From contig NZ_SMGR01000002.1 in the NCBI RefSeq assembly GCF_004346865.1, positions 496,001 to 560,000 of the forward strand: 64,000 nucleotides of DNA, in the 5' to 3' direction. A program made the position numbers and the translations under genes. The DNA comes from Shimia isoporae (GTDB taxonomy: Bacteria; Pseudomonadota; Alphaproteobacteria; Rhodobacterales; Rhodobacteraceae). The notes under the pieces were generated by a model. The model had not been told where the DNA came from. It saw only the letters and a program-made list of their open reading frames with translations, and ran no database searches. Of this stretch, positions 1 to 64,000 are shown one piece after another; within the stretch, counting starts at the first letter, position 1; the number at the start of each line of letters is the position of its first letter.

Positions 1-249
1 GTCGGCGAGGCCGTTGTACCCATCCTTTTTGAGACGCCCGAAGACTGCGTATTTGTCGCCGAAACGCTCATGCAACAAGGGATCTATGCACCGCCAGTAA
101 TTCACATCGGTGTTCCCAAAGACCTGCCGCGCATCCGGTTTTTTATCAGCGAAACACACACCGAAGCCGATATAGACCGAGTCATTGCCGCGGTCGCTGA
201 CGCCTCTGCCTCCGCCGCCGCAATGCGCAACAGGATCAGCGCAGAATAG
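1..249 (+). CDS. Alpha-oxoamine synthase (serine palmitoyltransferase-like), C-terminal part
   Basis: Partial gene: an open frame enters from the left edge and ends at TAG 247-249, giving 82 residues. The segment has the look of the C-terminal small domain of PLP-dependent alpha-oxoamine synthases (serine palmitoyltransferase, 8-amino-7-oxononanoate synthase): a VPILF strand, a G(I/V)Y-type turn, then RIRFFISETHT and a terminal helix reading EADIDRVIAAV. The PLP lysine lies upstream and cannot be seen. The family condenses an amino acid with an acyl-CoA or acyl-ACP and releases CO2. Two bases separate it from the next gene, and a 3-ketosphinganine-reductase-like SDR lies four genes on, which favours serine palmitoyltransferase over biotin or heme enzymes. 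That choice is inference from context. Confidence 0.6.
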   Translation, partial: VGEAVVPILFETPEDCVFVAETLMQQGIYAPPVIHIGVPKDLPRIRFFISETHTEADIDRVIAAVADASASAAAMRNRISAE

Positions 250-251
250 CT

Positions 252-884
252 ATGTGGCCCCGCAGGCGACGCATTCTCCAAGCTTTGGCCGCAATTGTCG
301 TGCTGGCTGTTGCACTGCCGATAATACCCCCGGCCGCGCACGCCAAACCGCGCCTGACTTTGGTTTCAAGCACGCCGAGCGTCACTCTTCCGGTTGCCGA
401 AAACAAGTTCCGGCATCCCGCTGATCTCCATCAGGTATTCTTTTTGCAGCGCACCACCAACGCCAACACAATCGTTTATGTGGCTCAGTTTGACGAAAAC
501 GGCACATTGGACAGCAGCCAACCGATTGTCGGCTACTGGCGCCGTTTCGCCGGGGCAGGCCACATTATGGAGTTTCGCTGGTACGAACGGGTTTTCGGCT
601 TTGGCGCCAGAACGCGTTTGCTCTCCGCACGAGAAGGCTACGAAGTGCGCTTTAACGGAATTCGGGACCAGAAACTGATTTTACGACAGGAAGGTCCATT
701 CCAGGCAGCTCTCTACAAGCAGCAAAATGGTCAGGACTTCAAAATGATCTATGGTTTCTTGGATATTGACGACTCGGGCCTATTGCCAAAAGTCACGCGA
801 TTGCGCCTATATACCTCCGACCCGAACACGGGTCGGTACATGACACACACGATTGCCGTATCCGGTGGAGCTTTCCGCGAATGA
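252..884 (+). CDS. Secreted DUF4833-like protein of unknown function
   Basis: A 210-residue protein. The N-terminus has an arginine-rich start, a hydrophobic segment (about residues 8-26) and an Ala-X-Ala-type cleavage site near AHAKP, so it should be exported to the periplasm. The mature part has FFLQRTTNANTIVY followed by PIVGYWRRF, which resembles the conserved core of DUF4833 proteins; I know of no assigned activity. It starts two bases after the oxoamine synthase and overlaps the inositol phosphate synthase by ATGA. It is therefore an integral member of the lipid operon and may bind or modify the lipid product in the periplasm. The DUF assignment is from memory of the motif and is moderately sure; the function is unknown. 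Confidence 0.65.
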   Translation: MWPRRRRILQALAAIVVLAVALPIIPPAAHAKPRLTLVSSTPSVTLPVAENKFRHPADLHQVFFLQRTTNANTIVYVAQFDENGTLDSSQPIVGYWRRFAGAGHIMEFRWYERVFGFGARTRLLSAREGYEVRFNGIRDQKLILRQEGPFQAALYKQQNGQDFKMIYGFLDIDDSGLLPKVTRLRLYTSDPNTGRYMTHTIAVSGGAFRE

Positions 885-1996
885 CTACTGAAATGACCAC
901 CTCTCCTATCCGCACCGTGATCGTGGGTGTCGGCAATTGTGCGAGTTCACTCATTCAGGGCGTTTCCTATTGCCGAGCCGTCGGCGAAGCCGCCGTGGGA
1001 GTCAGTTTCCCTGACTTGGCAGGGTATGCTCCTGCCGACGTGGAACTGGTTGCCGGGTTTGACGTGGACAGTCGCAAGGTCGGCCTCACTCTGGGCGAGG
1101 CTGCATTCGCGGCCCCGAATTGCACCGAACGCTTTCATACCGACGTCGCAGATCAGACCGCACCGGTCCTTCGTGGCCCCGATCTTGACGGGGTCGCAGC
1201 TCATATGTTGTCAAAACCCGAAGATCGCAGCTTCCGACTGTCTTCCGAACCAGCTCTCGGCAAAGACGAAATCGTCTCGAAGCTGCGTGAACTGCAAGCC
1301 CAGGTCATGATCATCTTTTTGCCTGTCGGATCGCAAAAGGCGGTCGAGTTCTACGTCGAGTGCGCGCTTGAGGCAGGTGTCGCCGTCGTGAACGGTATTC
1401 CGGTCTTTATCGCCTCGCATCCTGTATGGGCCGAAAAGTTCACTGCCGCGGGGGTTCCTATTCTCGGAGACGACTTCAAGGCCCAGTTCGGCGCCACGAT
1501 CGTCCACCGTACGATTACCAATCTGGCAGAAATGCGTGGCGTTGAGATTGATCGGACCTACCAACTCAACGTGGGCGGCAACACCGATTTCCTGAATATG
1601 ACGGAACATGACCGCCTCGCAAACAAACGCGAAAGCAAAACCGAAGCCGTGCAGGCCGTGATGGAAGAACGGCTCGATGACAACGACATTCGTATCGGCC
1701 CCTCGGATTACGTTCCTTGGCTGAACGACCGCAAAGTGGCCTATGTGCGTCTTGAGGGCCGCTTGTTTGGCGGGGCACGCACCAACATCGAAATCCGTCT
1801 CGATGTCGAAGATAGCCCCAACGCAGCGGCCGAAGCGCTGGTCGCAATCCGGCTCGCCCGGATTGCTCTGGACCGGAACATGTCCGGCCCGATCGCAGAC
1901 GCCAGCGCGTTTCTTTTCAAACACCCACCCGAGCAAATTGAAGACACCGACGCCCATGACGTCATTCTGAAGTTTGTGAACGGGGAACAGGGCTAA
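881..1996 (+). CDS. ino1: myo-Inositol-1-phosphate synthase (actinobacterial/archaeal short type)
   Basis: A 371-residue enzyme that converts glucose 6-phosphate to 1L-myo-inositol 1-phosphate with NAD as internal redox cofactor. The Rossmann start VIVGVGNCASSLIQGV (about residues 14-29) and the central NVGGNTDFLNM motif (about 227-237) are typical of the family. The length matches the short prokaryotic form rather than the roughly 530-residue eukaryotic enzyme. The ATG at 881 overlaps the preceding stop (ATGA); a second in-frame ATG at 893 is possible. Inositol is rare in Proteobacterial membranes. With a CDP-diacylglycerol synthase, a CDP-alcohol phosphatidyltransferase and a PimA-like glycosyltransferase downstream, its product is most likely the headgroup precursor of an inositol lipid. 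Confidence 0.92.
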   Translation: MTTEMTTSPIRTVIVGVGNCASSLIQGVSYCRAVGEAAVGVSFPDLAGYAPADVELVAGFDVDSRKVGLTLGEAAFAAPNCTERFHTDVADQTAPVLRGPDLDGVAAHMLSKPEDRSFRLSSEPALGKDEIVSKLRELQAQVMIIFLPVGSQKAVEFYVECALEAGVAVVNGIPVFIASHPVWAEKFTAAGVPILGDDFKAQFGATIVHRTITNLAEMRGVEIDRTYQLNVGGNTDFLNMTEHDRLANKRESKTEAVQAVMEERLDDNDIRIGPSDYVPWLNDRKVAYVRLEGRLFGGARTNIEIRLDVEDSPNAAAEALVAIRLARIALDRNMSGPIADASAFLFKHPPEQIEDTDAHDVILKFVNGEQG

Positions 1997-1998
1997 AG

Positions 1999-2799
1999 AT
2001 GCCGGGGCCGGCCTTTGTCACCGGTGGGTCAAGCGGCATCGGTCTTGCTGTCGCCATGCAACTTGCCGCCAAAGGTCACGACATCGCCATTTTCGCCCGT
2101 GATCCGAACAAGCTTGCCGCCGCTCGGGAAACTATTCTGGCGCAATCGCCTTCTGTCTCCGTGCACGAGTTTCAGGTGGACGTCTCCAATCGTACGGAGA
2201 TCACCGCCGCAGTAAATGAAGCTGTTCAATCCATGGGAGCACCAGACTATGCCGTGGCTTCCGCAGGCATCGCAGAACCCGGCCTGTTCCGCGACCAACC
2301 CTTGGCGACGCATGAAAGCCACATGCAGGTGAACTATTTTGGCGCGCTCTATTTCGCACACGCCCTTCAAGGTCCGATGCGCGAAAACGGCGGCGGCAAA
2401 TTGGCCTTTCTCTCTTCGGTCGCAGCCTTTTTTGGCATTTATGGATATTCCGCCTATGCCCCGACCAAATTCGCCCTGTCCGGACTAGGGGAGGTCCTGC
2501 ATCTTGAGCTGGCAGAAGCCGGTATCTCAGTCACCGTGATGCATCCTTCCGACACGGATACACCGCAGCTGGCTGCCGAAAAGGCCACCAAACCGGCGGC
2601 CACCGCCGAAATCGGTGAAGGCGGCGGTCTCTTTCAGCCCGAAGTGGTCGCTGCCTGCCTCATCAAGGCGATGGACAAAAACAAGCCATGGGTTTCCACC
2701 GGCAAAGCGATGACCCTGCTCGGCGCTTTTTCAAGCATTCTGAAGCCAATTTTACGCCGGCATCAGCGCCGCATCATCAAAAAGCATCGCCCCGAATGA
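1999..2799 (+). CDS. Short-chain dehydrogenase resembling 3-ketodihydrosphingosine reductase
   Basis: A 266-residue classical SDR. The NADPH loop is TGGSSGIG (residues 8-15), the catalytic Ser is in LSSVA (139-140), and the YxxxK pair is Tyr153/Lys157. The stretch HPSDTDTP (182-189) followed by a lysine/threonine-rich TKP resembles the PPDTDTP motif that marks KDSR/FVT1-type 3-ketosphinganine reductases and is uncommon in other SDRs. The basic C-terminal tail (RRHQRRIIKKHR) suggests membrane association. The gene lies two bases after ino1 and overlaps the CDP-diacylglycerol synthase by ATGA. Reduction of a 3-keto sphingoid base made by the upstream oxoamine synthase is the best-supported role. 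A different 3-ketoacyl substrate remains possible. Confidence 0.8.
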   Translation: MPGPAFVTGGSSGIGLAVAMQLAAKGHDIAIFARDPNKLAAARETILAQSPSVSVHEFQVDVSNRTEITAAVNEAVQSMGAPDYAVASAGIAEPGLFRDQPLATHESHMQVNYFGALYFAHALQGPMRENGGGKLAFLSSVAAFFGIYGYSAYAPTKFALSGLGEVLHLELAEAGISVTVMHPSDTDTPQLAAEKATKPAATAEIGEGGGLFQPEVVAACLIKAMDKNKPWVSTGKAMTLLGAFSSILKPILRRHQRRIIKKHRPE

Positions 2800-3686
2800 C
2801 GCCACTTCTAGTGACAGACATGGCGCGTATCGCCGTTATCCTGATTGCCGCAGGCTACGGCCTTTTGGGCGTGCTCAGCCTCGTACCTGCCACCCGCGCG
2901 ACGGGCATCGATATCCTGAAGGTTTTCTTCAGTGCAACGCTGATCGCCTGTGTTCTTGTTGGCCTTTTCCTGCTGGGGCCAGTCGCTCTTGTGCCAGCCT
3001 TCGCACTAACAGCCCTGCGCATCGGTTTTGAAAGTGCCGCTGTCCGGATGCCCGACGGGCCAGCGCCGCTTCTGATCGGCATCCTATGCGCGGGCCTGAC
3101 TGTCGCCACGACACTTGACTGGCGCATGGCGCTGGCCACTCTGGGCATATGGTTTCTGCTGCTCGCGCGCCTGATCCTGCTGCCAAACGCTTCCAACCCG
3201 CGCACTTCCAAATCCATTCTCGATCTACTGGTATTCCCAATCCTGCCGCTTGGACTTCTGGCTTACGGTGCGATCCAGCCAAACCTCGCCGGCCTGATGC
3301 TTGCGACATACATTCTTGTTGAAGTCTTCGACAGTCTTGCGCTGGTCAGCGGGCGGTTGTTCGGACGCACGCCAGCTTTCCCGTCGCTTAGCCCGAAGAA
3401 AACCATAGGTGGTCTGATCGGCGGGTCAGTGTGCCTGATGCTTCTCGCGATTTTCGCTGCTGGCCCATTGGGGCAACCCGTCTGGCTTTCTGTCGTTGTT
3501 GCCTTTCTAACCGGTATTTTTGCCATTGCCGGCGATCTGGCTGCATCGCGCCTCAAACGCATTGGCGGCGTCAAGGATTTCCCGGTCGTACTCAACCGTC
3601 AGGGCGGGCTCTTGGACAGCCTCGATAGTTGGATTGCCGCAGGTGCTGGCCTGACTGCTTGCCAGCTTTTGTGGTGGCCTTGGTGA
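2796..3686 (+). CDS. CDP-diacylglycerol synthase family (phosphatidate cytidylyltransferase)
   Basis: A 296-residue polytopic inner-membrane protein. The C-terminal part carries the CdsA signature: SPKKTIGGLIGG, then GDLAASRLKRIGGVKD and QGGLLDSLDSW, with the acidic and lysine residues that bind CTP-Mg. It should activate a phospholipid precursor as CDP-lipid, the donor used by the CDP-alcohol phosphatidyltransferase at 8739. The start is set by the ATGA overlap with the SDR. A general housekeeping cdsA normally sits with uppS, dxr and rseP, which are absent here, so this is likely a second, pathway-specific copy. The TAC of the final DS(L)DS motif is close to, but not identical with, the usual LDRxDS. 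Confidence 0.85.
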   Translation: MTPLLVTDMARIAVILIAAGYGLLGVLSLVPATRATGIDILKVFFSATLIACVLVGLFLLGPVALVPAFALTALRIGFESAAVRMPDGPAPLLIGILCAGLTVATTLDWRMALATLGIWFLLLARLILLPNASNPRTSKSILDLLVFPILPLGLLAYGAIQPNLAGLMLATYILVEVFDSLALVSGRLFGRTPAFPSLSPKKTIGGLIGGSVCLMLLAIFAAGPLGQPVWLSVVVAFLTGIFAIAGDLAASRLKRIGGVKDFPVVLNRQGGLLDSLDSWIAAGAGLTACQLLWWPW

Positions 3687-3726
3687 CTCCCTTGCCAGCG
3701 CGGCCCACCACTGGGAATATCCGTGC

Positions 3727-4854
3727 ATGAGCGTCTTTCGCCCCTTTTTGCGTCAACCGGTCCTACGCATCCTTGGCTGGCCGATCCTTTGGCGGCTCCT
3801 GCTGATCGTCGGGGTGGTCGAGGCTATTTTTCTTGCCGAGGAGTTTACCGGTTTGATGCAACTCGCGTTGCGCAATGACGGGCCACTGTCGGTGATTGGC
3901 AAAATGCTGATCTTCCGAATTCCCGAAATCTTTGACCTCGCACTGGCATTCGGCCTCTTGATCGCCGTCTACTTCGCTGTAGGCGAAGCGAGGGACAACG
4001 GCGAACTGGTGGTGCTCGCAACCGCAGGAATTCCTTGGTGGCGGGTTGTTACCCTTGTCAGCGCAATTGGCCTTGGTGGGGGTGTTTTGGGATTGCTCAA
4101 TGCGGGCTACCTTTTGCCGCTATCCAATTTTGCCGAGCGCGTCACAGTCGCGGAATTGCGCAAGGATTACGTGCTGAACAAGATACAGACACCCGGTGAC
4201 AAAGTGGCGATCCAAACCATCAAGGACACCACCTTCATCGCCAGTCCACCAGACGAAGCCGGTCAGGGAAAAAACGGAAATCTGTTTGTTTATCAGAGGA
4301 ATGTTGGTGGTGTCTGGCGTGCGGCATCTTCCCGTAACTGGCAGGTTTCAGGTCAGGACAACGACCGTCACATCATCCTGCTCGAAGAACTTGTCGCGCA
4401 TGACGTCGCGTTGAACAGCACTGTCGAACCACCCCCAATGAACCGCTATGCCGTCAAGGCCGCAGACTTCAACTTTTCCATGTCTGAGGTTGCTCCAGAT
4501 GTCGACCGCACACCTTTGCAGGCGGAAAAATTGCTGACTTTCCATCGGGACGAAACGCCCCGCATCGCAAACATTGCCGCCCGCGCTCTGATGGTGCCAC
4601 TGGCCGGGCTCCTTGCGTTGGCTGCACTGGTTGCGGGCCGAACCACTTTGCGTCGGATCGTGGCGTTGCCGCTCGCAGCAGTGGTGATGCTGTCGGTGGA
4701 TGTTGTTGCCAAGGCCATTGTCGTGAGTTGGGCCAGCTTGCTGCCACCGGGACTTGTCGCAGCGAATGCGCTGTTTTTCTATCTGGCTCCGCCGCTGATC
4801 TATCTGGGGCTGCGCAAAGAAGCCCTTATGAAACCAGCAGGTCGCACAGAATGA
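3727..4854 (+). CDS. LptF/LptG-family permease (LptF-like)
   Basis: A 375-residue YjgP/YjgQ-family membrane protein. The arrangement is typical: three N-terminal TM segments (about residues 20-125), a soluble periplasmic beta-jellyroll region (about 140-270) and three C-terminal TM segments (about 285-365). In the LPS system LptF and LptG form the heterodimeric extractor driven by LptB2. Here the gene is followed at once (ATGA overlap) by a second member and is embedded among lipid biosynthesis genes, with no lptA, lptC or pepA nearby. This suggests a dedicated pair that pulls a lipid other than LPS out of the inner membrane. The family call is good; the cargo is inference. Confidence 0.82.
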   Translation: MSVFRPFLRQPVLRILGWPILWRLLLIVGVVEAIFLAEEFTGLMQLALRNDGPLSVIGKMLIFRIPEIFDLALAFGLLIAVYFAVGEARDNGELVVLATAGIPWWRVVTLVSAIGLGGGVLGLLNAGYLLPLSNFAERVTVAELRKDYVLNKIQTPGDKVAIQTIKDTTFIASPPDEAGQGKNGNLFVYQRNVGGVWRAASSRNWQVSGQDNDRHIILLEELVAHDVALNSTVEPPPMNRYAVKAADFNFSMSEVAPDVDRTPLQAEKLLTFHRDETPRIANIAARALMVPLAGLLALAALVAGRTTLRRIVALPLAAVVMLSVDVVAKAIVVSWASLLPPGLVAANALFFYLAPPLIYLGLRKEALMKPAGRTE

Positions 4855-5996
4855 TGTTGCAGGCTTATACTGGAACAGCGGTGCGCATGATTATGCGCTC
4901 CTATCTTCAAAGCGTTGGTTTTGTCATGTTTGCTCTGCTGGTAATCGCTCTGTCGATAGACCTGACAAAGACACTCGAGAGCCTGCGAGCCAAAGCTGAA
5001 ACCTCCGGAACACCACTTTGGCAAATCCTATTGCCCTATATGTCATATCGCGCTGCCGACATCCTGACACGCCTGCTTGGCACGGCCTGCGTGATCGGTG
5101 GCTTCGTGGCAGCGCTTTTGCGCCATCTCCGCCGTGAAGACGATGTTTTGGCGGCTGCAGGCATGTCGCCGCGATTTCACTTCACGGCTTTGCTTGCCGT
5201 TGCCGCCATTGCAGGTGCGGTTCAATTCAGCTTTCAAAACTGGGTGCGCCCGGCTGCGGTGCAGGCCCAAATTGACGCACAACTCGGCCGTTATGGCCAA
5301 TGGTTTGGTGAAGCATCACTCTCCGGAAAATGGATTGTCGGAGATAATATGGCGATCCGCGCCACCGTAATGCGCGGCAAAGAAGGACAGCTTCTTGATC
5401 TCAAGATTTTTGACGGTCTGGCAGCTCCCTCTCTCACCCGGATCATTGCGGCGGACTCGGCAGTACCGTCACCGGGGCAAAACCAATGGCTGTTAAAAAA
5501 CGTCACCGTCTGGTCGCAAGAAACCGCTTTTGCGCCCTCGCAGTCCAAAGAGCTTATTATCCAACTGCCGACAAATGCAGCGCAAATTGGGTGGTTTGAC
5601 ATTCACGGCTTTTACTTGCCCAACGCAATCGCGCGACGAATTGCGGAACTTGAAGATACACCCGCGGCCAGTGATGCGGCCACGACACTGGCTTTCCGAA
5701 AAGCATCCCTAATTCTTCCGGGTGTACTGATCTTTCTGGGCGCGTCTCTGGCTCAAGCCGGTATCAGCGGCCGGCGTCTGAATCCGCCTCGTCTCTTTGC
5801 GCTCGCCGCCATTGGTTATCTCACAGTTGTCATTGTTAAATCTTTTTGGATTCTAGGGATTAACGGCAAGATTGCGCCACAACTTGCCGCAACTCTGCCT
5901 TTGGCGATTGCCTTTGGCATTGCCTGCCTCATACAACTGCGCCAATCGGGCTATTTGGTCCGTCCGAAGCTTCCTTCGCAAAGGCACAGCCCGTGA
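4851..5996 (+). CDS. LptF/LptG-family permease (LptG-like)
   Basis: A 381-residue partner of the preceding permease. It starts at the ATG overlapping the previous stop (ATGA), not at earlier in-frame codons inside that gene. TM segments lie near residues 15-35, 60-85 and 100-120, with a periplasmic domain in the middle and three C-terminal TM helices, matching LptG topology. The reading LASLLRHLRREDDVLAAAG-like element at the cytoplasmic face (R-E-D around residue 95) corresponds to the coupling helix region of the family. Together the two genes can form an LptFG-like dimer. Its ATPase could be the housekeeping LptB, which is not in this window. Confidence 0.8.
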   Translation: MMLQAYTGTAVRMIMRSYLQSVGFVMFALLVIALSIDLTKTLESLRAKAETSGTPLWQILLPYMSYRAADILTRLLGTACVIGGFVAALLRHLRREDDVLAAAGMSPRFHFTALLAVAAIAGAVQFSFQNWVRPAAVQAQIDAQLGRYGQWFGEASLSGKWIVGDNMAIRATVMRGKEGQLLDLKIFDGLAAPSLTRIIAADSAVPSPGQNQWLLKNVTVWSQETAFAPSQSKELIIQLPTNAAQIGWFDIHGFYLPNAIARRIAELEDTPAASDAATTLAFRKASLILPGVLIFLGASLAQAGISGRRLNPPRLFALAAIGYLTVVIVKSFWILGINGKIAPQLAATLPLAIAFGIACLIQLRQSGYLVRPKLPSQRHSP

Positions 5997-7111
5997 AAAT
6001 CGTACAGCTGACACCGTATGCCATGGACCGCCCGGGGGGTGTTCAAAGCCACATACGAGACCTGTCTCGCTGGTTGCGCTCCCAAGGTCATGACGTGCGT
6101 ATTGTGGCGCCTCCCGGCACAGGCCAATTGGCAAATATCGGCAACGTGGTGGAGCTTGGCCGCGTCCGCCAAATCGCCGTCCACGGCACCAAATTCGAGC
6201 TCACACGCGCCAGTCGGGCCGACTTGCAAACCTGCGTCGCCGAGCTCCGCTCATGGGGCGCCGAGGTTGCGCATCTACACACACCGTGGACACCAATGCT
6301 GCCGTTTCAGGTCTGGCGTGCTCTCGGCATCCCCGGTGTCGCAACGTTCCATGCCACGCTTCCCGAAACTAGCGGATTTGATCCGCTCGCATGGACGCTC
6401 AAACGTTCCGCCCATTGGTTCAATCGGCGTCTCAAGGGCATTGTCGTGCCTTCGAAAGCGCCGCAGAACCAGTGGCGCGACAACAACGTTCATCCCGTGC
6501 CAGAAGTTTTGGCCCCAACGGTTGACCTCTCCGCATGGCGGGATGCCCGCAAAGCCAGCATTCCCTCCGGTGATTTCAATGTCGTGTGTATGGGCAGGTT
6601 GGAAGAACGCAAAGGAACGGCAACCCTACTACGGGCGTGGCGCGACGTGGAAACCAACAGACCAAGCGCGCGGCTGATCATCGCCGGAGACGGGCCGCGC
6701 AAAGATGACTTGTTGCACCTGGCACGTGTCCTCAATTTGACGACCGTCGATTTCGTTGATCCTCCGTCCGACGAAATCGCCCGCCGCATGATCGCCGACG
6801 CGGATGTCTTTGCCGCGCCCGCACGGCACGGCGAAAGCTTTGGGCTTGTTCTGATCGAGGCGATGGCCGCCGGGACCCTTCCAGTCGCAGCAGCCAATCC
6901 GGGATATGCCACAGTTATGACCGGACCGGGCGCCGACCTGTTGGTCCCCCCCGGCGACCCTGACGCGTTGGCCCAAAAGCTCTTGGAACTGGCGGCGCAG
7001 CCAGCTTTGCAAAATCGCCTTCTTCGGTGGGCCAAGGGTCACGCAGACCACTTCGACGTTCGTCATCTCGGGCCGTCTTACCTGTCCTTTTTTCGCGCCG
7101 CGCTGACTTAA
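5993..7111 (+). CDS. GT4-family glycosyltransferase resembling PimA
   Basis: A 372-residue GT-B glycosyltransferase. It opens with PYAMDRPGGVQSHI (residues 8-21), very close to the PYSFDVPGGVQSHV of mycobacterial phosphatidylinositol mannosyltransferase PimA, which contains the acceptor-binding glycine loop. The donor-site motif HGESFGLVLIEAMAAG (about 278-293) has the EX7E pair and again matches PimA (GGESFGIVLVEAMAAG). It starts with GTG overlapping the preceding TGA. With inositol phosphate synthase, CDP-lipid synthase and a CDP-alcohol phosphatidyltransferase in the same run, glycosylation of an inositol phospholipid is the most economical role. The sugar donor cannot be read from sequence. 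Confidence 0.82.
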   Translation: MKIVQLTPYAMDRPGGVQSHIRDLSRWLRSQGHDVRIVAPPGTGQLANIGNVVELGRVRQIAVHGTKFELTRASRADLQTCVAELRSWGAEVAHLHTPWTPMLPFQVWRALGIPGVATFHATLPETSGFDPLAWTLKRSAHWFNRRLKGIVVPSKAPQNQWRDNNVHPVPEVLAPTVDLSAWRDARKASIPSGDFNVVCMGRLEERKGTATLLRAWRDVETNRPSARLIIAGDGPRKDDLLHLARVLNLTTVDFVDPPSDEIARRMIADADVFAAPARHGESFGLVLIEAMAAGTLPVAAANPGYATVMTGPGADLLVPPGDPDALAQKLLELAAQPALQNRLLRWAKGHADHFDVRHLGPSYLSFFRAALT

Positions 7112-7197
7112 CCGAAGGTTGCCAAACGCCGGTCCGCCATGTCAGATCAAGTGGACCGTCAAGAAGCGGCAAAAAGACTTTAAGGGACAGGGCATTG

Positions 7198-8742
7198 ATG
7201 CAGGGTGATCTCGTCATCTCGGCAGATTTTGGCACCTCCGGCGTCAAGGTTGGCGTGGTGGATGGCGAACTGAACATCGTCGCCCGCGTGACCGAGCCCT
7301 ACCCGCTTTCTCTCGCTCCAGGTGGGATTGCCGAACAGAACCCGGATGATTGGTGGTCCGGCCTGACCCGTGCAATCACAGATCTTCGCAAGCAAATTCC
7401 GGATTTACGAGACCGCGCCTCGGTGCTGGTCTTTTCGGCTCAGTTGTGTGGCCTGATCTGCGCCGACGAAAAGGGAGAGGCGCTGCGTCCCTGCATGACT
7501 TGGCTCGACAAGCGGGCGAGCCCACTTGCACAGGAACTGATTGGCGGTTTTCCACAAGTACACGGCTATCAACTGTTCAAGCTGATGCGCTGGCTTCGGC
7601 TTGCGAATGGTGCGCCAGCAAAAAACGGAATGGATGCCGCGTCCAAAATCCTGTGGATGCAGCGCAATGCTCCCGACGTCATGGCCCGCACACGATGGCT
7701 GGTCGACGCCAAGGACTGGCTGGTCCACCGCGCAACAGGTGTAATGACCACCAGTCCGGAAAGCGCGAACCTGTCGTGGATGATGGACAGTCGCCCGGGC
7801 CGGGAGAACTGGTCACCCCAACTCGCAGCCATGATCGGTGCTCCCCTCGACAAGCTCGCACCGATTGTCACCGCAGACACGGTGGTCGAAACCCTAACGC
7901 CACAAGCGGCAGCCGAACTCGGACTTAATCCCAAAACCCAGGTGCTCGCGGGCACATCTGACGTCACAGCGGCGGCGCTTGGCTCAGGCGAAGTAGAAGA
8001 CGGTGCGCTCCACATCTCACTTGCGACGTCCGCCTGGATTGCGGGTTTCTTTCCGGATCGTCGCCTCAGCGTCCCGAACTCCTACGCCACGGTGACTTCG
8101 GGTCTGGACATGCGGCCGCTGCTGATCGCCAGTCAGGAAAACGCCGGTTCTGCGCTGGACTGGGCCGCGGCAATCACTGGTAGCACGCAATCCCGTGTAG
8201 AAGCCTTTTCCGATCTCGGCACCGCCTTGTCCGACGATCCCTTTTTCCTGCCGTGGCTCGCGGGCGAACGCGTTCCGGTCGACAACGACGCGCTGCGGGG
8301 CACCTTTTTCGGACTGTCCCTTCACCACAACGCGCAAACCGTGCGCCGTGCGGCGGTCGAGGGCATCGCATTGAACCTGAAATGGGCCATGACAAAGGTG
8401 GAGCGCGAAAAGAGTTTGCTCAGAAACGGCGCACTTACGTTGGTGGGCGGCGTCGCCGCAAGCCCGCAGGTTGCACAGATGCTGGCGGACGCGCTTAACC
8501 GCGACATTCGCGTCGGCGAGGCCCGCCATGCCGGCATGCTCGGCACAGCCACACTCGCGGCCGCGACCATGGGCTGGGCGGACAACCCGGCACAGGCCGC
8601 CGCGCGGCTGCGCGGCCACACGACCGCGCACTACACGCCTAACCCGGCCCGCGTCGAAGCGCTCGACACACGTGCGAGACACTTGGACAAGCTACGCCGA
8701 ACCGCCGTGCGCAGCTATATGAACTCAGGAATCCAGACATGA
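7198..8742 (+). CDS. FGGY-family carbohydrate/polyol kinase (xylulokinase-like)
   Basis: A 514-residue kinase of the FGGY family. The N-terminal phosphate-1 motif DFGTSGVKVGVVD, the WLDKRA segment, the DAKDWL (substrate/catalytic Asp) and LAGTSDVTAAALG (ATP-binding domain start) are in the expected order. The ATG at 7198 is preceded by AAGGGACAG, a good ribosome site; longer in-frame starts lie inside the glycosyltransferase. It overlaps the CDP-alcohol phosphatidyltransferase by ATGA. This tight pairing suggests that the kinase makes a polyol or cyclitol phosphate used by that enzyme or for inositol lipid remodelling, rather than acting in xylulose catabolism. No isomerase or transporter for xylose is present. 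Confidence 0.75.
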   Translation: MQGDLVISADFGTSGVKVGVVDGELNIVARVTEPYPLSLAPGGIAEQNPDDWWSGLTRAITDLRKQIPDLRDRASVLVFSAQLCGLICADEKGEALRPCMTWLDKRASPLAQELIGGFPQVHGYQLFKLMRWLRLANGAPAKNGMDAASKILWMQRNAPDVMARTRWLVDAKDWLVHRATGVMTTSPESANLSWMMDSRPGRENWSPQLAAMIGAPLDKLAPIVTADTVVETLTPQAAAELGLNPKTQVLAGTSDVTAAALGSGEVEDGALHISLATSAWIAGFFPDRRLSVPNSYATVTSGLDMRPLLIASQENAGSALDWAAAITGSTQSRVEAFSDLGTALSDDPFFLPWLAGERVPVDNDALRGTFFGLSLHHNAQTVRRAAVEGIALNLKWAMTKVEREKSLLRNGALTLVGGVAASPQVAQMLADALNRDIRVGEARHAGMLGTATLAAATMGWADNPAQAAARLRGHTTAHYTPNPARVEALDTRARHLDKLRRTAVRSYMNSGIQT

Positions 8743-9368
8743 TTGACGGTCTTCTAAAGGACAAGATCGACCCGATTTGGGAGGCGCTTTCCACGCCTCT
8801 TGTAAAAGCGGGCCTGACCCCCAATCAGGTCACGGCAACAGGTCTCGTGCTGATTGTCGTCGTATCTCTCGGATATCTTTGGCACGGCTCACCCGCAGTC
8901 TATGGTCTGACCCTTGTCGTAGCCTTCGCCTTTGATGCATTGGACGGTGCCGTTGCACGCCGCACGGGGCAGAGCTCGAAGTCGGGCGGCTATTTCGATG
9001 CCATAGTCGACCGCTATCAGGAACTTGCTGTACTGGTTGTGCTGGCGCTGGCACACAATCTCTGGCCCTTGGCGCTCGCTTGCTTTTCCGGCTCGGTCCT
9101 TACGTCCTATGCAAAGGCGCGCACGGCGATCGAAATGCCCGTATCCAACACCGATTGGCCGGATTTCTTCGAACGTATGGAAAGAGTTATCTATCTGTGC
9201 GCGATGCTTTTGCTCGCCGGACTTCTGGGGGATTGGGTCATTACAGTTGGCATGGCCGGGTTTGCGGCTTTGGCTCACGCCACTGCCCTGCAACGCGCGC
9301 GCCGGGCCTATGACATTCTTAAGAAGGCCGACGCTCAGGCGAGGGCATCCGACGACCCCCAAACGTAG
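8739..9368 (+). CDS. CDP-alcohol phosphatidyltransferase (phosphatidylinositol-phosphate-synthase-like)
   Basis: A 209-residue membrane enzyme with a perfect CDP-alcohol phosphotransferase motif: D66xxDGxxAR(x8)GxxxD87xxxD91. These acidic residues bind the metal and CDP-lipid. The family joins a CDP-lipid to an alcohol or alcohol phosphate (inositol 1-phosphate, glycerol 3-phosphate, serine). Because ino1 and a CDP-diacylglycerol synthase are in the same operon, inositol 1-phosphate is the likeliest acceptor, giving a phosphatidylinositol-phosphate-type or ceramide analogue. The polyol phosphate made by the overlapping FGGY kinase is the alternative. The 3' end overlaps by 34 bases with the convergent six-TM gene. 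Confidence 0.85.
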   Translation: MIDGLLKDKIDPIWEALSTPLVKAGLTPNQVTATGLVLIVVVSLGYLWHGSPAVYGLTLVVAFAFDALDGAVARRTGQSSKSGGYFDAIVDRYQELAVLVVLALAHNLWPLALACFSGSVLTSYAKARTAIEMPVSNTDWPDFFERMERVIYLCAMLLLAGLLGDWVITVGMAGFAALAHATALQRARRAYDILKKADAQARASDDPQT

Positions 9369-10111
9369 CGCACCACTGTTGCGATGCAATCCGGCGCAAA
9401 GCTCAAAACATAAATCAGAAACGAACTCAAAAGCACCGGTTCCGTGGAAACATAGACCGTGAAAAGCGGCCCGTTCAAAACCCCAAGCTCCACATCCTTG
9501 AGCACAAAGCAGACCAGATAAATCACAGCTAGCGCCACCGGCACCCATACGTAAATCCGCCTTACCCGAGCCATCCACGGCAGGACAATCCGCCCGTCAG
9601 CCGGCAGTTTGGCATAGGCGTTCGACAAAATCTGGCCAACAAATACAACGGCCGCCTGGCTGAAGAAAAACAGATAACTGCCAGCCATATGCCCGAAATG
9701 GTGATCTGGAAACCGGAAGTGACTGAGCATCACCATCCCGACTGATGCCAACGCCTGCAAGATGACGAGCCCAACGCTGACTCGGAAAAACCAACGCAAG
9801 GTGGCCTCAGTCTGGGCTCCGTTCCGGCGCAACTCGTGCAAACCGGACCAAACCAGCAGCAGGACGCCGACTAGCAGCACAGGGGCGCAAATCGCCATCC
9901 ACTCGGCAAAAGGCTCGCCGATACGCGGATCGGAAATTGCCCGGCTGATGGTCGGCGATTGGTGCGCCACCCTGTCTGGATTGGATGCGATAAAGTCCCA
10001 GCGCGCCGTATAAATCAACGCGTTGACAACCCAGACCACAAAAGAGGTGCAGACGACCGAGATCAGCAGCCCAACCGTTGCCACGCCATTTGGCCGCTGT
10101 CCGCTGCTCAC
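9335..10111 (-). CDS. Six-TM membrane protein, possibly Frag1/DRAM/Sfk1-like
   Basis: A 258-residue protein with six predicted TM helices (near residues 13-35, 70-90, 105-125, 138-160, 180-200 and 215-240). A HHFGHMAG segment precedes TM4, which recalls the conserved histidine/glycine patch of Frag1/DRAM/Sfk1 (PGAP2-related) proteins; that resemblance is weak. It follows the ABC transporter gene with an ATGA overlap, so both are co-transcribed. Its last 34 bases overlap the 3' end of the convergent phosphatidyltransferase gene. Because it sits against the lipid operon, a role in lipid handling or in assisting the exporter is plausible but unproven. Confidence 0.6.
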   Translation of the reverse strand: MSSGQRPNGVATVGLLISVVCTSFVVWVVNALIYTARWDFIASNPDRVAHQSPTISRAISDPRIGEPFAEWMAICAPVLLVGVLLLVWSGLHELRRNGAQTEATLRWFFRVSVGLVILQALASVGMVMLSHFRFPDHHFGHMAGSYLFFFSQAAVVFVGQILSNAYAKLPADGRIVLPWMARVRRIYVWVPVALAVIYLVCFVLKDVELGVLNGPLFTVYVSTEPVLLSSFLIYVLSFAPDCIATVVRYVWGSSDALA

Positions 10112-11823
10112 GCCTGTTCCACCCGAGTTGCGGCCATGCGTTCGTCTGACACGATTTGCCCACCCGCCATTTTGATAAGCCTGTCACATTTGTGGAACTG
10201 GTGATCATCATGAGTCACCGCCAAAACCAACCGACCTGACCCGCTCAATTCCGGCACCAGCACATCATAGAAAAATGCGCGGTTCGCCGGATCCTGATCC
10301 GCTGCAAATTCGTCTAACACGATAATTGGTCGCTGCTCTGCCAGCGCAACCGCCAGCGCCAGTCGTCTGCTTTGACCTGCTGAAAGAGACGTGCTTGAGA
10401 ACTTGTCATCCAGCATGCTGACTCGTCCACGAAGGTCTAGCCGGTCAATATGCTCTTCCAACGCGGCAAGCTCCTGATCGGAAAAGCCATAAGCACGTTC
10501 AAACAGGTGAAAGCCGGAAAAAACGCCTGAAAACAGCTCGCGATAGGCACCCGTCGTTTGTTTGGTCAACGGATGTCCATCAAGCTGCACGTCGCCGCGT
10601 GTCGGATTGCGCAACCCCGTGATCAGCGACAACAATGTCGTCTTGCCTGAACCGTTCCCGCCACATACAAAAACCGTTTCGCCCGGATGAAAAGTCAGGT
10701 TCACGGGTCCTAAATCAAACGGCTCCGCATCCGCTGCGTCTGCATCTCCCAATCGCGCTTCGACGTTCACCAACGCGATTTCCGAGAAGCTGCGTTTGAC
10801 GTCTGTGCTGTCGACCATTGCCTGACTTTGGGCGCCGGCCAAAGCACGATCCACCGTCAGAATGCGAAAATAGGCTGTCTCCGATTGGCTCAGAGCAGGC
10901 AATGCATTGAACAGCGTTTCAATCGGTGTGTTGACCAGAAAGATGATGGTCAGAACCTGAAAAAGAACGGTGGCATCCGCATTCCTCAACGCAGGAAGCG
11001 CGATCACGACAAAGCAGAGCAAGAGAATGATCGCCGCCTGCCCAACTCCCGCACTTGCCGCAAACAAACGTTGGGCATGCATCCGGGCACCGACGTGATC
11101 ATCAATCAAACCGAGCGTCTCCGCTTCAAGTGCATCCCGGCGCGCCCGACGCAACCGCAACTCCTTCCAGCCTCCCAACATGTCACCAACGCGGTCACAA
11201 TACTCTGCAAAAAGCCGTGCGGCCTCATGCCCCCATTTACGCGCAGGCCGATCCAAAAGAACAAACCCGGTCACTCCGATCATGACCGCCACCAGTGCTG
11301 CCGTGCCGGATTCCGGCGACACGTAGAACAAGTAGGGCAACGCAAACGCCAAAACGATAAATGCGCCGACGATTTCTACGATCGCCACCACCGTTGAGGA
11401 CAAGCCATTCACCTCACCGGTCATCGCCGAGTAAACCTGTCCGTGTTTTTGCGACAACAGAAAATCGATGTTGGCTCGCAGCAACTGCTTGGACATCCGC
11501 TCCCGAAGTTGCCGCGCCACCGAAGTCACCAAAAGGAAGGCCCGCATGCGCTGATAGTATGCAGCAGTGAGCATGGTGAGCGCGCAGATCAGCAAAAGCG
11601 ATACAGGCCAGGTAGACAGACCACCCCCCATGCGCGCGGTCTCATTGATTGAGAAAATGAGGCCGGACCGCGCGAAACTTGCAATCAGGGTCAAAGCGAC
11701 AATCGGATCGCGCATCATGCCGCTGCTGGTGGCCAGAAACCGGATCACGATCCAGCGTCGTTGCACCATCGCCTTCAGACTGCCATCACTCGGGTCCGGT
11801 ATATCCTTGAATTCGATGGTCAT
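10108..11823 (-). CDS. ABC exporter, fused TMD-NBD, cyclic peptide (SyrD/YojI) type
   Basis: A 571-residue half-transporter with about six N-terminal TM segments (residues 30-310) and a C-terminal ATPase. Walker A is GGNGSGKTT (about 384-392), the signature is LSAGQSRR, and Walker B is IIVLDEFAADQDP, followed by the switch His in THDDH. The Asp-rich D-loop and the ANIDFLLSQ/GQVYSAMTGEV region of the TMD fit the SyrD/PvdE/YojI cyclic-peptide exporter family rather than MsbA. The ATG at 11823 preceded by GTGAGG is preferred over the GTG at 11832. It leads a two-gene operon with the six-TM protein and faces the inositol lipid operon, so a lipid or lipopeptide flippase role is a reasonable guess. 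Confidence 0.82.
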   Translation of the reverse strand: MTIEFKDIPDPSDGSLKAMVQRRWIVIRFLATSSGMMRDPIVALTLIASFARSGLIFSINETARMGGGLSTWPVSLLLICALTMLTAAYYQRMRAFLLVTSVARQLRERMSKQLLRANIDFLLSQKHGQVYSAMTGEVNGLSSTVVAIVEIVGAFIVLAFALPYLFYVSPESGTAALVAVMIGVTGFVLLDRPARKWGHEAARLFAEYCDRVGDMLGGWKELRLRRARRDALEAETLGLIDDHVGARMHAQRLFAASAGVGQAAIILLLCFVVIALPALRNADATVLFQVLTIIFLVNTPIETLFNALPALSQSETAYFRILTVDRALAGAQSQAMVDSTDVKRSFSEIALVNVEARLGDADAADAEPFDLGPVNLTFHPGETVFVCGGNGSGKTTLLSLITGLRNPTRGDVQLDGHPLTKQTTGAYRELFSGVFSGFHLFERAYGFSDQELAALEEHIDRLDLRGRVSMLDDKFSSTSLSAGQSRRLALAVALAEQRPIIVLDEFAADQDPANRAFFYDVLVPELSGSGRLVLAVTHDDHQFHKCDRLIKMAGGQIVSDERMAATRVEQA

Positions 11824-11947
11824 TCGCCTCACTCGCCGTCAGGCGTCACGCTAACTGCTTTCCATTGTCCGCGCCAGATGCGTCAGCCGCATCAAAACCG
11901 ACGTAATACCGACCTTTTGCAGACGAGTTGCAGGCTTGGGTCGGGAG

Positions 11948-13288
11948 TTACTCTTCCCGCGCCCTGAATTCCCTCCAGCGCAAAACCGCATTGGCGCCCA
12001 GATCGCTGAATGGTCGGGGAGGAAGGCGCTTGGGTTCTGCTTCCGAGGCAAAAAACTCCGTGGCCTCGGAGGTTTGTCCAATCGCCATTTCTGCGGCGGC
12101 GATACCCGTCAACGTCCCGCGAGCTGTTCCCAATCCATTCTGCACGCAGGCTGAAAATACGCCCTGATCAATTTCCCGTGCCACCGCAACGCCGTTCAGC
12201 GACAGGCAAAGATGGCCTGCCCAGGAATAGGCCATCTCCATACCTTCAAGTTGCGGAAAACGTTGATCAAACTTGCGCCGCATAACCTTCTCTGCTCGAA
12301 CAAGATCCGAGGCTTTCGCCTGCATCCCTGGCCGCAAAACCGCACATGTTCGCGTCACCAACCGATGCCCGCCTTGTCCGGCATCGATCCGTCGCATTGT
12401 GGTGCCCATCGGATCGGACGGAGTTATGCCCCATCTGTCGGCACCGCCCAGTCTCGCACGCGCGTCGGAGTCGAGTTCTTTGGTCATCGTTGCGAACAAA
12501 AACAGTTGCATCAACCTGCCTTTGGCCACTCCAAAACTCTCCAGATGACCATTCACACCAAGGATAATTCGCCCCGCCGCGACACGTCCCGAAGCCGTAT
12601 GAACAATCCAATCTGAACCTTGTTTCTCAAAGGCTGAGACCGCGGAATTTTCATAAACTTCAACGCCTTGCTCGCATAGGCCACGCGCCAATCCGCGGAT
12701 ATATCCGGCTGGTTGCAACATAACCGTACCGGGGGTGAACAACCCCGAAACGTAATGATGTGACCCTGTCATCTCCGCCATCTGTCGTGCATCAAGCATC
12801 TCGTGCGGCTCGTTCAAGGATTTCAAATGCGCCGCGTAGCTGACGTTATGCCCGTGTCCTGCAGCACTGGCTGCTCCATTCACTTTGCCAACGCAGTCAA
12901 AATAGTCTGCCTGGATGCCATATTCGGTCACCGCATCGGCACCGAAAGAAATCGCACGACGATTGAGAGCAGTCACCAGGCCGTCATCGCCAGCACCAGC
13001 GTAATCCTCAGACGCAAGGTCGTGAGGAAGATCGATCATGAATCCGGAGTTTCGCCCTGCAGCACCGTCAGCGATCCGTCCGGCGTCCAGCACAACAATA
13101 CGCGCAGTCGGAGCCAACTGGCGCAATCGCCGTGCCGCAGACAAACCGGCGAACCCGGCGCCGACAATGCAAAAATCCGCAGTAATATTTCGATCCAGCG
13201 GGTGCGACGATTTTTGTGGTCCGAGGATCGCATTCCACGCCGCTACACCCCGTTGTACCGGAGTGTGCCGCGCAACATATCGAGTCAC
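11948..13288 (-). CDS. FAD-dependent amine oxidoreductase (PuuB-like)
   Basis: A 446-residue DAO-family flavoenzyme. The dinucleotide fold is VGAGFAGLSAARRL (residues 42-55), and the ADGAAGRNSGF segment around residue 75-85 binds FAD as in gamma-glutamylputrescine oxidase PuuB, glycine oxidase and sarcosine oxidase. It is the last gene of a four-gene run (gntR, dapA-like, aldehyde dehydrogenase, oxidase) and overlaps the dehydrogenase by ATGA. A flavin oxidase producing an aldehyde that the neighbouring dehydrogenase oxidises fits polyamine-type or other primary/secondary amine breakdown. There is no PuuA glutamylation enzyme, so the classical Puu pathway is not complete here. Confidence 0.82.
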   Translation of the reverse strand: MTRYVARHTPVQRGVAAWNAILGPQKSSHPLDRNITADFCIVGAGFAGLSAARRLRQLAPTARIVVLDAGRIADGAAGRNSGFMIDLPHDLASEDYAGAGDDGLVTALNRRAISFGADAVTEYGIQADYFDCVGKVNGAASAAGHGHNVSYAAHLKSLNEPHEMLDARQMAEMTGSHHYVSGLFTPGTVMLQPAGYIRGLARGLCEQGVEVYENSAVSAFEKQGSDWIVHTASGRVAAGRIILGVNGHLESFGVAKGRLMQLFLFATMTKELDSDARARLGGADRWGITPSDPMGTTMRRIDAGQGGHRLVTRTCAVLRPGMQAKASDLVRAEKVMRRKFDQRFPQLEGMEMAYSWAGHLCLSLNGVAVAREIDQGVFSACVQNGLGTARGTLTGIAAAEMAIGQTSEATEFFASEAEPKRLPPRPFSDLGANAVLRWREFRAREE

Positions 13289-14781
13289 GACACGGCCTCG
13301 TCTTCGTCGTCGGACAGGTCGACCCAGATTGTCTTCAATTGCGTATATTGGTCATGGGCATGAACTGAATTGTCACGCCCACCAAAACCCGATTGTTTGT
13401 ACCCGCCAAACGGTGTCGAAATGTCTCCCTCGCCGTACGAATTCACTGTGACCGTACCCGCGCGCAGCATCCGAGCGCCACGAATCGCCCGTTTCGCATT
13501 GGCGGTAAACAGGCTGGCGCACAGGCCATAATCCGTGTCATTCGCAATCTCGATCGCTTGATCAAAGCTGTCGACCTCAATCACTCCCAGCACTGGACCA
13601 AAAATCTCGTCGCGCGCTAAAACATGATTATTGTCAGGAAGTTGAACAAGCGACGGCGCAACAAACCCGCCCCCAGCCGCTCCTCCAAAAACAACGTCTT
13701 CAGCTTTTTTCAGATACCCGCTGACTTTTTTAAAATGCGCCGGAGACACCAAGGCACCCACCCTGGTTTCAGGGTCTAGTGGATCGCCTACATTCCAATG
13801 CTGAGCATGATGTTCAATTCGCTCCAACAACTCGGTTTTGACAGCACGATGCACAATCAAACGTGAGGTCGCAGAACAATTCTCGCCCATATTCCAAAAG
13901 GCTCCGTTCACCAAATGCTGTGCCACGCGGTCGAGGTTTTCTGCATCCTCCATGACAATGGCCGGGTTCTTTCCGCCCATTTCGAGCACCACTTCCTTGG
14001 CATTGCTTTCGGCCGAGTAACTCAGGAACAGCTTCCCGGTCTTAGTTGATCCGGTGAACGACACCATGTCGATATCCAAGTGCCTTCCGATGGGCTCGCC
14101 CACATCCGCACCACCGCCTGGTACGACATTCAGAACACCTCGCGGCACGCCCGCCTCGCTCGCCAGCTCGGCCACTCGAAGGGCTGTCAGCGACGTCTCT
14201 TCCGCAGGTTTGACAACCACAGAACAGCCCGCCGCGAGAGCAGGCCCAATTTTCCATGCCAGCATCAGAAGCGGGAAATTCCACGGCAAAATTAAACCGA
14301 CTACGCCGATTGGTTCGCGCACTACCATCGCAACATGATCATCAGAGCTCGGCGCAATCTGGTCATACATTTTGTCGATGGCTTCGGCGTGCCACTTGAT
14401 GCAATGGATTGTCTCGGGAATATCCACGGTTTCGCAATCATAGATTGGTTTGCCACTGTCGACGCTTTCCATCACCGCCAACTCTCGGGCATTGCGGGTC
14501 AGAAGTTTGGCAAAACGGATAAGAATGTCTTTGCGTTCAGAGGGATGCATGCGCGACCAGCGGCCGTCATCAAAAGCTTCACGTGCTTTTGCGACGGCAA
14601 AATCCACGTCTTCGCTTCCGCATGCGGCCACGTCAGTGAGCACCTCGCCCGTCGCAGGATTACGTGTTGCAAACGTCTTTCCGGACATCGCCGGGCGATA
14701 AGCTCCGTCGATGTACGCCGTGTTCGGAAAATCCATGTCAGCCGCGATTGCCGCGTATTCGTCCTTTGTCAGCAGATCCAT
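13285..14781 (-). CDS. Aldehyde dehydrogenase (PuuC-like)
   Basis: A 498-residue NAD(P)-dependent aldehyde dehydrogenase. PWNFPLLMLAWK, FTGSTKTG (NAD binding), the general base Glu in LEMGGKNP and the nucleophile Cys in GENCSATSRL are all present, as is the C-terminal FGGYKQSGFG. It resembles gamma-glutamyl-gamma-aminobutyraldehyde dehydrogenase PuuC and related omega-aminoaldehyde dehydrogenases. It lies three bases downstream of the DapA-like gene and overlaps the flavin oxidase by ATGA, so it should oxidise the aldehyde formed by that oxidase. The exact substrate cannot be fixed from sequence. Confidence 0.87.
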   Translation of the reverse strand: MDLLTKDEYAAIAADMDFPNTAYIDGAYRPAMSGKTFATRNPATGEVLTDVAACGSEDVDFAVAKAREAFDDGRWSRMHPSERKDILIRFAKLLTRNARELAVMESVDSGKPIYDCETVDIPETIHCIKWHAEAIDKMYDQIAPSSDDHVAMVVREPIGVVGLILPWNFPLLMLAWKIGPALAAGCSVVVKPAEETSLTALRVAELASEAGVPRGVLNVVPGGGADVGEPIGRHLDIDMVSFTGSTKTGKLFLSYSAESNAKEVVLEMGGKNPAIVMEDAENLDRVAQHLVNGAFWNMGENCSATSRLIVHRAVKTELLERIEHHAQHWNVGDPLDPETRVGALVSPAHFKKVSGYLKKAEDVVFGGAAGGGFVAPSLVQLPDNNHVLARDEIFGPVLGVIEVDSFDQAIEIANDTDYGLCASLFTANAKRAIRGARMLRAGTVTVNSYGEGDISTPFGGYKQSGFGGRDNSVHAHDQYTQLKTIWVDLSDDEDEAVS

Positions 14782-14784
14782 GTC

Positions 14785-15705
14785 TCAGCCCTCCGCCTGA
14801 ATATTTGCAATCGTGGTTTTCAGCACTCGGACAACCTGTTCCAGTGCGCGTTTATCGTCCTTGTTCAGCCCTTTCAGCGGCGCCCGAACAGGGCCGGTAT
14901 CCATCCCGTTGAGAGTCACACCGTACTTAATCGTCTGGATGAACTTCCCCCCCTGCTCGAGCACCCTCATCAAGGGCATCATCGCACTCATGATCCTGCG
15001 CCCTTTCTCGAAGTTCCTTTCGACAATACAGGCCTGATACAGCGCGATGTGTTCGTCCGGCAGGAAGTTTGATCCGCCACACACCCAGAATGGTGCGCCC
15101 CACGCAAAAAATTCCAGCGCCTGATCGTCCATGCCGCATCCCAGTTGGATATGCGGATAGTCCCTCGCCAGAAGATGCACGCGGTTGATATCGCCAGAAC
15201 TTTCCTTGATTCCGCAGAAATTCCGGCTACGACCGACCCGATCAAGGAACTCTTCTCCCATCAACGTGCCGGTTCGATGCGGGTAATTGTACAGCATCAC
15301 AGGAAGATTGGCGGCCTTATCAATTGCGAGCGCGTTCAGCGCATTTTCGCGATCCGTCGGAACGGCATAAGGCGGGCTAGCAAGTAGTATGGCGTCTGCG
15401 CCCATCTCACGTCCCGCGACAGCCAGCGATTTGGAATCATCCGTGAGCATCGCGCCCGTGCCCATAACAAGCGGCACACGGCCCTTTATCTGATCCGCAG
15501 TAAATGTCGCGATCTCAACGCGCTCTGCAACCGTCTGGGCATAGTTTTCACCAGTCGATCCGCCCGAGATCAATCCGTGTACTCCACGCGAAATCAGGTG
15601 TTCGATGACATTGGACAAGGTATCGAAATTCACAGTGCCATCATGGTGGTAAGGCGTCACCACGGGTGTGTAGATGCCTTCAAATTTGAAAATTGGTGTC
15701 ATCAT
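14785..15705 (-). CDS. Dihydrodipicolinate synthase/N-acetylneuraminate lyase family protein
   Basis: A 306-residue TIM-barrel class I aldolase-type enzyme. The phosphate/carboxylate loop GGSTGENY, the catalytic Tyr in LYNYPHRTG and the Schiff-base Lys in GIKESSGD are all in place. Housekeeping DapA is shorter and has GTTGE; the wider active site and the catabolic operon point to an aldolase, deaminase or dehydratase acting on a keto acid. It follows gntR by six bases and precedes the aldehyde dehydrogenase by three. Hydroxyproline-type pathways pair a DapA-like deaminase with a FAD oxidase and an aldehyde dehydrogenase, so a related proline- or amine-derived substrate is one option. Confidence 0.82.
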   Translation of the reverse strand: MMTPIFKFEGIYTPVVTPYHHDGTVNFDTLSNVIEHLISRGVHGLISGGSTGENYAQTVAERVEIATFTADQIKGRVPLVMGTGAMLTDDSKSLAVAGREMGADAILLASPPYAVPTDRENALNALAIDKAANLPVMLYNYPHRTGTLMGEEFLDRVGRSRNFCGIKESSGDINRVHLLARDYPHIQLGCGMDDQALEFFAWGAPFWVCGGSNFLPDEHIALYQACIVERNFEKGRRIMSAMMPLMRVLEQGGKFIQTIKYGVTLNGMDTGPVRAPLKGLNKDDKRALEQVVRVLKTTIANIQAEG

Positions 15706-15711
15706 AGTCCT

Positions 15712-16437
15712 CTATGCAGTACGCGCTCCGGGCAGTTCGCCCAAAGGCATATCCAGCCCTGCGGGCATCACAAAAAGTTCGATCTGCCCGCGCGACAAGT
15801 TCCAGTGGTCAACCGCCAGCTGAGCACAAGCGGCCTCGTCGCGGGCTTCGATTGCCGCGATGATTGCGTCGTGCTGGTCGGCCGCATCGGATACATTGCG
15901 GGCCATGCTCTCATCCTGCGGACGATAGAAAGTCATCGAAATTCGGGCGTGATCGATCAAAAGGCGCTGAAAGCTGGGCAACAAATATATGTTGTCTGCC
16001 ATCTCCCCTGTGACTTCGTGAAATCTGTTGTTTGCGAGCGCGCGATCCGTCCCCGACCCGCTGCGCAATGCGGCGCGGAAGTCTTCCTGCGAAGCTTTCA
16101 AAGCCTGTATCTGAGAGTCTGTGCGATTGACTGCCGCGAGCCGCATGACAGCCCCATAAATCATCGGAGCAGCAAGAAAGAAGTCGCGCAAGGTCTTGTG
16201 ACTCATTTCACTGACGCGCGCGCCGCGGTTTTCTCGAAGATCCAGATAACCTTCGCCTGCGAGGTTTCGAAACACCTCCCGCAACGGTGTTCGCGACAGG
16301 TTAAACTCATCGCTCAGCGCTGTCTCATCCAGATCCGAACCAGGTGGCAATGCCAACGTTAATACAGCGGATTTGAGCGACTGATAGAGTGCTTCTTTAC
16401 GAGAACTTGGATTCGCCGACACATGTTTCTCCAGCAT
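15712..16437 (-). CDS. GntR-family transcriptional regulator with FCD domain
   Basis: A 241-residue regulator. The N-terminal winged helix includes LSDEFNLSRTPLREVFRNLAGEGYLDLRENRGARV-type elements (about residues 40-75); the C-terminal FCD domain has the metal/ligand His residues in NRFHEVTG and DQHDAII. First gene of the catabolic operon, so it is likely autoregulatory. A perfect ATACA-N3-TGTAT dyad lies 37 bases upstream of its start codon and is the best operator candidate. The effector is presumably an intermediate of the amine pathway encoded downstream. Confidence 0.87.
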   Translation of the reverse strand: MLEKHVSANPSSRKEALYQSLKSAVLTLALPPGSDLDETALSDEFNLSRTPLREVFRNLAGEGYLDLRENRGARVSEMSHKTLRDFFLAAPMIYGAVMRLAAVNRTDSQIQALKASQEDFRAALRSGSGTDRALANNRFHEVTGEMADNIYLLPSFQRLLIDHARISMTFYRPQDESMARNVSDAADQHDAIIAAIEARDEAACAQLAVDHWNLSRGQIELFVMPAGLDMPLGELPGARTA

Positions 16438-16473
16438 GGAATCACCAACCTACCAGTGACGCTAGACTCAAAA

Positions 16474-16486
16474 ATACAATATGTAT
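16474..16486. promoter_or_regulatory. Candidate GntR operator (ATACA-N3-TGTAT dyad)
   Basis: A perfect five-base inverted repeat, ATACA ATA TGTAT, sits in the 96-base divergent region between gntR and the GlxA-type regulator. FCD-type GntR regulators commonly bind short AT-rich palindromes of this size close to their own promoters. The location could let one regulator control both divergent transcripts. Assignment is inference from symmetry and position. Confidence 0.5.
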
Positions 16487-16533
16487 ACAAAAAGAATTTC
16501 TTTGTCGCTTTCGCCGTGTGTTAGCCTAATCCC

Positions 16534-17484
16534 ATGCCTATGACCGAACGATTTGCCATACTTTTGGTACCAGAATTCACGCACATCGCCTTTTCCTGCG
16601 CGATTGAACCATTGCGCATTGCCAACCTGATCTCGGGTGAAACGCTTTATGAATGGGTTTTGGCCAGCAAGGATGGTACCCGCGAGACCTGCTCAAACGG
16701 TACCGTCTCGCTGGTCGACTACAGCTTCAGGGATCTGCCGAAGTGCGGCCGGCTTTTTGCTCTTTCCGGAATTAACATGCACAACCATGTGGACGGCGAT
16801 TTACTCGCGGCGCTGCGCAAAGGGCGGGCCCAAGGCGCCAAAGTCGGCGCGCTCTGTTCGGCGGCTTACATTCTTGCAAAAGGCGGAATGCTTGACGGTA
16901 TGCGGGCAGCAATCCACTGGGATTTTCATGACAGCTTTCTCGAGGACTTCCCGGACGTGAACCTTGTTAGCAGCGTATTTGTTGCTGACGAGCCAATAAT
17001 AACAGCATCCGGCGGCACTGCGACAGCGGATCTTATGCTGCATTTGATCGGTGAAACTCATGGCTCGGAACTTGCAACTGCGGTCGCAGACCAAATGGTC
17101 TACAACGCCGTACGCGAAGGCACTGCCGAGCAACGCGTGTCGCTTCAAAGTCGCCACGGCATGCGAAATCCACACCTCGTCAAGGCGATTCAAATCATGA
17201 ACGACAGTATTGAACGTCCACGGTCACCGTCCCTGATCGCAGATGAAATTGGCATCTCTACGCGCCAACTTGAGCGGATTTTCGGACGGTACCTGAATTG
17301 CTCGCCGAAGAAATACCTGATGGATCTGCGCCTGAATCGTGCCCGCAATCTCTTGGTGCAAACCGACCAGTCCGTCACCGAAATCGCGCTCGCTTGCGGC
17401 TTTGAAAGCCCCGGGCATTTTGCGCGCGTTTATCGCGGAAAATTCGGAATCACACCCACAGCACAACAAAGCAAGATCAGCTGA
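16534..17484 (+). CDS. GlxA-family AraC-type transcriptional regulator
   Basis: A 316-residue protein with an N-terminal DJ-1/PfpI-like (class I glutamine-amidotransferase-like) domain (about residues 5-180; the nucleophile elbow reads GALCSAA) and a C-terminal AraC double helix-turn-helix (about 215-312; ISTRQLERIFGRYLNCSPKKY and the ACGFESPGHFARVYR signature). This architecture is used by regulators of glycine betaine, carnitine, arginine and choline metabolism. It is divergent from the gntR operon and probably activates it in response to the amine substrate. Its 3' end overlaps the convergent multicopper oxidase by eight bases. Confidence 0.87.
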   Translation: MPMTERFAILLVPEFTHIAFSCAIEPLRIANLISGETLYEWVLASKDGTRETCSNGTVSLVDYSFRDLPKCGRLFALSGINMHNHVDGDLLAALRKGRAQGAKVGALCSAAYILAKGGMLDGMRAAIHWDFHDSFLEDFPDVNLVSSVFVADEPIITASGGTATADLMLHLIGETHGSELATAVADQMVYNAVREGTAEQRVSLQSRHGMRNPHLVKAIQIMNDSIERPRSPSLIADEIGISTRQLERIFGRYLNCSPKKYLMDLRLNRARNLLVQTDQSVTEIALACGFESPGHFARVYRGKFGITPTAQQSKIS

Positions 17485-18853
17485 CGGTGAACCAGGTTTT
17501 CATGCCGGCGGTTTGATGCGACAGCATGTGGCAATGGACCAACCACTTACCTGGGTTATCTGCGATAAATGCAAAGGCTCTTTCTTCGCCTCGCATCAAC
17601 AGCACAGTGTCTTTGTGTGGTCCAAATCTGCCGTCCGGCAAAACTTCCTGAAAATGCATTCCGTGCACATGCATTGCATGGGGAAAAGCGGTGTCATTGC
17701 GCATTTTCAGCACAATCGTCTCACCTCGGGCCGCTTGAAACAATGGCTCGGCCGGCAAGCCTGCAACGCCATTCAGGGCCCAAACCTGCCCCCTTTCCAC
17801 GAGCGCTCGCATCTCCATTTCTTCACCCTCAAAGGTCGCACTACGCAACCCTCCCATGGCGCCGCCTCCCATCATCACCGGAACCGTTCGGGCTCCCTCA
17901 ATTGAGGCGATTTGCGAAATTGGGTTTGGTGGCAATGCGACAACCGCATCTCGGGGCGCGCGTGTGCCGGCAAGCACAGGGAACTGCGTCAAGACATAGC
18001 CTTGGTCACCTTCCCGGAAAGCCAAAAGGACCTCGCCGCCAGCGCCAGCGGTCACATCCACGATGACGTCCACACGTTCTGCAGGCCCAAGCGTGAGTGG
18101 ACCGATGGTTTCCGGAACGGCCAGGGGCATACCGTCGCGAGCCACAACCCACCCTTCAACGCCTCTTAGAACCATCGGCATAATCCGATCGGTCGCGGTG
18201 TTCACAAACCGAAGTCTCAGACGCTGGTTTGCCTGAAGTCTGGCAGGCATGGGTTCAACAACCGCATGAATATAATTGCCAAGCCGCCCCCCGTGGCTCA
18301 GATCATGCATATTCCCGAAATCATCTGTAATCTGTGCCTCCGGCGAAAGTCGCCAGTCATCCAGCACAACCACGAGATCATGGTCCACGTCCGGCGGTGC
18401 GGTCTCCTCGACAACCACAACGCCATAAAGCCCCTTGGATACCTGCTCTAGCGAGCGGTTGTGACTGTGGTACCAATAGGTTCCAGCATCTTTCAGGGCG
18501 ATGTCATATTCAAAACTACCTTGTGGTGGCACGGGGTCCATTGTCATGCCGGGCACCCCATCCATCGCGTTTTGGACCCGCATTCCATGCCAGTGCACTG
18601 CCGTGTCCTCGGACAGTCCATTGATTAGACGCACACGCATACGTTCGCCCTGTTTGCCTCCGAGCATTGGCCCTGGCACAGAGTCATTGAACCCCCAGAC
18701 GGTCGTTTTAGGATAGTTGCCCTCGACAAGCTGAACCTGCGTTTCAAAAGCGCCAATGTCGATGAATCCGTCCGCATCGGCGAGAGCCATACGCGGTAGT
18801 CCGGCAAGCGCAAAGCTACCTAAAATCATGTCGCGTCGATTGATCGAAAACAT
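17477..18853 (-). CDS. Tat-exported multicopper oxidase
   Basis: A 458-residue cupredoxin-repeat oxidase. It begins MFSINRRDMILGSFALAG, a twin-arginine signal, so it folds in the cytoplasm and acts in the periplasm. All four copper motifs are visible: HWHG, HSHN, HAMHVHG and the type 1/3 HCHMLSH near the C-terminus with an axial Met in AGMKTW. The ATG at 18853 is preceded by AGGAGG; an earlier TTG start is inside the kinase gene. It ends a long - strand run that begins with the formate dehydrogenase genes and lies immediately behind their sensor kinase. Copper/iron detoxification, laccase activity or a CueO-like role are possible; a link to formate respiration is suggested only by the operon. 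Confidence 0.88.
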   Translation of the reverse strand: MFSINRRDMILGSFALAGLPRMALADADGFIDIGAFETQVQLVEGNYPKTTVWGFNDSVPGPMLGGKQGERMRVRLINGLSEDTAVHWHGMRVQNAMDGVPGMTMDPVPPQGSFEYDIALKDAGTYWYHSHNRSLEQVSKGLYGVVVVEETAPPDVDHDLVVVLDDWRLSPEAQITDDFGNMHDLSHGGRLGNYIHAVVEPMPARLQANQRLRLRFVNTATDRIMPMVLRGVEGWVVARDGMPLAVPETIGPLTLGPAERVDVIVDVTAGAGGEVLLAFREGDQGYVLTQFPVLAGTRAPRDAVVALPPNPISQIASIEGARTVPVMMGGGAMGGLRSATFEGEEMEMRALVERGQVWALNGVAGLPAEPLFQAARGETIVLKMRNDTAFPHAMHVHGMHFQEVLPDGRFGPHKDTVLLMRGEERAFAFIADNPGKWLVHCHMLSHQTAGMKTWFTVS

Positions 18854-18867
18854 CGCAGCCTCCTGTT

Positions 18868-20850
18868 TCAAACGTCGCCGGCTTCCGGAAAACTGACTCG
18901 GAAAATTGTGCCGGTTCCGGCTTCACTTTCAGCTTCTATGCTGCCGCCATAAAGCTCAACCAACTTACGTGTGATAGATAGTCCCAACCCTGTCCCTTCG
19001 CCTTTCTTGGTTGTGAAGAAAGGGTCAAAAATACGCGCCAGAACATTGGGCGACATTCCAACACCAGTATCCTGAACCGCGATCGCTATTCCATCGTCCG
19101 CATCCAGCACCGACAAGGTCAAGGTCCCGCCTTCCGGCATTGCATGGATCGCATTGACGATCAGATTGATGAACACCTGCTGCAACTCGGTGCGATTAAT
19201 CGCGACAGCTTTCTGGCTTGGCGTGTTTATCACAAGTGCTATCTCGGCCTTGTTCAACAGGTGCTGCACCAGTGGAATCGTGTCGGCCATCACATCTGAA
19301 GGGCGGTGGTGCTCCATACCTTCTGCATATTCATCGGGTCGCGTGAATTGCAGCAATTTGTTCACGATGAGAAAAATGGAGTGAACCTGTTCGTCGATCA
19401 ATCGGAGTTCGGTACCAACCCGATCCGCATCACCGCCCAACTCAACCCGCATCACGTCAAGATTGCCTTGAATCACCTGAATTGGGTTATTGACCTCGTG
19501 CGCAATACCGGCCGCAATTTCGCCAACCGCAGCCAGTTTCTCTGAAACAACTAGCTGGCGTGTCGTCGCTTCCAATTGCTGATTGGCGATTTCCAGATCT
19601 TTGGTGCGCGCTGCCACACGCCGCGTCAGTTCCCGGTCCCGCTCCTGGATCTGTTCCAGAAGTTCGTCCATTTGTGCCGCAACGCGGCCGATTTCGTCAC
19701 CGGTATTTCCCACCCCGGTTCGCGCACCGAGATCGCCGCGTTCGACTCGTGTGATCGTCCGCAACATTCGCTCGAGGGGTTCAAAAATCTGACGCGCCCA
19801 GCGCAAAAAAATTGGAACCGACAACAAGACAATCACAGCGAACGCCACTGCAAACGTCAGAATTGTTGAAAATTTTGCGTCCCGAAACGGTTGATCCAGA
19901 AATCCGACATACAGCATGCCGACCCGATCTCCATAGCTGTCTGTCAAAGGCTCATAAGCTGAGATGTACCAGTCATTCACCACAAACGCGCGGTCCAGCC
20001 AAACCTCTCCTTTCTCCAGCACTGTTTCACGCACAATCGCCGAGACGCGCGTCCCGAGCGCACGCTCGTTTTCAAACAAGCGCACGTTGGTTGAAACGCG
20101 GACATCGTCAAGGAACAAGGTCGCCGTGCCCACCGACCCTTCTGTGAGGCTCGCGCTGGGATACACCAGATCGTTGATCGTATCGATGAATTCGAGGTTT
20201 CGGTTCAGCAAAACACCGCCAACCAATGCCCCCCCGCGTCCGACGTTCACAGGGGTCGCCGTGTGCACCACCATGCCTCGGGTTTCTTCACTGCGGTTCG
20301 TAGGAACTGCCGCTTCGGTCGGCACAAGTCTAATACGCGCCCTTTCCGCTAGTTCAGCCGTAATTCCAGCCAAGTCAGACTGCGAAAAAATGTCGATATG
20401 GCTTGCCGACACCCCTGACAGAGCTTGGCTCACAACAGGCCATTGCGCCAAGTTTCCGGTTTCGGAAAACCGCGGCGACGACAAAACCTCTCCATCGCCA
20501 TTCATGTAGTAGAGAAAATCAAGTCCAAGCGCGCGTCGCTTGGCTTCGAGGATTTTTGCCAATGGACCGTCCTGATCACTTTCCGCCCATAGAACGAACT
20601 CTGCAGACTCGGCAACTGCCCGAACCTGAAGATCACTCTTTTCCAGAAGTTGAGACAGGAACTGATCCGCAATTGTCAGTTCTCCATTCACCTTGGCAAT
20701 CAGCAAGTTGTCAAAACGACCGCCCCAGTTGACGGCCGTCACCATGAAAAATACCGGCATGATCACGAGCGTTGGCAATAGCGCGATCGCCAAAAGGCGT
20801 ATGCGCACTGACCGCGCGCGGGTCACCACCTTGGCCGCTGGCTCACTCAT
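18868..20850 (-). CDS. Membrane sensor histidine kinase with periplasmic Cache-type domain
   Basis: A 660-residue kinase. Order: TM1 (about residues 17-40), a large periplasmic sensor domain (42-325) of double-Cache character with the internal [15 protein letters not shown] and [10 protein letters not shown] elements, TM2 (327-350), HAMP (350-402), coiled coil (403-435), HisKA with phospho-acceptor His451 in [10 protein letters not shown], and an HATPase domain with N box, DTGVGM (594-599) and GTGLGLS (619-625). The start ATG at 20850 overlaps the response regulator's 3' end by eight bases. It should phosphorylate that regulator. Its ligand is unknown; a small acid such as formate would fit a Cache domain and the neighbourhood. 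Confidence 0.88.
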
Positions 20851-22225
20851 TCCACATGGCGCACTTCCGGTCGATGGTCTTGCGTGACACACCAAGCCGA
20901 CGCGCGGCCTCCGCTCGGTTCCCGTCGCATGCATCCAGAACCGTCAAGATATGCCGCCGTTCAACGGCTGCCAAACTATCCACCGCAGCGACTTCTTCAT
21001 CGCTACCCGTTGCAGCAAATTCTGCCGGCCACTCGCCGACGATCAAAGAACGCTCAATCAGGTTGCGAAGCTCGCGGACATTGCCCGGCCAGTCATAGCG
21101 CGACATATGCAGTAGGACCCCTTCTGATAGCGCCAATGGTGGCACCCCGAGGCTCTGCGAAATTTGCTGAATGAACATCAAAGCCAGTTCCTTCAGATCG
21201 CCGATCCGGTCTTTCAACTTCGGCATCTGCACGTTGAGAACATTGATCCGATGATAAAGGTCCGCGCGGAACCGACCGGCTTCAACTGCCCCGTCAAGAT
21301 CTCCGTTTGTCGCGAAGATGAACCGAAGATCCAACGGCACTTCACGCGATGAGCCAACTGGACGTACGCGCTGATGTTCAATCACCCGCAAAAGAGATGC
21401 CTGAACCGGTAAGGGCAATTCGACAATTTCGTCCATGTACAGTGTACCGCCATTGGCATTCATGAACAGACCATCCTGACGCACGGTGCGTCCGGCAGGA
21501 TCTTGCAGGATACGACCAAAAAGTTCGGCTTCGATTGTGTCTCCCGCAATCGTAGCGCAGTTGATGGGAACAAACGGCTTTTCAGCCCGATCGGACATCA
21601 TATGAAGTGCCCGTGCGCCGACTTCTTTCCCCGTGCCTGTGTCGCCCGTCAAAAGAACAGGTGTCGGCAATGGCGCCGCCCGCCCCAATGTGCCACGAAT
21701 CCGGTCAATCTCCGGTGAACTCCCGAGCAACCGGGAACGCACTTGTGCATTGCCACTCGCCAGTTCGTATTTCAGCAAATAGTTCTCGCGTCGCAGATTC
21801 ACTCGATCCACACAACGCGCAACCGCATTCAGAATCTGGTTTGACCGAAACGGCTTCAGAACGAAATCAACGGCTCCGGCCCGCATCGCTTCGATTGCGG
21901 TGTCCATATCTGCAAAAGCTGTGATCAGGATCGTGTCCGCAAAAAAGCCGAGTTTGCGTTGTTCACTCAACCATTCCAGCCCAGTTGTACCGGGCATCAC
22001 GTTGTCCAGTATGACTATGTCATAGTGATTGGCGTCCAAAAGGCGTGTAGCCGCATCGGTATTAGCCGCCTGTTCAATTCGGCCCACCACGGGCTTCAGG
22101 ATTTTCACGATGAAGTTGCGGATACCCGGTTCGTCATCCACAACCAGAACCGAGGCCGTTGCCAGCCCAATTCCAAATTCCGACGCCGCCTTGTCTTGCG
22201 GGCGGGCGCGTACAGTCTGCGTCAT
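20843..22225 (-). CDS. NtrC-family response regulator lacking the GAFTGA loop
   Basis: A 460-residue three-domain regulator. Receiver domain about residues 24-140 with Asp74 as phospho-acceptor and Lys124 in LKPF; AAA+ domain about 165-400 with Walker A GDTGTGKE (194-201), Walker B GGTLYMDEI (259-267), and sensor residues in RFRADLYHRINV; and a Fis-type helix-turn-helix at 436-458 (RAEAARRLGVSRKTID). Where sigma-54 activators read ELFGHExGAFTGA, this protein reads ELFGRILQDPAGRTVRQDGLF, so the sigma-54-contacting loop is missing. It may activate or repress sigma-70 promoters, as known for Rhodobacter NtrC. The ATG at 22225 is chosen; longer frames overlap the small gene upstream. Confidence 0.9.
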   Translation of the reverse strand: MTQTVRARPQDKAASEFGIGLATASVLVVDDEPGIRNFIVKILKPVVGRIEQAANTDAATRLLDANHYDIVILDNVMPGTTGLEWLSEQRKLGFFADTILITAFADMDTAIEAMRAGAVDFVLKPFRSNQILNAVARCVDRVNLRRENYLLKYELASGNAQVRSRLLGSSPEIDRIRGTLGRAAPLPTPVLLTGDTGTGKEVGARALHMMSDRAEKPFVPINCATIAGDTIEAELFGRILQDPAGRTVRQDGLFMNANGGTLYMDEIVELPLPVQASLLRVIEHQRVRPVGSSREVPLDLRFIFATNGDLDGAVEAGRFRADLYHRINVLNVQMPKLKDRIGDLKELALMFIQQISQSLGVPPLALSEGVLLHMSRYDWPGNVRELRNLIERSLIVGEWPAEFAATGSDEEVAAVDSLAAVERRHILTVLDACDGNRAEAARRLGVSRKTIDRKCAMWNE

Positions 22226-22229
22226 TCCG

Positions 22230-22355
22230 TCAATCCAGTCGCACCGCCGGACCGCTGCCCTTGTCGCTGGCAGAGAAGCCAGCCGCGTGCAGGCCATAGT
22301 AGGCGGCGATGGCAATGCCGATGACGGCAACGCAGGCCATGAGAAATGCTTTCAT
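22230..22355 (-). CDS. 41-residue single-span membrane protein
   Basis: A small gene fitted exactly between its neighbours: ATG at 22355 begins two bases after the stop of the WD40-cytochrome c gene, and TGA at 22230 ends four bases before the response regulator start. The product starts MKAFLMACVAVIGIAIAAYYG, a single hydrophobic span (about residues 3-22), followed by a short polar tail ending in RLD. It resembles the tiny membrane subunits that stabilise respiratory complexes in size and topology. I recognise no family. Position and codon use support a real gene. Confidence 0.6.
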   Translation of the reverse strand: MKAFLMACVAVIGIAIAAYYGLHAAGFSASDKGSGPAVRLD

Positions 22356-22357
22356 TT

Positions 22358-23656
22358 TCAGTTTTCCCTGGTTTCGCTGTAGTGGCGCAGAAATTCGATC
22401 AGGTCGGCGCGGTCCTGCGGGGCCTTGATCCGCTGAACCGGCATCTTGGTCCCCCGAATATACACATCCGGCCCCAAATCAAAAAGCGCATCAATGGTTT
22501 GCGCATCCCATACGATCTCGCTTTGCAAAAGCGTATCGGAATAAGAGTAGTCAGAAACGGTCCCAGCCCGGCGCCCGAACAAATTCTTGAGCGTCGGTCC
22601 GGCTCGGCGTGCACTGTCGCCTGTCAACGTGTGGCAAATAGAGCATTTGCGCTGAAACTGCCTCTCGCCGTTAGAGGCAGTCTCGCTTCCGTTCAGAAAA
22701 CTCCGTTCACCTTGCACCATCTTTGGCGCATCTCTGGGGTCGCTCATCGGCCAGCTGAACATCGCATCATCCAGTCCGCCCGCGTGAATATTTTCGCCGT
22801 CAGCCGAAAATGCGAGGGCCCAGATCGGCCCCCTGTGCGTGGCACGAAAATCCGCATGAATGGACCAGTCCGATGTATCCAGAAGCAAGATAAACCCCTC
22901 TCCATCGCCGATCGCGAGGTACCGGCCATCGCGACTTTGCGCCATAGCTAGTATAGGCCGTCTCTCGAGCGTCACATCCCGGATCGTCGCCACAGTTGTA
23001 ACATCTACAATGCGGGTCACTCCGTCGACGGCTCCGAATGCCAACCAGCCCTTTGCCGGATCGTGAACCATCGTATTTACGCCAAAACCGTTGCTCAAAA
23101 GAAGGCGGTTCTGGGTGCCTGTTGCCGTGTCCCACTCGCGGATATGGCCATCCGATCCGGCGGATAAAACCGCTGTGCCACCACGCACAAAGACGACATC
23201 GTTGACGTTGCTATCAACCTTTATGCCACGCGGCTTACCACCGTTGAGCGGCCAAATCCCGATGGTGCCGTCCCAGCTTGCCGACGCGACGCTTTTCCCA
23301 TCAGGCGAAAGTTTGAGAGAAACCACTTTGCCTTTATGGCGGCCCAGTTCTCTGCTCGTGCCAGCGGCCAAATCCCAAAGCCGCACAGCAAAATCGTCCC
23401 CCGACGACACCGCAAGGGTATCGTCAACAAAAACGACTGCGTTAACAGCGGCCTCGTGACCTTCCAGCCATTCCAACGTGCCCGCCTGCCAATGTCCGAG
23501 CGAATAGTCAAAACTTGCGGTCAGAATACTCTCGCCATCCGGTGAGACGGCGATGCCCTTGATGGGACCGCCATGCCCTTCAAGCGTGAAGAACTCTCCA
23601 GCCCATGCGACCGAAAACCAAGAAAAGGCCCAAAAGATCAGAAGCGCGCGCAGCAT
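22358..23656 (-). CDS. WD40 beta-propeller protein with C-terminal cytochrome c domain
   Basis: A 432-residue secreted protein. A signal peptide (about residues 1-19, AWAGE) is followed by about seven WD40 blades (20-300) with recurrent GH...VSPDG...SASxDG...IWxL patterns, and then a class I cytochrome c domain. The heme motif is CSICH (338-342) and the likely axial ligand is Met405 in GTKMPV. The gene directly follows the cytochrome b subunit of formate dehydrogenase (ATG and TGA adjacent). The propeller may dock to FdhAB or to a partner oxidase while the heme relays electrons from formate oxidation. Such fusions are rare, but similar ones appear near dehydrogenase or respiratory gene clusters. 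Confidence 0.85.
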   Translation of the reverse strand: MLRALLIFWAFSWFSVAWAGEFFTLEGHGGPIKGIAVSPDGESILTASFDYSLGHWQAGTLEWLEGHEAAVNAVVFVDDTLAVSSGDDFAVRLWDLAAGTSRELGRHKGKVVSLKLSPDGKSVASASWDGTIGIWPLNGGKPRGIKVDSNVNDVVFVRGGTAVLSAGSDGHIREWDTATGTQNRLLLSNGFGVNTMVHDPAKGWLAFGAVDGVTRIVDVTTVATIRDVTLERRPILAMAQSRDGRYLAIGDGEGFILLLDTSDWSIHADFRATHRGPIWALAFSADGENIHAGGLDDAMFSWPMSDPRDAPKMVQGERSFLNGSETASNGERQFQRKCSICHTLTGDSARRAGPTLKNLFGRRAGTVSDYSYSDTLLQSEIVWDAQTIDALFDLGPDVYIRGTKMPVQRIKAPQDRADLIEFLRHYSETREN

Positions 23657-24868
23657 TCATTCCGCCGGAGTTGCCTGATCAGCGGATTGCGGGGCACCCT
23701 TGGCTTTGGCCATCTCTTCCTCGTACCAAAGCGAATGGTGTTCCTTGGCCCATTGTTCGTCGACTTCACCTGTGCCCATCGTTTCGATGGCACCTTCCAT
23801 GCCGAACGAGCCCAAATAGATGTGGGCGATGATGATGCCCATGAAGACAAACGCGATGATCCCGTGCCAGATTTGCGCCAGTTGCATTTCGGCATACGGC
23901 GACAAAACTTCTGGCAACGGCGCACCGCTGATCAACTGCGGCAGCCCCGTGATGTTGATGATTTGGAACGTCTTGGCAAACATCGAAAATTCGAACGGGA
24001 ACAAAAGCGCCAAACCGGACAGCGAAATCGATACCCCAAGGATGATAACCGACCAGAAAATGATCTTCTGACCTGCGTTGAATTTCTTGGCTGGAGGATG
24101 CACACCTTCAGAAAACAGTCCGCCGGCTTGCGCCATCCACTTGATGTCGCCGCGATCCGGAATGTTGTGTTTTATCCATAGGATGAAAACAAAAATCACG
24201 CTCAGCATGAACGCCCAGCTCATATTGTTGTGAGCCCATTTCCCGCCCTGTGCAATCACCGCATAGGCGTCGTGTCCCATCCACGGGATAAGGAATTTGC
24301 GTCCGGCGATCAGGAACAAACCACTGAGTCCAAGGATGACAAAACTGACGCCCATTACCCAATGAACAAACCGCTCAAAAGCATCAAAACGGATGATATT
24401 GCGTCCGGTTTTTGGTCCTTCAATCATGATCTTGCCGCGATACGCGTAGAACGCACCAATGATAACCACCATCGCGCCAAGGAAGTACAGACCATAGGTC
24501 AGAAGTGGCCCTTCTCGGAAAGTAAGCCAACGCATGCCCCCGTCCTGGATCAAAAGTCCGGTCGTGGGGCCGCGCGCCGAAGTGGACGTATCGGCGCTGC
24601 CGTAGCGAAGCGCGCGATAAACGTCGGAATCCGACGCCACACCACGCGTGCCAAGTTGGCCCATCAAGGCCTCCACATTGCCTTGCCCGGTGTTTTTACG
24701 ACGCTCGGCGTCGTCAATTTTTTCGCCCCTTTGACGGGCCATGATGTCTTCAAGCGTTTGCGCACCGCCCGTGGCGGCACGAGGTTGCTCCGCATCTGCC
24801 GAGACGTCCTCGGCCGCGGCGGGAAACGCCAGCATCACACTCAAAACAATCCACAATAGCGCGCGCAT
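23657..24868 (-). CDS. fdhC: Formate dehydrogenase cytochrome b subunit (gamma)
   Basis: A 403-residue membrane subunit. A cleavable signal peptide (LSVMLAFPAAAED) leads a periplasmic N-terminal segment of about 100 residues, then four or more TM helices typical of cytochrome b556-type FdhI. Heme-ligand histidines can be seen in FERFVHWVMG, WAHNNMSW and QIWHGIIAF/AHIYLG. It accepts electrons from FdhB and passes them to quinone or to the cytochrome c next door. The ATG at 24868 has GAGG six bases upstream; the ATG at 24880 is an alternative with a poorly spaced site. It extends the fdhA-fdhB operon; 127 bases separate it from fdhB. The long periplasmic N-terminus is as in other Fdh3C proteins. 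Confidence 0.88.
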   Translation of the reverse strand: MRALLWIVLSVMLAFPAAAEDVSADAEQPRAATGGAQTLEDIMARQRGEKIDDAERRKNTGQGNVEALMGQLGTRGVASDSDVYRALRYGSADTSTSARGPTTGLLIQDGGMRWLTFREGPLLTYGLYFLGAMVVIIGAFYAYRGKIMIEGPKTGRNIIRFDAFERFVHWVMGVSFVILGLSGLFLIAGRKFLIPWMGHDAYAVIAQGGKWAHNNMSWAFMLSVIFVFILWIKHNIPDRGDIKWMAQAGGLFSEGVHPPAKKFNAGQKIIFWSVIILGVSISLSGLALLFPFEFSMFAKTFQIINITGLPQLISGAPLPEVLSPYAEMQLAQIWHGIIAFVFMGIIIAHIYLGSFGMEGAIETMGTGEVDEQWAKEHHSLWYEEEMAKAKGAPQSADQATPAE

Positions 24869-24995
24869 CAGGAACCTCATCCTGTCGAAATCCAAACGGG
24901 CATTTGCGCTCCAGTACAAAGAGCGCCCCGAAATTTAGGTCGAGTTTGCAACAGAAGTGGCGGCAAAGAGTCTGCCGCCACTGTCATTAGCGGTC

Positions 24996-25589
24996 TTAGC
25001 CGCCTTTCTGTTCATAGGCTGTGCCCCAGCCCCAGGCTCCGGTACCGAAACCGCGCGCGACAACCCGCTCGCGATAAATGCCGGAGACAACGTCGCCGTC
25101 ACCGGCAAGCAAGGCCTTTGTGGAACACATTTCCGCACACAATGGCAGCTTGCCTTCGGCAATCCGGTTGCGCCCGTATTTTGAGAACTCCGCGTTGGAA
25201 TGGTTCTCCTCGGGACCGCCTGCACAGAATGTGCATTTGTCCATCTTGCCCCGGCTGCCAAAGTTGCCAGCCTGTGGATACTGCGGCGCGCCAAACGGAC
25301 ACGCATAGAAGCAATAGCCGCAGCCAATGCAAAGATCCTTGGAGTGCAACACCACACCTTCTTCGGTCTGGTAGAAGCAATCCACAGGACAGACCGCCAT
25401 ACAGGGCGCGTCCGAACAGTGCATACATGCCACCGAGATCGAGCGTTCACCCGGATTGCCGTCGTTGATCGTCACAACACGGCGCCGGTTGATGCCCCAG
25501 GGCACCTCGTGCTCGTTCTTGCAGGCGGTGACACAGGCGTTGCATTCGATGCAGCGTTCGCTGTCGCAGAGAAACTTACTTCGTGCCAT
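24996..25589 (-). CDS. fdhB: Formate dehydrogenase iron-sulfur subunit (beta)
   Basis: A 197-residue ferredoxin-like subunit holding four [4Fe-4S] clusters. Cysteine sets can be read in order: CIECNACVTAC, CMHCSDAPCMAVCP, CIGCGYCFYACP and the pair CTFC / CAEMC. It links the molybdo/tungsto catalytic subunit to the cytochrome b subunit. GGAGGAAGAGAA precedes the ATG. There is no C-terminal TM anchor and no signal peptide of its own, so export should rely on the Tat signal of FdhA, as in related Fdh3 enzymes. It starts 12 bases after the fdhA stop. Confidence 0.92.
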   Translation of the reverse strand: MARSKFLCDSERCIECNACVTACKNEHEVPWGINRRRVVTINDGNPGERSISVACMHCSDAPCMAVCPVDCFYQTEEGVVLHSKDLCIGCGYCFYACPFGAPQYPQAGNFGSRGKMDKCTFCAGGPEENHSNAEFSKYGRNRIAEGKLPLCAEMCSTKALLAGDGDVVSGIYRERVVARGFGTGAWGWGTAYEQKGG

Positions 25590-25601
25590 TTCTCTTCCTC
25601 C

Positions 25602-28496
25602 TTATGCTGCCCAGATTTTGCAGAGAGTCGTTTTCGTCTCCTGCATCTGGGTCACGCTGTCATAGCCGTAGGTCTGCGCCGTGTTGGTGCTTTCGCCCAA
25701 CACATATGGGTCGGCTCCGGCGGGGTACTTGCTCCGCAGATCCTCTCCCTCGAAATGTCCGCCAAAGTGGAAGGGCATAAAGGCAACGCCTTCGCCAACG
25801 CGATTGGTGACCATGGCCATAACCTTGACCTTGCCGCCTTCAGGCCCTTCGACCCAGACCTGCGCCCGGTCACGTACGCCAAGATTATTCGCATCGCGCG
25901 GATTGATCTCGACAAACATGTCCTGTTGCAGTTCTGCCAACCATGGATTGGAGCGGGTTTCGTCGCCGCCGCCCTCGTATTCCACCAGTCGACCAGACGT
26001 CAGAATGATTGGATAATCCTTGCTGAAGTCCTGCTTCTGGATCGAGGCATACATGGTCGGAAGACGATAGAACTTCCGATCCTCGTAAGTCGGATAGTCC
26101 TCCACCAGATCGCGACGCGGCGTATAGAGCGGCTCGCGATGCAGAGGGATCGGATCCGGGAAGGTCCAAACGACGGCCCGCGCCTTTGCGTTACCAAACG
26201 GCGCACACTCGTGCTTGATCGCAACCCTCTGGATGCCACCAGACAGGTCGGTCTTCCAGTTGGTCTTTGGACCGGCCACAGCGTCAATTGCCGCGCGCTC
26301 CTCATCCGTCAGGTCGCTGTCCCAACCGAGGTCCATCAGCATCTGCATCGTGAACTCTGGGTAGCCATCCTGAATTTCGGAATCTAGGCTCGCAACACCC
26401 TCCGCAAGAAGGTTTTGACCGTCCCTTTCCACACCAAAGCGGGCACGGAAGGTCAAACCGCCCTCGCTGACACGTTTGGACATGTCATAGAGGTTCGGGG
26501 TACCGGGGTGCTTCATTTCGGCTGTGCCCCAGCAAGGCCAAGGCATACCGTAATAGTCACCATCCGCCGGCCCGCCATTTGCGCGCAACGTGGTGCGGTC
26601 AAACGTGTGCTGGTTCGCCATATGCATTTTGATACGCTCAGGCGACTGACCGGTATAACCGATCGTCCACAATCCGCTGTTTAACTCACGGGTGACGCTT
26701 TCGACATTCGGCGTGTTTTCGTCATCCATTTCAATGTTACGGAAGAGCCGATCGCCAAACCCGAACTTGTTGGCAAGCAAACCAATAATTTCATGGTCTG
26801 TCTTGCTTTCGAAAAGCGGTTCCATGATCTGGTCACGCCACTGCAAGCTGCGGTTGGACGCGGTTACGGACCCACGGGTCTCAAACTGCGTAGAAGCTGG
26901 CAGAAGATAGACGCCATCGGTCCGGTCATGAAGCACCGCAGAAACAGTCGGGAACGGATCGATCACGACCAGCATGTCCAACTTTTCCATCGCGGTTTTC
27001 ATTTCCCTGCCGCGGGTCTGGGAATTCGGCGCATGCCCCCAGAGAACCATGGCGCGAACCTTGTCGGGGTTGTCCATGTTGTCCGGGTCTTCCAAAACAC
27101 CGTCGATCCAGCGAGACACCGGAATACCGGTGAGGTTCTGAAGCGACTTTTCCTTGCCGTCGGCACCGGTGGTCTTGGCGAATTGCCCCGCCAGCCAGTC
27201 GGGATCTTCACCCCACACCCGCGCCCAGTGTGCCCAGGCGCCGTTGGACAGGCCGTAGTAGCCCGGCAGTGTGTGAGACAGTACACCAAGGTCCGTTGCA
27301 CCCTGTACGTTGTCGTGGCCGCGGAAAATATTGGTGCCACCACCCGAAGTACCCATGTTGCCAAGGGCCAGCTGCAGAATGCAGTACGCGCGGGTGTTGT
27401 TGTTACCGTTGGTGTGCTGTGTACCACCCATACACCAGATCACGGTGCCGGGTCGGTTGTTCACCATAGTACGGGCCACACGGCGCAATTGCTCGCCCGG
27501 CGTGCCTGTTACACGTTCAACTTCCTCAGGGTTCCACTTTTTCACTTCTTCACGGATCTGGTCCATGCCCCAGACACGGGTGCGAATGAACTCTTTGTCT
27601 TCCCAACCGTTCTCGAAGATGTGCCACAGAATTCCCCATACTAGAGCAACGTCTGTACCTGGACGGAAGCGCACATATTCATCCGCATGTGCCGCCGTGC
27701 GGGTAAACCGCGGGTCGCATACGATCAGGGGAGCGTTGTTACGCTCTTTCGCGCGGAGCACATGGAGCAGCGAGACAGGGTGCGCCTCAGCCGGGTTACC
27801 GCCGATGATGAAGATGGCTTTGGAGTTGTGGATGTCATTGTAGCTATTTGTCATGGCGCCGTAGCCCCATGTGTTCGCCACGCCGGCAACCGTAGTGGAG
27901 TGACAGATACGTGCCTGGTGATCCACGTTATTGGTGCCCCAATAGGCAGCAAACTTGCGGAACAGATAGGCCTGTTCATTGTTGTGCTTGGCCGAACCAA
28001 GCCAATACACGCTGTCAGGGCCGCTCTCTTCGCGGATGTTCATCATGCCGTCGCCGATCTCGTTGATCGCCTGTTCCCAGCTGATGCGTTTCCACTCGCC
28101 GCCTTCTTTCTTCATCGGGTACTTCAGTCGGCGCTCGCCGTGGGCGTGTTCGCGGACCGCTGCGCCTTTGGCACAATGCGCACCCAGATTGAAGGGGCTG
28201 TCCCAACCGGGCTCCTGCCCGATCCAGACGCCGCTTTGCACTTCGGCGACGACGGTGCATCCGACAGAGCAGTGGGTGCAGACAGATTTGACAGTTTGAA
28301 CAGCAGAGTTCGCAGCATCCTGCGCTTGAGCCTGAGTGACGGTGCCACCCGTGGCCCCGATCGCTGCCAGCCCGCCGATGGCGAGGCCGGAGCCGCGCAA
28401 AAACGTGCGGCGATCCACTGATTTTTCAGCGGCGGCAGACAGGATACTTGTCCGCTGGGGGCGTCGCGCAACCCCGTTGGTCTTTTTCCTAAGCAT
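25602..28496 (-). CDS. fdhA: Formate dehydrogenase catalytic subunit (alpha), Tat-exported, cysteine form
   Basis: A 964-residue molybdopterin oxidoreductase that oxidises formate to CO2. A twin-arginine signal (DRRTFLRGSG, residues 28-37) ends near AQAQD. The [4Fe-4S] motif is Cys73, 76, 80 and 108. The metal ligand is Cys198 in ARICHS, with its partner His199, so the enzyme does not need selenocysteine. The bis-MGD domains and a C-terminal molydopterin-dinucleotide-binding domain follow. ATG 28496 is supported by GGGAGG eight bases upstream. A tungstate importer at 36246-38460 suggests W may be the metal. It follows a Tat peptide protein and a TorD-like chaperone, the usual maturation partners. 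Confidence 0.95.
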   Translation of the reverse strand: MLRKKTNGVARRPQRTSILSAAAEKSVDRRTFLRGSGLAIGGLAAIGATGGTVTQAQAQDAANSAVQTVKSVCTHCSVGCTVVAEVQSGVWIGQEPGWDSPFNLGAHCAKGAAVREHAHGERRLKYPMKKEGGEWKRISWEQAINEIGDGMMNIREESGPDSVYWLGSAKHNNEQAYLFRKFAAYWGTNNVDHQARICHSTTVAGVANTWGYGAMTNSYNDIHNSKAIFIIGGNPAEAHPVSLLHVLRAKERNNAPLIVCDPRFTRTAAHADEYVRFRPGTDVALVWGILWHIFENGWEDKEFIRTRVWGMDQIREEVKKWNPEEVERVTGTPGEQLRRVARTMVNNRPGTVIWCMGGTQHTNGNNNTRAYCILQLALGNMGTSGGGTNIFRGHDNVQGATDLGVLSHTLPGYYGLSNGAWAHWARVWGEDPDWLAGQFAKTTGADGKEKSLQNLTGIPVSRWIDGVLEDPDNMDNPDKVRAMVLWGHAPNSQTRGREMKTAMEKLDMLVVIDPFPTVSAVLHDRTDGVYLLPASTQFETRGSVTASNRSLQWRDQIMEPLFESKTDHEIIGLLANKFGFGDRLFRNIEMDDENTPNVESVTRELNSGLWTIGYTGQSPERIKMHMANQHTFDRTTLRANGGPADGDYYGMPWPCWGTAEMKHPGTPNLYDMSKRVSEGGLTFRARFGVERDGQNLLAEGVASLDSEIQDGYPEFTMQMLMDLGWDSDLTDEERAAIDAVAGPKTNWKTDLSGGIQRVAIKHECAPFGNAKARAVVWTFPDPIPLHREPLYTPRRDLVEDYPTYEDRKFYRLPTMYASIQKQDFSKDYPIILTSGRLVEYEGGGDETRSNPWLAELQQDMFVEINPRDANNLGVRDRAQVWVEGPEGGKVKVMAMVTNRVGEGVAFMPFHFGGHFEGEDLRSKYPAGADPYVLGESTNTAQTYGYDSVTQMQETKTTLCKIWAA

Positions 28497-28549
28497 TGTT
28501 TTCCTCCCTTGCTGTCCCGCTTCGGGGACTGGCTCGGTATTCTCGTAAT

Positions 28550-28584
28550 CCCGACCGGTGGGCGTCACGCAACCGGTGGTCGGG
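28550..28584 (-). other. Stem-loop upstream of fdhA
   Basis: The arms CCCGACC (28550-28556) and GGTCGGG (28578-28584) pair, with a further CCGGT/ACCGG pairing inside. It lies in the 108-base gap between the Tat peptide gene and fdhA, within the same transcript. It could set different mRNA stability or expression for the two parts of the operon. No U-run follows, so it is not a clear terminator. Confidence 0.45.
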
Positions 28585-28604
28585 GGCGGGGTAACGTCGT
28601 CCGG

Positions 28605-28799
28605 TCAGAACCGGGCGCTGTCGAGGTAGGCGCGGGTATGCGCTGTGTCCTGCATTTTGGTGCTGGACAGATCGGCAGGCTGTGCTTCGGCGCTTTCCGG
28701 CGCCAAAGTCGCCGCAACCGCTGCTGCTGGCGCTGCCGCTGTGGCGAGTTTCAGGAAATCCCGCCGCGAGGTGGCTTTGTCATCCGCAGGTTTGCTCAT
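28605..28799 (-). CDS. Formate dehydrogenase-associated small Tat-signal protein
   Basis: A 64-residue protein with a twin-arginine signal (SRRDFLKLATAAAPAAAVAATL, read as residues 11 onwards) and a short polar tail. It matches the small 'formate dehydrogenase region' Tat-target proteins found between the chaperone and fdhA in many Proteobacteria. GGAGGAAGCA precedes the ATG at 28799; an upstream in-frame start inside the chaperone gene is rejected. Its role is not known to me; it may aid assembly or Tat targeting of the complex. Confidence 0.82.
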   Translation of the reverse strand: MSKPADDKATSRRDFLKLATAAAPAAAVAATLAPESAEAQPADLSSTKMQDTAHTRAYLDSARF

Positions 28800-28852
28800 T
28801 GCTTCCTCCTTTGTCTGGCCGGTTGGGGTCCGGCGGTTTGCGTCAGTTCCGG

Positions 28853-29461
28853 TCACTCCGCCCCCATGCGGAATGCTTGCGTTTCAATTTCCATGAAGGC
28901 TTTGCCGACCGAGCCGACCGGCGCGTAGAGCACCGAATTTTGTGCCGCTTCCAGATCGGAGAAAAAGTGCTCCGCCCAAGGCGCTATATGCCGGAAGAAA
29001 AAGTCTTTCTGCTTGGCGACTGGCACCGTTTGACCGAACCGGCCACGGATCATGCCCGACATCATTTCCATCAGGCTCGCGATATTGTCTTCGGGCTCAT
29101 ACACATTTGGCGCACGGGTGATGCGCAACCCTGCCATGTCAGTGCGCAAGGTCGCGAGCGGCTTTTCATTCAAGAACCCTGTCAGGTAGTAACTCGCGAA
29201 AGGCATCAGTTCTCCGCGGCCAATACCGATAAACAGCGCATTGAACTCACTCTCAACCGCCTTGGCGTTGGTCACCTTCGCTACACGGGCCAGAGTGCTG
29301 ACCGCTTGTCCCAACTCGCTGCTGTCCCCGGACAGGGCTGCCGTTCGCGCCAGCAAGTCCTTGTCCGGCGGTCCTGCCAGCAACGCAGACATGAAATCAT
29401 ACAGATCAGCCCGCAGCAGGTCTTCTTCTGCGATCGCTGTTTGAGTGGCAGTTTCCGTCAT
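28853..29461 (-). CDS. TorD/DmsD-family molecular chaperone
   Basis: A 202-residue, all-helical protein. The family's EFNALFIGIGRGELMPFASYYLTG segment (about residues 70-93) and the PEDNIASLMEMMSGMI helix (about 122-137) are the typical conserved blocks of TorD-like chaperones. These bind the Tat signal of a molybdoenzyme and help load its cofactor before export. The ATG overlaps the DUF3306 stop, and fdhA lies two genes downstream, so FdhA is the expected client. Confidence 0.87.
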   Translation of the reverse strand: MTETATQTAIAEEDLLRADLYDFMSALLAGPPDKDLLARTAALSGDSSELGQAVSTLARVAKVTNAKAVESEFNALFIGIGRGELMPFASYYLTGFLNEKPLATLRTDMAGLRITRAPNVYEPEDNIASLMEMMSGMIRGRFGQTVPVAKQKDFFFRHIAPWAEHFFSDLEAAQNSVLYAPVGSVGKAFMEIETQAFRMGAE

Positions 29462-30084
29462 TGGCGCTCCATCGCGGGTTGCTCAAATTCAAATCTCATC
29501 CGACGACGAGGTGACGGCGCAATTTCCTCCGCCGCAGGGTCAGTCTCGCCAATTGCGATCTCGGCAGGCGTTGCATCTTCGACCTCCGCCATCGCGATCA
29601 CGTCTTCTGGCACGTCAGCCTCATCGTCGGCTGCTGGCTGTTCGGCTGCCTCGCCCAGTACAGGCTGATCCATCGCCTCTGCTTTTCGGGCCATTTCCTC
29701 AACGTGCTTCAGCATGCCTTTCCCGATTTGATAGGCGGTCTGCATGCCTTCGACGACCATGGCGCTATCCGTGAAGTCTTCACCGTAGTCCACAAGACCA
29801 TCTACGTTGGCCAGAGTCGGGTTTGTCAGCCACAACTTGCGTAGGGCCCGGCGTCTCAGGCGCTCTGGGACCGCTGTTTTTAAAAAAGCCGAGAAATCGT
29901 CACCTGGGCCTAATTCATCCGGATCTGGCAAATCGAGCTCCGCAAGAATTTCGGCGTCAGGCTTGTCTTCGAGAGACGCCTGCTCCTCGGCTGCAACTGC
30001 GCGTTCTTGCGCAATCATCTCGGCCTCTGCTTCCGCAGCGACGGCCGCCTTCCGGCGTGCCCAGAAATCTCCGCCGCGACTCAA
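29458..30084 (-). CDS. DUF3306 protein
   Basis: A 208-residue soluble protein of a family regularly found beside Fdh3 genes. The start MSRGGDFWARRKAAV and the central SAFLKTAVPERLRRRALRKLWLTNPTLANVDGL-type block (about residues 84-116) are its hallmarks. The remainder is acidic, low-complexity sequence rich in Glu and Ala. It overlaps DUF3305 upstream and the chaperone downstream by ATGA. A role in assembly of formate dehydrogenase is likely, but no biochemical function is known to me. Confidence 0.8.
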   Translation of the reverse strand: MSRGGDFWARRKAAVAAEAEAEMIAQERAVAAEEQASLEDKPDAEILAELDLPDPDELGPGDDFSAFLKTAVPERLRRRALRKLWLTNPTLANVDGLVDYGEDFTDSAMVVEGMQTAYQIGKGMLKHVEEMARKAEAMDQPVLGEAAEQPAADDEADVPEDVIAMAEVEDATPAEIAIGETDPAAEEIAPSPRRRMRFEFEQPAMERQ

Positions 30085-30638
30085 TGTGGCCTCCCTGCAC
30101 GCGGCGCACGGTACACATCCGTCAATTGGGAAATTCGCGGATCGCCTCGTCCGTCTTCAACGTCATCGACCCGCTTCTTGTCGCGTCGGCGCTTCACAAA
30201 AACCTCTTCCTCGTGATGCTCATCAACAAAGTCGCGAAGCAAAGCCACCAAACCCTCTGGCATCGGGACAAGCTCCAACAACTCTTCGCCGCTGTCGGCA
30301 TAATCCTGGCACTCATACGGAGACGCTGTCGCCAACAAAACCTCATAAGGACGGGAGCTGTCAGGATCGGTGTTTTCACGCATGACGACCCCAATCGAAG
30401 GAACACGCGCAGATAGCCCGGTCAGGTAAGCTTCAGTATCAGTGCGCCACAACTCTAACGCGACTGTTGCTGCGTGGTATTCGACAACGTCACCCTCTTC
30501 GCGCAACACTTGCCAGTCCGCTTCACCGGCACCGGGAATAACGCTGACAGCTTTGTACGCCCAAGGCGCCCATCGGCTAACCGAAGGCGTCCTTCGCACC
30601 ACGATGCCCAAAGGCAAAGAGACCGGCGCTTGCCGCAT
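30081..30638 (-). CDS. DUF3305 protein
   Basis: A 185-residue protein, first gene of the long formate dehydrogenase operon. The start SLPLGIVVRRTPSVSRWAPWAYKAV is characteristic of DUF3305. The C-terminal part is highly charged and carries a KRRRDKKR patch. The ATG at 30638 is chosen because it begins at the conserved domain. It overlaps DUF3306 by ATGA; the two families almost always occur as a pair with fdhA. The promoter should lie in the 336-base divergent region upstream. Confidence 0.8.
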   Translation of the reverse strand: MRQAPVSLPLGIVVRRTPSVSRWAPWAYKAVSVIPGAGEADWQVLREEGDVVEYHAATVALELWRTDTEAYLTGLSARVPSIGVVMRENTDPDSSRPYEVLLATASPYECQDYADSGEELLELVPMPEGLVALLRDFVDEHHEEEVFVKRRRDKKRVDDVEDGRGDPRISQLTDVYRAPRAGRPH

Positions 30639-30974
30639 AATAGTTGTCTTCCTCCCAAACCGGCCAATTCGCCGGACGTCAAAAAAAGTTTTGATCAAGA
30701 ATATGATCCCAGCGTAGCGCGGATTTGCCAAAGTGTTTCGGAAAAAATGCTGCAGATCGGCAAAAAACTGGACATTTTGTGCCTGCCACCTCTGCCCCTA
30801 GGGAAAGAGCGGACAGTTTGTCCAACTCCGGCAATAACCCATAGAATCACTTGGTTTTTTCGAATCACGCCGCTCGACCCTCAAGCAGGGCGAGAGGGGT
30901 TTACGCAGATCGGGAAACATGCGTTTCTAGGACGCGCAAACGGGAGATTGCAGCCGGAGGAGCCAGACGATCCA
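30639..30974. promoter_or_regulatory. Divergent promoter region of the formate dehydrogenase locus
   Basis: A 336-base stretch with no convincing gene between DUF3305 (-) and the polyferredoxin (+). It holds a perfect GGACA-N3-TGTCC dyad at 30811-30823, an imperfect copy (GGACA...TGTGCC) about 40 bases before it, and AT-rich segments near 30690-30710 that could be promoter elements. A single regulator could control both transcripts from here. Confidence 0.55.
30811..30823. promoter_or_regulatory. GGACA-N3-TGTCC inverted repeat
   Basis: A perfect five-base dyad in the divergent formate dehydrogenase promoter region. The same half-site, as CTGTCC/GGACAG, recurs in the tupB-TRAP region at 38625-38653. 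It is a candidate site for the response regulator encoded at 20843. Confidence 0.45.
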
Positions 30975-32936
30975 ATGCCCAAATCCTTGATTCTTTGTGA
31001 TTGTTCAAACACTTCTAGCGTGCATCCTGACGCACTCGAACGCATTGAGGGCGTGACGTGTTCCAAGATTCACACAGGTCTTTGCACCCATCAATCAGCG
31101 ATCGCTGCAAAGGCCATTTCGAGCGGCGACGTAATCATCGGCTGCCAACAAGAGCGCGCCTTTTTCACCGAAATTGCCGCCGAAATAGATGCCCCCGAGC
31201 CGCAATTTGTCGACCTTAGAGATCGTGCTGGATGGTCCGATGAATCCGCTGGGGCCGGCCCGAAACAGGCCGCCCTTCTGGCCGATGCACTACGCACTCC
31301 TCCTCCTGTCAAAACCTTTGATGTTGTCTCGGAAGGGTTGTGTCTGATCTTGGGCGACTCCGAAGCCGCGCTTGCGGCGGCGAGTGAACTCAAGGAGCAC
31401 CTAAACGTCACCGTTTTGCTTCAGGACGCAGAAGAAGTTCCGCTGGATCGTGGCTTCGAAGTCGTTTTGGGTTCTCTGAAATCCGCGCAAGGGGCGCTCG
31501 GCGGCTTCGACGTTCGCATCGACGCGCTGCAACAGCTGATGCCGGCGGGTCGCGGCCCCCTGACATTTGGCGAACCCCGTGACGGCGGGCGCACAGAATG
31601 TGACATAATCCTCGACCTGCGCCGCGAAACGCCGCTCTTTCCCGCACACGAAAAACGAGAAGGTTACCTACGGGCTGACCCCAACAGCGCCTCGGCCTTG
31701 CGCGCCGCCATTGTCGAAGCGTCCCACCTGGTTGGAACGTTTGAAAAACCGTTCTTTCTCGCGTTAGACCCCACGATCTGCGCGCATTCCCGCGCCGAGC
31801 AGGCGGGTTGCTCCAAGTGTCTGGACAACTGTCCAACGTCCGCAATCAGACCCGAAGGCGACCACGTCGACATCGACCCGAACATTTGCGCGGGTTGTGG
31901 AAGCTGCGCGGCTCTCTGCCCGTCCGGCGCAATCACCTACGATGACCCGCCCACCAGCTTTCTGTTCGCGCGAATTTCCGGCTTGGCGAACGCCTACCGC
32001 GAGGCCGGAGGCGCTGCACCTCGTTTGCTCGTCCACGACCGTGACTTCGGCGCTGAAATGATCTCGCTGTCCGCTCGGTTTGAACGAGGTCTTCCTGCCG
32101 ACGTTATCCCGCTGGATCTTGAGAGGGTCTCGGGTTTCGGTCACGCCGAGATTCTGGCCGCTTTGGCCTGTGGCTTTGCCGCGGTGGATGTTTTGGCGGC
32201 TCCGTCCACAGACCGAAGCGCGCTCGATGCAGAATTGCCGCTTGCACGCGCTTTGTCCGGGCAGACCGACGCCATCCGCTTGCTGGAACCTTCGGATCCT
32301 GCCGCACTGTGCGACGATCTTTTTTCCAGCTCCGCCACCGCGCCTGACGTTGCCCCGATCTTGCCGCTCGGTACGCGCCGCCAGGTCACACGCCTGGCTG
32401 TAAAAACCCTGCAACCTGACCTTGACGCTCCGCTTTCTTTGCCGGATTCCGCGCCATATGGCGCAGTCGTTGTCGACAAAGTCGCCTGCACGCTTTGCCT
32501 TTCTTGTGCCTCTCTGTGTCCCGCCGGTGCGCTGGGTGACAATCCCGACAAACCGCAGCTGCGTTTTCAGGAAGACGCCTGCCTGCAATGCGGTCTTTGC
32601 ACCCAGGTCTGTCCAGAAAATGCGATTTCTCTTCTGCCTCAGTTCAACACCGCCGACAGCGCTCTGTCCCAACAGGTTTTGCACGAGGAGGAACCGTTTG
32701 CCTGCGTAGAATGTGGCAAGCTTTTTGGCGTGAAGTCCACCGTGGAACGCATCATCGAAAAGCTTGAGGGTAAACACGCGATGTTCGCGACGTCGGATGC
32801 GGCCCGCATGATCCGCATGTGTGACGATTGTCGGGTCAATGCGCAGTTTCACCAACAGAACAATCCGTTTGCAGCTGGCGAACGCCCACGCGTGACAACC
32901 ACAGACGACTACCTGTCAAAACGCCGGGATCACTGA
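30975..32936 (+). CDS. Polyferredoxin: multi-[4Fe-4S] protein of the formate dehydrogenase locus
   Basis: A 653-residue soluble protein. Four ferredoxin-type cysteine sets are visible in two pairs: CSKCLDNCP and CAGCGSCAALCP near residues 280-320, and CTLCLSCASLCP and CLQCGLCTQVCP near 505-555. A further CVECG and CDDC pair follows near 575 and 617. The N-terminal third has a CDCSNTS start and another cysteine group (CTH) but no familiar enzyme fold. It has no signal peptide, so it is cytoplasmic. Divergent from DUF3305, it is a common companion of Fdh3 operons in Rhodobacterales. It probably moves electrons or helps build Fe-S clusters for FdhAB. ATG 30975 has GGAGG twelve bases upstream. 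Confidence 0.8.
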   Translation: MPKSLILCDCSNTSSVHPDALERIEGVTCSKIHTGLCTHQSAIAAKAISSGDVIIGCQQERAFFTEIAAEIDAPEPQFVDLRDRAGWSDESAGAGPKQAALLADALRTPPPVKTFDVVSEGLCLILGDSEAALAAASELKEHLNVTVLLQDAEEVPLDRGFEVVLGSLKSAQGALGGFDVRIDALQQLMPAGRGPLTFGEPRDGGRTECDIILDLRRETPLFPAHEKREGYLRADPNSASALRAAIVEASHLVGTFEKPFFLALDPTICAHSRAEQAGCSKCLDNCPTSAIRPEGDHVDIDPNICAGCGSCAALCPSGAITYDDPPTSFLFARISGLANAYREAGGAAPRLLVHDRDFGAEMISLSARFERGLPADVIPLDLERVSGFGHAEILAALACGFAAVDVLAAPSTDRSALDAELPLARALSGQTDAIRLLEPSDPAALCDDLFSSSATAPDVAPILPLGTRRQVTRLAVKTLQPDLDAPLSLPDSAPYGAVVVDKVACTLCLSCASLCPAGALGDNPDKPQLRFQEDACLQCGLCTQVCPENAISLLPQFNTADSALSQQVLHEEEPFACVECGKLFGVKSTVERIIEKLEGKHAMFATSDAARMIRMCDDCRVNAQFHQQNNPFAAGERPRVTTTDDYLSKRRDH

Positions 32937-33673
32937 TGCGCTATCGGTGCTCCAAGGTCAGCGGGGTCCATTGCGGCCACGTAAGCAACGATGTCCTCGA
33001 TCTCCTCCAGCGTTACGGTCACCGGCGCAATCGGACTCGGACGCGTTTCATCAAACTCCTCGATGACCTCGGGAATGATGGTGAAGGCAGGATGGGGATT
33101 GAGAACATAGAAAATCTCGAACCGTTCCTGCCAATCCGCCATGGTACGCAACACCGCAAAGGAAGGTGTCGAACCGATTCCCGCCATCCGGTTGATTTCT
33201 CCAACCACATGGCAACGCCCACAGGCCCGCAAACTCGCGTCCTGCCCCTTAAGTGCATCGCCGGTCAACACAACGGCGATCGCTTCTTCCTCCGGCGCCG
33301 CAGGCTCCGCAAATACGGTCACACCGTCAACTTTGTAACTCAACACGGTGCGCAGACCGATTTCGCTGGAGAGCCACACAACGAAAGTCTCTGCATGCGG
33401 GCTGTCAGCGGTCGACCGCACGCCGTATCCCACGTCTTCTCTGGCAAATACCGGCATTTCACCGACTTCGATAACCACTTCTGCATCCGTGTCGACAACC
33501 GTCACCCGGATACCGTGTTTGAGCGCGAACCGCGGCAACATGAACTTCAAAAGACCGCTATCCGTAATCTCTTCCGGCGCGGAGAGCGTGAGCGTCTTTC
33601 CCTGTGCGCCCGCCGAACCGGCCAACCACACAACGCATGCAAGAACGCAAAAAAGAAACCGAACAAAACCCAT
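32930..33673 (-). CDS. Periplasmic TupA-like domain fused to cytochrome c
   Basis: A 247-residue exported protein. After a signal peptide (about residues 1-24, ending SAGAQG), residues 25-125 read like the N-terminal lobe of an anion-binding protein: LTLSAPEEITDSGLLKFML parallels the TTSFHNSGLADVLL start of TupA at 36246. The second half carries a heme c motif CGRCH (151-155). The first lobe is shortened, so anion binding is uncertain. It converges on the polyferredoxin with a seven-base overlap. It may be an electron-transfer partner of formate dehydrogenase with a residual or sensory anion site. Confidence 0.7.
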   Translation of the reverse strand: MGFVRFLFCVLACVVWLAGSAGAQGKTLTLSAPEEITDSGLLKFMLPRFALKHGIRVTVVDTDAEVVIEVGEMPVFAREDVGYGVRSTADSPHAETFVVWLSSEIGLRTVLSYKVDGVTVFAEPAAPEEEAIAVVLTGDALKGQDASLRACGRCHVVGEINRMAGIGSTPSFAVLRTMADWQERFEIFYVLNPHPAFTIIPEVIEEFDETRPSPIAPVTVTLEEIEDIVAYVAAMDPADLGAPIAHQ

Positions 33674-33741
33674 GCACAAAGCCTAGATGCGGCGCTCTCC
33701 TTGCGTCAACATGGGTCAACCGTCGCGAAAGGACTCTGACG

Positions 33742-33942
33742 ATGAGCGAAGACTTCAACATGACAATGCGTAAGTTCCTCAAACAGGTCGGCGTGACCTC
33801 CCAGCAGGCGATCGAAGACGCAATGCGGACCGCCGGTGCAGAAGCCACCGCGGGCAAGGAATTCACCGCCAGGATGGTTCTGACTATTGACGGCCTGGAT
33901 ATCGAACACGTTGTCACCGGACAGATCAAAGGGCGCGAATGA
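33742..33942 (+). CDS. Small conserved protein (DUF6494-like)
   Basis: A 66-residue protein beginning MSEDFNMTMRKFLKQVGVTSQQ. It is soluble, with an N-terminal helix and a strand-rich C-terminal half (RMVLTIDGLDIEHVVTGQI). It resembles the DUF6494 family, which I know only as a neighbour of Mrp and formate dehydrogenase genes. Its TGA is immediately followed by the ATG of the Mrp-type ATPase, so the two are translationally coupled. Function unknown; an Fe-S or cofactor assembly role is suggested by context. Confidence 0.7.
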   Translation: MSEDFNMTMRKFLKQVGVTSQQAIEDAMRTAGAEATAGKEFTARMVLTIDGLDIEHVVTGQIKGRE

Positions 33943-35007
33943 ATGGCAACTCGTGACGAAGTTCTGAATGTTCTCAAAGACTTGAAAGATCCCGTATCGG
34001 GAAGCGATCTCGCGTCTTCCGGTATGGTCCGCGCCCTGAATGTGGACGGCGGAGAAGTCCGGTTCGTGATGGAAATTGACCCGGCGAACGCCTCTGCGCT
34101 TCAATCGGTCAAAGCCGAGGCTGAAGACCGGATCGCAGCGCTCGACGGGGTCGACAAAGTGTCGGTTGTGATGACCGCACACGCCACGCCAAAGGCACCA
34201 CCGGATTTGAAACCGAACCGTCCGGCTCAACCTCAAGGCCCTCAAAAAATACCGGGAATCGACCGCATTCTCGCTGTTGCGTCCGGCAAGGGCGGTGTCG
34301 GCAAGTCGACTGTCTCCGCCAATCTGGCCGCTGCGCTGGCCGCCGAAGGCCGCCGCGTTGGATTGCTGGACGCAGACGTCTACGGCCCCAGCCAGCCCAG
34401 AATGCTGGGTGTTTCCGGACGCCCATCAAGCCCTGACGGAAAGACCATTCTGCCAATGCGCAATCATGGCGTGACAATGATGTCCATCGGCCTGATGACC
34501 CGTGAGGAAGAAGCGGTCGTGTGGCGCGGCCCAATGCTGATGGGAGCGCTCCAACAGATGCTCAATCAGGTGCAATGGGGTGCTCTGGACGTGCTGATCG
34601 TGGACCTTCCGCCCGGAACTGGCGATGTCCAGATGACGCTCGCTCAAAAAGCGGAACTGACAGGAGCCGTCATAGTCTCTACGCCGCAGGATATTGCCCT
34701 TTTGGATGCTCGCAAGGGCATCAATATGTTCGAGAAACTTGGCACGCCGATAGTCGGAATGATCGAAAACATGGGCACGCACATCTGCTCAAATTGCGGC
34801 CATGAAGAACATGTCTTTGGTCACGGCGGTGTCGCAGCGGAGGCTGAGAAACTTGGCGTCCCCCTGCTTGCCGAGATCCCACTTGCCATGGATATCCGCA
34901 TTGCCGCCGACGGGGGCGCACCAATTGTCGTCAGCAAGCCTGACGCACCGCAGGCGCAGGCCTTCCGATCCCTCGCACGTTCTCTGATCGAAAGCGGAAA
35001 CGCATGA
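33943..35007 (+). CDS. apbC: Mrp/ApbC-type iron-sulfur cluster carrier ATPase
   Basis: A 354-residue P-loop protein. An N-terminal MIP18/DUF59 domain (about residues 1-80) precedes the Mrp ATPase: deviant Walker A SGKGGVGKS (114-122), the DADVYGPSQPRMLG block, and a Cys-X-X-Cys (CSNC, about 284-287) that holds a bridging Fe-S cluster in the dimer. It transfers [4Fe-4S] clusters to apo-proteins. It is flanked by DUF6494-, DUF4444- and DUF6505-type genes next to the formate dehydrogenase locus, so supplying clusters to FdhAB or the polyferredoxin is a likely job. The ATG directly follows the previous stop. Confidence 0.9.
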   Translation: MATRDEVLNVLKDLKDPVSGSDLASSGMVRALNVDGGEVRFVMEIDPANASALQSVKAEAEDRIAALDGVDKVSVVMTAHATPKAPPDLKPNRPAQPQGPQKIPGIDRILAVASGKGGVGKSTVSANLAAALAAEGRRVGLLDADVYGPSQPRMLGVSGRPSSPDGKTILPMRNHGVTMMSIGLMTREEEAVVWRGPMLMGALQQMLNQVQWGALDVLIVDLPPGTGDVQMTLAQKAELTGAVIVSTPQDIALLDARKGINMFEKLGTPIVGMIENMGTHICSNCGHEEHVFGHGGVAAEAEKLGVPLLAEIPLAMDIRIAADGGAPIVVSKPDAPQAQAFRSLARSLIESGNA

Positions 35008-35729
35008 CGTCGACACCACAATTCCCTCCCCTGTTTGAGGGGATGGAACTTACAGGCATGACCGACCCCTTTGCCAAGGCTCAGCTTCAGGCAACAGTCG
35101 GATGCGACGCCGGGCTCGTGGTTTACAACATGGCCGCGGATCAACTTCGCGCGGCCATTGTATTCGCTCCCGAAGTAGGGCTGGAACAGGCGATGCCTGT
35201 TCTCGTTTGTTGTGCGATAGGCTTTCAAAACGCTCTTGGTGCGCTGGCACCGCCCGAAGTCGGGGTGCATCTGGACTGGAACGGTGGATTGTATGTGAAC
35301 GGAGCTTCCTGCGGTCGGATACAGGTCGCGGCATCAACGCATGACTCCGGAGAAGATCCTGATTGGATGGTCGTCGGGTTGGAGCTTCCGCTGCTGCCAA
35401 TAGACCCTAACACACCCGGAAATGCACCAGACCAGACGTGTCTGTTCGAAGAAGGTTGTGTTGATATCGCCTCCGAAGACCTTCTGTCCGCGTGGGTTCG
35501 TCATACGCTTGTATGGATCAACCGCATGGAAGATTCCGGTCTCAAACCGCTTCATGACGAATGGAGGGGTCTCGCCAAGAACGTCGGGGAGGACGTCTCC
35601 TTTTCCATCGGCGACACGCACTATGAAGGCGTATTTGTCGGAGTTGACGAACACTTTGGCATGTTACTACGCGACGGCAATGAAACCCGGCTGATCCCTC
35701 TCTCAACCCTTTTGCAAGGAGCCGCCTGA
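35004..35729 (+). CDS. Biotin/lipoate ligase-like protein with DUF4444 domain
   Basis: A 241-residue protein. The N-terminal part (about residues 8-165) resembles the biotin/lipoyl ligase fold: PEVGLEQAMPVLVCCAIGFQNALGAL and the HLDWNGGLYVNGASCGRIQVA region with its conserved NG. The C-terminal 70 residues (KNVGEDVSF onwards) match DUF4444. The central lysine and arginine expected for a catalytically normal lipoate ligase are not obvious, so it may act on something other than lipoyl domains. It overlaps apbC by ATGA and the next gene by one base, as a fixed member of this set. Confidence 0.72.
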   Translation: MTSTPQFPPLFEGMELTGMTDPFAKAQLQATVGCDAGLVVYNMAADQLRAAIVFAPEVGLEQAMPVLVCCAIGFQNALGALAPPEVGVHLDWNGGLYVNGASCGRIQVAASTHDSGEDPDWMVVGLELPLLPIDPNTPGNAPDQTCLFEEGCVDIASEDLLSAWVRHTLVWINRMEDSGLKPLHDEWRGLAKNVGEDVSFSIGDTHYEGVFVGVDEHFGMLLRDGNETRLIPLSTLLQGAA

Positions 35730-36208
35730 TGCATCTCGCACGCGCCATTCATTTCGACGAAAGCGACCAACGCATCTTCTTTAATCCGGCTCGCACCGGT
35801 GAATGGGCGATCAGCGGAGGTTTCGAATTTTCGAACTGGGGTGAAGGCGACCTGACGGGAAAATCTCGTCAGGCCTTCGCAAACGGCTGGCTCGGTATCG
35901 AAACTTTTGGACGCGTCACTTTCGTGGCTGTCACCTCGATTGAACAAGCAGAACTGGACACCTTGGAACAGGCCTTGGCGCAGCACTTTGTTGCTTTATA
36001 TGGAGCGCCTTCACTCGAGGCTGCCTTGCCGGTCGCAAAAGACGAACTGCGCCACATGATGGAATTGTGTGACGAACATGACCCCAACACGCTTTTGACC
36101 GTCAGCAGAGAGCTGACTGACACAGGAGTGAAAGAGCAATTTCGTTCGATAAAGCCGGCCGAGGCCGAACTGGAACAGTTTGCCATTCACTCTGTTCCGG
36201 ATGAATGA
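35729..36208 (+). CDS. Conserved hypothetical protein (DUF6505-like)
   Basis: A 159-residue soluble protein without signal or TM segment. The start MHLARAIHFDESDQRIF and the GGFEF pattern match the DUF6505 family as I recall it. The C-terminal half is helical and acidic. It overlaps the DUF4444 gene at TGATG, so the four genes DUF6494-apbC-DUF4444-DUF6505 form one operon. No activity is known; a shared role in maturing a metalloenzyme is the contextual guess. Confidence 0.68.
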   Translation: MHLARAIHFDESDQRIFFNPARTGEWAISGGFEFSNWGEGDLTGKSRQAFANGWLGIETFGRVTFVAVTSIEQAELDTLEQALAQHFVALYGAPSLEAALPVAKDELRHMMELCDEHDPNTLLTVSRELTDTGVKEQFRSIKPAEAELEQFAIHSVPDE

Positions 36209-36245
36209 CGACCGCCAGTTCAGTCTCTAACTCAGCCTAAACATC

Positions 36246-37046
36246 CTATTCCGCGTTAAACGTAAAAAGCTGTTCCCCGTTTAACTGATACCCGTTGATC
36301 AGCTCTTTTGAGCGATCACTCACCAGCCAGGTCTCAAGCTTCGTCGCCAGCTCGGCCGCAACATGCCCGTGCTTCTCTGCGCTCACAGGCAAATAGGCAT
36401 ACTGGTTGAACAGCTCCGGATCGCCGGCGAACAGCAGCGCCAGATCACCCTTGTTGCCAAACTTCAACCAACTCGCTCGGTCCGACATGATGTAGGCATT
36501 CATACCGGACGCGGTATTGAGAGCCGCCCCCATGCCTGCGCCTACTTCGTGATACCAACCAGAGCTCCGATCCCGAACGCCAGTGGCGTCCCAAAGCGAC
36601 AACTCTTTCTTGTGCGTTCCGCTGTCGTCTCCGCGGCTGACAAACGCCGTTTCCGAGTCAGCAACAGCTGCCAACGCATCAGGAGCGGTTTCGGCAGCGG
36701 CCACTGCGGCTGGATCATCGGACGGGCCGATCAGCACAAAATCATTGTACATGATTTCGGTTCGATGGGTTCCATAGCCGCCTCGTACAAAAGCTTCTTC
36801 GGCCTTTTGAGAATGCACCAGAATCGCATCAACGTCACCGGCCTCACCAAGCCGGATCGCTTGCCCCGTGCCGACCACCAATAGCTGCACATCCAAACCA
36901 AGATCGGCCTTGATTTCGGGCAATAGAACATCTGCAAGACCAGAGTTGTGAAAAGATGTGGTCACGGCCATTTTCATGGTGTCCGCCGTCGCCGTTCCAC
37001 CGGACACAACCAAAGTTGCGGCCATCACGACTGCTCTTAATGTCAT
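36246..37046 (-). CDS. tupA: Tungstate ABC transporter, periplasmic binding protein TupA
   Basis: A 266-residue binding protein with a signal peptide (residues 1-22, TATA-D). The mature start MKMAVTTSFHNSGLADVLLP contains the TTS...SG motif of the TupA family. VGTGQAIRLGEAGDVDAILVHS and VSRGDDSGTHKKE are further hallmarks; the TTS and RGDDSGTH loops ligate the oxyanion. TupA binds tungstate in preference to molybdate. It overlaps tupC by ATGA. Its presence near a formate dehydrogenase suggests that the enzyme is W-dependent. Confidence 0.9.
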   Translation of the reverse strand: MTLRAVVMAATLVVSGGTATADTMKMAVTTSFHNSGLADVLLPEIKADLGLDVQLLVVGTGQAIRLGEAGDVDAILVHSQKAEEAFVRGGYGTHRTEIMYNDFVLIGPSDDPAAVAAAETAPDALAAVADSETAFVSRGDDSGTHKKELSLWDATGVRDRSSGWYHEVGAGMGAALNTASGMNAYIMSDRASWLKFGNKGDLALLFAGDPELFNQYAYLPVSAEKHGHVAAELATKLETWLVSDRSKELINGYQLNGEQLFTFNAE

Positions 37047-37762
37047 TCGACAATATCTCCTTCAATGAATGCGCGCGCTTCCGGAGTTTTCGGGTTTTCA
37101 AAAAATGTCGCGGCAGGCGCCGCTTCGTGGATAAGGCCATGGTGCACAAACCAGACATCATCTGCCAGCCGTCTCGCCTGACCAAGGTCGTGTGTGGCCA
37201 TGACAACCCGCGTGCCTTCTTCACGAGTGGCAAGCAGCAGCTCTTCGAACTCGCGCGTTGCGCGCCCGTCCAGATTGGCACAGGGCTCGTCCAGAAAAAC
37301 AATCTGCGGGTCGCGGATCAGGGCCCGTGCGAGGGCCATTTTTTGGCGCTCGCCGCCAGACAGGACATGTGCGGGTTTACTGCCGCTGTCACTCAGACCG
37401 ACGCGTTCCAGCCAATCTGCCGCCTTAGACCGAGCCGCTTCCCGACCGACACCGTGCACGATCAGGGGGTAGGCCACATTGTCCAGTGTCGTGCGCCGCA
37501 TCAGAATTGGTGTCTGGAACACAAAGGCCTGCTCTGCACGCGCCTCGGGTTGCGGTACCTGCCACTTCAACGTGCCTTTCGAAATGCGCTCCATTCCATG
37601 AAAGAGCCGAAGCAGCGTTGTCTTGCCTGCACCGTTGGGTCCCATGACAATCGTCAGTCCGTCCGTCTCTAATTCTGCGGAAATCGGTCCGACAAGTACT
37701 TTGCCCCGGCGTCGCACCACAGCCTCACTTACACGAAGCGGAAGGATAGGCGTTTTCACCAT
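37043..37762 (-). CDS. tupC: Tungstate ABC transporter, ATP-binding protein
   Basis: A 239-residue ATPase with Walker A GPNGAGKTT (about residues 40-48), signature LSGGERQKMALAR, Walker B IVFLDEP and the switch His in ATHD. The ATG at 37762 overlaps the permease by seven bases; longer frames run inside the permease. It powers import of tungstate captured by TupA and channelled by TupB. Confidence 0.9.
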   Translation of the reverse strand: MVKTPILPLRVSEAVVRRRGKVLVGPISAELETDGLTIVMGPNGAGKTTLLRLFHGMERISKGTLKWQVPQPEARAEQAFVFQTPILMRRTTLDNVAYPLIVHGVGREAARSKAADWLERVGLSDSGSKPAHVLSGGERQKMALARALIRDPQIVFLDEPCANLDGRATREFEELLLATREEGTRVVMATHDLGQARRLADDVWFVHHGLIHEAAPAATFFENPKTPEARAFIEGDIVE

Positions 37763-38460
37763 CGGCCACTCCTTTCTGTCCGCGACAGGCTGTGAATGAT
37801 CAGGTTCACCGCCACGGCCAGTCCAATCAGGACAAAGCCCAGCGCAAGCGCCAGAGCAAAATTGCCCTTGCCAGTCTCCAGCGAAATCGCCGTTGTCAGC
37901 ACACGCGTTGCATGGTCGATATTGCCGCCCACGATCATGATGGCTCCCACCTCGCCGATCCCGCGTCCGAAGCCGGCCAGAGAGGCCGTCAGCAGCGCCC
38001 TGCGCCCGTCCCAGAGCAAAGTACAGATCCGTTGCCATCGCGATGTGTTCAGCGAAATCAGAAGGTCATGGTACTCAGCCCAGAGGTCACGGATCGCCTG
38101 ATGTGAAATCGACGCTATCAGTGGCGTGAGAATAATCACCTGCGCGATGATCATCGCCGTTGGCGTAAACAACAAGCCAAAGACACCAAACGGTCCCGAC
38201 CGGCTCAACAGGATATAGACGATCAGCCCGACCACCACAGGAGGCAGTCCCATAAGCGCGTTGAGTGTGGCGATCACAAACCGACGGAACCGGAACCGCC
38301 GCACCGCAAGCCAGCATCCCAGAGGCAGCCCGATCAGCGAGGAAATCAGCACAGCTGTCAGCGTCACTCGCAGCGACCGCAACGAGATCTCGATCAGATC
38401 GGCATCTAAAGTGAGGATGAGTTGCCCCGCCTTGAGCAACCCTTCGACAATCTCGTTCAT
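37756..38460 (-). CDS. tupB: Tungstate ABC transporter, permease
   Basis: A 234-residue inner-membrane permease with about five TM helices (starting near residue 15). The EAA-like loop reads ...LLTASLAGFGRGIGEVGAIMIVGGN (about 165-190), typical of TupB. ATG 38460 is chosen because the transmembrane core begins there and the next upstream in-frame start lies in a poorly conserved stretch. First gene of the tupB-tupC-tupA operon; the promoter lies in the following 336-base region. Confidence 0.9.
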   Translation of the reverse strand: MNEIVEGLLKAGQLILTLDADLIEISLRSLRVTLTAVLISSLIGLPLGCWLAVRRFRFRRFVIATLNALMGLPPVVVGLIVYILLSRSGPFGVFGLLFTPTAMIIAQVIILTPLIASISHQAIRDLWAEYHDLLISLNTSRWQRICTLLWDGRRALLTASLAGFGRGIGEVGAIMIVGGNIDHATRVLTTAISLETGKGNFALALALGFVLIGLAVAVNLIIHSLSRTERSGRW

Positions 38461-38570
38461 TCTGTGCCGGTTTTCCCCGTCCCTGTGTCTGTCCGCCCGC
38501 GCTCTCCCCGACGCAAATGGCGTTTTGACCTTGATTGTTACATTTTGCTGGTTTGACAAGGGAGGGAACC

Positions 38571-38666
38571 ATGAATTCGCGACCTTGCCAATGCGGAGGG
38601 ACAAACAGACCAGAATTGCACTCGCTGTCCGAACGGACAGAGACATTCTGTCCAACGCTGCCCTGA
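38571..38666 (+). CDS. Possible 31-residue leader peptide
   Basis: A short open frame with ATG at 38571 and TGA at 38664-38666, preceded by AGGGAGGG at good spacing. The product is Cys-rich at its start (MNSRPCQCGG) and has no TM segment. The inverted repeats at 38625-38653 fall inside it. It could be a leader peptide controlling the TRAP binding protein gene, or it may be fortuitous. No family match. Confidence 0.3.
   Translation: MNSRPCQCGGTNRPELHSLSERTETFCPTLP
38625..38653. promoter_or_regulatory. Three-half-site CTGTCC/GGACAG inverted repeat cluster
   Basis: CTGTCCG-AA-CGGACAG (38625-38640) is a perfect seven-base dyad; a third half-site CTGTCC follows at 38648-38653, so the central GGACAG can pair with either. 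A similar GGACA/TGTCC dyad is found in the formate dehydrogenase promoter region. It is probably an operator in DNA, or a strong hairpin if transcribed. Confidence 0.5.
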
Positions 38667-38796
38667 ACAGTTGCCAGTCAGCTGCAATTTGGGGTTACAT
38701 GCAAAAAATAGCATTTCACGATTTTCAGGTTTGCATCCGGAGGGCCACCCGGCGTTCACGCCCCGCCCTCGTCTGTCTGTGTAAAGGGAGGACCAC

Positions 38797-39840
38797 ATGA
38801 CGACACGAAGAACCATTTTGAACCTTATCGGGGGCGTCGCTGCGCTGGCGATGACCGCGGGCGCTGCCGCAGCGCAAGAAGTCACTCTACGACTGCACCA
38901 GTTCCTGCCACCACAGGCAAATGTACCGAAACATATTCTCGACCCCTGGGCCGACAGCGTTGAAGAGGCCTCCGAAGGCCGCATCAAAATCGAACGCTAC
39001 GGCGCAATGTCTCTGGGTGGTGCACCGCCCGCCCTGATGGATCAGGCCAAAGACGGCGTGGTCGATCTGGTTTGGACTGTGGTCGGCTACACGCCGGGCA
39101 GGTTCCCGTCGACCGAAGTTTTTGAACTTCCCTTCATGGTCGAGGACGCCCGCGCGGGGTCCTACGCCTACTGGAAGATGTTCGAATCCCACATGGCCGA
39201 CACCGAGTTCAAGGACCTCAAAATCTTTGGCGCATGGGTCCACGGTCCGGGCATGTTCCACACAAACAAACCCGTCGCCAAGCCTGCCGACCTTCAGGGT
39301 ATGAAAATCCGCGGCGGATCCCGTCTTGTGAACGAGCTTCTCAAAGCAACCGGCGCCTCACCTGTCGGTATGCCAGTGCCGGCCGTGCCAGAGGCTCTGT
39401 CCAAGGGCGTAATCGACGGCACCACAATTCCATGGGAAGTCACCGCAGCCCTCAAAGTGCCGGAGCTGGTGGAAAACCACACGGAGTTCGAAGGCACTGC
39501 GCTTTACACGCTGACATTTGTACTCGCGATGAACAAAGCCAAGTGGGACAGCCTGCCGGCAGATTTGCAGTCGGTCATGGATAGCCAATCCGGCCTCGAT
39601 TTCTCGGTCTTCGCCGGAGGCACCATGCAAGACTACGACGCGCCGGCCCGCAAACTGGCCGCGGATCGTGGCAACAACATATTCACAGTGTCCGAGGCAG
39701 ACGCGGCAGAATGGGCAACCGTCGTAGATCCGATCTACGCCAGCTGGATTGCCGATATGGAGAAGCGGGGAATCGACGGTCAGGCACGGATCGACGAGGC
39801 CAAAAAGCTCATGGAAGAGTATAAGAAAAACAATATGTAA
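38797..39840 (+). CDS. TRAP transporter solute-binding protein, DctP family
   Basis: A 347-residue binding protein with a signal peptide (about residues 1-26, TAGAAAAQE). The DctP signature is seen in WTVVGYTPGRFPSTEVFELPF, GMKIRGG (the carboxylate-binding Arg) and PWEV. AAAGGGAGG precedes the ATG. No dctQ or dctM follows: the next gene is a convergent EamA transporter, so this is an orphan component that must use a membrane pair encoded elsewhere or serve as a sensor. It is followed by an intrinsic terminator. The ligand is an organic acid, not identifiable here. Confidence 0.87.
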   Translation: MTTRRTILNLIGGVAALAMTAGAAAAQEVTLRLHQFLPPQANVPKHILDPWADSVEEASEGRIKIERYGAMSLGGAPPALMDQAKDGVVDLVWTVVGYTPGRFPSTEVFELPFMVEDARAGSYAYWKMFESHMADTEFKDLKIFGAWVHGPGMFHTNKPVAKPADLQGMKIRGGSRLVNELLKATGASPVGMPVPAVPEALSKGVIDGTTIPWEVTAALKVPELVENHTEFEGTALYTLTFVLAMNKAKWDSLPADLQSVMDSQSGLDFSVFAGGTMQDYDAPARKLAADRGNNIFTVSEADAAEWATVVDPIYASWIADMEKRGIDGQARIDEAKKLMEEYKKNNM

Positions 39841-39862
39841 GCTCACTTTCCGCTTACGGATT

Positions 39863-39897
39863 CCGGCCGTCTCCCTCGGGGCGGCCGGTCTCTTTTT
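39863..39897 (+). terminator. Rho-independent terminator after the TRAP binding protein
   Basis: Stem arms CCGGCCG (39863-39869) and CGGCCGG (39882-39888) are followed by TCTCTTTTT. It lies 22 bases past the TRAP gene stop and just before the convergent EamA gene end, so it ends the + transcript. Confidence 0.85.
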
Positions 39898-39900
39898 GTC

Positions 39901-40824
39901 TTAACCCTGTGGTGTCACGTTTGGTCGTGCCTTGCCACGCTTGAGACCAAGTTGGCGTTCCCGCCAGATAATCATGACCCCCGCGAGGATCACGATCGAC
40001 GCGCCCACCAGCATGGCCGCTGTCGGGATCTCGTCAAACCAGACATAACCAATCAAAAGTGCAAATAGCATCGATGCATAATCGAACGGGGCCACGACAC
40101 TGGCCGGCGCAAACCTGTAGCAAGACGTGAGCATGATCTGCGCTACCCCACCAATCAGCCCGGCTGTCACCAGCATTGCGATCACGTCCAGTCCCGGCAC
40201 GACCCAGCCAAACGGCAATGTCAGCAGCGACAGGCAGGTCGCCGTAAGAGAGAAATAAAACACGATTGCCGATGTCTGATCCGTCTGCACCAACTGGCGA
40301 ATGTGGATTTGAGCCAATGCGCGAAACACGGCCGAACCCAAAACCAGCATGACGCCCAGCGTAGCCACTGTTGCTTCAGGAGAGTCCTCGAAAATCGTCA
40401 ACCGCGGCCAAAGGACAATGACCACCCCAACAAGCCCCACACCGACCGCCGTCAAACGAAATGCACGAACCTCTTCTCCAAGGAACATTGCCGCGAAAAT
40501 GACAGTCAAAAGGGGCGCGGTAAATCCAATCGCTGTGACTTCCGGCAAAGGCAACATACCAAGCGCGGCGAAGTTCATCGCCATCGCCGACGTGCCAATC
40601 AACCCGCGCCAGACATGGCCCATCTTGTTTTGCGCCTTGAGACCCGATTGCAACTCGCCGCGTTGCGCTAGCCAGACCAAAATCACGATCATCGCAAAGA
40701 AAGACCGAAAGAACACCGCCTGGCCTGGCGGGACACTGTCTGCCGTTGCTTTGATCAAGGCTGCCATAACTGAAAACAGCGCAATCGCCGTGACCTTGAG
40801 CGCGATACCGCGAACCGGGTTCAT
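39901..40824 (-). CDS. EamA/DMT-family metabolite exporter
   Basis: A 307-residue, ten-TM drug/metabolite-type transporter made of two EamA repeats (about residues 7-140 and 150-290). The FFRSFFAM and PLPEVTAIGFTAPLLTVIFAAMFLGEEV blocks and the second-half PFDYASMLFALLIGYVWFDEIP are family typical. GGTGGAG immediately precedes ATG 40824. It is a single gene between convergent and divergent neighbours. Substrate unknown. Confidence 0.85.
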   Translation of the reverse strand: MNPVRGIALKVTAIALFSVMAALIKATADSVPPGQAVFFRSFFAMIVILVWLAQRGELQSGLKAQNKMGHVWRGLIGTSAMAMNFAALGMLPLPEVTAIGFTAPLLTVIFAAMFLGEEVRAFRLTAVGVGLVGVVIVLWPRLTIFEDSPEATVATLGVMLVLGSAVFRALAQIHIRQLVQTDQTSAIVFYFSLTATCLSLLTLPFGWVVPGLDVIAMLVTAGLIGGVAQIMLTSCYRFAPASVVAPFDYASMLFALLIGYVWFDEIPTAAMLVGASIVILAGVMIIWRERQLGLKRGKARPNVTPQG

Positions 40825-40943
40825 CTCCACCTGCCTCTCGTGATTGCCGCGACTGTGCAACCCGACGCGCAGAATAACAACCCGCCGCTATTGATCTTTT
40901 AAGGACAAACCGAAACAGTCCAGCGACCAGTTCCGGAGGCCTC

Positions 40944-42455
40944 ATGTACGACACAAACCATCTGCTAAATGCCCTGCGTACCGCGTCTCTGGGTCGTGAA
41001 GATGACGTTTTCGCCAGCCTGCCGGATAGGCTCGATGTCACTTTTGGTGATCTGTTTGCAGGCGCGGAAAAGATTGCGGCCGCCTTGGTCGCACTGGGTG
41101 TCACGCCCGGTGATCGGGTGGCTGTGCAGGTGGAGAAAACCATTGAAGCGATCCAGCTTTACCTCGGCACGGTAATGGCAGGAGGCGTGTTTCTTCCTCT
41201 CAACACAGCTTACACGACGCCCGAAATCGCCTTTTTCCTAGGCGATGCTGAACCGCGCGTTGTGATTTGTGATCCTACCCGCGAAAACGAAACCCGCAGC
41301 ATTGCCGGCAACGCATCGGTCCTGACGCTCGACGCCGCAGGTGTCGGCTCACTGACCGAAGCCGCCAAAGTTCACGCCAGCTTTACGCCAGTCGCACGCA
41401 ATGCCGACGACCTCGCCGCGATTTTGTACACCTCAGGCACAACCGGTCGCTCAAAGGGTGCTATGCTGAGTCACGGCAATCTCGCGTCCAATTCGATGGT
41501 GCTTCGTGATTGCTGGCGGTTTTCGCCGGACGACGTCCTGATCCATGCCTTGCCGATTTTTCACACCCACGGCCTGTTTGTTGCCACGAATGTCGCACTT
41601 CTCGCGGGCGCAGCTGTAGTGTTTCTGCCGAAATTCGACACCGACGCCATCATCGAAGCGATGCCAAATGCGACATCCCTCATGGGAGTGCCCACCTTTT
41701 ACACCCGCCTGCTCGACGATCCGAGACTCAGTCGGGAACTGGCGTCCAACATGCGTCTGTTTGTGTCCGGGTCCGCGCCATTGCTGGTCGACACGCATGA
41801 GGCATGGGAAGAACGCACAGGACATCGCATTCTGGAACGCTATGGCATGAGCGAAACCAATATGAACACCTCAAACCCTTATGAAGGGGAGCGGCGCGCT
41901 GGCACCGTCGGCTTCCCGCTTCCAGGTGTTGAGACACGCATCAGGCAGGACGGAGTGGAGGTTGAACAAGGCGACATCGGTGTGCTCGAAGTGCGCGGTC
42001 CAAATGTCTTCAAAGGATACTGGCAGATGCCGGAAAAAACGGCCGAAGAACTTCTTCCAGACGGCTGGTTCATCACGGGCGACATGGCGCGCGAAGATGC
42101 AGACGGCTACATCACCATCGTTGGTCGCTCCAAAGATCTGGTGATTTCGGGGGGCTTCAATGTCTACCCGAAAGAAGTCGAAGGTCTGATTGATGACCTT
42201 GCAGGAGTAAAGGAAAGCGCCGTTATCGGCGTTCCGCACCATGACTTCGGAGAAGCTGTCGTGGCCGTTGTCGTACGCGCTGACCCGTCTTTGACCAAAG
42301 CCGATGTTACCGACCCGCTCGCAGACAGGTTGGCAAAATTCAAACAACCCAAAGAAGTGATTTTTCTTCCCGAACTGCCGCGCAACACCATGGGCAAAGT
42401 CCAGAAGAAAGCGCTGCGCGAAGACTATGCAAAGCTGTTTGCAGGGCTAAGCTGA
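40944..42455 (+). CDS. matB: Malonyl-CoA synthetase (MatB-type acyl-CoA ligase)
   Basis: A 503-residue adenylate-forming enzyme. The P-loop YTSGTTGRSKGAM (about residues 160-172), the HALPIFHTHGLFVATNV segment typical of malonyl-CoA synthetases, ERYGMSET, the hinge GRSKDLVISGGFNVYPKEVE and the catalytic Lys in GKVQKKALR are all present. It activates malonate (or methylmalonate) to the CoA ester. AGGCCTC-like sequence precedes the ATG rather than a strong ribosome site. A P450 follows 31 bases downstream on the same strand. Confidence 0.85.
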   Translation: MYDTNHLLNALRTASLGREDDVFASLPDRLDVTFGDLFAGAEKIAAALVALGVTPGDRVAVQVEKTIEAIQLYLGTVMAGGVFLPLNTAYTTPEIAFFLGDAEPRVVICDPTRENETRSIAGNASVLTLDAAGVGSLTEAAKVHASFTPVARNADDLAAILYTSGTTGRSKGAMLSHGNLASNSMVLRDCWRFSPDDVLIHALPIFHTHGLFVATNVALLAGAAVVFLPKFDTDAIIEAMPNATSLMGVPTFYTRLLDDPRLSRELASNMRLFVSGSAPLLVDTHEAWEERTGHRILERYGMSETNMNTSNPYEGERRAGTVGFPLPGVETRIRQDGVEVEQGDIGVLEVRGPNVFKGYWQMPEKTAEELLPDGWFITGDMAREDADGYITIVGRSKDLVISGGFNVYPKEVEGLIDDLAGVKESAVIGVPHHDFGEAVVAVVVRADPSLTKADVTDPLADRLAKFKQPKEVIFLPELPRNTMGKVQKKALREDYAKLFAGLS

Positions 42456-42486
42456 GAAGACCGCAACAGCAACGCCTTCGCCACTC

Positions 42487-43650
42487 ATGTCCAACGCACC
42501 CGTTTTCGAGATCGACCCCAAGGCTTTTTGGTCCGATCCCTATCCGGATCTAGCCAAAATGCGTGCAACGGCGCCGATTGCCTTCGTCCCGCAACTGGGC
42601 GCCACGCTAATCACACGGCGCAACGACATTTTCGAGAACGAAAAGAAAATCGACGTCTTTTCCTCCGACCAGCCCAACGGATTGATGACTGTTCTGATGG
42701 GTCAGAACATGATGCGCAAAGACGGCGCTGCACACCAAGCCGAACGCCGCGCCATCTTTCCGACCGTATCACCCAAGACAGTGCAAAATGTCTGGAAATC
42801 AAAGTTTGAAGCCGCGACCTCCGATATTCTGAGCCGCCTTCATCCTCGAGGTACCGCAGATGTCGTCGCCGACATTGCCCGCCCGATTTCCGGTGAAGCA
42901 CTCAAGGCGATGACAGGGCTGACAAATATGACTTGGCAAGAGATGGACCGCGTTTCCCAGGGAATGATCGACGGCTGTGCCAACTACGCAGGCGACCCGC
43001 AAGTCGAAGCGCGCTGCCATGACTGCACTGCTTCGATAGACGCCCATATCTCGGCCCGCAAAGCGGCATTGATCAACGCGCCGGACCATTCTCTGCTTTC
43101 TGTCATGATGCAGGCGGGACTCACCGACCATCAGATCAGCGCCAACGTCAAACTCGCCATTTCCGGCGGCCAAAATGAACCCCGCGACGCAATCGCTGGT
43201 GCAGTTTGGGCGCTACTGACCCATGACGACCAACTGGCGGCCATCAGAAACGGCGGCGCGACATGGCTCGCCGCCTTCGAGGAATATGCCCGTTGGATGT
43301 CTCCTATTGGAATGTCCCCGCGTCGGGTCGCGAAAAGTCACAATGCCAACGGTGTAGCGTTCCAACCCGAAGATCGCGTTTTCCTGATGTTTTCCAGCGG
43401 CAACCGCGACTCCGAGTGTTTTGCCAACCCTGACGCCTTTGACATTTTTCAGGACGTGAGCAAAGCCATAAGCTTTGGCGCTGGGCCTCACTTTTGTGCG
43501 GGTGCATGGGCATCCAAATGTCTGATCGCCGAGGTTGCCCTGCCCATGATATTCGAACACTTCAAAGGACTGGAACTGGCCGGCGACGCGCCATTTGGCG
43601 GTTGGGCCTTCCGCGGGCCGCTACAAGTCCCCGTTCGTTGGCAGGTCTAG
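42487..43650 (+). CDS. Cytochrome P450
   Basis: A 387-residue bacterial soluble P450. The heme motif FGAGPHFCAGA holds the thiolate Cys337; the I-helix reads AISGGQNEPRDAI, where an Asn-Glu-Pro takes the place of the common acid-Thr pair; and the K-helix glutamate and arginine are in EEYAR. The GGQNEPRD form marks a particular group of alphaproteobacterial P450s. No ferredoxin or reductase is encoded beside it. The 3' end overlaps the convergent HD gene by four bases. The substrate is unknown; the neighbouring MatB does not define it. Confidence 0.88.
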   Translation: MSNAPVFEIDPKAFWSDPYPDLAKMRATAPIAFVPQLGATLITRRNDIFENEKKIDVFSSDQPNGLMTVLMGQNMMRKDGAAHQAERRAIFPTVSPKTVQNVWKSKFEAATSDILSRLHPRGTADVVADIARPISGEALKAMTGLTNMTWQEMDRVSQGMIDGCANYAGDPQVEARCHDCTASIDAHISARKAALINAPDHSLLSVMMQAGLTDHQISANVKLAISGGQNEPRDAIAGAVWALLTHDDQLAAIRNGGATWLAAFEEYARWMSPIGMSPRRVAKSHNANGVAFQPEDRVFLMFSSGNRDSECFANPDAFDIFQDVSKAISFGAGPHFCAGAWASKCLIAEVALPMIFEHFKGLELAGDAPFGGWAFRGPLQVPVRWQV

Positions 43651-44300
43651 CGCCAACTGTCTGGCAAGGAGGTTCCAATCTCTGAAGCCAGATTTTCCGC
43701 GAACACACGCATTTCAGCGACCCGATTGGTTGCAATTGCGCGTCCGGTCTTGGTGGTCATTCCTTCGGGCAGACGAAACAGTTTCATCGGCCAATGATCC
43801 AGAGCCCATGCGCGATCGTCCAGACTCCGGTAAACCGCGAAAGGATCCTGCGGATCATAAAGCGCCAGCTTCAATGATCCCGCGACAGCAAAGGTTCGCC
43901 CAATGCCAATCGCACCAATAGCGTCAAGCCGATCTGCGTCTCTTAAGATACGGGCCTCCAGCGTTTCAGGCTCCAATCCTGCCGAAAAGCTATGTGTCGC
44001 GATCGCGTGTTGCGCTCCGGCGACCTCCGGATCCGCAAATCCGAGATTTGTCAGGATAGGACCCGCCTGCTCCGCGGCCCGTCGAGACGCCTGGTTCCGA
44101 TGCGGATCGTCTTTCGGCAAGTTCACCAGATCGTGCAGATAGGCCGCGCCCAACAATATGCGCAAATCAGGCGCATGTTCACCCTCGGCGATATCCTGAC
44201 AGTTTGACCAAACCCGGTCCAAATGCGCCAGATCGTGCGCCGCATCAGTTTCCATCTGCTCTGAGACAGCCTTCCGCAACGCCGCGCGCAACGCTTCCAT
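43647..44300 (-). CDS. HD-domain metal-dependent phosphohydrolase
   Basis: A 217-residue protein with the HD signature: the first His in AAHDLAHLDRVW (about residue 22-26), the AYLHD pair (about 54-57) and the later catalytic Asp in LRDADRLDAIGAIG (about 118-122). Related YedJ-like proteins hydrolyse nucleotide or other phosphate monoesters. It overlaps aroC at TGATG, so it is co-transcribed with chorismate synthase. The exact substrate is unknown. Confidence 0.82.
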   Translation of the reverse strand: MEALRAALRKAVSEQMETDAAHDLAHLDRVWSNCQDIAEGEHAPDLRILLGAAYLHDLVNLPKDDPHRNQASRRAAEQAGPILTNLGFADPEVAGAQHAIATHSFSAGLEPETLEARILRDADRLDAIGAIGIGRTFAVAGSLKLALYDPQDPFAVYRSLDDRAWALDHWPMKLFRLPEGMTTKTGRAIATNRVAEMRVFAENLASEIGTSLPDSWR

Positions 44301-45406
44301 CAGCCGATTTGGCCTTGGTTCTCTCCGACCTGCCCACGATGTAGCAGCAAATGATCAAGGATCACACAAGCCATCATCGCTTCGCCGACCGGCACAGCAC
44401 GAATCCCCACACATGGGTCGTGACGCCCCTTGGTAATTACCTCTGTCGGCGACCCATCGATCCGGATGGACTTGCGCGGAGTCAGAATCGAGCTTGTCGG
44501 CTTTACAGCAAATCGCACAACCACATCCTGTCCTGTTGAAATGCCCCCCAGGATACCGCCTGCGTGATTGGAACTGAACTCCGGCTGACCGTCAGCGCCC
44601 AGGTAAATCTCGTCAGCGTTTTCCGACCCCTTCAGAGCCGCGGCGGCCATGCCTTCACCAACTTCGACCCCCTTAACAGCGTTGATGGACATCATCGCCG
44701 CCGCCAGATCAGTGTCTAACTTGGCATAAATCGGCGCGCCGATGCCTGCTGGCACGCCACGCGCCACAACTTCGATGATCGCACCGACGCTGTCATGTTC
44801 CTTGCGCAAAGCCTGTAGGTAATCTTCCCATTCTTGCGCCACCTGAGCGCCCTGCGGGATCCAGAAATCATTCTGTTCGATCGCGTCCCAGTCAAAGGCG
44901 CCCCGATCAATTTCCAGCGACCCCATTTGAGTCATGTACCCTTTTATTTCTAGTCCGGGCACAAGGGCCTTTATCGCTTCGCGGGCAATGCCACCAGCCG
45001 CAACCCGCGCCGCGGTTTCGCGCGCAGAGCTACGCCCACCTCCGCGATAGTCACGATTGCCGTATTTCAGGTGATACGTCAGGTCGGCATGACCGGGCCT
45101 AAATGTCTGGCTGATCTCGCCATAATCCCGGCTGCGCTGATCCGTGTTCTCGATCATCAGCTGAATAGAGGTACCGGTGGTTTTGCCGTCAAACACGCCG
45201 GACAGGATTTTCACCGCGTCCGGTTCATTGCGCTGGGTGGTGTTCTTGTTCTGACCGGGGCGGCGTTTGTCCAGCCAATGCTGCAACATCGCCTCGTCCA
45301 CCGGCACACCGGGCGGGCAGCCGTCAACGGTCGCGCCCAGCGCGGGCCCATGGCTCTCACCCCAGGTGGTGACCCGAAACATATGTCCAAAGCTGTTCAT
45401 CGACAT
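44300..45406 (-). CDS. aroC: Chorismate synthase
   Basis: A 368-residue enzyme of the shikimate pathway that converts EPSP to chorismate with reduced FMN. The opening [20 protein letters not shown], the [19 protein letters not shown] block and the [18 protein letters not shown]-terminal motif are diagnostic. The ATG at 45406 follows an AAAGGT ribosome site; 45400 is an alternative. It is divergent from the TPP riboswitch-thiBPQ operon. Confidence 0.96.
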
Positions 45407-45559
45407 TGCACGACCTTTCAAACCGTTCTGCCGCGCAGCAATAAACGGATTACGCCGCTTGGGAAAGGCTCGAAGAACAAAAGCCCCTGTGCTGTGGCCA
45501 AGTCCTCCCTACCCTCGGAATCCAGCTTGCGAAAGCTGTCGGTCGCCACTACGGTCGCG

Positions 45560-45650
45560 CCCACCTCGGGGTGTCTGCAAACGCAGGCTGAGATGCACGA
45601 ATGCGAACCCGTTGAACCTGAACCGGTTAAGACCGGCGGAGGGAAGGCCG
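45560..45650 (+). ncRNA. TPP riboswitch (THI element)
   Basis: The conserved thi-box segments occur in order: CTCGGGGTG, GCTGAGATG, the CGAACCC...GAACCTGAACCGGTTAA block and GACCGGCGGAGGGAA. It lies 47 bases upstream of the thiB start, on the same strand. In Proteobacteria TPP binding usually sequesters the ribosome site or promotes early termination, so thiamin pyrophosphate should switch the transporter off. Confidence 0.95.
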
Positions 45651-45696
45651 ACATGACGTCCTCGCTCACTCCGCCCGTCGCAATTTGGAGGATGCC

Positions 45697-46695
45697 ATGA
45701 AGTATCTGAGTTTTGCCGCGGGACTGTTTGCTGCCACTGCTGCTGTGGCCGAGACACCCGTTCTCACAGTCTACACCTATGACAGTTTTGTTTCTGACTG
45801 GGGCCCGGGCCCTGCTGTCAAAGCCGCTTTCGAAGAAACCTGCGGATGCGAGCTCAATCTCGTTGGCGCAGGCGACGGCGCCGCGCTCCTTGCCCGTGTC
45901 AAACTGGAAGGCGCACGTTCTGTTGCCGACGTTGTTCTCGGACTGGACACAAACTTAACGGCCGCCGCCGCCGAAAGCGGCCTGTTTGCCGAACACGGTC
46001 AAACAGTCACAGTCGACGTCCCCAATCCGTTTGGCGAGCCGGGCACATGGACCGATCCGAATTTCCTGCCGTTTGACTGGGGGTATTTCGCCTTTGTGTA
46101 TGACAACACCAAACTCGACACCGCTCCTGCTTCTTTCGACGAACTGGCCGCATCCGATCTGAAAATCGTGATCCAAGATCCGCGCAGTTCGACGCCGGGG
46201 TTGGGTCTGCTTCTCTGGGTCAAGGAACAGTACGGTGCCGACGCCCCGAAAATGTGGGAAGCGCTTTCGGACAATATCCTGACCGTCACCAAAGGCTGGT
46301 CCGAGGCCTACGGTCTCTTCCTTGAAGGTGAGGCGGACATGGTGCTGTCCTACACCACCTCTCCTGCCTATCACATCGTGGCAGAGGAGGATCAAAGCAA
46401 ATCCGCGGCGGCCTTTGACAGCCACTACATGCAGATCGAAGTCGCAGGAAAACTTGCCAACAGTGATCAGCCGGACCTGGCGGATCAATTCCTTGCCTTC
46501 ATGGTCAGCGATGCCTTCCAGTCGATCATTCCAACCACCAACTGGATGTATCCGGCTGTGACCCCGGCGGCGGGAGTACCCGACGCCTTCGCAGCACCCA
46601 TCGCACCGGAGCAAGCTCGACTGCTCGCACCGGCTGATGTGCCCGCAATCCGCGACGAAGCACTGGCCGAATGGCAAGCGGCCCTGTCGCAATAA
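45697..46695 (+). CDS. thiB: Thiamine ABC transporter, periplasmic binding protein
   Basis: A 332-residue binding protein with a signal peptide (residues 1-18, AVAET). TVYTYDSFVSDWGPGPAVKAAFE at the mature N-terminus and the FDWGYFAFVYDN region are typical of ThiB, which binds thiamin, TMP and TPP. TTTGGAGG precedes the ATG at 45697. The riboswitch just upstream confirms the pathway. It overlaps thiP by 25 bases. Confidence 0.95.
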   Translation: MKYLSFAAGLFAATAAVAETPVLTVYTYDSFVSDWGPGPAVKAAFEETCGCELNLVGAGDGAALLARVKLEGARSVADVVLGLDTNLTAAAAESGLFAEHGQTVTVDVPNPFGEPGTWTDPNFLPFDWGYFAFVYDNTKLDTAPASFDELAASDLKIVIQDPRSSTPGLGLLLWVKEQYGADAPKMWEALSDNILTVTKGWSEAYGLFLEGEADMVLSYTTSPAYHIVAEEDQSKSAAAFDSHYMQIEVAGKLANSDQPDLADQFLAFMVSDAFQSIIPTTNWMYPAVTPAAGVPDAFAAPIAPEQARLLAPADVPAIRDEALAEWQAALSQ

Positions 46696-48227
46696 AACGC
46701 GCCCTTCCGGGCTGGATCGCGGCGGCCTGCGTCGCCGCGATTGTGCTTGGCACCCTGCTTGCAGTCGCGCTTCGCGCCGAGTCGGGCCGCGGTCTCGGAC
46801 CCGCTGAGTGGGCCGCAATTCGATTCACGGTTTTTCAGGCGATCTTGTCCGCCGTGTTCTCGGTGATGCTGGCCGTGCCTGTCGCCCGCGCCCTCGCAAG
46901 GCGGCGCTTCAAGGGGAGAGGCTTCCTGATCTCGCTGCTCGGCGCGCCCTTCATTTTGCCAGTCATTGTCGCGGTCATGGGCCTTCTCGCCGTTTTTGGC
47001 CGAAGCGGCCTGCTCAATGAAACCCTGAGGATGCTGGGCCTCACCGAAGTGTCCATCTACGGCTTGCACGGCGTCGTGCTGGCCCATGTGTTCTTCAACC
47101 TCCCTCTTGCCACCCGCCTCATTCTGCAGGGTTGGCAGGACATCCCCTCAGAACGCTTTCGACTGGCTGCGCAGCTCGGCTTCGCCAGCAGAGACGTCTT
47201 TCGGACACTCGAAGCCCCGATGCTTCTGCGCACCCTTCCGGGCGCAGCAGCCATCATCTTCGCCATTTGCCTCAGCAGTTTTGCTGTGGCGCTGACCTTG
47301 GGTGGCGGCCCCCGCGCGACCACCGTTGAACTCGCGATCTATCAGGCCTTCCGCTTCGATTTTGATCTTGGCCGAGCCGCTCTTCTGTCCTGCGTCCAGA
47401 TTGCGCTTGTCGGCGCGGCTGCCCTTGCGGCCCTCAAGCTCTCCAGCCGCGATGGATTTGGTTCTGGGCTGGACCGTCCGGTGCAGCGCTGGGACGCGCA
47501 AGGCCCGTGGCCACGCGCCCTTGACGCTGCAATCATCTCATTGGCCGCACTCTTCCTCATTCTTCCAATCGCGCTCGTTATCTTGAAGGGCGCGCCGGCG
47601 CTTGCCGATTTGCCAACCTCCGTATGGACCGCGGCCTTGACTTCGGTTCTGATTGCGCTGTCCTCTACCGTGCTGATGCTTGCGCTTTCTCTGCCCGTCG
47701 CAATTGCCGCCGGCACCCAAAACGCCCGCCTCGAGGCTGTTGGTCTTTTGGGCATCGCCGCAAGCCCACTGGTCATCGGCACCGGCCTCTTTGTCATCAT
47801 CAACCCGATTGCCGACCCCTTTGCCCTTGCCTTGCCGGTTACAGCGACCGTGAATGCCATCATGGCGATGCCTTTCACTCTGCGCATCATGGTGCCCACG
47901 GTGCGCGACACCCATGCCAGCTATCACCGCCTTTCAATGTCGCTAAACCTCTCCGGCCTATCTTGGCTGCGCCTCGTCCTGATCCCGCGCCTGCGCCCGA
48001 ACCTCGGGTTTGCCTGCGGCCTCACTGCAGCAATGTCCATGGGAGACCTCGGCGTGATCGCGCTCTTCGCCGACCCGCAAACCGCAACATTGCCGCTTCA
48101 AATGTACCGCCTCATGGGAGCATATCGGATGGAACTTGCCTCAGGTGCCGCCGTGCTTTTACTAGCCATGTCTTTTGGCATCTTCTGGCTTTTTGACAAA
48201 GGAGGCCGCGCCCATGCTGACGCTTGA
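46671..48227 (+). CDS. thiP: Thiamine ABC transporter, permease
   Basis: A 518-residue permease made of two homologous halves (about residues 1-265 and 280-518), each with about six TM helices and an EAA loop (GWQDIPSERFRLAAQLGF in the first, LNLSGLSWLRLVLIPRL in the second). This fused form is normal for ThiP. It overlaps thiB at its start and thiQ (14 bases) at its end. Confidence 0.93.
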   Translation: MASGPVAIKRALPGWIAAACVAAIVLGTLLAVALRAESGRGLGPAEWAAIRFTVFQAILSAVFSVMLAVPVARALARRRFKGRGFLISLLGAPFILPVIVAVMGLLAVFGRSGLLNETLRMLGLTEVSIYGLHGVVLAHVFFNLPLATRLILQGWQDIPSERFRLAAQLGFASRDVFRTLEAPMLLRTLPGAAAIIFAICLSSFAVALTLGGGPRATTVELAIYQAFRFDFDLGRAALLSCVQIALVGAAALAALKLSSRDGFGSGLDRPVQRWDAQGPWPRALDAAIISLAALFLILPIALVILKGAPALADLPTSVWTAALTSVLIALSSTVLMLALSLPVAIAAGTQNARLEAVGLLGIAASPLVIGTGLFVIINPIADPFALALPVTATVNAIMAMPFTLRIMVPTVRDTHASYHRLSMSLNLSGLSWLRLVLIPRLRPNLGFACGLTAAMSMGDLGVIALFADPQTATLPLQMYRLMGAYRMELASGAAVLLLAMSFGIFWLFDKGGRAHADA

Positions 48228-48915
48228 CGCCCTCACGCTGACCCAAGACAGTTTTCACCTTACAGCCGATTTCACAATCAAATCCGGCACCCGCACAGCG
48301 GTCATCGGCCCGTCCGGCGCAGGCAAATCCACGCTGCTTGCAGCAATTTCCGGCTTTCTGAGCCCGACACGGGGATCCATCCGCTGGTACGACACAGACC
48401 TGACCCGAACAGCGCCGGGCGAGCGGCCAATCGCGATGCTCTTTCAGGACAACAACCTGTTTCCGCATCTGACGGTCGCACAGAACGTCGGTCTGGGTCT
48501 GCGTCCCAACCTGCGCCTGAATTCGGAGGAACAATCTACTGTCACCGCCGCCCTCGCCCGCGTCGGCCTCGACAGCATGCAGTCCCGGAAACCCGCGCAA
48601 CTGTCCGGAGGACAACAAAGCCGCGTCGCCCTCGCCCGTGTGCTGGTGCAATCCCGTCCCCTGATACTGCTCGACGAGCCCTTCGCCGCCCTTGGTCCGG
48701 CCCTCAAGTCCGAAATGCTGGACCTGGTATCCGAACTGCAGACCGAAACCAGCGCCACGCTCCTGATGGTCAGCCACGATCCGTCCGATGCCCGCCGGAT
48801 CGCCGGGCAAACCGTTCTCGTGGCGGATCGCGTTGCCCATGCCCCACAGGAAACGTCGGCCTTACTCGACGATCCCCCCGCAGCGCTGAAATCCTATTTG
48901 GGCGAAAGCTTCTGA
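48214..48915 (+). CDS. thiQ: Thiamine ABC transporter, ATP-binding protein
   Basis: A 233-residue ATPase: Walker A GPSGAGKST (about residues 31-39), signature LSGGQQSRVALAR, Walker B LILLDEPFAAL and switch His in SHD. AAAGGAGG stands before the ATG at 48214. It completes the thiBPQ importer; a hairpin ends the operon 24 bases downstream. Confidence 0.94.
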   Translation: MLTLDALTLTQDSFHLTADFTIKSGTRTAVIGPSGAGKSTLLAAISGFLSPTRGSIRWYDTDLTRTAPGERPIAMLFQDNNLFPHLTVAQNVGLGLRPNLRLNSEEQSTVTAALARVGLDSMQSRKPAQLSGGQQSRVALARVLVQSRPLILLDEPFAALGPALKSEMLDLVSELQTETSATLLMVSHDPSDARRIAGQTVLVADRVAHAPQETSALLDDPPAALKSYLGESF

Positions 48916-48938
48916 CTGGGTCCAAATACCCGAAACAC

Positions 48939-48962
48939 GACGGGGCCCCGAAAGGCCCCGTC
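48939..48962. terminator. Strong hairpin between the convergent thiQ and ilvE ends
   Basis: GACGGGGCC (48939-48947) pairs perfectly with GGCCCCGTC (48954-48962) around a six-base loop. It lacks a long U-run on either strand, but the nine-pair GC stem in a convergent intergenic gap probably acts as a bidirectional terminator. Confidence 0.7.
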
Positions 48963-49002
48963 TCAAACTGCGCGCGTCCAAGACGCGCTCATTTTCAAAA
49001 AA

Positions 49003-49872
49003 TCACTGTCGCACGAGATCTTCGTAAGCTTGCGAAATTTCGCGCGCGAGGTCACCAACCTCAAAGGTATAGTCACCGATCTGACCAACCGGGGTCACCT
49101 CTGCGGCGGTGCCGGTCAGCCAGCACTGTTCGAAATCCGCCAACTCTTCAGGCATGATGTGGCGCTCGATCACGTTGACACCGCGCTCCTTGAGCATCTC
49201 GATGACGGTTTGGCGGGTGATACCGTTCAAAAAGCAATCCGGCGTCGGCGTGTGCACCTCTCCGTCTTTCACGAAGAAGATGTTTGCTCCGGTCGCTTCC
49301 GCGACATAGCCCCGATAGTCCATGAAAAGGGCGTCCGAACAGCCCTTTGCCTCTGCCTTATGTTTGGAGATCGTGCAGATCATATACAGACCGGCCGCCT
49401 TGGCATGTACCGGGATGGTTTCCGGGCTCGGGCGTTTCCACTCGGCAATGTCCAGCTTTGCACCCTGCATTTTCGCGTCCCCGTAATAGGCGCCCCAAGG
49501 CCAGATCGCGATCGCGACCCTGACAGGGTTGGCAGCGGATGCGACACCCATATCTTCGCCGGACCCACGCCACACAACGACGCGCACATAGGCATCCTGC
49601 AAGCCGGATTTCTTCAACGTCTCCTGTTTGGCCGCTTCCAGTTCGTCCAGCGATATGGGCATCGGCATGTCAAGCGCCTCGGCGCTCTTGAACAGGCGTT
49701 CGTTGTGCTCGCGGCTTTTGAAAATCTTACCGTTGTAGGCGCGCTCGCCTTCAAAGACGGAGCTTGCGTAGTGCAGAGCATGAGAAAGCACATGCACCTT
49801 GGCCTCGCGCCAATCAACAAACTCGCCATCCATCCAGATGACACCGTCACGATCGTCATATGCACCAGCCAT
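49003..49872 (-). CDS. ilvE: Branched-chain amino acid aminotransferase
   Basis: A 289-residue fold-type IV PLP aminotransferase that exchanges amino groups between Leu/Ile/Val and 2-oxoglutarate. SHALHYASSVFEGERAY at the start, the PLP Lys in ISKHKAEAKG, the EATGANIFFVKDG block and the GITRQTVIEML motif are typical. It is divergent from petP. The 168-base gap holds a GTCCG-N3-CGGAC dyad. Confidence 0.93.
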   Translation of the reverse strand: MAGAYDDRDGVIWMDGEFVDWREAKVHVLSHALHYASSVFEGERAYNGKIFKSREHNERLFKSAEALDMPMPISLDELEAAKQETLKKSGLQDAYVRVVVWRGSGEDMGVASAANPVRVAIAIWPWGAYYGDAKMQGAKLDIAEWKRPSPETIPVHAKAAGLYMICTISKHKAEAKGCSDALFMDYRGYVAEATGANIFFVKDGEVHTPTPDCFLNGITRQTVIEMLKERGVNVIERHIMPEELADFEQCWLTGTAAEVTPVGQIGDYTFEVGDLAREISQAYEDLVRQ

Positions 49873-49919
49873 GGTCGCTCCTTTCGACGTCTAAAATTTT
49901 CATTTGTTGCGTCAATTAC

Positions 49920-49932
49920 GTCCGGTTCGGAC
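49920..49932. promoter_or_regulatory. GTCCG-N3-CGGAC dyad upstream of petP and ilvE
   Basis: A perfect five-base inverted repeat in the divergent ilvE-petP region, about 110 bases before the petP start. It is a plausible operator for the MarR-type PetP itself. Its half-site resembles the CTGTCCG sites near tupB. Confidence 0.4.
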
Positions 49933-50040
49933 ATAAAGTTGCGCAAAACCTGCGATTCGCTACCAGTTTGGCCTTGGAGTGTCAACAAAGCTGACGTATT
50001 GTGACGAACCAAGAGGCAATTTGTGAATTCCGGAGGCCAT

Positions 50041-50538
50041 ATGGGCGAAGGCATCAGGAGCGACAGCCTGCTCTATCTGACTGATGAGCAGCTTAGGCAG
50101 GGGATCGAGGCAATGTATTTTGCCTATAGGGGCTTCACTGCAGATCCGGACAGAATCCTTGAAAGCATGGCTTATGGCCGTGCACATCACCGCGCGATTC
50201 ACTTCATCAACCGCGCGCCAGGCACCACTGTCACAAACCTGCTGGCCATTCTCGGAGTCACAAAGCAGTCGCTGAACCGTGTCCTGCGCACCCTGATCGA
50301 GGACGGTCTGGTCGAAAGCCGCGTTGGGACTTCCGACCGCCGCGAACGCAACCTTTATCTCACCGAAGAAGGAATCGCGCTGGAGCACCGGCTGTCCGAC
50401 GCCCAGCGCGCCCGCATGCGCTCCGCCTTTCGAGACGCAGGCCCCGAAGCCGTCTCAGGTTTTCGTCAGGTGTTGGAGTCGATGATGGACGGCGAGCTGC
50501 GCCGGCAGTACAAAACATTACGCGAAAACGGCCAATAA
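50041..50538 (+). CDS. petP: MarR-family regulator PetP
   Basis: A 165-residue winged-helix regulator. The DNA-binding region TVTNLLAILGVTKQSLNRVLRTLIEDGLVESRVGTSDRRERNLYLTEEG is divided by the wing (about residues 60-110). Size, order and pairing with the following OmpR-type regulator match petP-petR of Rhodobacter capsulatus, which lie upstream of the cytochrome bc1 genes there. CGGAGG precedes ATG 50041; the GTG at 50023 is less likely. Nine bases separate it from petR. Confidence 0.8.
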   Translation: MGEGIRSDSLLYLTDEQLRQGIEAMYFAYRGFTADPDRILESMAYGRAHHRAIHFINRAPGTTVTNLLAILGVTKQSLNRVLRTLIEDGLVESRVGTSDRRERNLYLTEEGIALEHRLSDAQRARMRSAFRDAGPEAVSGFRQVLESMMDGELRRQYKTLRENGQ

Positions 50539-50547
50539 GAACGACGC

Positions 50548-51249
50548 ATGAACGACGTAGACCCACATCTCCTGATCGTTGACGACGACGAGCGTATCCG
50601 CAGCCTGCTGCGCAAGTTCCTCATGCGCAACGGCTTCCTTGTGACTGCCGCTCGCGATGCAGCCCATGCCCGACGCATCCTTTCCGGACTGGATTTTGAC
50701 CTCATAGTTCTGGACGTGATGATGCCGGGAGAGGATGGCACATCCCTGACCCGCCACATTCGGGAAACCTCCGACACGCCGGTTATGCTCCTCACAGCCA
50801 AAGGTGAAACCGAAGACCGCATCCGCGGGCTTGAGGCCGGCGCCGACGACTACCTCGCCAAGCCGTTTGAGCCCAAAGAACTGCTTCTGCGCATCAACGC
50901 CATTTTGCGTCGCATGCCGGAACCCGAAGGCGATCAGGCCGTCCCGAAAGTTCTGCACCTTGGCTCTATCCGCTATGATATCGACCGTGGTGAGATGTGG
51001 CAGGGCGAAGAACCCCTGCGCCTGACAGCCACCGAAAGCCAACTGATGCGCATCTTCTCGAAAACACCCGGCGAACCGGTGACCCGTACGAAACTGGTCG
51101 AGGAACTGGGCCGCGACAAAGGTCAGGCACAGGAACGCGCCGTCGACGTGCAAATCACGCGTCTGCGCCGCAAAATCGAAGAAGATCCGAAACAGCCACG
51201 GTATCTGCAAACCGTGCGTGGCGCCGGCTACATGCTGGCACCTGACTGA
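50548..51249 (+). CDS. petR: OmpR-family response regulator PetR
   Basis: A 233-residue regulator. The receiver domain (about residues 7-120) has the acidic pair DDDE, phospho-acceptor Asp in LIVLDVMMPGEDG (about residue 55) and Lys in AKPFEPKE. The C-terminal winged helix (about 140-230) includes RAVDVQITRLRRKIEEDP. It is coupled to petP. No histidine kinase is adjacent; the partner must be elsewhere. Confidence 0.87.
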   Translation: MNDVDPHLLIVDDDERIRSLLRKFLMRNGFLVTAARDAAHARRILSGLDFDLIVLDVMMPGEDGTSLTRHIRETSDTPVMLLTAKGETEDRIRGLEAGADDYLAKPFEPKELLLRINAILRRMPEPEGDQAVPKVLHLGSIRYDIDRGEMWQGEEPLRLTATESQLMRIFSKTPGEPVTRTKLVEELGRDKGQAQERAVDVQITRLRRKIEEDPKQPRYLQTVRGAGYMLAPD

Positions 51250-51254
51250 CGGTC

Positions 51255-53537
51255 TCAGGCCACGCGGAACCTCCGCGCGGTTTCGCCGTAGAATGCCATC
51301 GTCTCGTCCCTGTCGGCACACCCCAACACACCTGGAAACAGCGTATCGATTTCTTCGCGGGTTTCAGGCGCCATTGCCTTCATGGCCATAGGGCCGGGAT
51401 ACAGGCTTTCTGTGGGATAGCCGTTGGAAAACACGATCTGATGGCTTTCGAACATCATGTGGTAGTAGGTAACGCCCCGCTTGCCGCGCGCCACACGCGA
51501 CCCCGCCATGAACCGTTCCAGGTGTTTCGCGCGCACCAGCACGTCATCTGTGCCGGGCAGGATAATTCCGTGTTGCGGTGACACCAGCAGTGAGCGCTCC
51601 GTCCCCAAGGCCGCTGCGCTGACCAGTACCGGCAACAACTTGGGCTGCGCCAACAACTCGGCATGGCTCAGAGTTGTCGAGCCGATCCACACGATCTTTT
51701 GCGGTCCGTTATCAAGAGTGGACACAAGATCGCCCGCCTGCAGGTCTTCGACCGCGCGCTCACCGAATGGCGTCAGAATACCGGTTCCGGTGGTAAAACA
51801 AACAACGCCGGTGTTGTCTGCCGTCAACTGTGCATTGCCCGAGAACGTCAGGCTACCATCGCCGAACTGAACGTTGTCGGAATAGTCCACGGCATTACCG
51901 CGGATATCAAAAGCGTTCGACTGGTTCAGAACCCCGTCATCCGCAAGGTCCGCCTTCATCTCACGGAGATTGTCGTAGTGGCCGGAGAGATCAACAAAGT
52001 CGTTGTTGGTTGGATCGCCATCGCCGATGGCGCCCGAGTTTCCGGTATTGAAGTCCGCAATCGTGTCGTTGCCGCCGGACACAACAAAAATGTCGTCTCC
52101 GCGCCCGCCAAAAAGGATATCGTCGCCGTCTCCGCCGAACAGGCTGTCGTTGCCTGCATCACCCTTGATGGTGTCGTCGCCAGCACCGCCGATAACCGTA
52201 TCGTTGCCTTCGCCGGCAGCAATGTGGTCGTTACCGGCCTCGGCACCGTCCTGAAACGTGAGGTCCATCCGGTCAGCCGCCAGGTTGGTGCTGTCTTTTG
52301 CCACGGATACAAGCTCGATCGACTGAATCGGCTTGCTTTCCATGATCGCCGCGTCGTCGTTGAAGCTCATCTCGGGAGCGAGGAACAGGTCGCCGTCTTC
52401 CGTCTGGAAAACCACAGCCGTGATCATCTCGGTGGTGCCATCCTCAAAGGTCACCTGTGCGTTGAACACAGCCACAGCATCCAAAGCGGTGGGCGTTCCG
52501 TCGATATCAACGGTTTCGGGATCACCACGGTTGTTGCTGTCCGCAATACCGTCGCCATCGGCGTCATCCACCTGCACGCGCACCTGATTTGAACCCAACG
52601 GATCCATGTCGCTGCCGTAAGATCCCAGAACCACCTCGGCGCCGTCCGCAAGCGAATCCATGTCGAGCGCCTTGCCCATGTGCAGGGCGGTCCACTCTGA
52701 CTGGATCGTGCCCGTGCCGACGGTTGTAGAGGCGCTATCGCCATAGATCAGGTCGTCGCCTTCACCCGCATCAATTCGATCGTGACCTGCACCACCGTCA
52801 ATCGTGTCGTTGCCGCTGCCGCCCGAGATCACGTCGTCGCCGCGCCCTCCAAGCAGACTGTCCGCGCCATCGTTTCCGGAGATCACATCGTTGCCAGTGC
52901 CACCTTCGATGGTGTCGTTGCCACCAGCACCTTCGATCGTGTCGTCACCCAACCCCGCAACAACCGAGTCGTTTCCACCAGTGATCTGGTCCCCGTCCCG
53001 ATCCGTGCTTCCAAGCTTGATGACATCATCACCGGCAGTGCCGTCAAACTCGCCATCGGGTTGCATGAAATCAACGTCCATGCGATCCGCTGCAAGATCG
53101 CTTGTGGCTGTGGCGACGCTGTTGAGCGTGATCGATTCGATCGCGCCTGATTCCATCGCGGCATGGTCCGCGTTGGCGGACATCTCAGGAACCAGATAGG
53201 TCTCGCCGGTCGTCGACTGAACAATCACGGCCGTGATGTCAGCCGTCGTGCCATCCGCGAAGGTCAACGTCGCGTTATACTCCACCAGCGCGTCGTAAGT
53301 TTGTGGCGCTCCGCCATCGATCGTGAACTTGTCGTTGGCCTGTGTGTTGTCCGTCAAGTAGTTGGAATAATTAGAATTATACTGCGAGAAGCTCTGCACC
53401 TGCTGATGGAGCGGGCTAGTGCTTTCACCGAAAGTGGATCCGACAAGTATAGAGGCATTCTCCGCTGTGGAGTTGCCTTCGTTGGGATCAAGCGTGGGAA
53501 GCACGCCAAGCGAAATGACGTCAAAAGTTCTGGCCAT
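51255..53537 (-). CDS. Large RTX-repeat protein with C-terminal Hint domain
   Basis: A 760-residue acidic protein, probably exported by a type I system. A duplicated module of about 78 residues occurs at 79-155 and 348-426 (FADGTTADITAVI / FEDGTTEMITAVV; LVPEMS / LAPEMS; LAADRMD in both). Each is followed by calcium-binding RTX nonapeptides (GGxGxDxxx; about 188-266 and 435-490). The C-terminus is a Hint (Hedgehog/intein) module: Cys580 in VCFTTGTGI, His657 in SPQHGI and His699 in ESHQI. There is no extein beyond the Hint fold, so it may self-cleave or form a covalent bond rather than splice. Such proteins are common in roseobacters and are linked to surface attachment. Confidence 0.85.
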   Translation of the reverse strand: MARTFDVISLGVLPTLDPNEGNSTAENASILVGSTFGESTSPLHQQVQSFSQYNSNYSNYLTDNTQANDKFTIDGGAPQTYDALVEYNATLTFADGTTADITAVIVQSTTGETYLVPEMSANADHAAMESGAIESITLNSVATATSDLAADRMDVDFMQPDGEFDGTAGDDVIKLGSTDRDGDQITGGNDSVVAGLGDDTIEGAGGNDTIEGGTGNDVISGNDGADSLLGGRGDDVISGGSGNDTIDGGAGHDRIDAGEGDDLIYGDSASTTVGTGTIQSEWTALHMGKALDMDSLADGAEVVLGSYGSDMDPLGSNQVRVQVDDADGDGIADSNNRGDPETVDIDGTPTALDAVAVFNAQVTFEDGTTEMITAVVFQTEDGDLFLAPEMSFNDDAAIMESKPIQSIELVSVAKDSTNLAADRMDLTFQDGAEAGNDHIAAGEGNDTVIGGAGDDTIKGDAGNDSLFGGDGDDILFGGRGDDIFVVSGGNDTIADFNTGNSGAIGDGDPTNNDFVDLSGHYDNLREMKADLADDGVLNQSNAFDIRGNAVDYSDNVQFGDGSLTFSGNAQLTADNTGVVCFTTGTGILTPFGERAVEDLQAGDLVSTLDNGPQKIVWIGSTTLSHAELLAQPKLLPVLVSAAALGTERSLLVSPQHGIILPGTDDVLVRAKHLERFMAGSRVARGKRGVTYYHMMFESHQIVFSNGYPTESLYPGPMAMKAMAPETREEIDTLFPGVLGCADRDETMAFYGETARRFRVA

Positions 53538-53743
53538 AATTTCGGTACTCGTTCAGGTCATCGCACCGCTATCCGACCAAGGTAAATTCGCCCCTAAATT
53601 ATTGGTTCAAATACATTTCAAGCTCTAGCAAACCCGACCTATGCAAAGACCACGTCGTCGCGCCTTGCCCCGCGATTTCTCTCGCAAATTCCCCTTTGCG
53701 CATGTCAAACTGACAGCAACCGATTTCAGCACACGGACCCCAG

Positions 53744-54679
53744 ATGCCCACCGTACTTTTCACGCACCAGAGTTCCCTCAATCACCAAACGCCCGCGGGC
53801 CATCCGGAGCAAATCGCCCGCATCGAACATATCAATGCCGCGCTCAACGCTCCGCAATTTGCAGCGCTTGACCGGCGCGATGCTCCGAACTGCGACGACA
53901 CCGATATTCTGCTGTGCCACCCACAGGCCCATCTGGATGCAATCACCAACGCAGAACCAGCGTCGGGCACCGTCGCGCTGGACGGAGACACCCATATGTC
54001 CCCGGGGTCGACCACGGCCGCCCGCCATGCCGTGGGTGGCTGTGTGGCCGCGGTCGATGCGGTTCTTTCCGGTGATGCAAACAACGCATTTGTCTCGTGC
54101 CGCCCACCGGGTCACCACGCGGAACAGACCACGCCAATGGGGTTTTGCCTCTTTGGAACCGCGGCCATCGCTGCCAAACACGCGCTTGAACGGCATGGCC
54201 TTTCGCGGGTTGCCGTGGTCGACTTCGACGTCCATCACGGCAATGGCACACAAGCCCTTTTGTGGGACGAGCCCCGCTCGTTGTTCATCACGTCTCACCA
54301 AAATCCGCTTTGGCCCGGAACCGGAATGCCGGGCGAGACAGGCGCCTCCAATAACGTGCAGAACTGGCCCCTCCCGCCGCACTCCGACGGCCGCTTGATG
54401 CGCGCCACGTACGAGGCCGAAATTTTTCCCGCATTGCGCCATTTCAAACCTGAGTTATTGATCATCTCTGCCGGTTTTGACGCCCACGCCGACGACCCGC
54501 TGGCGCAACTCAACTGGGCCACCGAAGATTTCGCATGGCTGACGCGCGAACTCTGCGGCATCGCTCGCGAATGTTGTGACGGCAAGGTGGTCTCGACTTT
54601 GGAAGGCGGATATGATCTGAACGCCTTGGCGGCTTCGGTCGCCGCACATGTCCAAGTTTTGATGGAGTCTGCCGCATGA
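53744..54679 (+). CDS. Histone-deacetylase-like (acetylpolyamine amidohydrolase) family protein
   Basis: A 311-residue arginase/deacetylase-fold zinc hydrolase. RPPGHHAEQ (about residues 121-129), the metal ligands DFDVHHGNGT (about 164-173) and GFDAHADDPL (about 246-255) are conserved. Bacterial members deacetylate acetylated polyamines or small amides. It overlaps xseB by ATGA, and the order with xseB-ispA-dxs is a stable one in Rhodobacteraceae. Confidence 0.9.
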   Translation: MPTVLFTHQSSLNHQTPAGHPEQIARIEHINAALNAPQFAALDRRDAPNCDDTDILLCHPQAHLDAITNAEPASGTVALDGDTHMSPGSTTAARHAVGGCVAAVDAVLSGDANNAFVSCRPPGHHAEQTTPMGFCLFGTAAIAAKHALERHGLSRVAVVDFDVHHGNGTQALLWDEPRSLFITSHQNPLWPGTGMPGETGASNNVQNWPLPPHSDGRLMRATYEAEIFPALRHFKPELLIISAGFDAHADDPLAQLNWATEDFAWLTRELCGIARECCDGKVVSTLEGGYDLNALAASVAAHVQVLMESAA

Positions 54680-54918
54680 GTGACACGCCAATCAGCGAAA
54701 TGAGCTTCGAAGCCGCCATGCGCGAGCTTGAACAGGTTGTCGGTCAACTGGAACGCGGCGATGTGGAACTCGAAAAATCCATCGCGCTGTACGAACGCGG
54801 CGCCGAGCTGAAAAAGCGCTGTGAGGCAAAGCTCAAGGAAGCCGAGGAAAAAGTGGCCGCGATCACGCTGGACGGCGACGGTAACCCCAAAGGGCTGACC
54901 CCCGTCGAAGGCATGTAA
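54676..54918 (+). CDS. xseB: Exodeoxyribonuclease VII small subunit
   Basis: An 80-residue helical protein. SFEAAMRELEQVVGQLERGDVELEKSIALYERGAELKKRCE is the typical XseB coiled-coil pair (residues 10-50). With XseA, which is not in this window, it degrades single-stranded DNA. It overlaps the deacetylase gene and lies 36 bases before ispA. Confidence 0.95.
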   Translation: MSDTPISEMSFEAAMRELEQVVGQLERGDVELEKSIALYERGAELKKRCEAKLKEAEEKVAAITLDGDGNPKGLTPVEGM

Positions 54919-54954
54919 CGCACCCGTTCGCTGACTCGAATACAGGACCGTTCG

Positions 54955-55824
54955 GTGTTCCAGACCCGTCTCAAAGAAACTGCATCCCTGATTGAAGCCC
55001 ACCTGCAAGCCGTGATGGCTCCGTTGGGCGATCTTCCAGTTGTCGAAGCCATGCGCTACGCAAGCGCCGGAGGCAAACGCCTGCGCGCGTTTTTGGTGCT
55101 GGAAAGCGCGCGTTTGCATGGAGTGGCACAGGCAAACGCCATTTGGCCGGCCGGCGCCATCGAAATGATCCACGCATATTCTCTAGTGCACGACGATCTT
55201 CCCTGTATGGATGACGACGAGTTGCGTCGCGGCCTGCCAACCGTGCACGTGAAATGGGATGAAACGACCGCCGTATTGGCGGGGGACGCGCTCCAAACTC
55301 TTGGCTTTGAAAGCGTGTCGCGATCAGAGTGTCATCCCGATCCGCTGGTTCGTGCTGACCTCACCGTGACACTCGCCCGCGCGGCAGGAGCCCAAGGGAT
55401 GGTTCTGGGCCAAGCGCTCGACATTGCTGCTGAAACGGCCCCCACCCCGCTCACTCTGGACGAGATAACGCACCTTCAGGCGGGAAAGACCGGAGCATTG
55501 ATCGCATGGTCTGCAACCGCTGGCGCCATGATGGCACGGGCAGACACCGCACCACTGATGCGTTACGCAACCGACCTCGGTCTCGCCTTCCAGATTGCAG
55601 ATGACATTCTGGATATCGAAGGCGATGCGGACAAGGTCGGCAAGGCCGTCGGCAAGGACGTCGACGCGGGCAAAGCCACCTTTGTTTCCTTGCTCGGACT
55701 GGATGGCGCCAAGGCGCGAGCCCGCGACCTTGTGACGGATGCATGCGACGCGCTTTCGCCTTATGGTCAAGATGCTGATACCTTGCGGGAGGCCGCCCGT
55801 TTCGTTATCTCGCGGGACAGCTAG
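54955..55824 (+). CDS. ispA: Polyprenyl (farnesyl/geranylgeranyl) diphosphate synthase
   Basis: A 289-residue trans-prenyltransferase. The first Asp-rich motif is DDLPCMDDDE (about residues 82-91), the second DDILDIEGD (about 217-225). It condenses isopentenyl diphosphate with allylic diphosphates and supplies isoprenoid and quinone synthesis. It starts with GTG preceded by AGGACCG. dxs follows 15 bases downstream, matching its pathway. Confidence 0.93.
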   Translation: MFQTRLKETASLIEAHLQAVMAPLGDLPVVEAMRYASAGGKRLRAFLVLESARLHGVAQANAIWPAGAIEMIHAYSLVHDDLPCMDDDELRRGLPTVHVKWDETTAVLAGDALQTLGFESVSRSECHPDPLVRADLTVTLARAAGAQGMVLGQALDIAAETAPTPLTLDEITHLQAGKTGALIAWSATAGAMMARADTAPLMRYATDLGLAFQIADDILDIEGDADKVGKAVGKDVDAGKATFVSLLGLDGAKARARDLVTDACDALSPYGQDADTLREAARFVISRDS

Positions 55825-55839
55825 CAAAAGGCACGCGCG

Positions 55840-57768
55840 ATGTCCGCCAGACCAGAGACCCCCCTGCTTGATCAGGTCACTTCTCCGGAAGACTTGAAAC
55901 AGTTTTCAGACGCCCAGCTGACCCAGTTGGCGCACGAGCTGCGCTCCGAAACTATTTCTGCCGTGTCCGAAACAGGCGGCCACCTCGGCGCGGGTCTCGG
56001 CGTGGTGGAGCTGACGGTTGCTCTACACGCTATTTTTGATACGCCCCGCGACAAGATCGTCTGGGATGTGGGTCACCAATGCTATCCGCACAAAATCCTT
56101 ACCGGCCGCCGCGATCGCATCCGGACCTTGCGTCAGGAGGGCGGCCTTTCCGGTTTCACCAAACGCTCCGAGTCGGTCTACGACCCCTTTGGCGCCGCCC
56201 ACAGTTCCACCTCGATTTCCGCCGCGCTTGGTTTTGCCACCGCCCGTGACCTTGGCGGCCAATGCGACGGCGGGCTTGGTGATGCCATCGCCGTTATCGG
56301 CGACGGCTCGATCACCGCGGGCATGGCCTATGAGGCAATGAACAACGCGGGCCACCTGAAAAAACGCCTCTTTGTGGTTCTGAACGACAACGACATGTCC
56401 ATCGCGCCGCCGGTTGGCGCAATGTCGGAGTATCTGAGCCGCCTTTATGCGGGCGAGCCGTTTCAGGAATTCAAAGCCGCGGCCAAAGGCGCAGTCTCGC
56501 TTTTGCCCGAACCCTTCCGCGAAGGTGCCAAACGCGCCAAGGAAATGATCAAGGGCATGGCCGTGGGTGGCACTCTTTTTGAAGAGCTCGGCTTTTCCTA
56601 TGTCGGCCCGATTGACGGGCACGACATGGACCAGCTTCTGCCAATTCTGCGCACCTTGCGTCAGCGCGCAACCGGTCCGGTGATGCTGCATATCATCACC
56701 AAAAAGGGCAAAGGCTATGCTCCGGCCGAAGGCGCACCGGACAAGGGCCACGCCACCGCGAAATTTGATGTGGTGACCGGCAAACAGCAGAAAGCACCCT
56801 CAAACGCTCCGTCCTACACTTCTGTTTTTGGCAAAGCACTGACCGAGCTCGCAGCCGACGACCCGCGCATCTGCGCCGTGACCGCCGCCATGCCTGACGG
56901 TACAGGCCTGAACCTGTTTGCCGAACGTTACCCAAGCCGGTGTTTTGACGTCGCCATTGCCGAGCAACATGGCGTGACCTTCTCCGCTGCATTGGCTGCG
57001 GGCGGTATGAAACCTTTCTGCGCGATGTATTCGACGTTCCTGCAACGCGGATACGATCAGGTTGTCCACGATGTCGCCATTCAACGGCTGCCAGTACGCT
57101 TCGCCATCGATCGCGCTGGTTTGGTTGGCGCCGATGGAGCCACACACGCTGGCAGTTTCGACATCGCCTACATGGCCAATCTGCCGGGCATGGTGGTCAT
57201 GGCTGCAGCCGATGAAGCCGAGTTGAAACACATGGTTGCCACAGCAGCCGCCTACGATGACGGCCCGATCGCGTTCCGCTATCCACGCGGCGAAGGCGTA
57301 GGGGTGGAACTGCCGGAAAAGGGCGATGTGCTGGAAATCGGCAAAGGCCGCATAGTGACCGACGGCAAGCGAGTCGCGCTTCTGTCTTTCGGTACCCGTC
57401 TTTCAGAAGTCCAGAAAGCCTGCGAAGCTCTGTCCTCCAAAGGCATCTCTCCCACAATCGCAGATGCCCGCTTTGCCAAACCCTTGGACGAGGCAATGAT
57501 CCTCGATCTGGCCGCCAATCACGAAGCGCTGATCACCATCGAGGAAGGGGCGATCGGTGGCTTCGGCAGCCACGTGGCCCAGCTGCTTGCGGAAAACGGT
57601 GTGTTCGACCACGGCCTGAAATTCCGCTCGATGGTTCTGCCCGACATCTTTATTGATCAGGCCTCGCCCAAAGCGATGTACGATGTCGCTGCGATGAACG
57701 CCGAACAGATTGAATCCAAAGTACTCGACACATTGGGCATCGCCCAAATCGGCGAAAAATCCGCCTGA
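55840..57768 (+). CDS. dxs: 1-Deoxy-D-xylulose-5-phosphate synthase
   Basis: A 642-residue thiamin-diphosphate enzyme, first step of the MEP isoprenoid pathway. [28 protein letters not shown], and the TPP motif [15 protein letters not shown] are typical, as are the transketolase-like YPRG and [12 protein letters not shown] blocks in the C-terminal half. Its length matches the family. It is in one operon with ispA. Confidence 0.97.
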
Positions 57769-57790
57769 CTTCCAAAGGTTGCGGGTTTAT

Positions 57791-57824
57791 GCAGCTTCGC
57801 TGCACGGAACAGCCAAGCTGTTCC
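57791..57824. repeat. Two adjacent small hairpins at the dxs end
   Basis: GCAGC-TTC-GCTGC (57791-57803) and GGAACAGC-CAA-GCTGTTCC (57806-57824) lie side by side in the 83-base convergent gap. They may act as a bidirectional terminator or mRNA 3' stabiliser. No long U-run is present on either strand. Confidence 0.5.
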
Positions 57825-57851
57825 TATGGGTATTTGGGACCAGTAAGAAAC

Positions 57852-58703
57852 TCAGTCGCGTTCTTCGTCCAACATCGCTTTGAGCGCGTCGCGATAGTTG
57901 GGATACTTCAGAACCACGCCCAGCTCCTCTTTGATGCGCGTATTCCTCACCCGCTTGCTGTCAGAATAGAAACTGCGCGCCATCGGGCTCATCTCGGCGT
58001 CTTCGAACGCCACTTCGGGTGGCGGCTCCATGCCTAACAGCTCGGCCGCGTAGGTCAGAATGTCCTGCGGTGGCGCGGGGCTGTCATCACACACGTTGTA
58101 AACCCGTCCCGGGTCGGGCCGATTCATCGAAGCTTCAAGAACCTGGGCGATATCGTCGACATGAGCACGCGAAAACACCTGGTTCTTCTTGATGATCCGC
58201 CGTGCCGTACCGCGTCTGAGCTTGGCAAAGGGCCCTCGTCCCGGTCCATAGATGCCCGCAAGCCTGAACACATGTAAGGGCAATCCTTCGACGGTCTGCC
58301 ATTCAGCCTCGGCCTTTACCCGCATCTTGCCGCGCATCCCGCCCGGGTCCAGCGGCGTGTCCTCGTCGACCCAACCGCCGTCCATGTCGCCATAGACGCC
58401 CGTCGTGGACAAGTAACCGACCCATTCCAGACCACCTGCCTTTGCCAGAGCGTCTCGCCCAGCGCGCAACACAGGATCACCGTCTTCGTCCGGACGGATC
58501 GAACTCAGCACGTGTGTCACACCCTCAAGGGCCGCCTCAAAGTCAATCGGCCAGAGCATCGGCGTAACCCCTCCGGAGCGCAATTCATCCATTTGGGTCT
58601 CATCGCGAAGCGTCCCGACCACGGTCCACCCCTGCGGCACCAGACGACGCGCCAATGCACGTGCCGTGTAACCATGTCCTAACGAAAGCAGTGTCTTTGT
58701 CAT
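57852..58703 (-). CDS. NAD(P)-dependent epimerase/reductase-like protein (YeeZ-type)
   Basis: A 283-residue atypical SDR. The N-terminal LSLGHGYTARALARRLV is a modified Rossmann glycine loop, and TTGVYGDMDGGWVDEDTPLDP is the region of the YeeZ-like family; the Tyr-Lys catalytic pair is only partly kept. The ATG at 58703 is preceded by a GGGTGCGG element. Function unknown. Its upstream gap faces the divergent methyltransferase. Confidence 0.8.
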   Translation of the reverse strand: MTKTLLSLGHGYTARALARRLVPQGWTVVGTLRDETQMDELRSGGVTPMLWPIDFEAALEGVTHVLSSIRPDEDGDPVLRAGRDALAKAGGLEWVGYLSTTGVYGDMDGGWVDEDTPLDPGGMRGKMRVKAEAEWQTVEGLPLHVFRLAGIYGPGRGPFAKLRRGTARRIIKKNQVFSRAHVDDIAQVLEASMNRPDPGRVYNVCDDSPAPPQDILTYAAELLGMEPPPEVAFEDAEMSPMARSFYSDSKRVRNTRIKEELGVVLKYPNYRDALKAMLDEERD

Positions 58704-58783
58704 GGCCGCACCCTGCAGCCGCAGGCCAGCGCCCGCAAGGCCGTTCGCTTGATTTTTCAGCAACGCTCCCTTTCAGTGAAGGC

Positions 58784-59416
58784 ATGTGCCCAAAAAACGA
58801 TCCCTCTCTAGAAGCAGCTTATGCGCTGAATACACCCGAAGACTCCAAACGCCTTTATGCGGAATGGGCAGAAACCTATGATCACGATTTTGCAGCGGCC
58901 TCTCACTACATTCTGCACCTGCAGGTCGCCCGCCACTTTGCCAAGTCGGGTGGCGCAGGACCCATTCTGGATGTGGGTGCCGGTACGGGACTTCTGGCCG
59001 AAGCACTGACCCCCTTGATAAAAGCGGAGATCGACGGAACCGATATATCGGCCGAGATGCTGAAAAGGGCCCGTGCAAAAGGCGTTTACAGGCACCTTTT
59101 TACCGGCGATCTGACCCGCGCGTTGCCCTTGGCAAACGGTACGTACCGCGGCGTGGTCAGTTCGGGAACCTTCACCAACGGGCACGTCGGACCGGAGGCA
59201 TTCGACGAATTGTTGCGGGTCACTGATTCACGCGGGTTGATCGCCGTGTCGATCAACACAAAGCATTACGACAATGCGGGATTCGCCGAAAAACTAGACT
59301 CTATTCAGGCCCAAATCTACGATTTGACGCTGCAAGAGGTACGCATATATGACGACGGCGCAACCGGTGCGCACAAGGACGACACCGCCTTCGTCGCGCT
59401 CTTTCGCAAAGGGTGA
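58784..59416 (+). CDS. SAM-dependent methyltransferase
   Basis: A 210-residue class I methyltransferase. Motif I is ILDVGAGTGLLAEAL (about residues 61-75), the following acidic residue is in IDGTDISAEML, and VVSSGTFTNGHVG is motif IV. It resembles Williams-Beuren/UbiE-like enzymes. AAGG lies four bases before the ATG at 58784. It ends directly before the convergent CaiD-like gene. The substrate is not known. Confidence 0.82.
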   Translation: MCPKNDPSLEAAYALNTPEDSKRLYAEWAETYDHDFAAASHYILHLQVARHFAKSGGAGPILDVGAGTGLLAEALTPLIKAEIDGTDISAEMLKRARAKGVYRHLFTGDLTRALPLANGTYRGVVSSGTFTNGHVGPEAFDELLRVTDSRGLIAVSINTKHYDNAGFAEKLDSIQAQIYDLTLQEVRIYDDGATGAHKDDTAFVALFRKG

Positions 59417-60202
59417 TTACTTGCCTTTCCACACCGGATCGCGCTTCTCAGCAAAGGCCTTGGCTCCCTCAAGCTGATCCTCGCTGTCATAGAGAACGTC
59501 GACTGTCCGCAGCTGCCGCTTTGTGATGCGGTTCATCGCATCCTGGAACTTCGCATCTTCCGCGTCGCGAACAATTTCCTTGATCGCCGCGTAGACCAGG
59601 GGCGGACCCGAAGCCAGCAAGGCGGCCAGATCCCAAGCCCGTTCCATCAACGAGTCGGCAGGAACGATCTCGTTCACCAATCCCCAGCGGTGCGCCTCTT
59701 CCGCGTCAAACCAACGTCCTGTCAGCAGTAACTCCATCGCGATATGATACGGAATGCGCTTGGGGAGTTTCACGCTTGCTGCATCTGCCACAGTACCGGA
59801 CCGGATTTCCGGCAGGGCAAATGTCGCATGATCCGCTGCAATGATCATGTCCGCTGAGATGGCCAGTTCCAGCCCACCGCCGCAGGCTATGCCATTGACC
59901 GCCGCGATCACGGGTTTGTTCATATCGCGCATTTCCTGCAGCCCGCCAAAGCCGCCAACGCCATAATCGCCGTCGACTTCGTCGCCATCCGCTGCCGCTT
60001 TCAGATCCCAGCCGGGGCAAAAGAACTTCTCCCCTGCGCCGGTCAAAATCGCCACCCGCAGGTCTGGGTCATCGCGAAATTCCCGAAAAACGTCCCCCAT
60101 GACGCGACTTGTCACCAAATCAATCGCATTGGCCTTGGGCCGGTCCAGCGTCACTTCCAGAATCGCACCGTCGCGCCGCGTTTTTACAGGGCTGTCACTC
60201 AT
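59417..60202 (-). CDS. caiD: Enoyl-CoA hydratase/isomerase family, carnitinyl-CoA dehydratase-like
   Basis: A 261-residue crotonase-fold enzyme. The oxyanion-hole segment AVNGIACGGGLELA and the catalytic region ALPEIRSGTVADA are present, and the C-terminal FAEKRDPVWKGK is shared with CaiD of the carnitine pathway. It probably hydrates or dehydrates a short acyl-CoA such as crotonobetainyl-CoA. AAGGATGAT precedes ATG 60202. One base separates it from the DJ-1-like gene; it ends a co-directional run that starts with the acyl-CoA dehydrogenase. Confidence 0.78.
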   Translation of the reverse strand: MSDSPVKTRRDGAILEVTLDRPKANAIDLVTSRVMGDVFREFRDDPDLRVAILTGAGEKFFCPGWDLKAAADGDEVDGDYGVGGFGGLQEMRDMNKPVIAAVNGIACGGGLELAISADMIIAADHATFALPEIRSGTVADAASVKLPKRIPYHIAMELLLTGRWFDAEEAHRWGLVNEIVPADSLMERAWDLAALLASGPPLVYAAIKEIVRDAEDAKFQDAMNRITKRQLRTVDVLYDSEDQLEGAKAFAEKRDPVWKGK

Positions 60203-60203
60203 A

Positions 60204-60812
60204 TCATCCTTCCCCGACCGCGAACGGATCATTGTTCGCGTCTCTGTTTGCTTCGTATTCGGCCCAAACGGCCGCTTGCTTAGCTGCATCGTCGCCCAAC
60301 AAGTCCGCAATCACCTGCAGGCTCATGTCAGTGCCCGCAGATACGCCCGAACTCGTGTAGAATTTTCCGTCCTTCACCCACCGTGCGCTCCGCCGCCAAT
60401 CCACGGTCTCGGTTTTGCTGATCTCGCAGACCCAATCAAAAGCAAGTTTATTGGTGGTTGCCGCCCGCCCGTCCAAAAGACCAGCACGCGCCAATAGAGC
60501 GGATCCCGTGCACACACTCGTGACAACTTGCGCCTCTGCACTGGCCGCACGCAGCCAGTCCAGCATCGCGCCATTGTCCACCTCGACCCGCGTGCCCTTG
60601 CCACCCGGCACAAGCAAAATGTCGTAAGCCGTTCCATCTGCAAAAGTCGCATCCGGCACCACCGAAGGTCCGCCGGAGGATTTCGCAGACCTTCCGGTTT
60701 CGCCCACGGCTTTGACCTCGAACTGGTCCCGAAACATCGAGAACATCTCGAGAGGACCGAAATAGTCCAGCATTTCGAAACCGTCAAAAATAACCGCGCC
60801 AATCGTTCGCAT
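60204..60812 (-). CDS. DJ-1/PfpI-family protein
   Basis: A 202-residue protein of the DJ-1/PfpI superfamily (isonitrile hydratase-like). The nucleophile elbow is TSVCTGSALLA (about residues 97-107) with the reactive Cys, and the conserved Glu is in FDGFEMLDYFGPLE. The ATG at 60812 overlaps the acyl-CoA ligase stop by TGATG. A chaperone, glyoxalase or hydratase role is possible; the context gives no decision. Confidence 0.82.
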   Translation of the reverse strand: MRTIGAVIFDGFEMLDYFGPLEMFSMFRDQFEVKAVGETGRSAKSSGGPSVVPDATFADGTAYDILLVPGGKGTRVEVDNGAMLDWLRAASAEAQVVTSVCTGSALLARAGLLDGRAATTNKLAFDWVCEISKTETVDWRRSARWVKDGKFYTSSGVSAGTDMSLQVIADLLGDDAAKQAAVWAEYEANRDANNDPFAVGEG

Positions 60813-62830
60813 CACAAGGCCCTTCTAATCAAAGCATCCGCCGCCACAGCACGCTCTGGCGTACAAATCAGGGGATTGATCTCAGCCTCTTCAATGCTGT
60901 CCAAATTGGCAAGCACATAGGCCTGGAGCGCCTCGATTGCGTCGAGAACAGCCTCCAAATCGGCTGCGCCGGCGCCACGATAGCCGGAAAGAATTTTGTG
61001 AGTTTTGAGCCTTGTTAGTGACTGTTTTACCTGATTTCTGGATACCGGAACCAGCAGGGAGACGCGATCTTCCAACAGTTCTGTCAATACGCCACCTGCG
61101 GCGATCGTAAGCACAAAGCCATGTGCAGGGTCGCGCGTTATTCCGACCAGTAGCTCGGCAACTCCGCGGTCTATCATTTCTTCTACAAGGAACGTTTCGG
61201 TCGGCATTGATGTGGCGGCGGCGTCCAGCACTTCATGCGAAAGATGGAGTTTGACAGCACCGGCTTCGGTTTTGTGGGCAATGCCACGCCCCTTGAGAAC
61301 CAAGGGAGCCTGAAGGTCTCTGGCGGCTTCAGAAAGTCCGTTTTTGGCTTTAATAGAGACTGATTTTGGCACGTCCATCCCATGCTCGGCCAGAGCCGAT
61401 TTGGCCTCTCCTTCGTCGAGGACCATCGTCTCTTGCGCAGGCGCGGGCAACGCCAGTGCCAGCGCATCTGGCGCGGTAATCCGCGCGGTTGCCGCCGCTG
61501 CCTCAACGGCCTCACGCAGCCCGTACATCGGCACGACTCCCCCGGCGACCAGTTCAATCGCGGTATCTGTGGGCATCAACTCCGGAAGGCTCGCAACCAC
61601 GGCCATTGGCCTGCCTGTCGCGGCTCTGGCCATTATCGCGGCCCGCGTCGCGCAGTCCCAGTCCTCTCGGTTTTCAGGTGGGTAGTCCACTACGGAAAAT
61701 GTCAGGCCGATGTGATCCGCCATCATAGCGCCCCAGGCCTGAGCCATCGCGTTCTCATCCCGCCAAATGTAGGTGTGATAGTCCAACGGATTGGCCAAAG
61801 CGACCATTGGCCCAAGAACGTTGCCAAGCGCGTCCTTTTGCGGTCCGGTCAACTTTGGAAACGTCAGCCCGGTGCCCAGCGCCGTATCGGCCATCAGACT
61901 TGCCTCGCCACCGGAACAACTGATCGAAGAAACCGTTGGCGCCTCGAGCGGCCCCACCATGTGCAACAGCTTCAAAGCTTCCAGAAAAACGGTCAAATCC
62001 CTGACCCGAGCGAAGCCCAGCCGCTCTATCAAGGCCTCGGCCCCTGCATCGCTCCCCGCGAGCGACGCAGTGTGGCTGACTGTCGCCGCCTGAGCCTCAT
62101 CGCTCGCGCCTACCTTAAGGGCCACAACAGGAACCCCTTTCTCAAACGCTTTCGCCGCCAGGGTCTCCCACGCCCTAAGGTCTGTGAATCCTTCGATGTG
62201 CAATCCGATTGCCGTCACCCTCGGATCATCCAGGAACGCGCCCGCAATCTCTGCCTGACTCAGCTGCGCCATGTTTCCGCACGTCGCAACATATGCGATC
62301 GGCACACCGCGCTGCTGGTTGGTCAGGTTGATCGCGATATTTGAGCTTTGAGTCAGGATCGCTACCCCTCTGTCGACCGGCGCACATCCGTGCTGATCCG
62401 GCCACAAAACGGCGCCATCCAGCGCATTGATCACGCCATAACAATTAGGCCCAAGGATGGGCATGTCTCCCGCAGCCGCAACCAAATGCGCCTGCAAATC
62501 ATCCCCCGAGGCATCTTCGGCAGCGGCTTCCGAAAAGCCCGAAGCAAAGCACACCGCGCCGCCTGCACCGACCTCGGACAATGCGGCCACGGCCTCTATT
62601 GTCGCATGCCGGTTGATACCCACGAAAGCGGCATCTGGCGCGGCGGGCAAATCCTCAATTGTTGAAAACGCTGGATGGCCGCCGACGTCTGACGCCTTGG
62701 GGTGCACTGGCCAGATCGCACCGGTGAAACCCATCTTTTCCATCTGACGAACAACTTCACCGCACCAGGCGCCGCCACCAATCACCGCAACCGATTTGGG
62801 CTGTATTAGTCTCGAAAGATCACGCGTCAT
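60812..62830 (-). CDS. ADP-forming acyl-CoA synthetase (acetate-CoA ligase family)
   Basis: A 672-residue fused protein. The CoA-binding domain (about 1-130), the succinyl-CoA-ligase-like domains with the phospho-histidine in VSHTASLAGSDA (about residue 248), and the C-terminal ATP-grasp domain (PLVLKGRGIAHKTEAGAVKL, about 500-520) are in the normal order. It makes or breaks acyl-CoA with ATP/ADP. Next to CaiD and an acyl-CoA dehydrogenase, it is likely to activate a carnitine-like or other small acid. ATG 62830 is chosen at the start of the CoA-binding domain. Confidence 0.87.
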   Translation of the reverse strand: MTRDLSRLIQPKSVAVIGGGAWCGEVVRQMEKMGFTGAIWPVHPKASDVGGHPAFSTIEDLPAAPDAAFVGINRHATIEAVAALSEVGAGGAVCFASGFSEAAAEDASGDDLQAHLVAAAGDMPILGPNCYGVINALDGAVLWPDQHGCAPVDRGVAILTQSSNIAINLTNQQRGVPIAYVATCGNMAQLSQAEIAGAFLDDPRVTAIGLHIEGFTDLRAWETLAAKAFEKGVPVVALKVGASDEAQAATVSHTASLAGSDAGAEALIERLGFARVRDLTVFLEALKLLHMVGPLEAPTVSSISCSGGEASLMADTALGTGLTFPKLTGPQKDALGNVLGPMVALANPLDYHTYIWRDENAMAQAWGAMMADHIGLTFSVVDYPPENREDWDCATRAAIMARAATGRPMAVVASLPELMPTDTAIELVAGGVVPMYGLREAVEAAAATARITAPDALALALPAPAQETMVLDEGEAKSALAEHGMDVPKSVSIKAKNGLSEAARDLQAPLVLKGRGIAHKTEAGAVKLHLSHEVLDAAATSMPTETFLVEEMIDRGVAELLVGITRDPAHGFVLTIAAGGVLTELLEDRVSLLVPVSRNQVKQSLTRLKTHKILSGYRGAGAADLEAVLDAIEALQAYVLANLDSIEEAEINPLICTPERAVAADALIRRAL

Positions 62831-62966
62831 ATTCCGGATGTCTCCATGGATTCTGACCGTAGGTGCTGGGGGTTTTGGTCCATTAGGTTCGCATCGATAC
62901 CGACAACCTCGACCCGCCACGCAGCGTCGGTTACCCAAGATTGACCGTTGCAAGAGCCGCGACGAT

Positions 62967-63242
62967 TTACCGGTCGAGGTGTCCCAAATCCCGTTCCGGA
63001 TCGATCACGTGGCGCAGTCGCTTCTTGATCTCTTTGGTCTCCGGAAAACCGCCGTCGCGTTTGCGATCCCAGATGGTCTTGCCATCTACTTCGATCCGAT
63101 AGGTGCCTGGCACCTCCGCCGGCGCTATCGTCACGCCATGCAACGCGTCGCCGAAGGTTTGTAGCAATTCCTGCGCCATCCATCCGGCACGCAACAGCCA
63201 GTTGCACCCGACACAATAGCTGATCGTCACCGCCGGTTTCAT
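62967..63242 (-). CDS. SelT/SelW/SelH-family thioredoxin-like protein
   Basis: A 91-residue Rdx-family protein. The redox motif is CVGC (residues 10-13), in place of the selenocysteine form; GTYRIEVDGKTIWDRKRDGGFPE is its typical second block. Presumably a cytoplasmic thiol-redox protein. It lies 66 bases after the acyl-CoA dehydrogenase in the same direction. The link to the surrounding acyl-CoA genes is unexplained. Confidence 0.87.
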   Translation of the reverse strand: MKPAVTISYCVGCNWLLRAGWMAQELLQTFGDALHGVTIAPAEVPGTYRIEVDGKTIWDRKRDGGFPETKEIKKRLRHVIDPERDLGHLDR

Positions 63243-63308
63243 TTCGCGCCTCCAATGGGGTTTCGCCCCACTTGTGCCGCGCGACGGTGCAGGACGCAAC
63301 GCCCCTCA

Positions 63309-64000
63309 TCAGGCGCCAAGCGGCCGCAGCATTTCGCGACTGATGATGTGACGCTGGATTTCGCTGGTGCCTTCCCAGATGCGCTCGACCCGCGCGTCCC
63401 GCCAGATTCGCTCCAGAGGCAATTCATTCATCAGACCCATCCCGCCATGGATCTGGATCGCTTCGTCGGCGACGAAAGCAAGCATTTCGGTCGCCTTCAG
63501 TTTCGCCATCGCCATATCCGCTTCGGTCACAGTGCCCTGATCAAATTTCCAACCCGCTTCCCATGTCAGCAGGTTTGCCGCTTTCAGCTCGAGCGCCATG
63601 TCCGCAAGTTTGAAGCTGACACCCTGAAACTTGCCAATCTGCTGCCCGAACTGCTTGCGTTCCGCCGCATAAGACAGCGCGTGATCCATCGCTCGTTCCG
63701 CGCGCCCCAAACACGTCGCCGCCACCTGAAGCCGTGTGGCACCCAGCCACTCGTTGGCAACCTGAAAGCCTTTGTCGACCTCGCCAAGAACCGCGGAGTC
63801 AGGCAGGCGACAGTCGTCAAACTCCAGTACGGCGTTGGTGTAGCCACGGTGACTTACGTTCTCGTATCCGTCCCGCACCTCGAAACCGGGCGTACCTTTG
63901 TCCACAAAAAACGCCGTGATCTTCTTCTTGGGGCCCCGTGGCGTGTCTTCCACGCCCGTTGCCATGAAACAGATTGCAAAGTCCGCAATATCCGCATGGC
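63309..64000 (-). CDS. Acyl-CoA dehydrogenase, C-terminal part
   Basis: Partial gene: the frame runs off the right edge without an initiation codon, and 229 codons are visible. It covers the C-terminal helical domain: LGATRLQVAATCLGRAERAMDHAL, RKQFGQQIGKFQG, and the terminal QIHGGMGLMNELPLERIWRDARVERIWEGTSEIQR motif that binds FAD and substrate. The catalytic Glu is likely in this last region. A possible match to crotonobetainyl-CoA reductase CaiA is suggested by the CaiD-like gene downstream; other acyl-CoAs are equally possible. Confidence 0.9.
   Translation of the reverse strand, partial: HADIADFAICFMATGVEDTPRGPKKKITAFFVDKGTPGFEVRDGYENVSHRGYTNAVLEFDDCRLPDSAVLGEVDKGFQVANEWLGATRLQVAATCLGRAERAMDHALSYAAERKQFGQQIGKFQGVSFKLADMALELKAANLLTWEAGWKFDQGTVTEADMAMAKLKATEMLAFVADEAIQIHGGMGLMNELPLERIWRDARVERIWEGTSEIQRHIISREMLRPLGA

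Follow-up and report, generated by a model that had tools for sequence, protein, structure and literature searches.

A natural fusion of a single TupA-type lobe with a cytochrome c, linked to formate dehydrogenase clusters of Rhodobacteraceae

A reverse-strand gene of Shimia isoporae (contig NZ_SMGR01000002.1) encodes a secreted protein of 247 residues in which one lobe of the tungstate-binding protein TupA is joined to a monoheme cytochrome c. The gene, here termed HCYT, lies at 32930-33673 of the 64,000-nucleotide window that was analysed (contig positions 496,001 to 560,000), beside genes for a Tat-exported formate dehydrogenase. Its architecture is well supported: the N-terminal domain is the whole discontinuous lobe A of TupA, with lobe B removed from the middle. 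We assign a probability of about one half to the proposal that HCYT is a periplasmic redox partner of this formate dehydrogenase, probably a tungsten enzyme, and that the lobe has been re-used as a docking module that does not bind oxyanions. Public plasmid records label the family as hypothetical proteins or plain c-type cytochromes, and a description of HCYT was not found in literature on tungsten formate dehydrogenase in Roseobacter and on fusions of cytochromes with binding proteins.

The reading frame runs from an ATG at 33671-33673 to a stop codon at 32930-32932, and its translation confirmed the original prediction that CGRCH follows a TupA-like part. By inspection, residues 1-23 (33605-33673) form a predicted Sec signal peptide with a charged start, a hydrophobic stretch modelled as a helix over residues 2-23, and an AGA-Q end. 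The N-terminal lobe segment, residues 26-70 (33464-33598; 'SGLLKFMLPRFALKHGIRV'), has a strand-helix-strand-strand order and an AlphaFold2 pLDDT of ~97; it was assigned by hhalign to TupA residues 22-78 and by HMM matches to the PDB entries 3muq and 3lr1. Alignment to lobe A only places the junction at residues 71-80 (33434-33463), where lobe B (~125 residues, TupA 79-203) is missing. The C-terminal lobe segment, residues 81-123 (33305-33433; 'FVVWLSSEIGLRTVLSYKVDGVTVF'), by itself matches the TupA C-terminus with a P of 9e-10 in hhalign and residues 237-273 of 5my5 by PDB HMM. A variable linker at residues 126-139 (33257-33298) was recognized from identity by region, with family means of 32% in the linker, 40% in the lobe and 62% in the cytochrome. 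The remaining residues 140-247 (32933-33256) constitute the cytochrome c domain, in which the heme-attachment motif CGRCH occupies residues 151-155 (33209-33223).

Comparison of single sequences detects the relationship to TupA only marginally, with BLASTP against the TupA of the window returning 23% identity over 64 residues (E 0.012) and direct BLASTP and phmmer searches being too weak to decide. A profile built from 30 HCYT relatives placed the TupA-type structures 3muq, 5my5 and 3lr1 among its best matches in PDB sequences, its start aligning with the TupA N-terminus and positions 88-123 with the TupA C-terminus; a lobe-only profile matched the same entries with E values of 2.7e-5, 1.2e-4 and 8.5e-4, respectively. 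In the published TupA structure, lobe A comprises residues 2-76 and 201-251, and lobe B residues 91-200 (PMC5517513). With lobe B cut out of TupA, hhalign aligned the HCYT domain over 98 of 103 columns (P 3e-10) with a score of 58, compared with a best score of 23 in 60 column shuffles. Addition of 14 more diverse TupA proteins brought this comparison to 99 of 103 columns and a P of 6e-17. TupA lobe B alone gave no hhalign match to the domain (P 0.6-0.67), and in a control with the two lobe A segments in reversed order one segment alone still matched. The TupA resemblance is thus above chance by profile search, profile-profile comparison and shuffles. Its earlier description as half-length holds for size but not for a continuous half, as TupA 22-78 and 204-266 are present and ~79-203 are absent.

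AlphaFold2 predicts a compact lobe (mean pLDDT 95.7), while a pTM of 0.54 for the whole protein leaves the relative arrangement of the domains unfixed by the model. Foldseek ranked three TupA-type structures first or near first for the modelled lobe, superposing at 1.6-2.2 Å over 56-58 columns with E values of 0.0025-0.006, none under 0.001. These values are modest because the lobe A fold is interrupted in TupA, and for the same reason hhalign and Foldseek match whole TupA one segment at a time. In its own genome, a search with the lobe profile returned TupA as the sole further match, the second hit being the TupA C-terminus, and all 14 class-level loci that were matched through the N-terminal half and checked encode TupA proteins.

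Residue conservation was counted over 72 fusion proteins, and both cysteines and the histidine of the CxxCH motif are kept in all of them, which supports the heme c domain originally predicted; the motif is invariant in the form CxRCH. Pfam Cytochrom_C (PF00034) scores the window protein at 16.4 bits against a gathering score of 21.3, and 50 of the 72 members match it weakly at E up to 0.1 (best 9e-4). Beyond CxRCH, His194 (33092-33094; 72/72) is alone among His and Met residues in being invariant; it also occurs in all 10 aligned stand-alone relatives, and the usual distal Met position is Ile215 in 69 of 72 members, with no conserved Met there. From this pattern, His194 is the predicted distal ligand, and the heme is predicted to be bis-His ligated (His155 and His194) and of low potential. 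Photosystem II cytochromes c549/c550 (PsbV) are bis-His ligated and, like HCYT, monoheme. They are the best single-sequence PDB matches of the HCYT heme domain, although at E values of 0.07-1 that are not significant; the PsbV partner differs from that of HCYT, and Pfam Cytochrom_C550 is matched by just one of the 72 members.

HCYT is single-copy in its own genome. Among 101 genomes of the family, 42 returned a match, in most cases with 37-50% identity across the greater part of the protein; its closest named relatives are Shimia species, with 77% identity. Two of the 42 genomes (G004, G054) carry only a stand-alone heme domain outside the formate dehydrogenase cluster. The window encodes, on the reverse strand, the cytochrome b561-type membrane subunit FdhC (23657-24919; PF01292, E 8e-23), the 4Fe-4S subunit FdhB (24996-25589; Fer4 domains) and the Tat-exported alpha subunit FdhA (25602-28568), a constant neighbour that matches TIGR01591 at E 7e-145 but under the curated cut-off. 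A Tat protein, TorD, DUF3306 and DUF3305 follow, then a forward-strand gene for a 656-residue 4Fe-4S protein (30966-32936; Fer4 domains) that converges on HCYT and is tail-to-tail with it in nearly every locus. Divergent from HCYT are the forward-strand genes for DUF6494, Mrp/ApbC, a biotin/lipoate-ligase-like protein and DUF6505 (33742-36208), identified by Pfam and NCBIfam and conserved in order. These four are constant companions of this formate dehydrogenase and may have a role in cofactor or cluster assembly. The tungstate transporter genes TupA-TupC-TupB (36246-38460, reverse strand; NF041772 at E 9e-57, PBP_like_2, ABC_tran, BPD_transp_1) come next here and in some other genomes. Apart from the Tup genes, this gene order with HCYT in it is constant: it was seen in 20 of 20 family genomes examined and, as far as contigs reach, in all 80 named loci. 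The fdhGHI-TorD-DUF3305-DUF3306-fer4 operons described previously share these neighbour genes, but cytochrome c is mentioned nowhere in the text on them (PMC4464133).

Several further observations concern the window and its surroundings. The window TupA (36246-37046) is a divergent branch of TupA that keeps all cleft residues and scores 192 bits against the NCBI cut-off of 400 bits for tung_bind_TupA (NF041772). In genome G404 (L198 region), as in the L123 locus, a pair of TupA-type matches lies in close proximity; these may be duplicates. Rfam detected no Moco/W-cofactor riboswitch in the window, its sole match there being a TPP riboswitch at 45557-45661.

The association with formate dehydrogenase extends to gene content. 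FdhA is present in 40 of the 42 genomes with HCYT (p 2e-14 across the 101 family genomes, ignoring shared ancestry), and in the remaining two the cluster is present on broken contigs. TupA occurs in 53/53 genomes with FdhA versus 21/48 without it (p 9e-12, again ignoring shared ancestry), which supports a tungsten enzyme. The original prediction placed HCYT near a tungsten enzyme, and this part of it is supported by the constant linkage of HCYT to formate dehydrogenase genes that occur together with TupA. HCYT itself is absent from formate dehydrogenase clusters at six or more well-assembled loci (L162, L165-L169) and is therefore accessory, not essential for the enzyme. These clusters are complete and of the same type, their neighbouring genes close up, some to within tens of bases, and they constitute a natural presence/absence series for HCYT.

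Other alphaproteobacterial families have the cytochrome domain by itself, in most cases in frames of ~125-160 residues, and often in a formate dehydrogenase cluster and ~1 kb from tupA (L210-L212). A tree of the cytochrome domain with 60 fused sequences put nine stand-alone forms outside the fused clade and three (L173, L174 and L209) among the fused ones without firm resolution; for these three the tree cannot settle between losses of the lobe and early branches. One fusion in the ancestor of the Rhodobacteraceae group with a few later lobe losses would be the simplest account. L173 and L174 are stand-alone heme-domain relatives in two Rhodobacteraceae genomes, outside the formate dehydrogenase cluster. 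The L209 protein (10553-10900 of that locus) is 56% identical to the fused domain and sits exactly in the HCYT slot without a TupA lobe; the lobe is therefore dispensable in some lineages.

The original prediction also gave the lobe an oxyanion site that could join metal status with electron flow, and here the alignments point the other way. Desulfovibrio TupA lines its cleft with TTTS, His59, Arg118, Thr124 and Asp170 (PMC5517513), which our alignment maps here to T29, T30, S31, H78, R138, T144 and D189; all seven positions are invariant in 31 TupA proteins. The TTS triplet is present in none of the 72 fusion proteins, which have mainly Pro, Asp/Glu/Ala and Ala/Glu at those positions, and the cleft His of lobe A is replaced. 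The Arg, Thr and Asp are absent, having been deleted along with lobe B, and HCYT does not possess the two-lobed ligand cleft of TupA. With these residues lost or deleted, an oxyanion site is very unlikely, and a connection of metal status to electron flow has no basis in the sequence. TupA homology and the gene neighbourhood speak for a lobe that tunes electron flow on binding an oxyanion such as tungstate, but one lobe alone cannot close over a ligand, and together with the residue losses this makes such binding highly implausible. A charge reversal relative to TupA marked by the invariant R48 and K52 was also considered and dropped, as other alphaproteobacterial TupA proteins carry a similar PRFxxKTG, variably.

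As neither TupA-like oxyanion binding nor closure is open to it, the lobe is most readily interpreted as a docking module. The signal peptide and c heme of HCYT, together with the Tat signal of FdhA, imply that HCYT would encounter the enzyme at its periplasmic head. We infer that HCYT would pass electrons to FdhAB in the periplasm or to the membrane subunit FdhC, or accept them from either, and so add a further way in or out for electrons next to the quinone route, while the lobe, no longer binding tungstate, would serve to dock the cytochrome onto the dehydrogenase complex. This reading is favoured by the lobe A architecture, the loss of the oxyanion residues, the constant cluster link, the distal His and the constraint on the lobe, and also by the stand-alone cytochromes that share this His and lie in formate dehydrogenase clusters elsewhere among alphaproteobacterial families. 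Against it stand the route to quinone that FdhC already offers, the clusters that lack the gene, the unfixed domain arrangement and the lobe-less form in L209. An alternative is a lobe that is a passive leftover spacer, with the cytochrome domain alone doing the work. Stand-alone cytochromes exist, one of them in the HCYT slot, and between Shimia relatives the rate of change in the lobe is about four to five times that in the cytochrome domain (dN ~0.21 versus 0.046; rate ratios are rough, with synonymous sites near saturation). Even so, this dN is low against near-saturated synonymous change, and P47, R48, F49, K52, W100 and G106 of the lobe are invariant in 72/72, a pattern that suggests a lobe kept under constraint. 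Its fold is also predicted with high confidence, and the many fused sequences on the tree are set against at most a few losses. We therefore regard a passive spacer as rather unlikely.

Neighbouring genes of maturation type (TorD, DUF3305, DUF3306, Mrp and the ligase-like gene) raise the alternative of a factor for maturation, activation or protection of formate dehydrogenase, like MxaJ or XoxJ, whose heme would sense redox state without passing catalytic electrons; activation of XoxF has been proposed for XoxJ (PMC7391723). Such a role is improbable, given that a conserved c-type heme domain, found alone in other families, fits electron transfer better and that most examined clusters without HCYT retain all maturation genes. 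Descent of the lobe from TupA and the presence of TupA in all 42 genomes with HCYT could instead point to a lobe that has the TupBC permease as its docking site, tying the uptake of tungstate to the redox state of formate dehydrogenase. TupA tracks FdhA equally in genomes without HCYT (13/13), however, and so there is no separate link between HCYT and TupA; a special association of the two was rejected as following from the FdhA link, to which HCYT adds nothing. With TupA within 10 kb in only 23 of 80 named loci, docking on TupBC appears quite doubtful, and a ligand-free lobe serving there as a signalling arm, through which the redox state of the cytochrome controls tungsten uptake, is if anything a shade less plausible.

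The proposed redox partner has a precedent in cytochrome cGJ of Methylacidiphilum, a XoxG-XoxJ fusion that serves a lanthanide methanol dehydrogenase (PMC8498564); XoxF-dependent growth needs both XoxG and XoxJ (PMC7391723). Like HCYT, cGJ combines a cytochrome c with a periplasmic-binding-protein module and is associated with a metal-dependent periplasmic C1 dehydrogenase. It is the closest working analogue, but an analogue only: HCYT has a single lobe and is linked to a formate dehydrogenase of the molybdopterin type, not to a PQQ alcohol dehydrogenase, and it matched none of the NCBIfam families for quinoprotein-associated binding protein, XoxJ or XoxG. HCYT would work like cGJ, having arisen independently. 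Its lobe shares the fold and sequence of both lobe A segments, in the same order, with secreted TupA proteins (3lr1, 5my5, 3muq; NF041772), near whose TupABC genes it is found in many genomes, and differs from them in that lobe B and all oxyanion residues are gone and a heme c domain has been gained. Engineered half ribose-binding proteins show that a single lobe of such a protein is able to fold by itself (PMC9815098); they are man-made, of type I fold and not part of a fusion, whereas HCYT carries a natural single lobe of TupA type.

HCYT offers a natural example in which a two-lobed binding protein has been reduced to one lobe and re-used within a redox protein. Alongside XoxGJ, it suggests repeated recruitment of the binding-protein fold as a partner of metal-dependent periplasmic C1 dehydrogenases. 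For marine Rhodobacteraceae, HCYT is a candidate electron carrier in aerobic formate oxidation.
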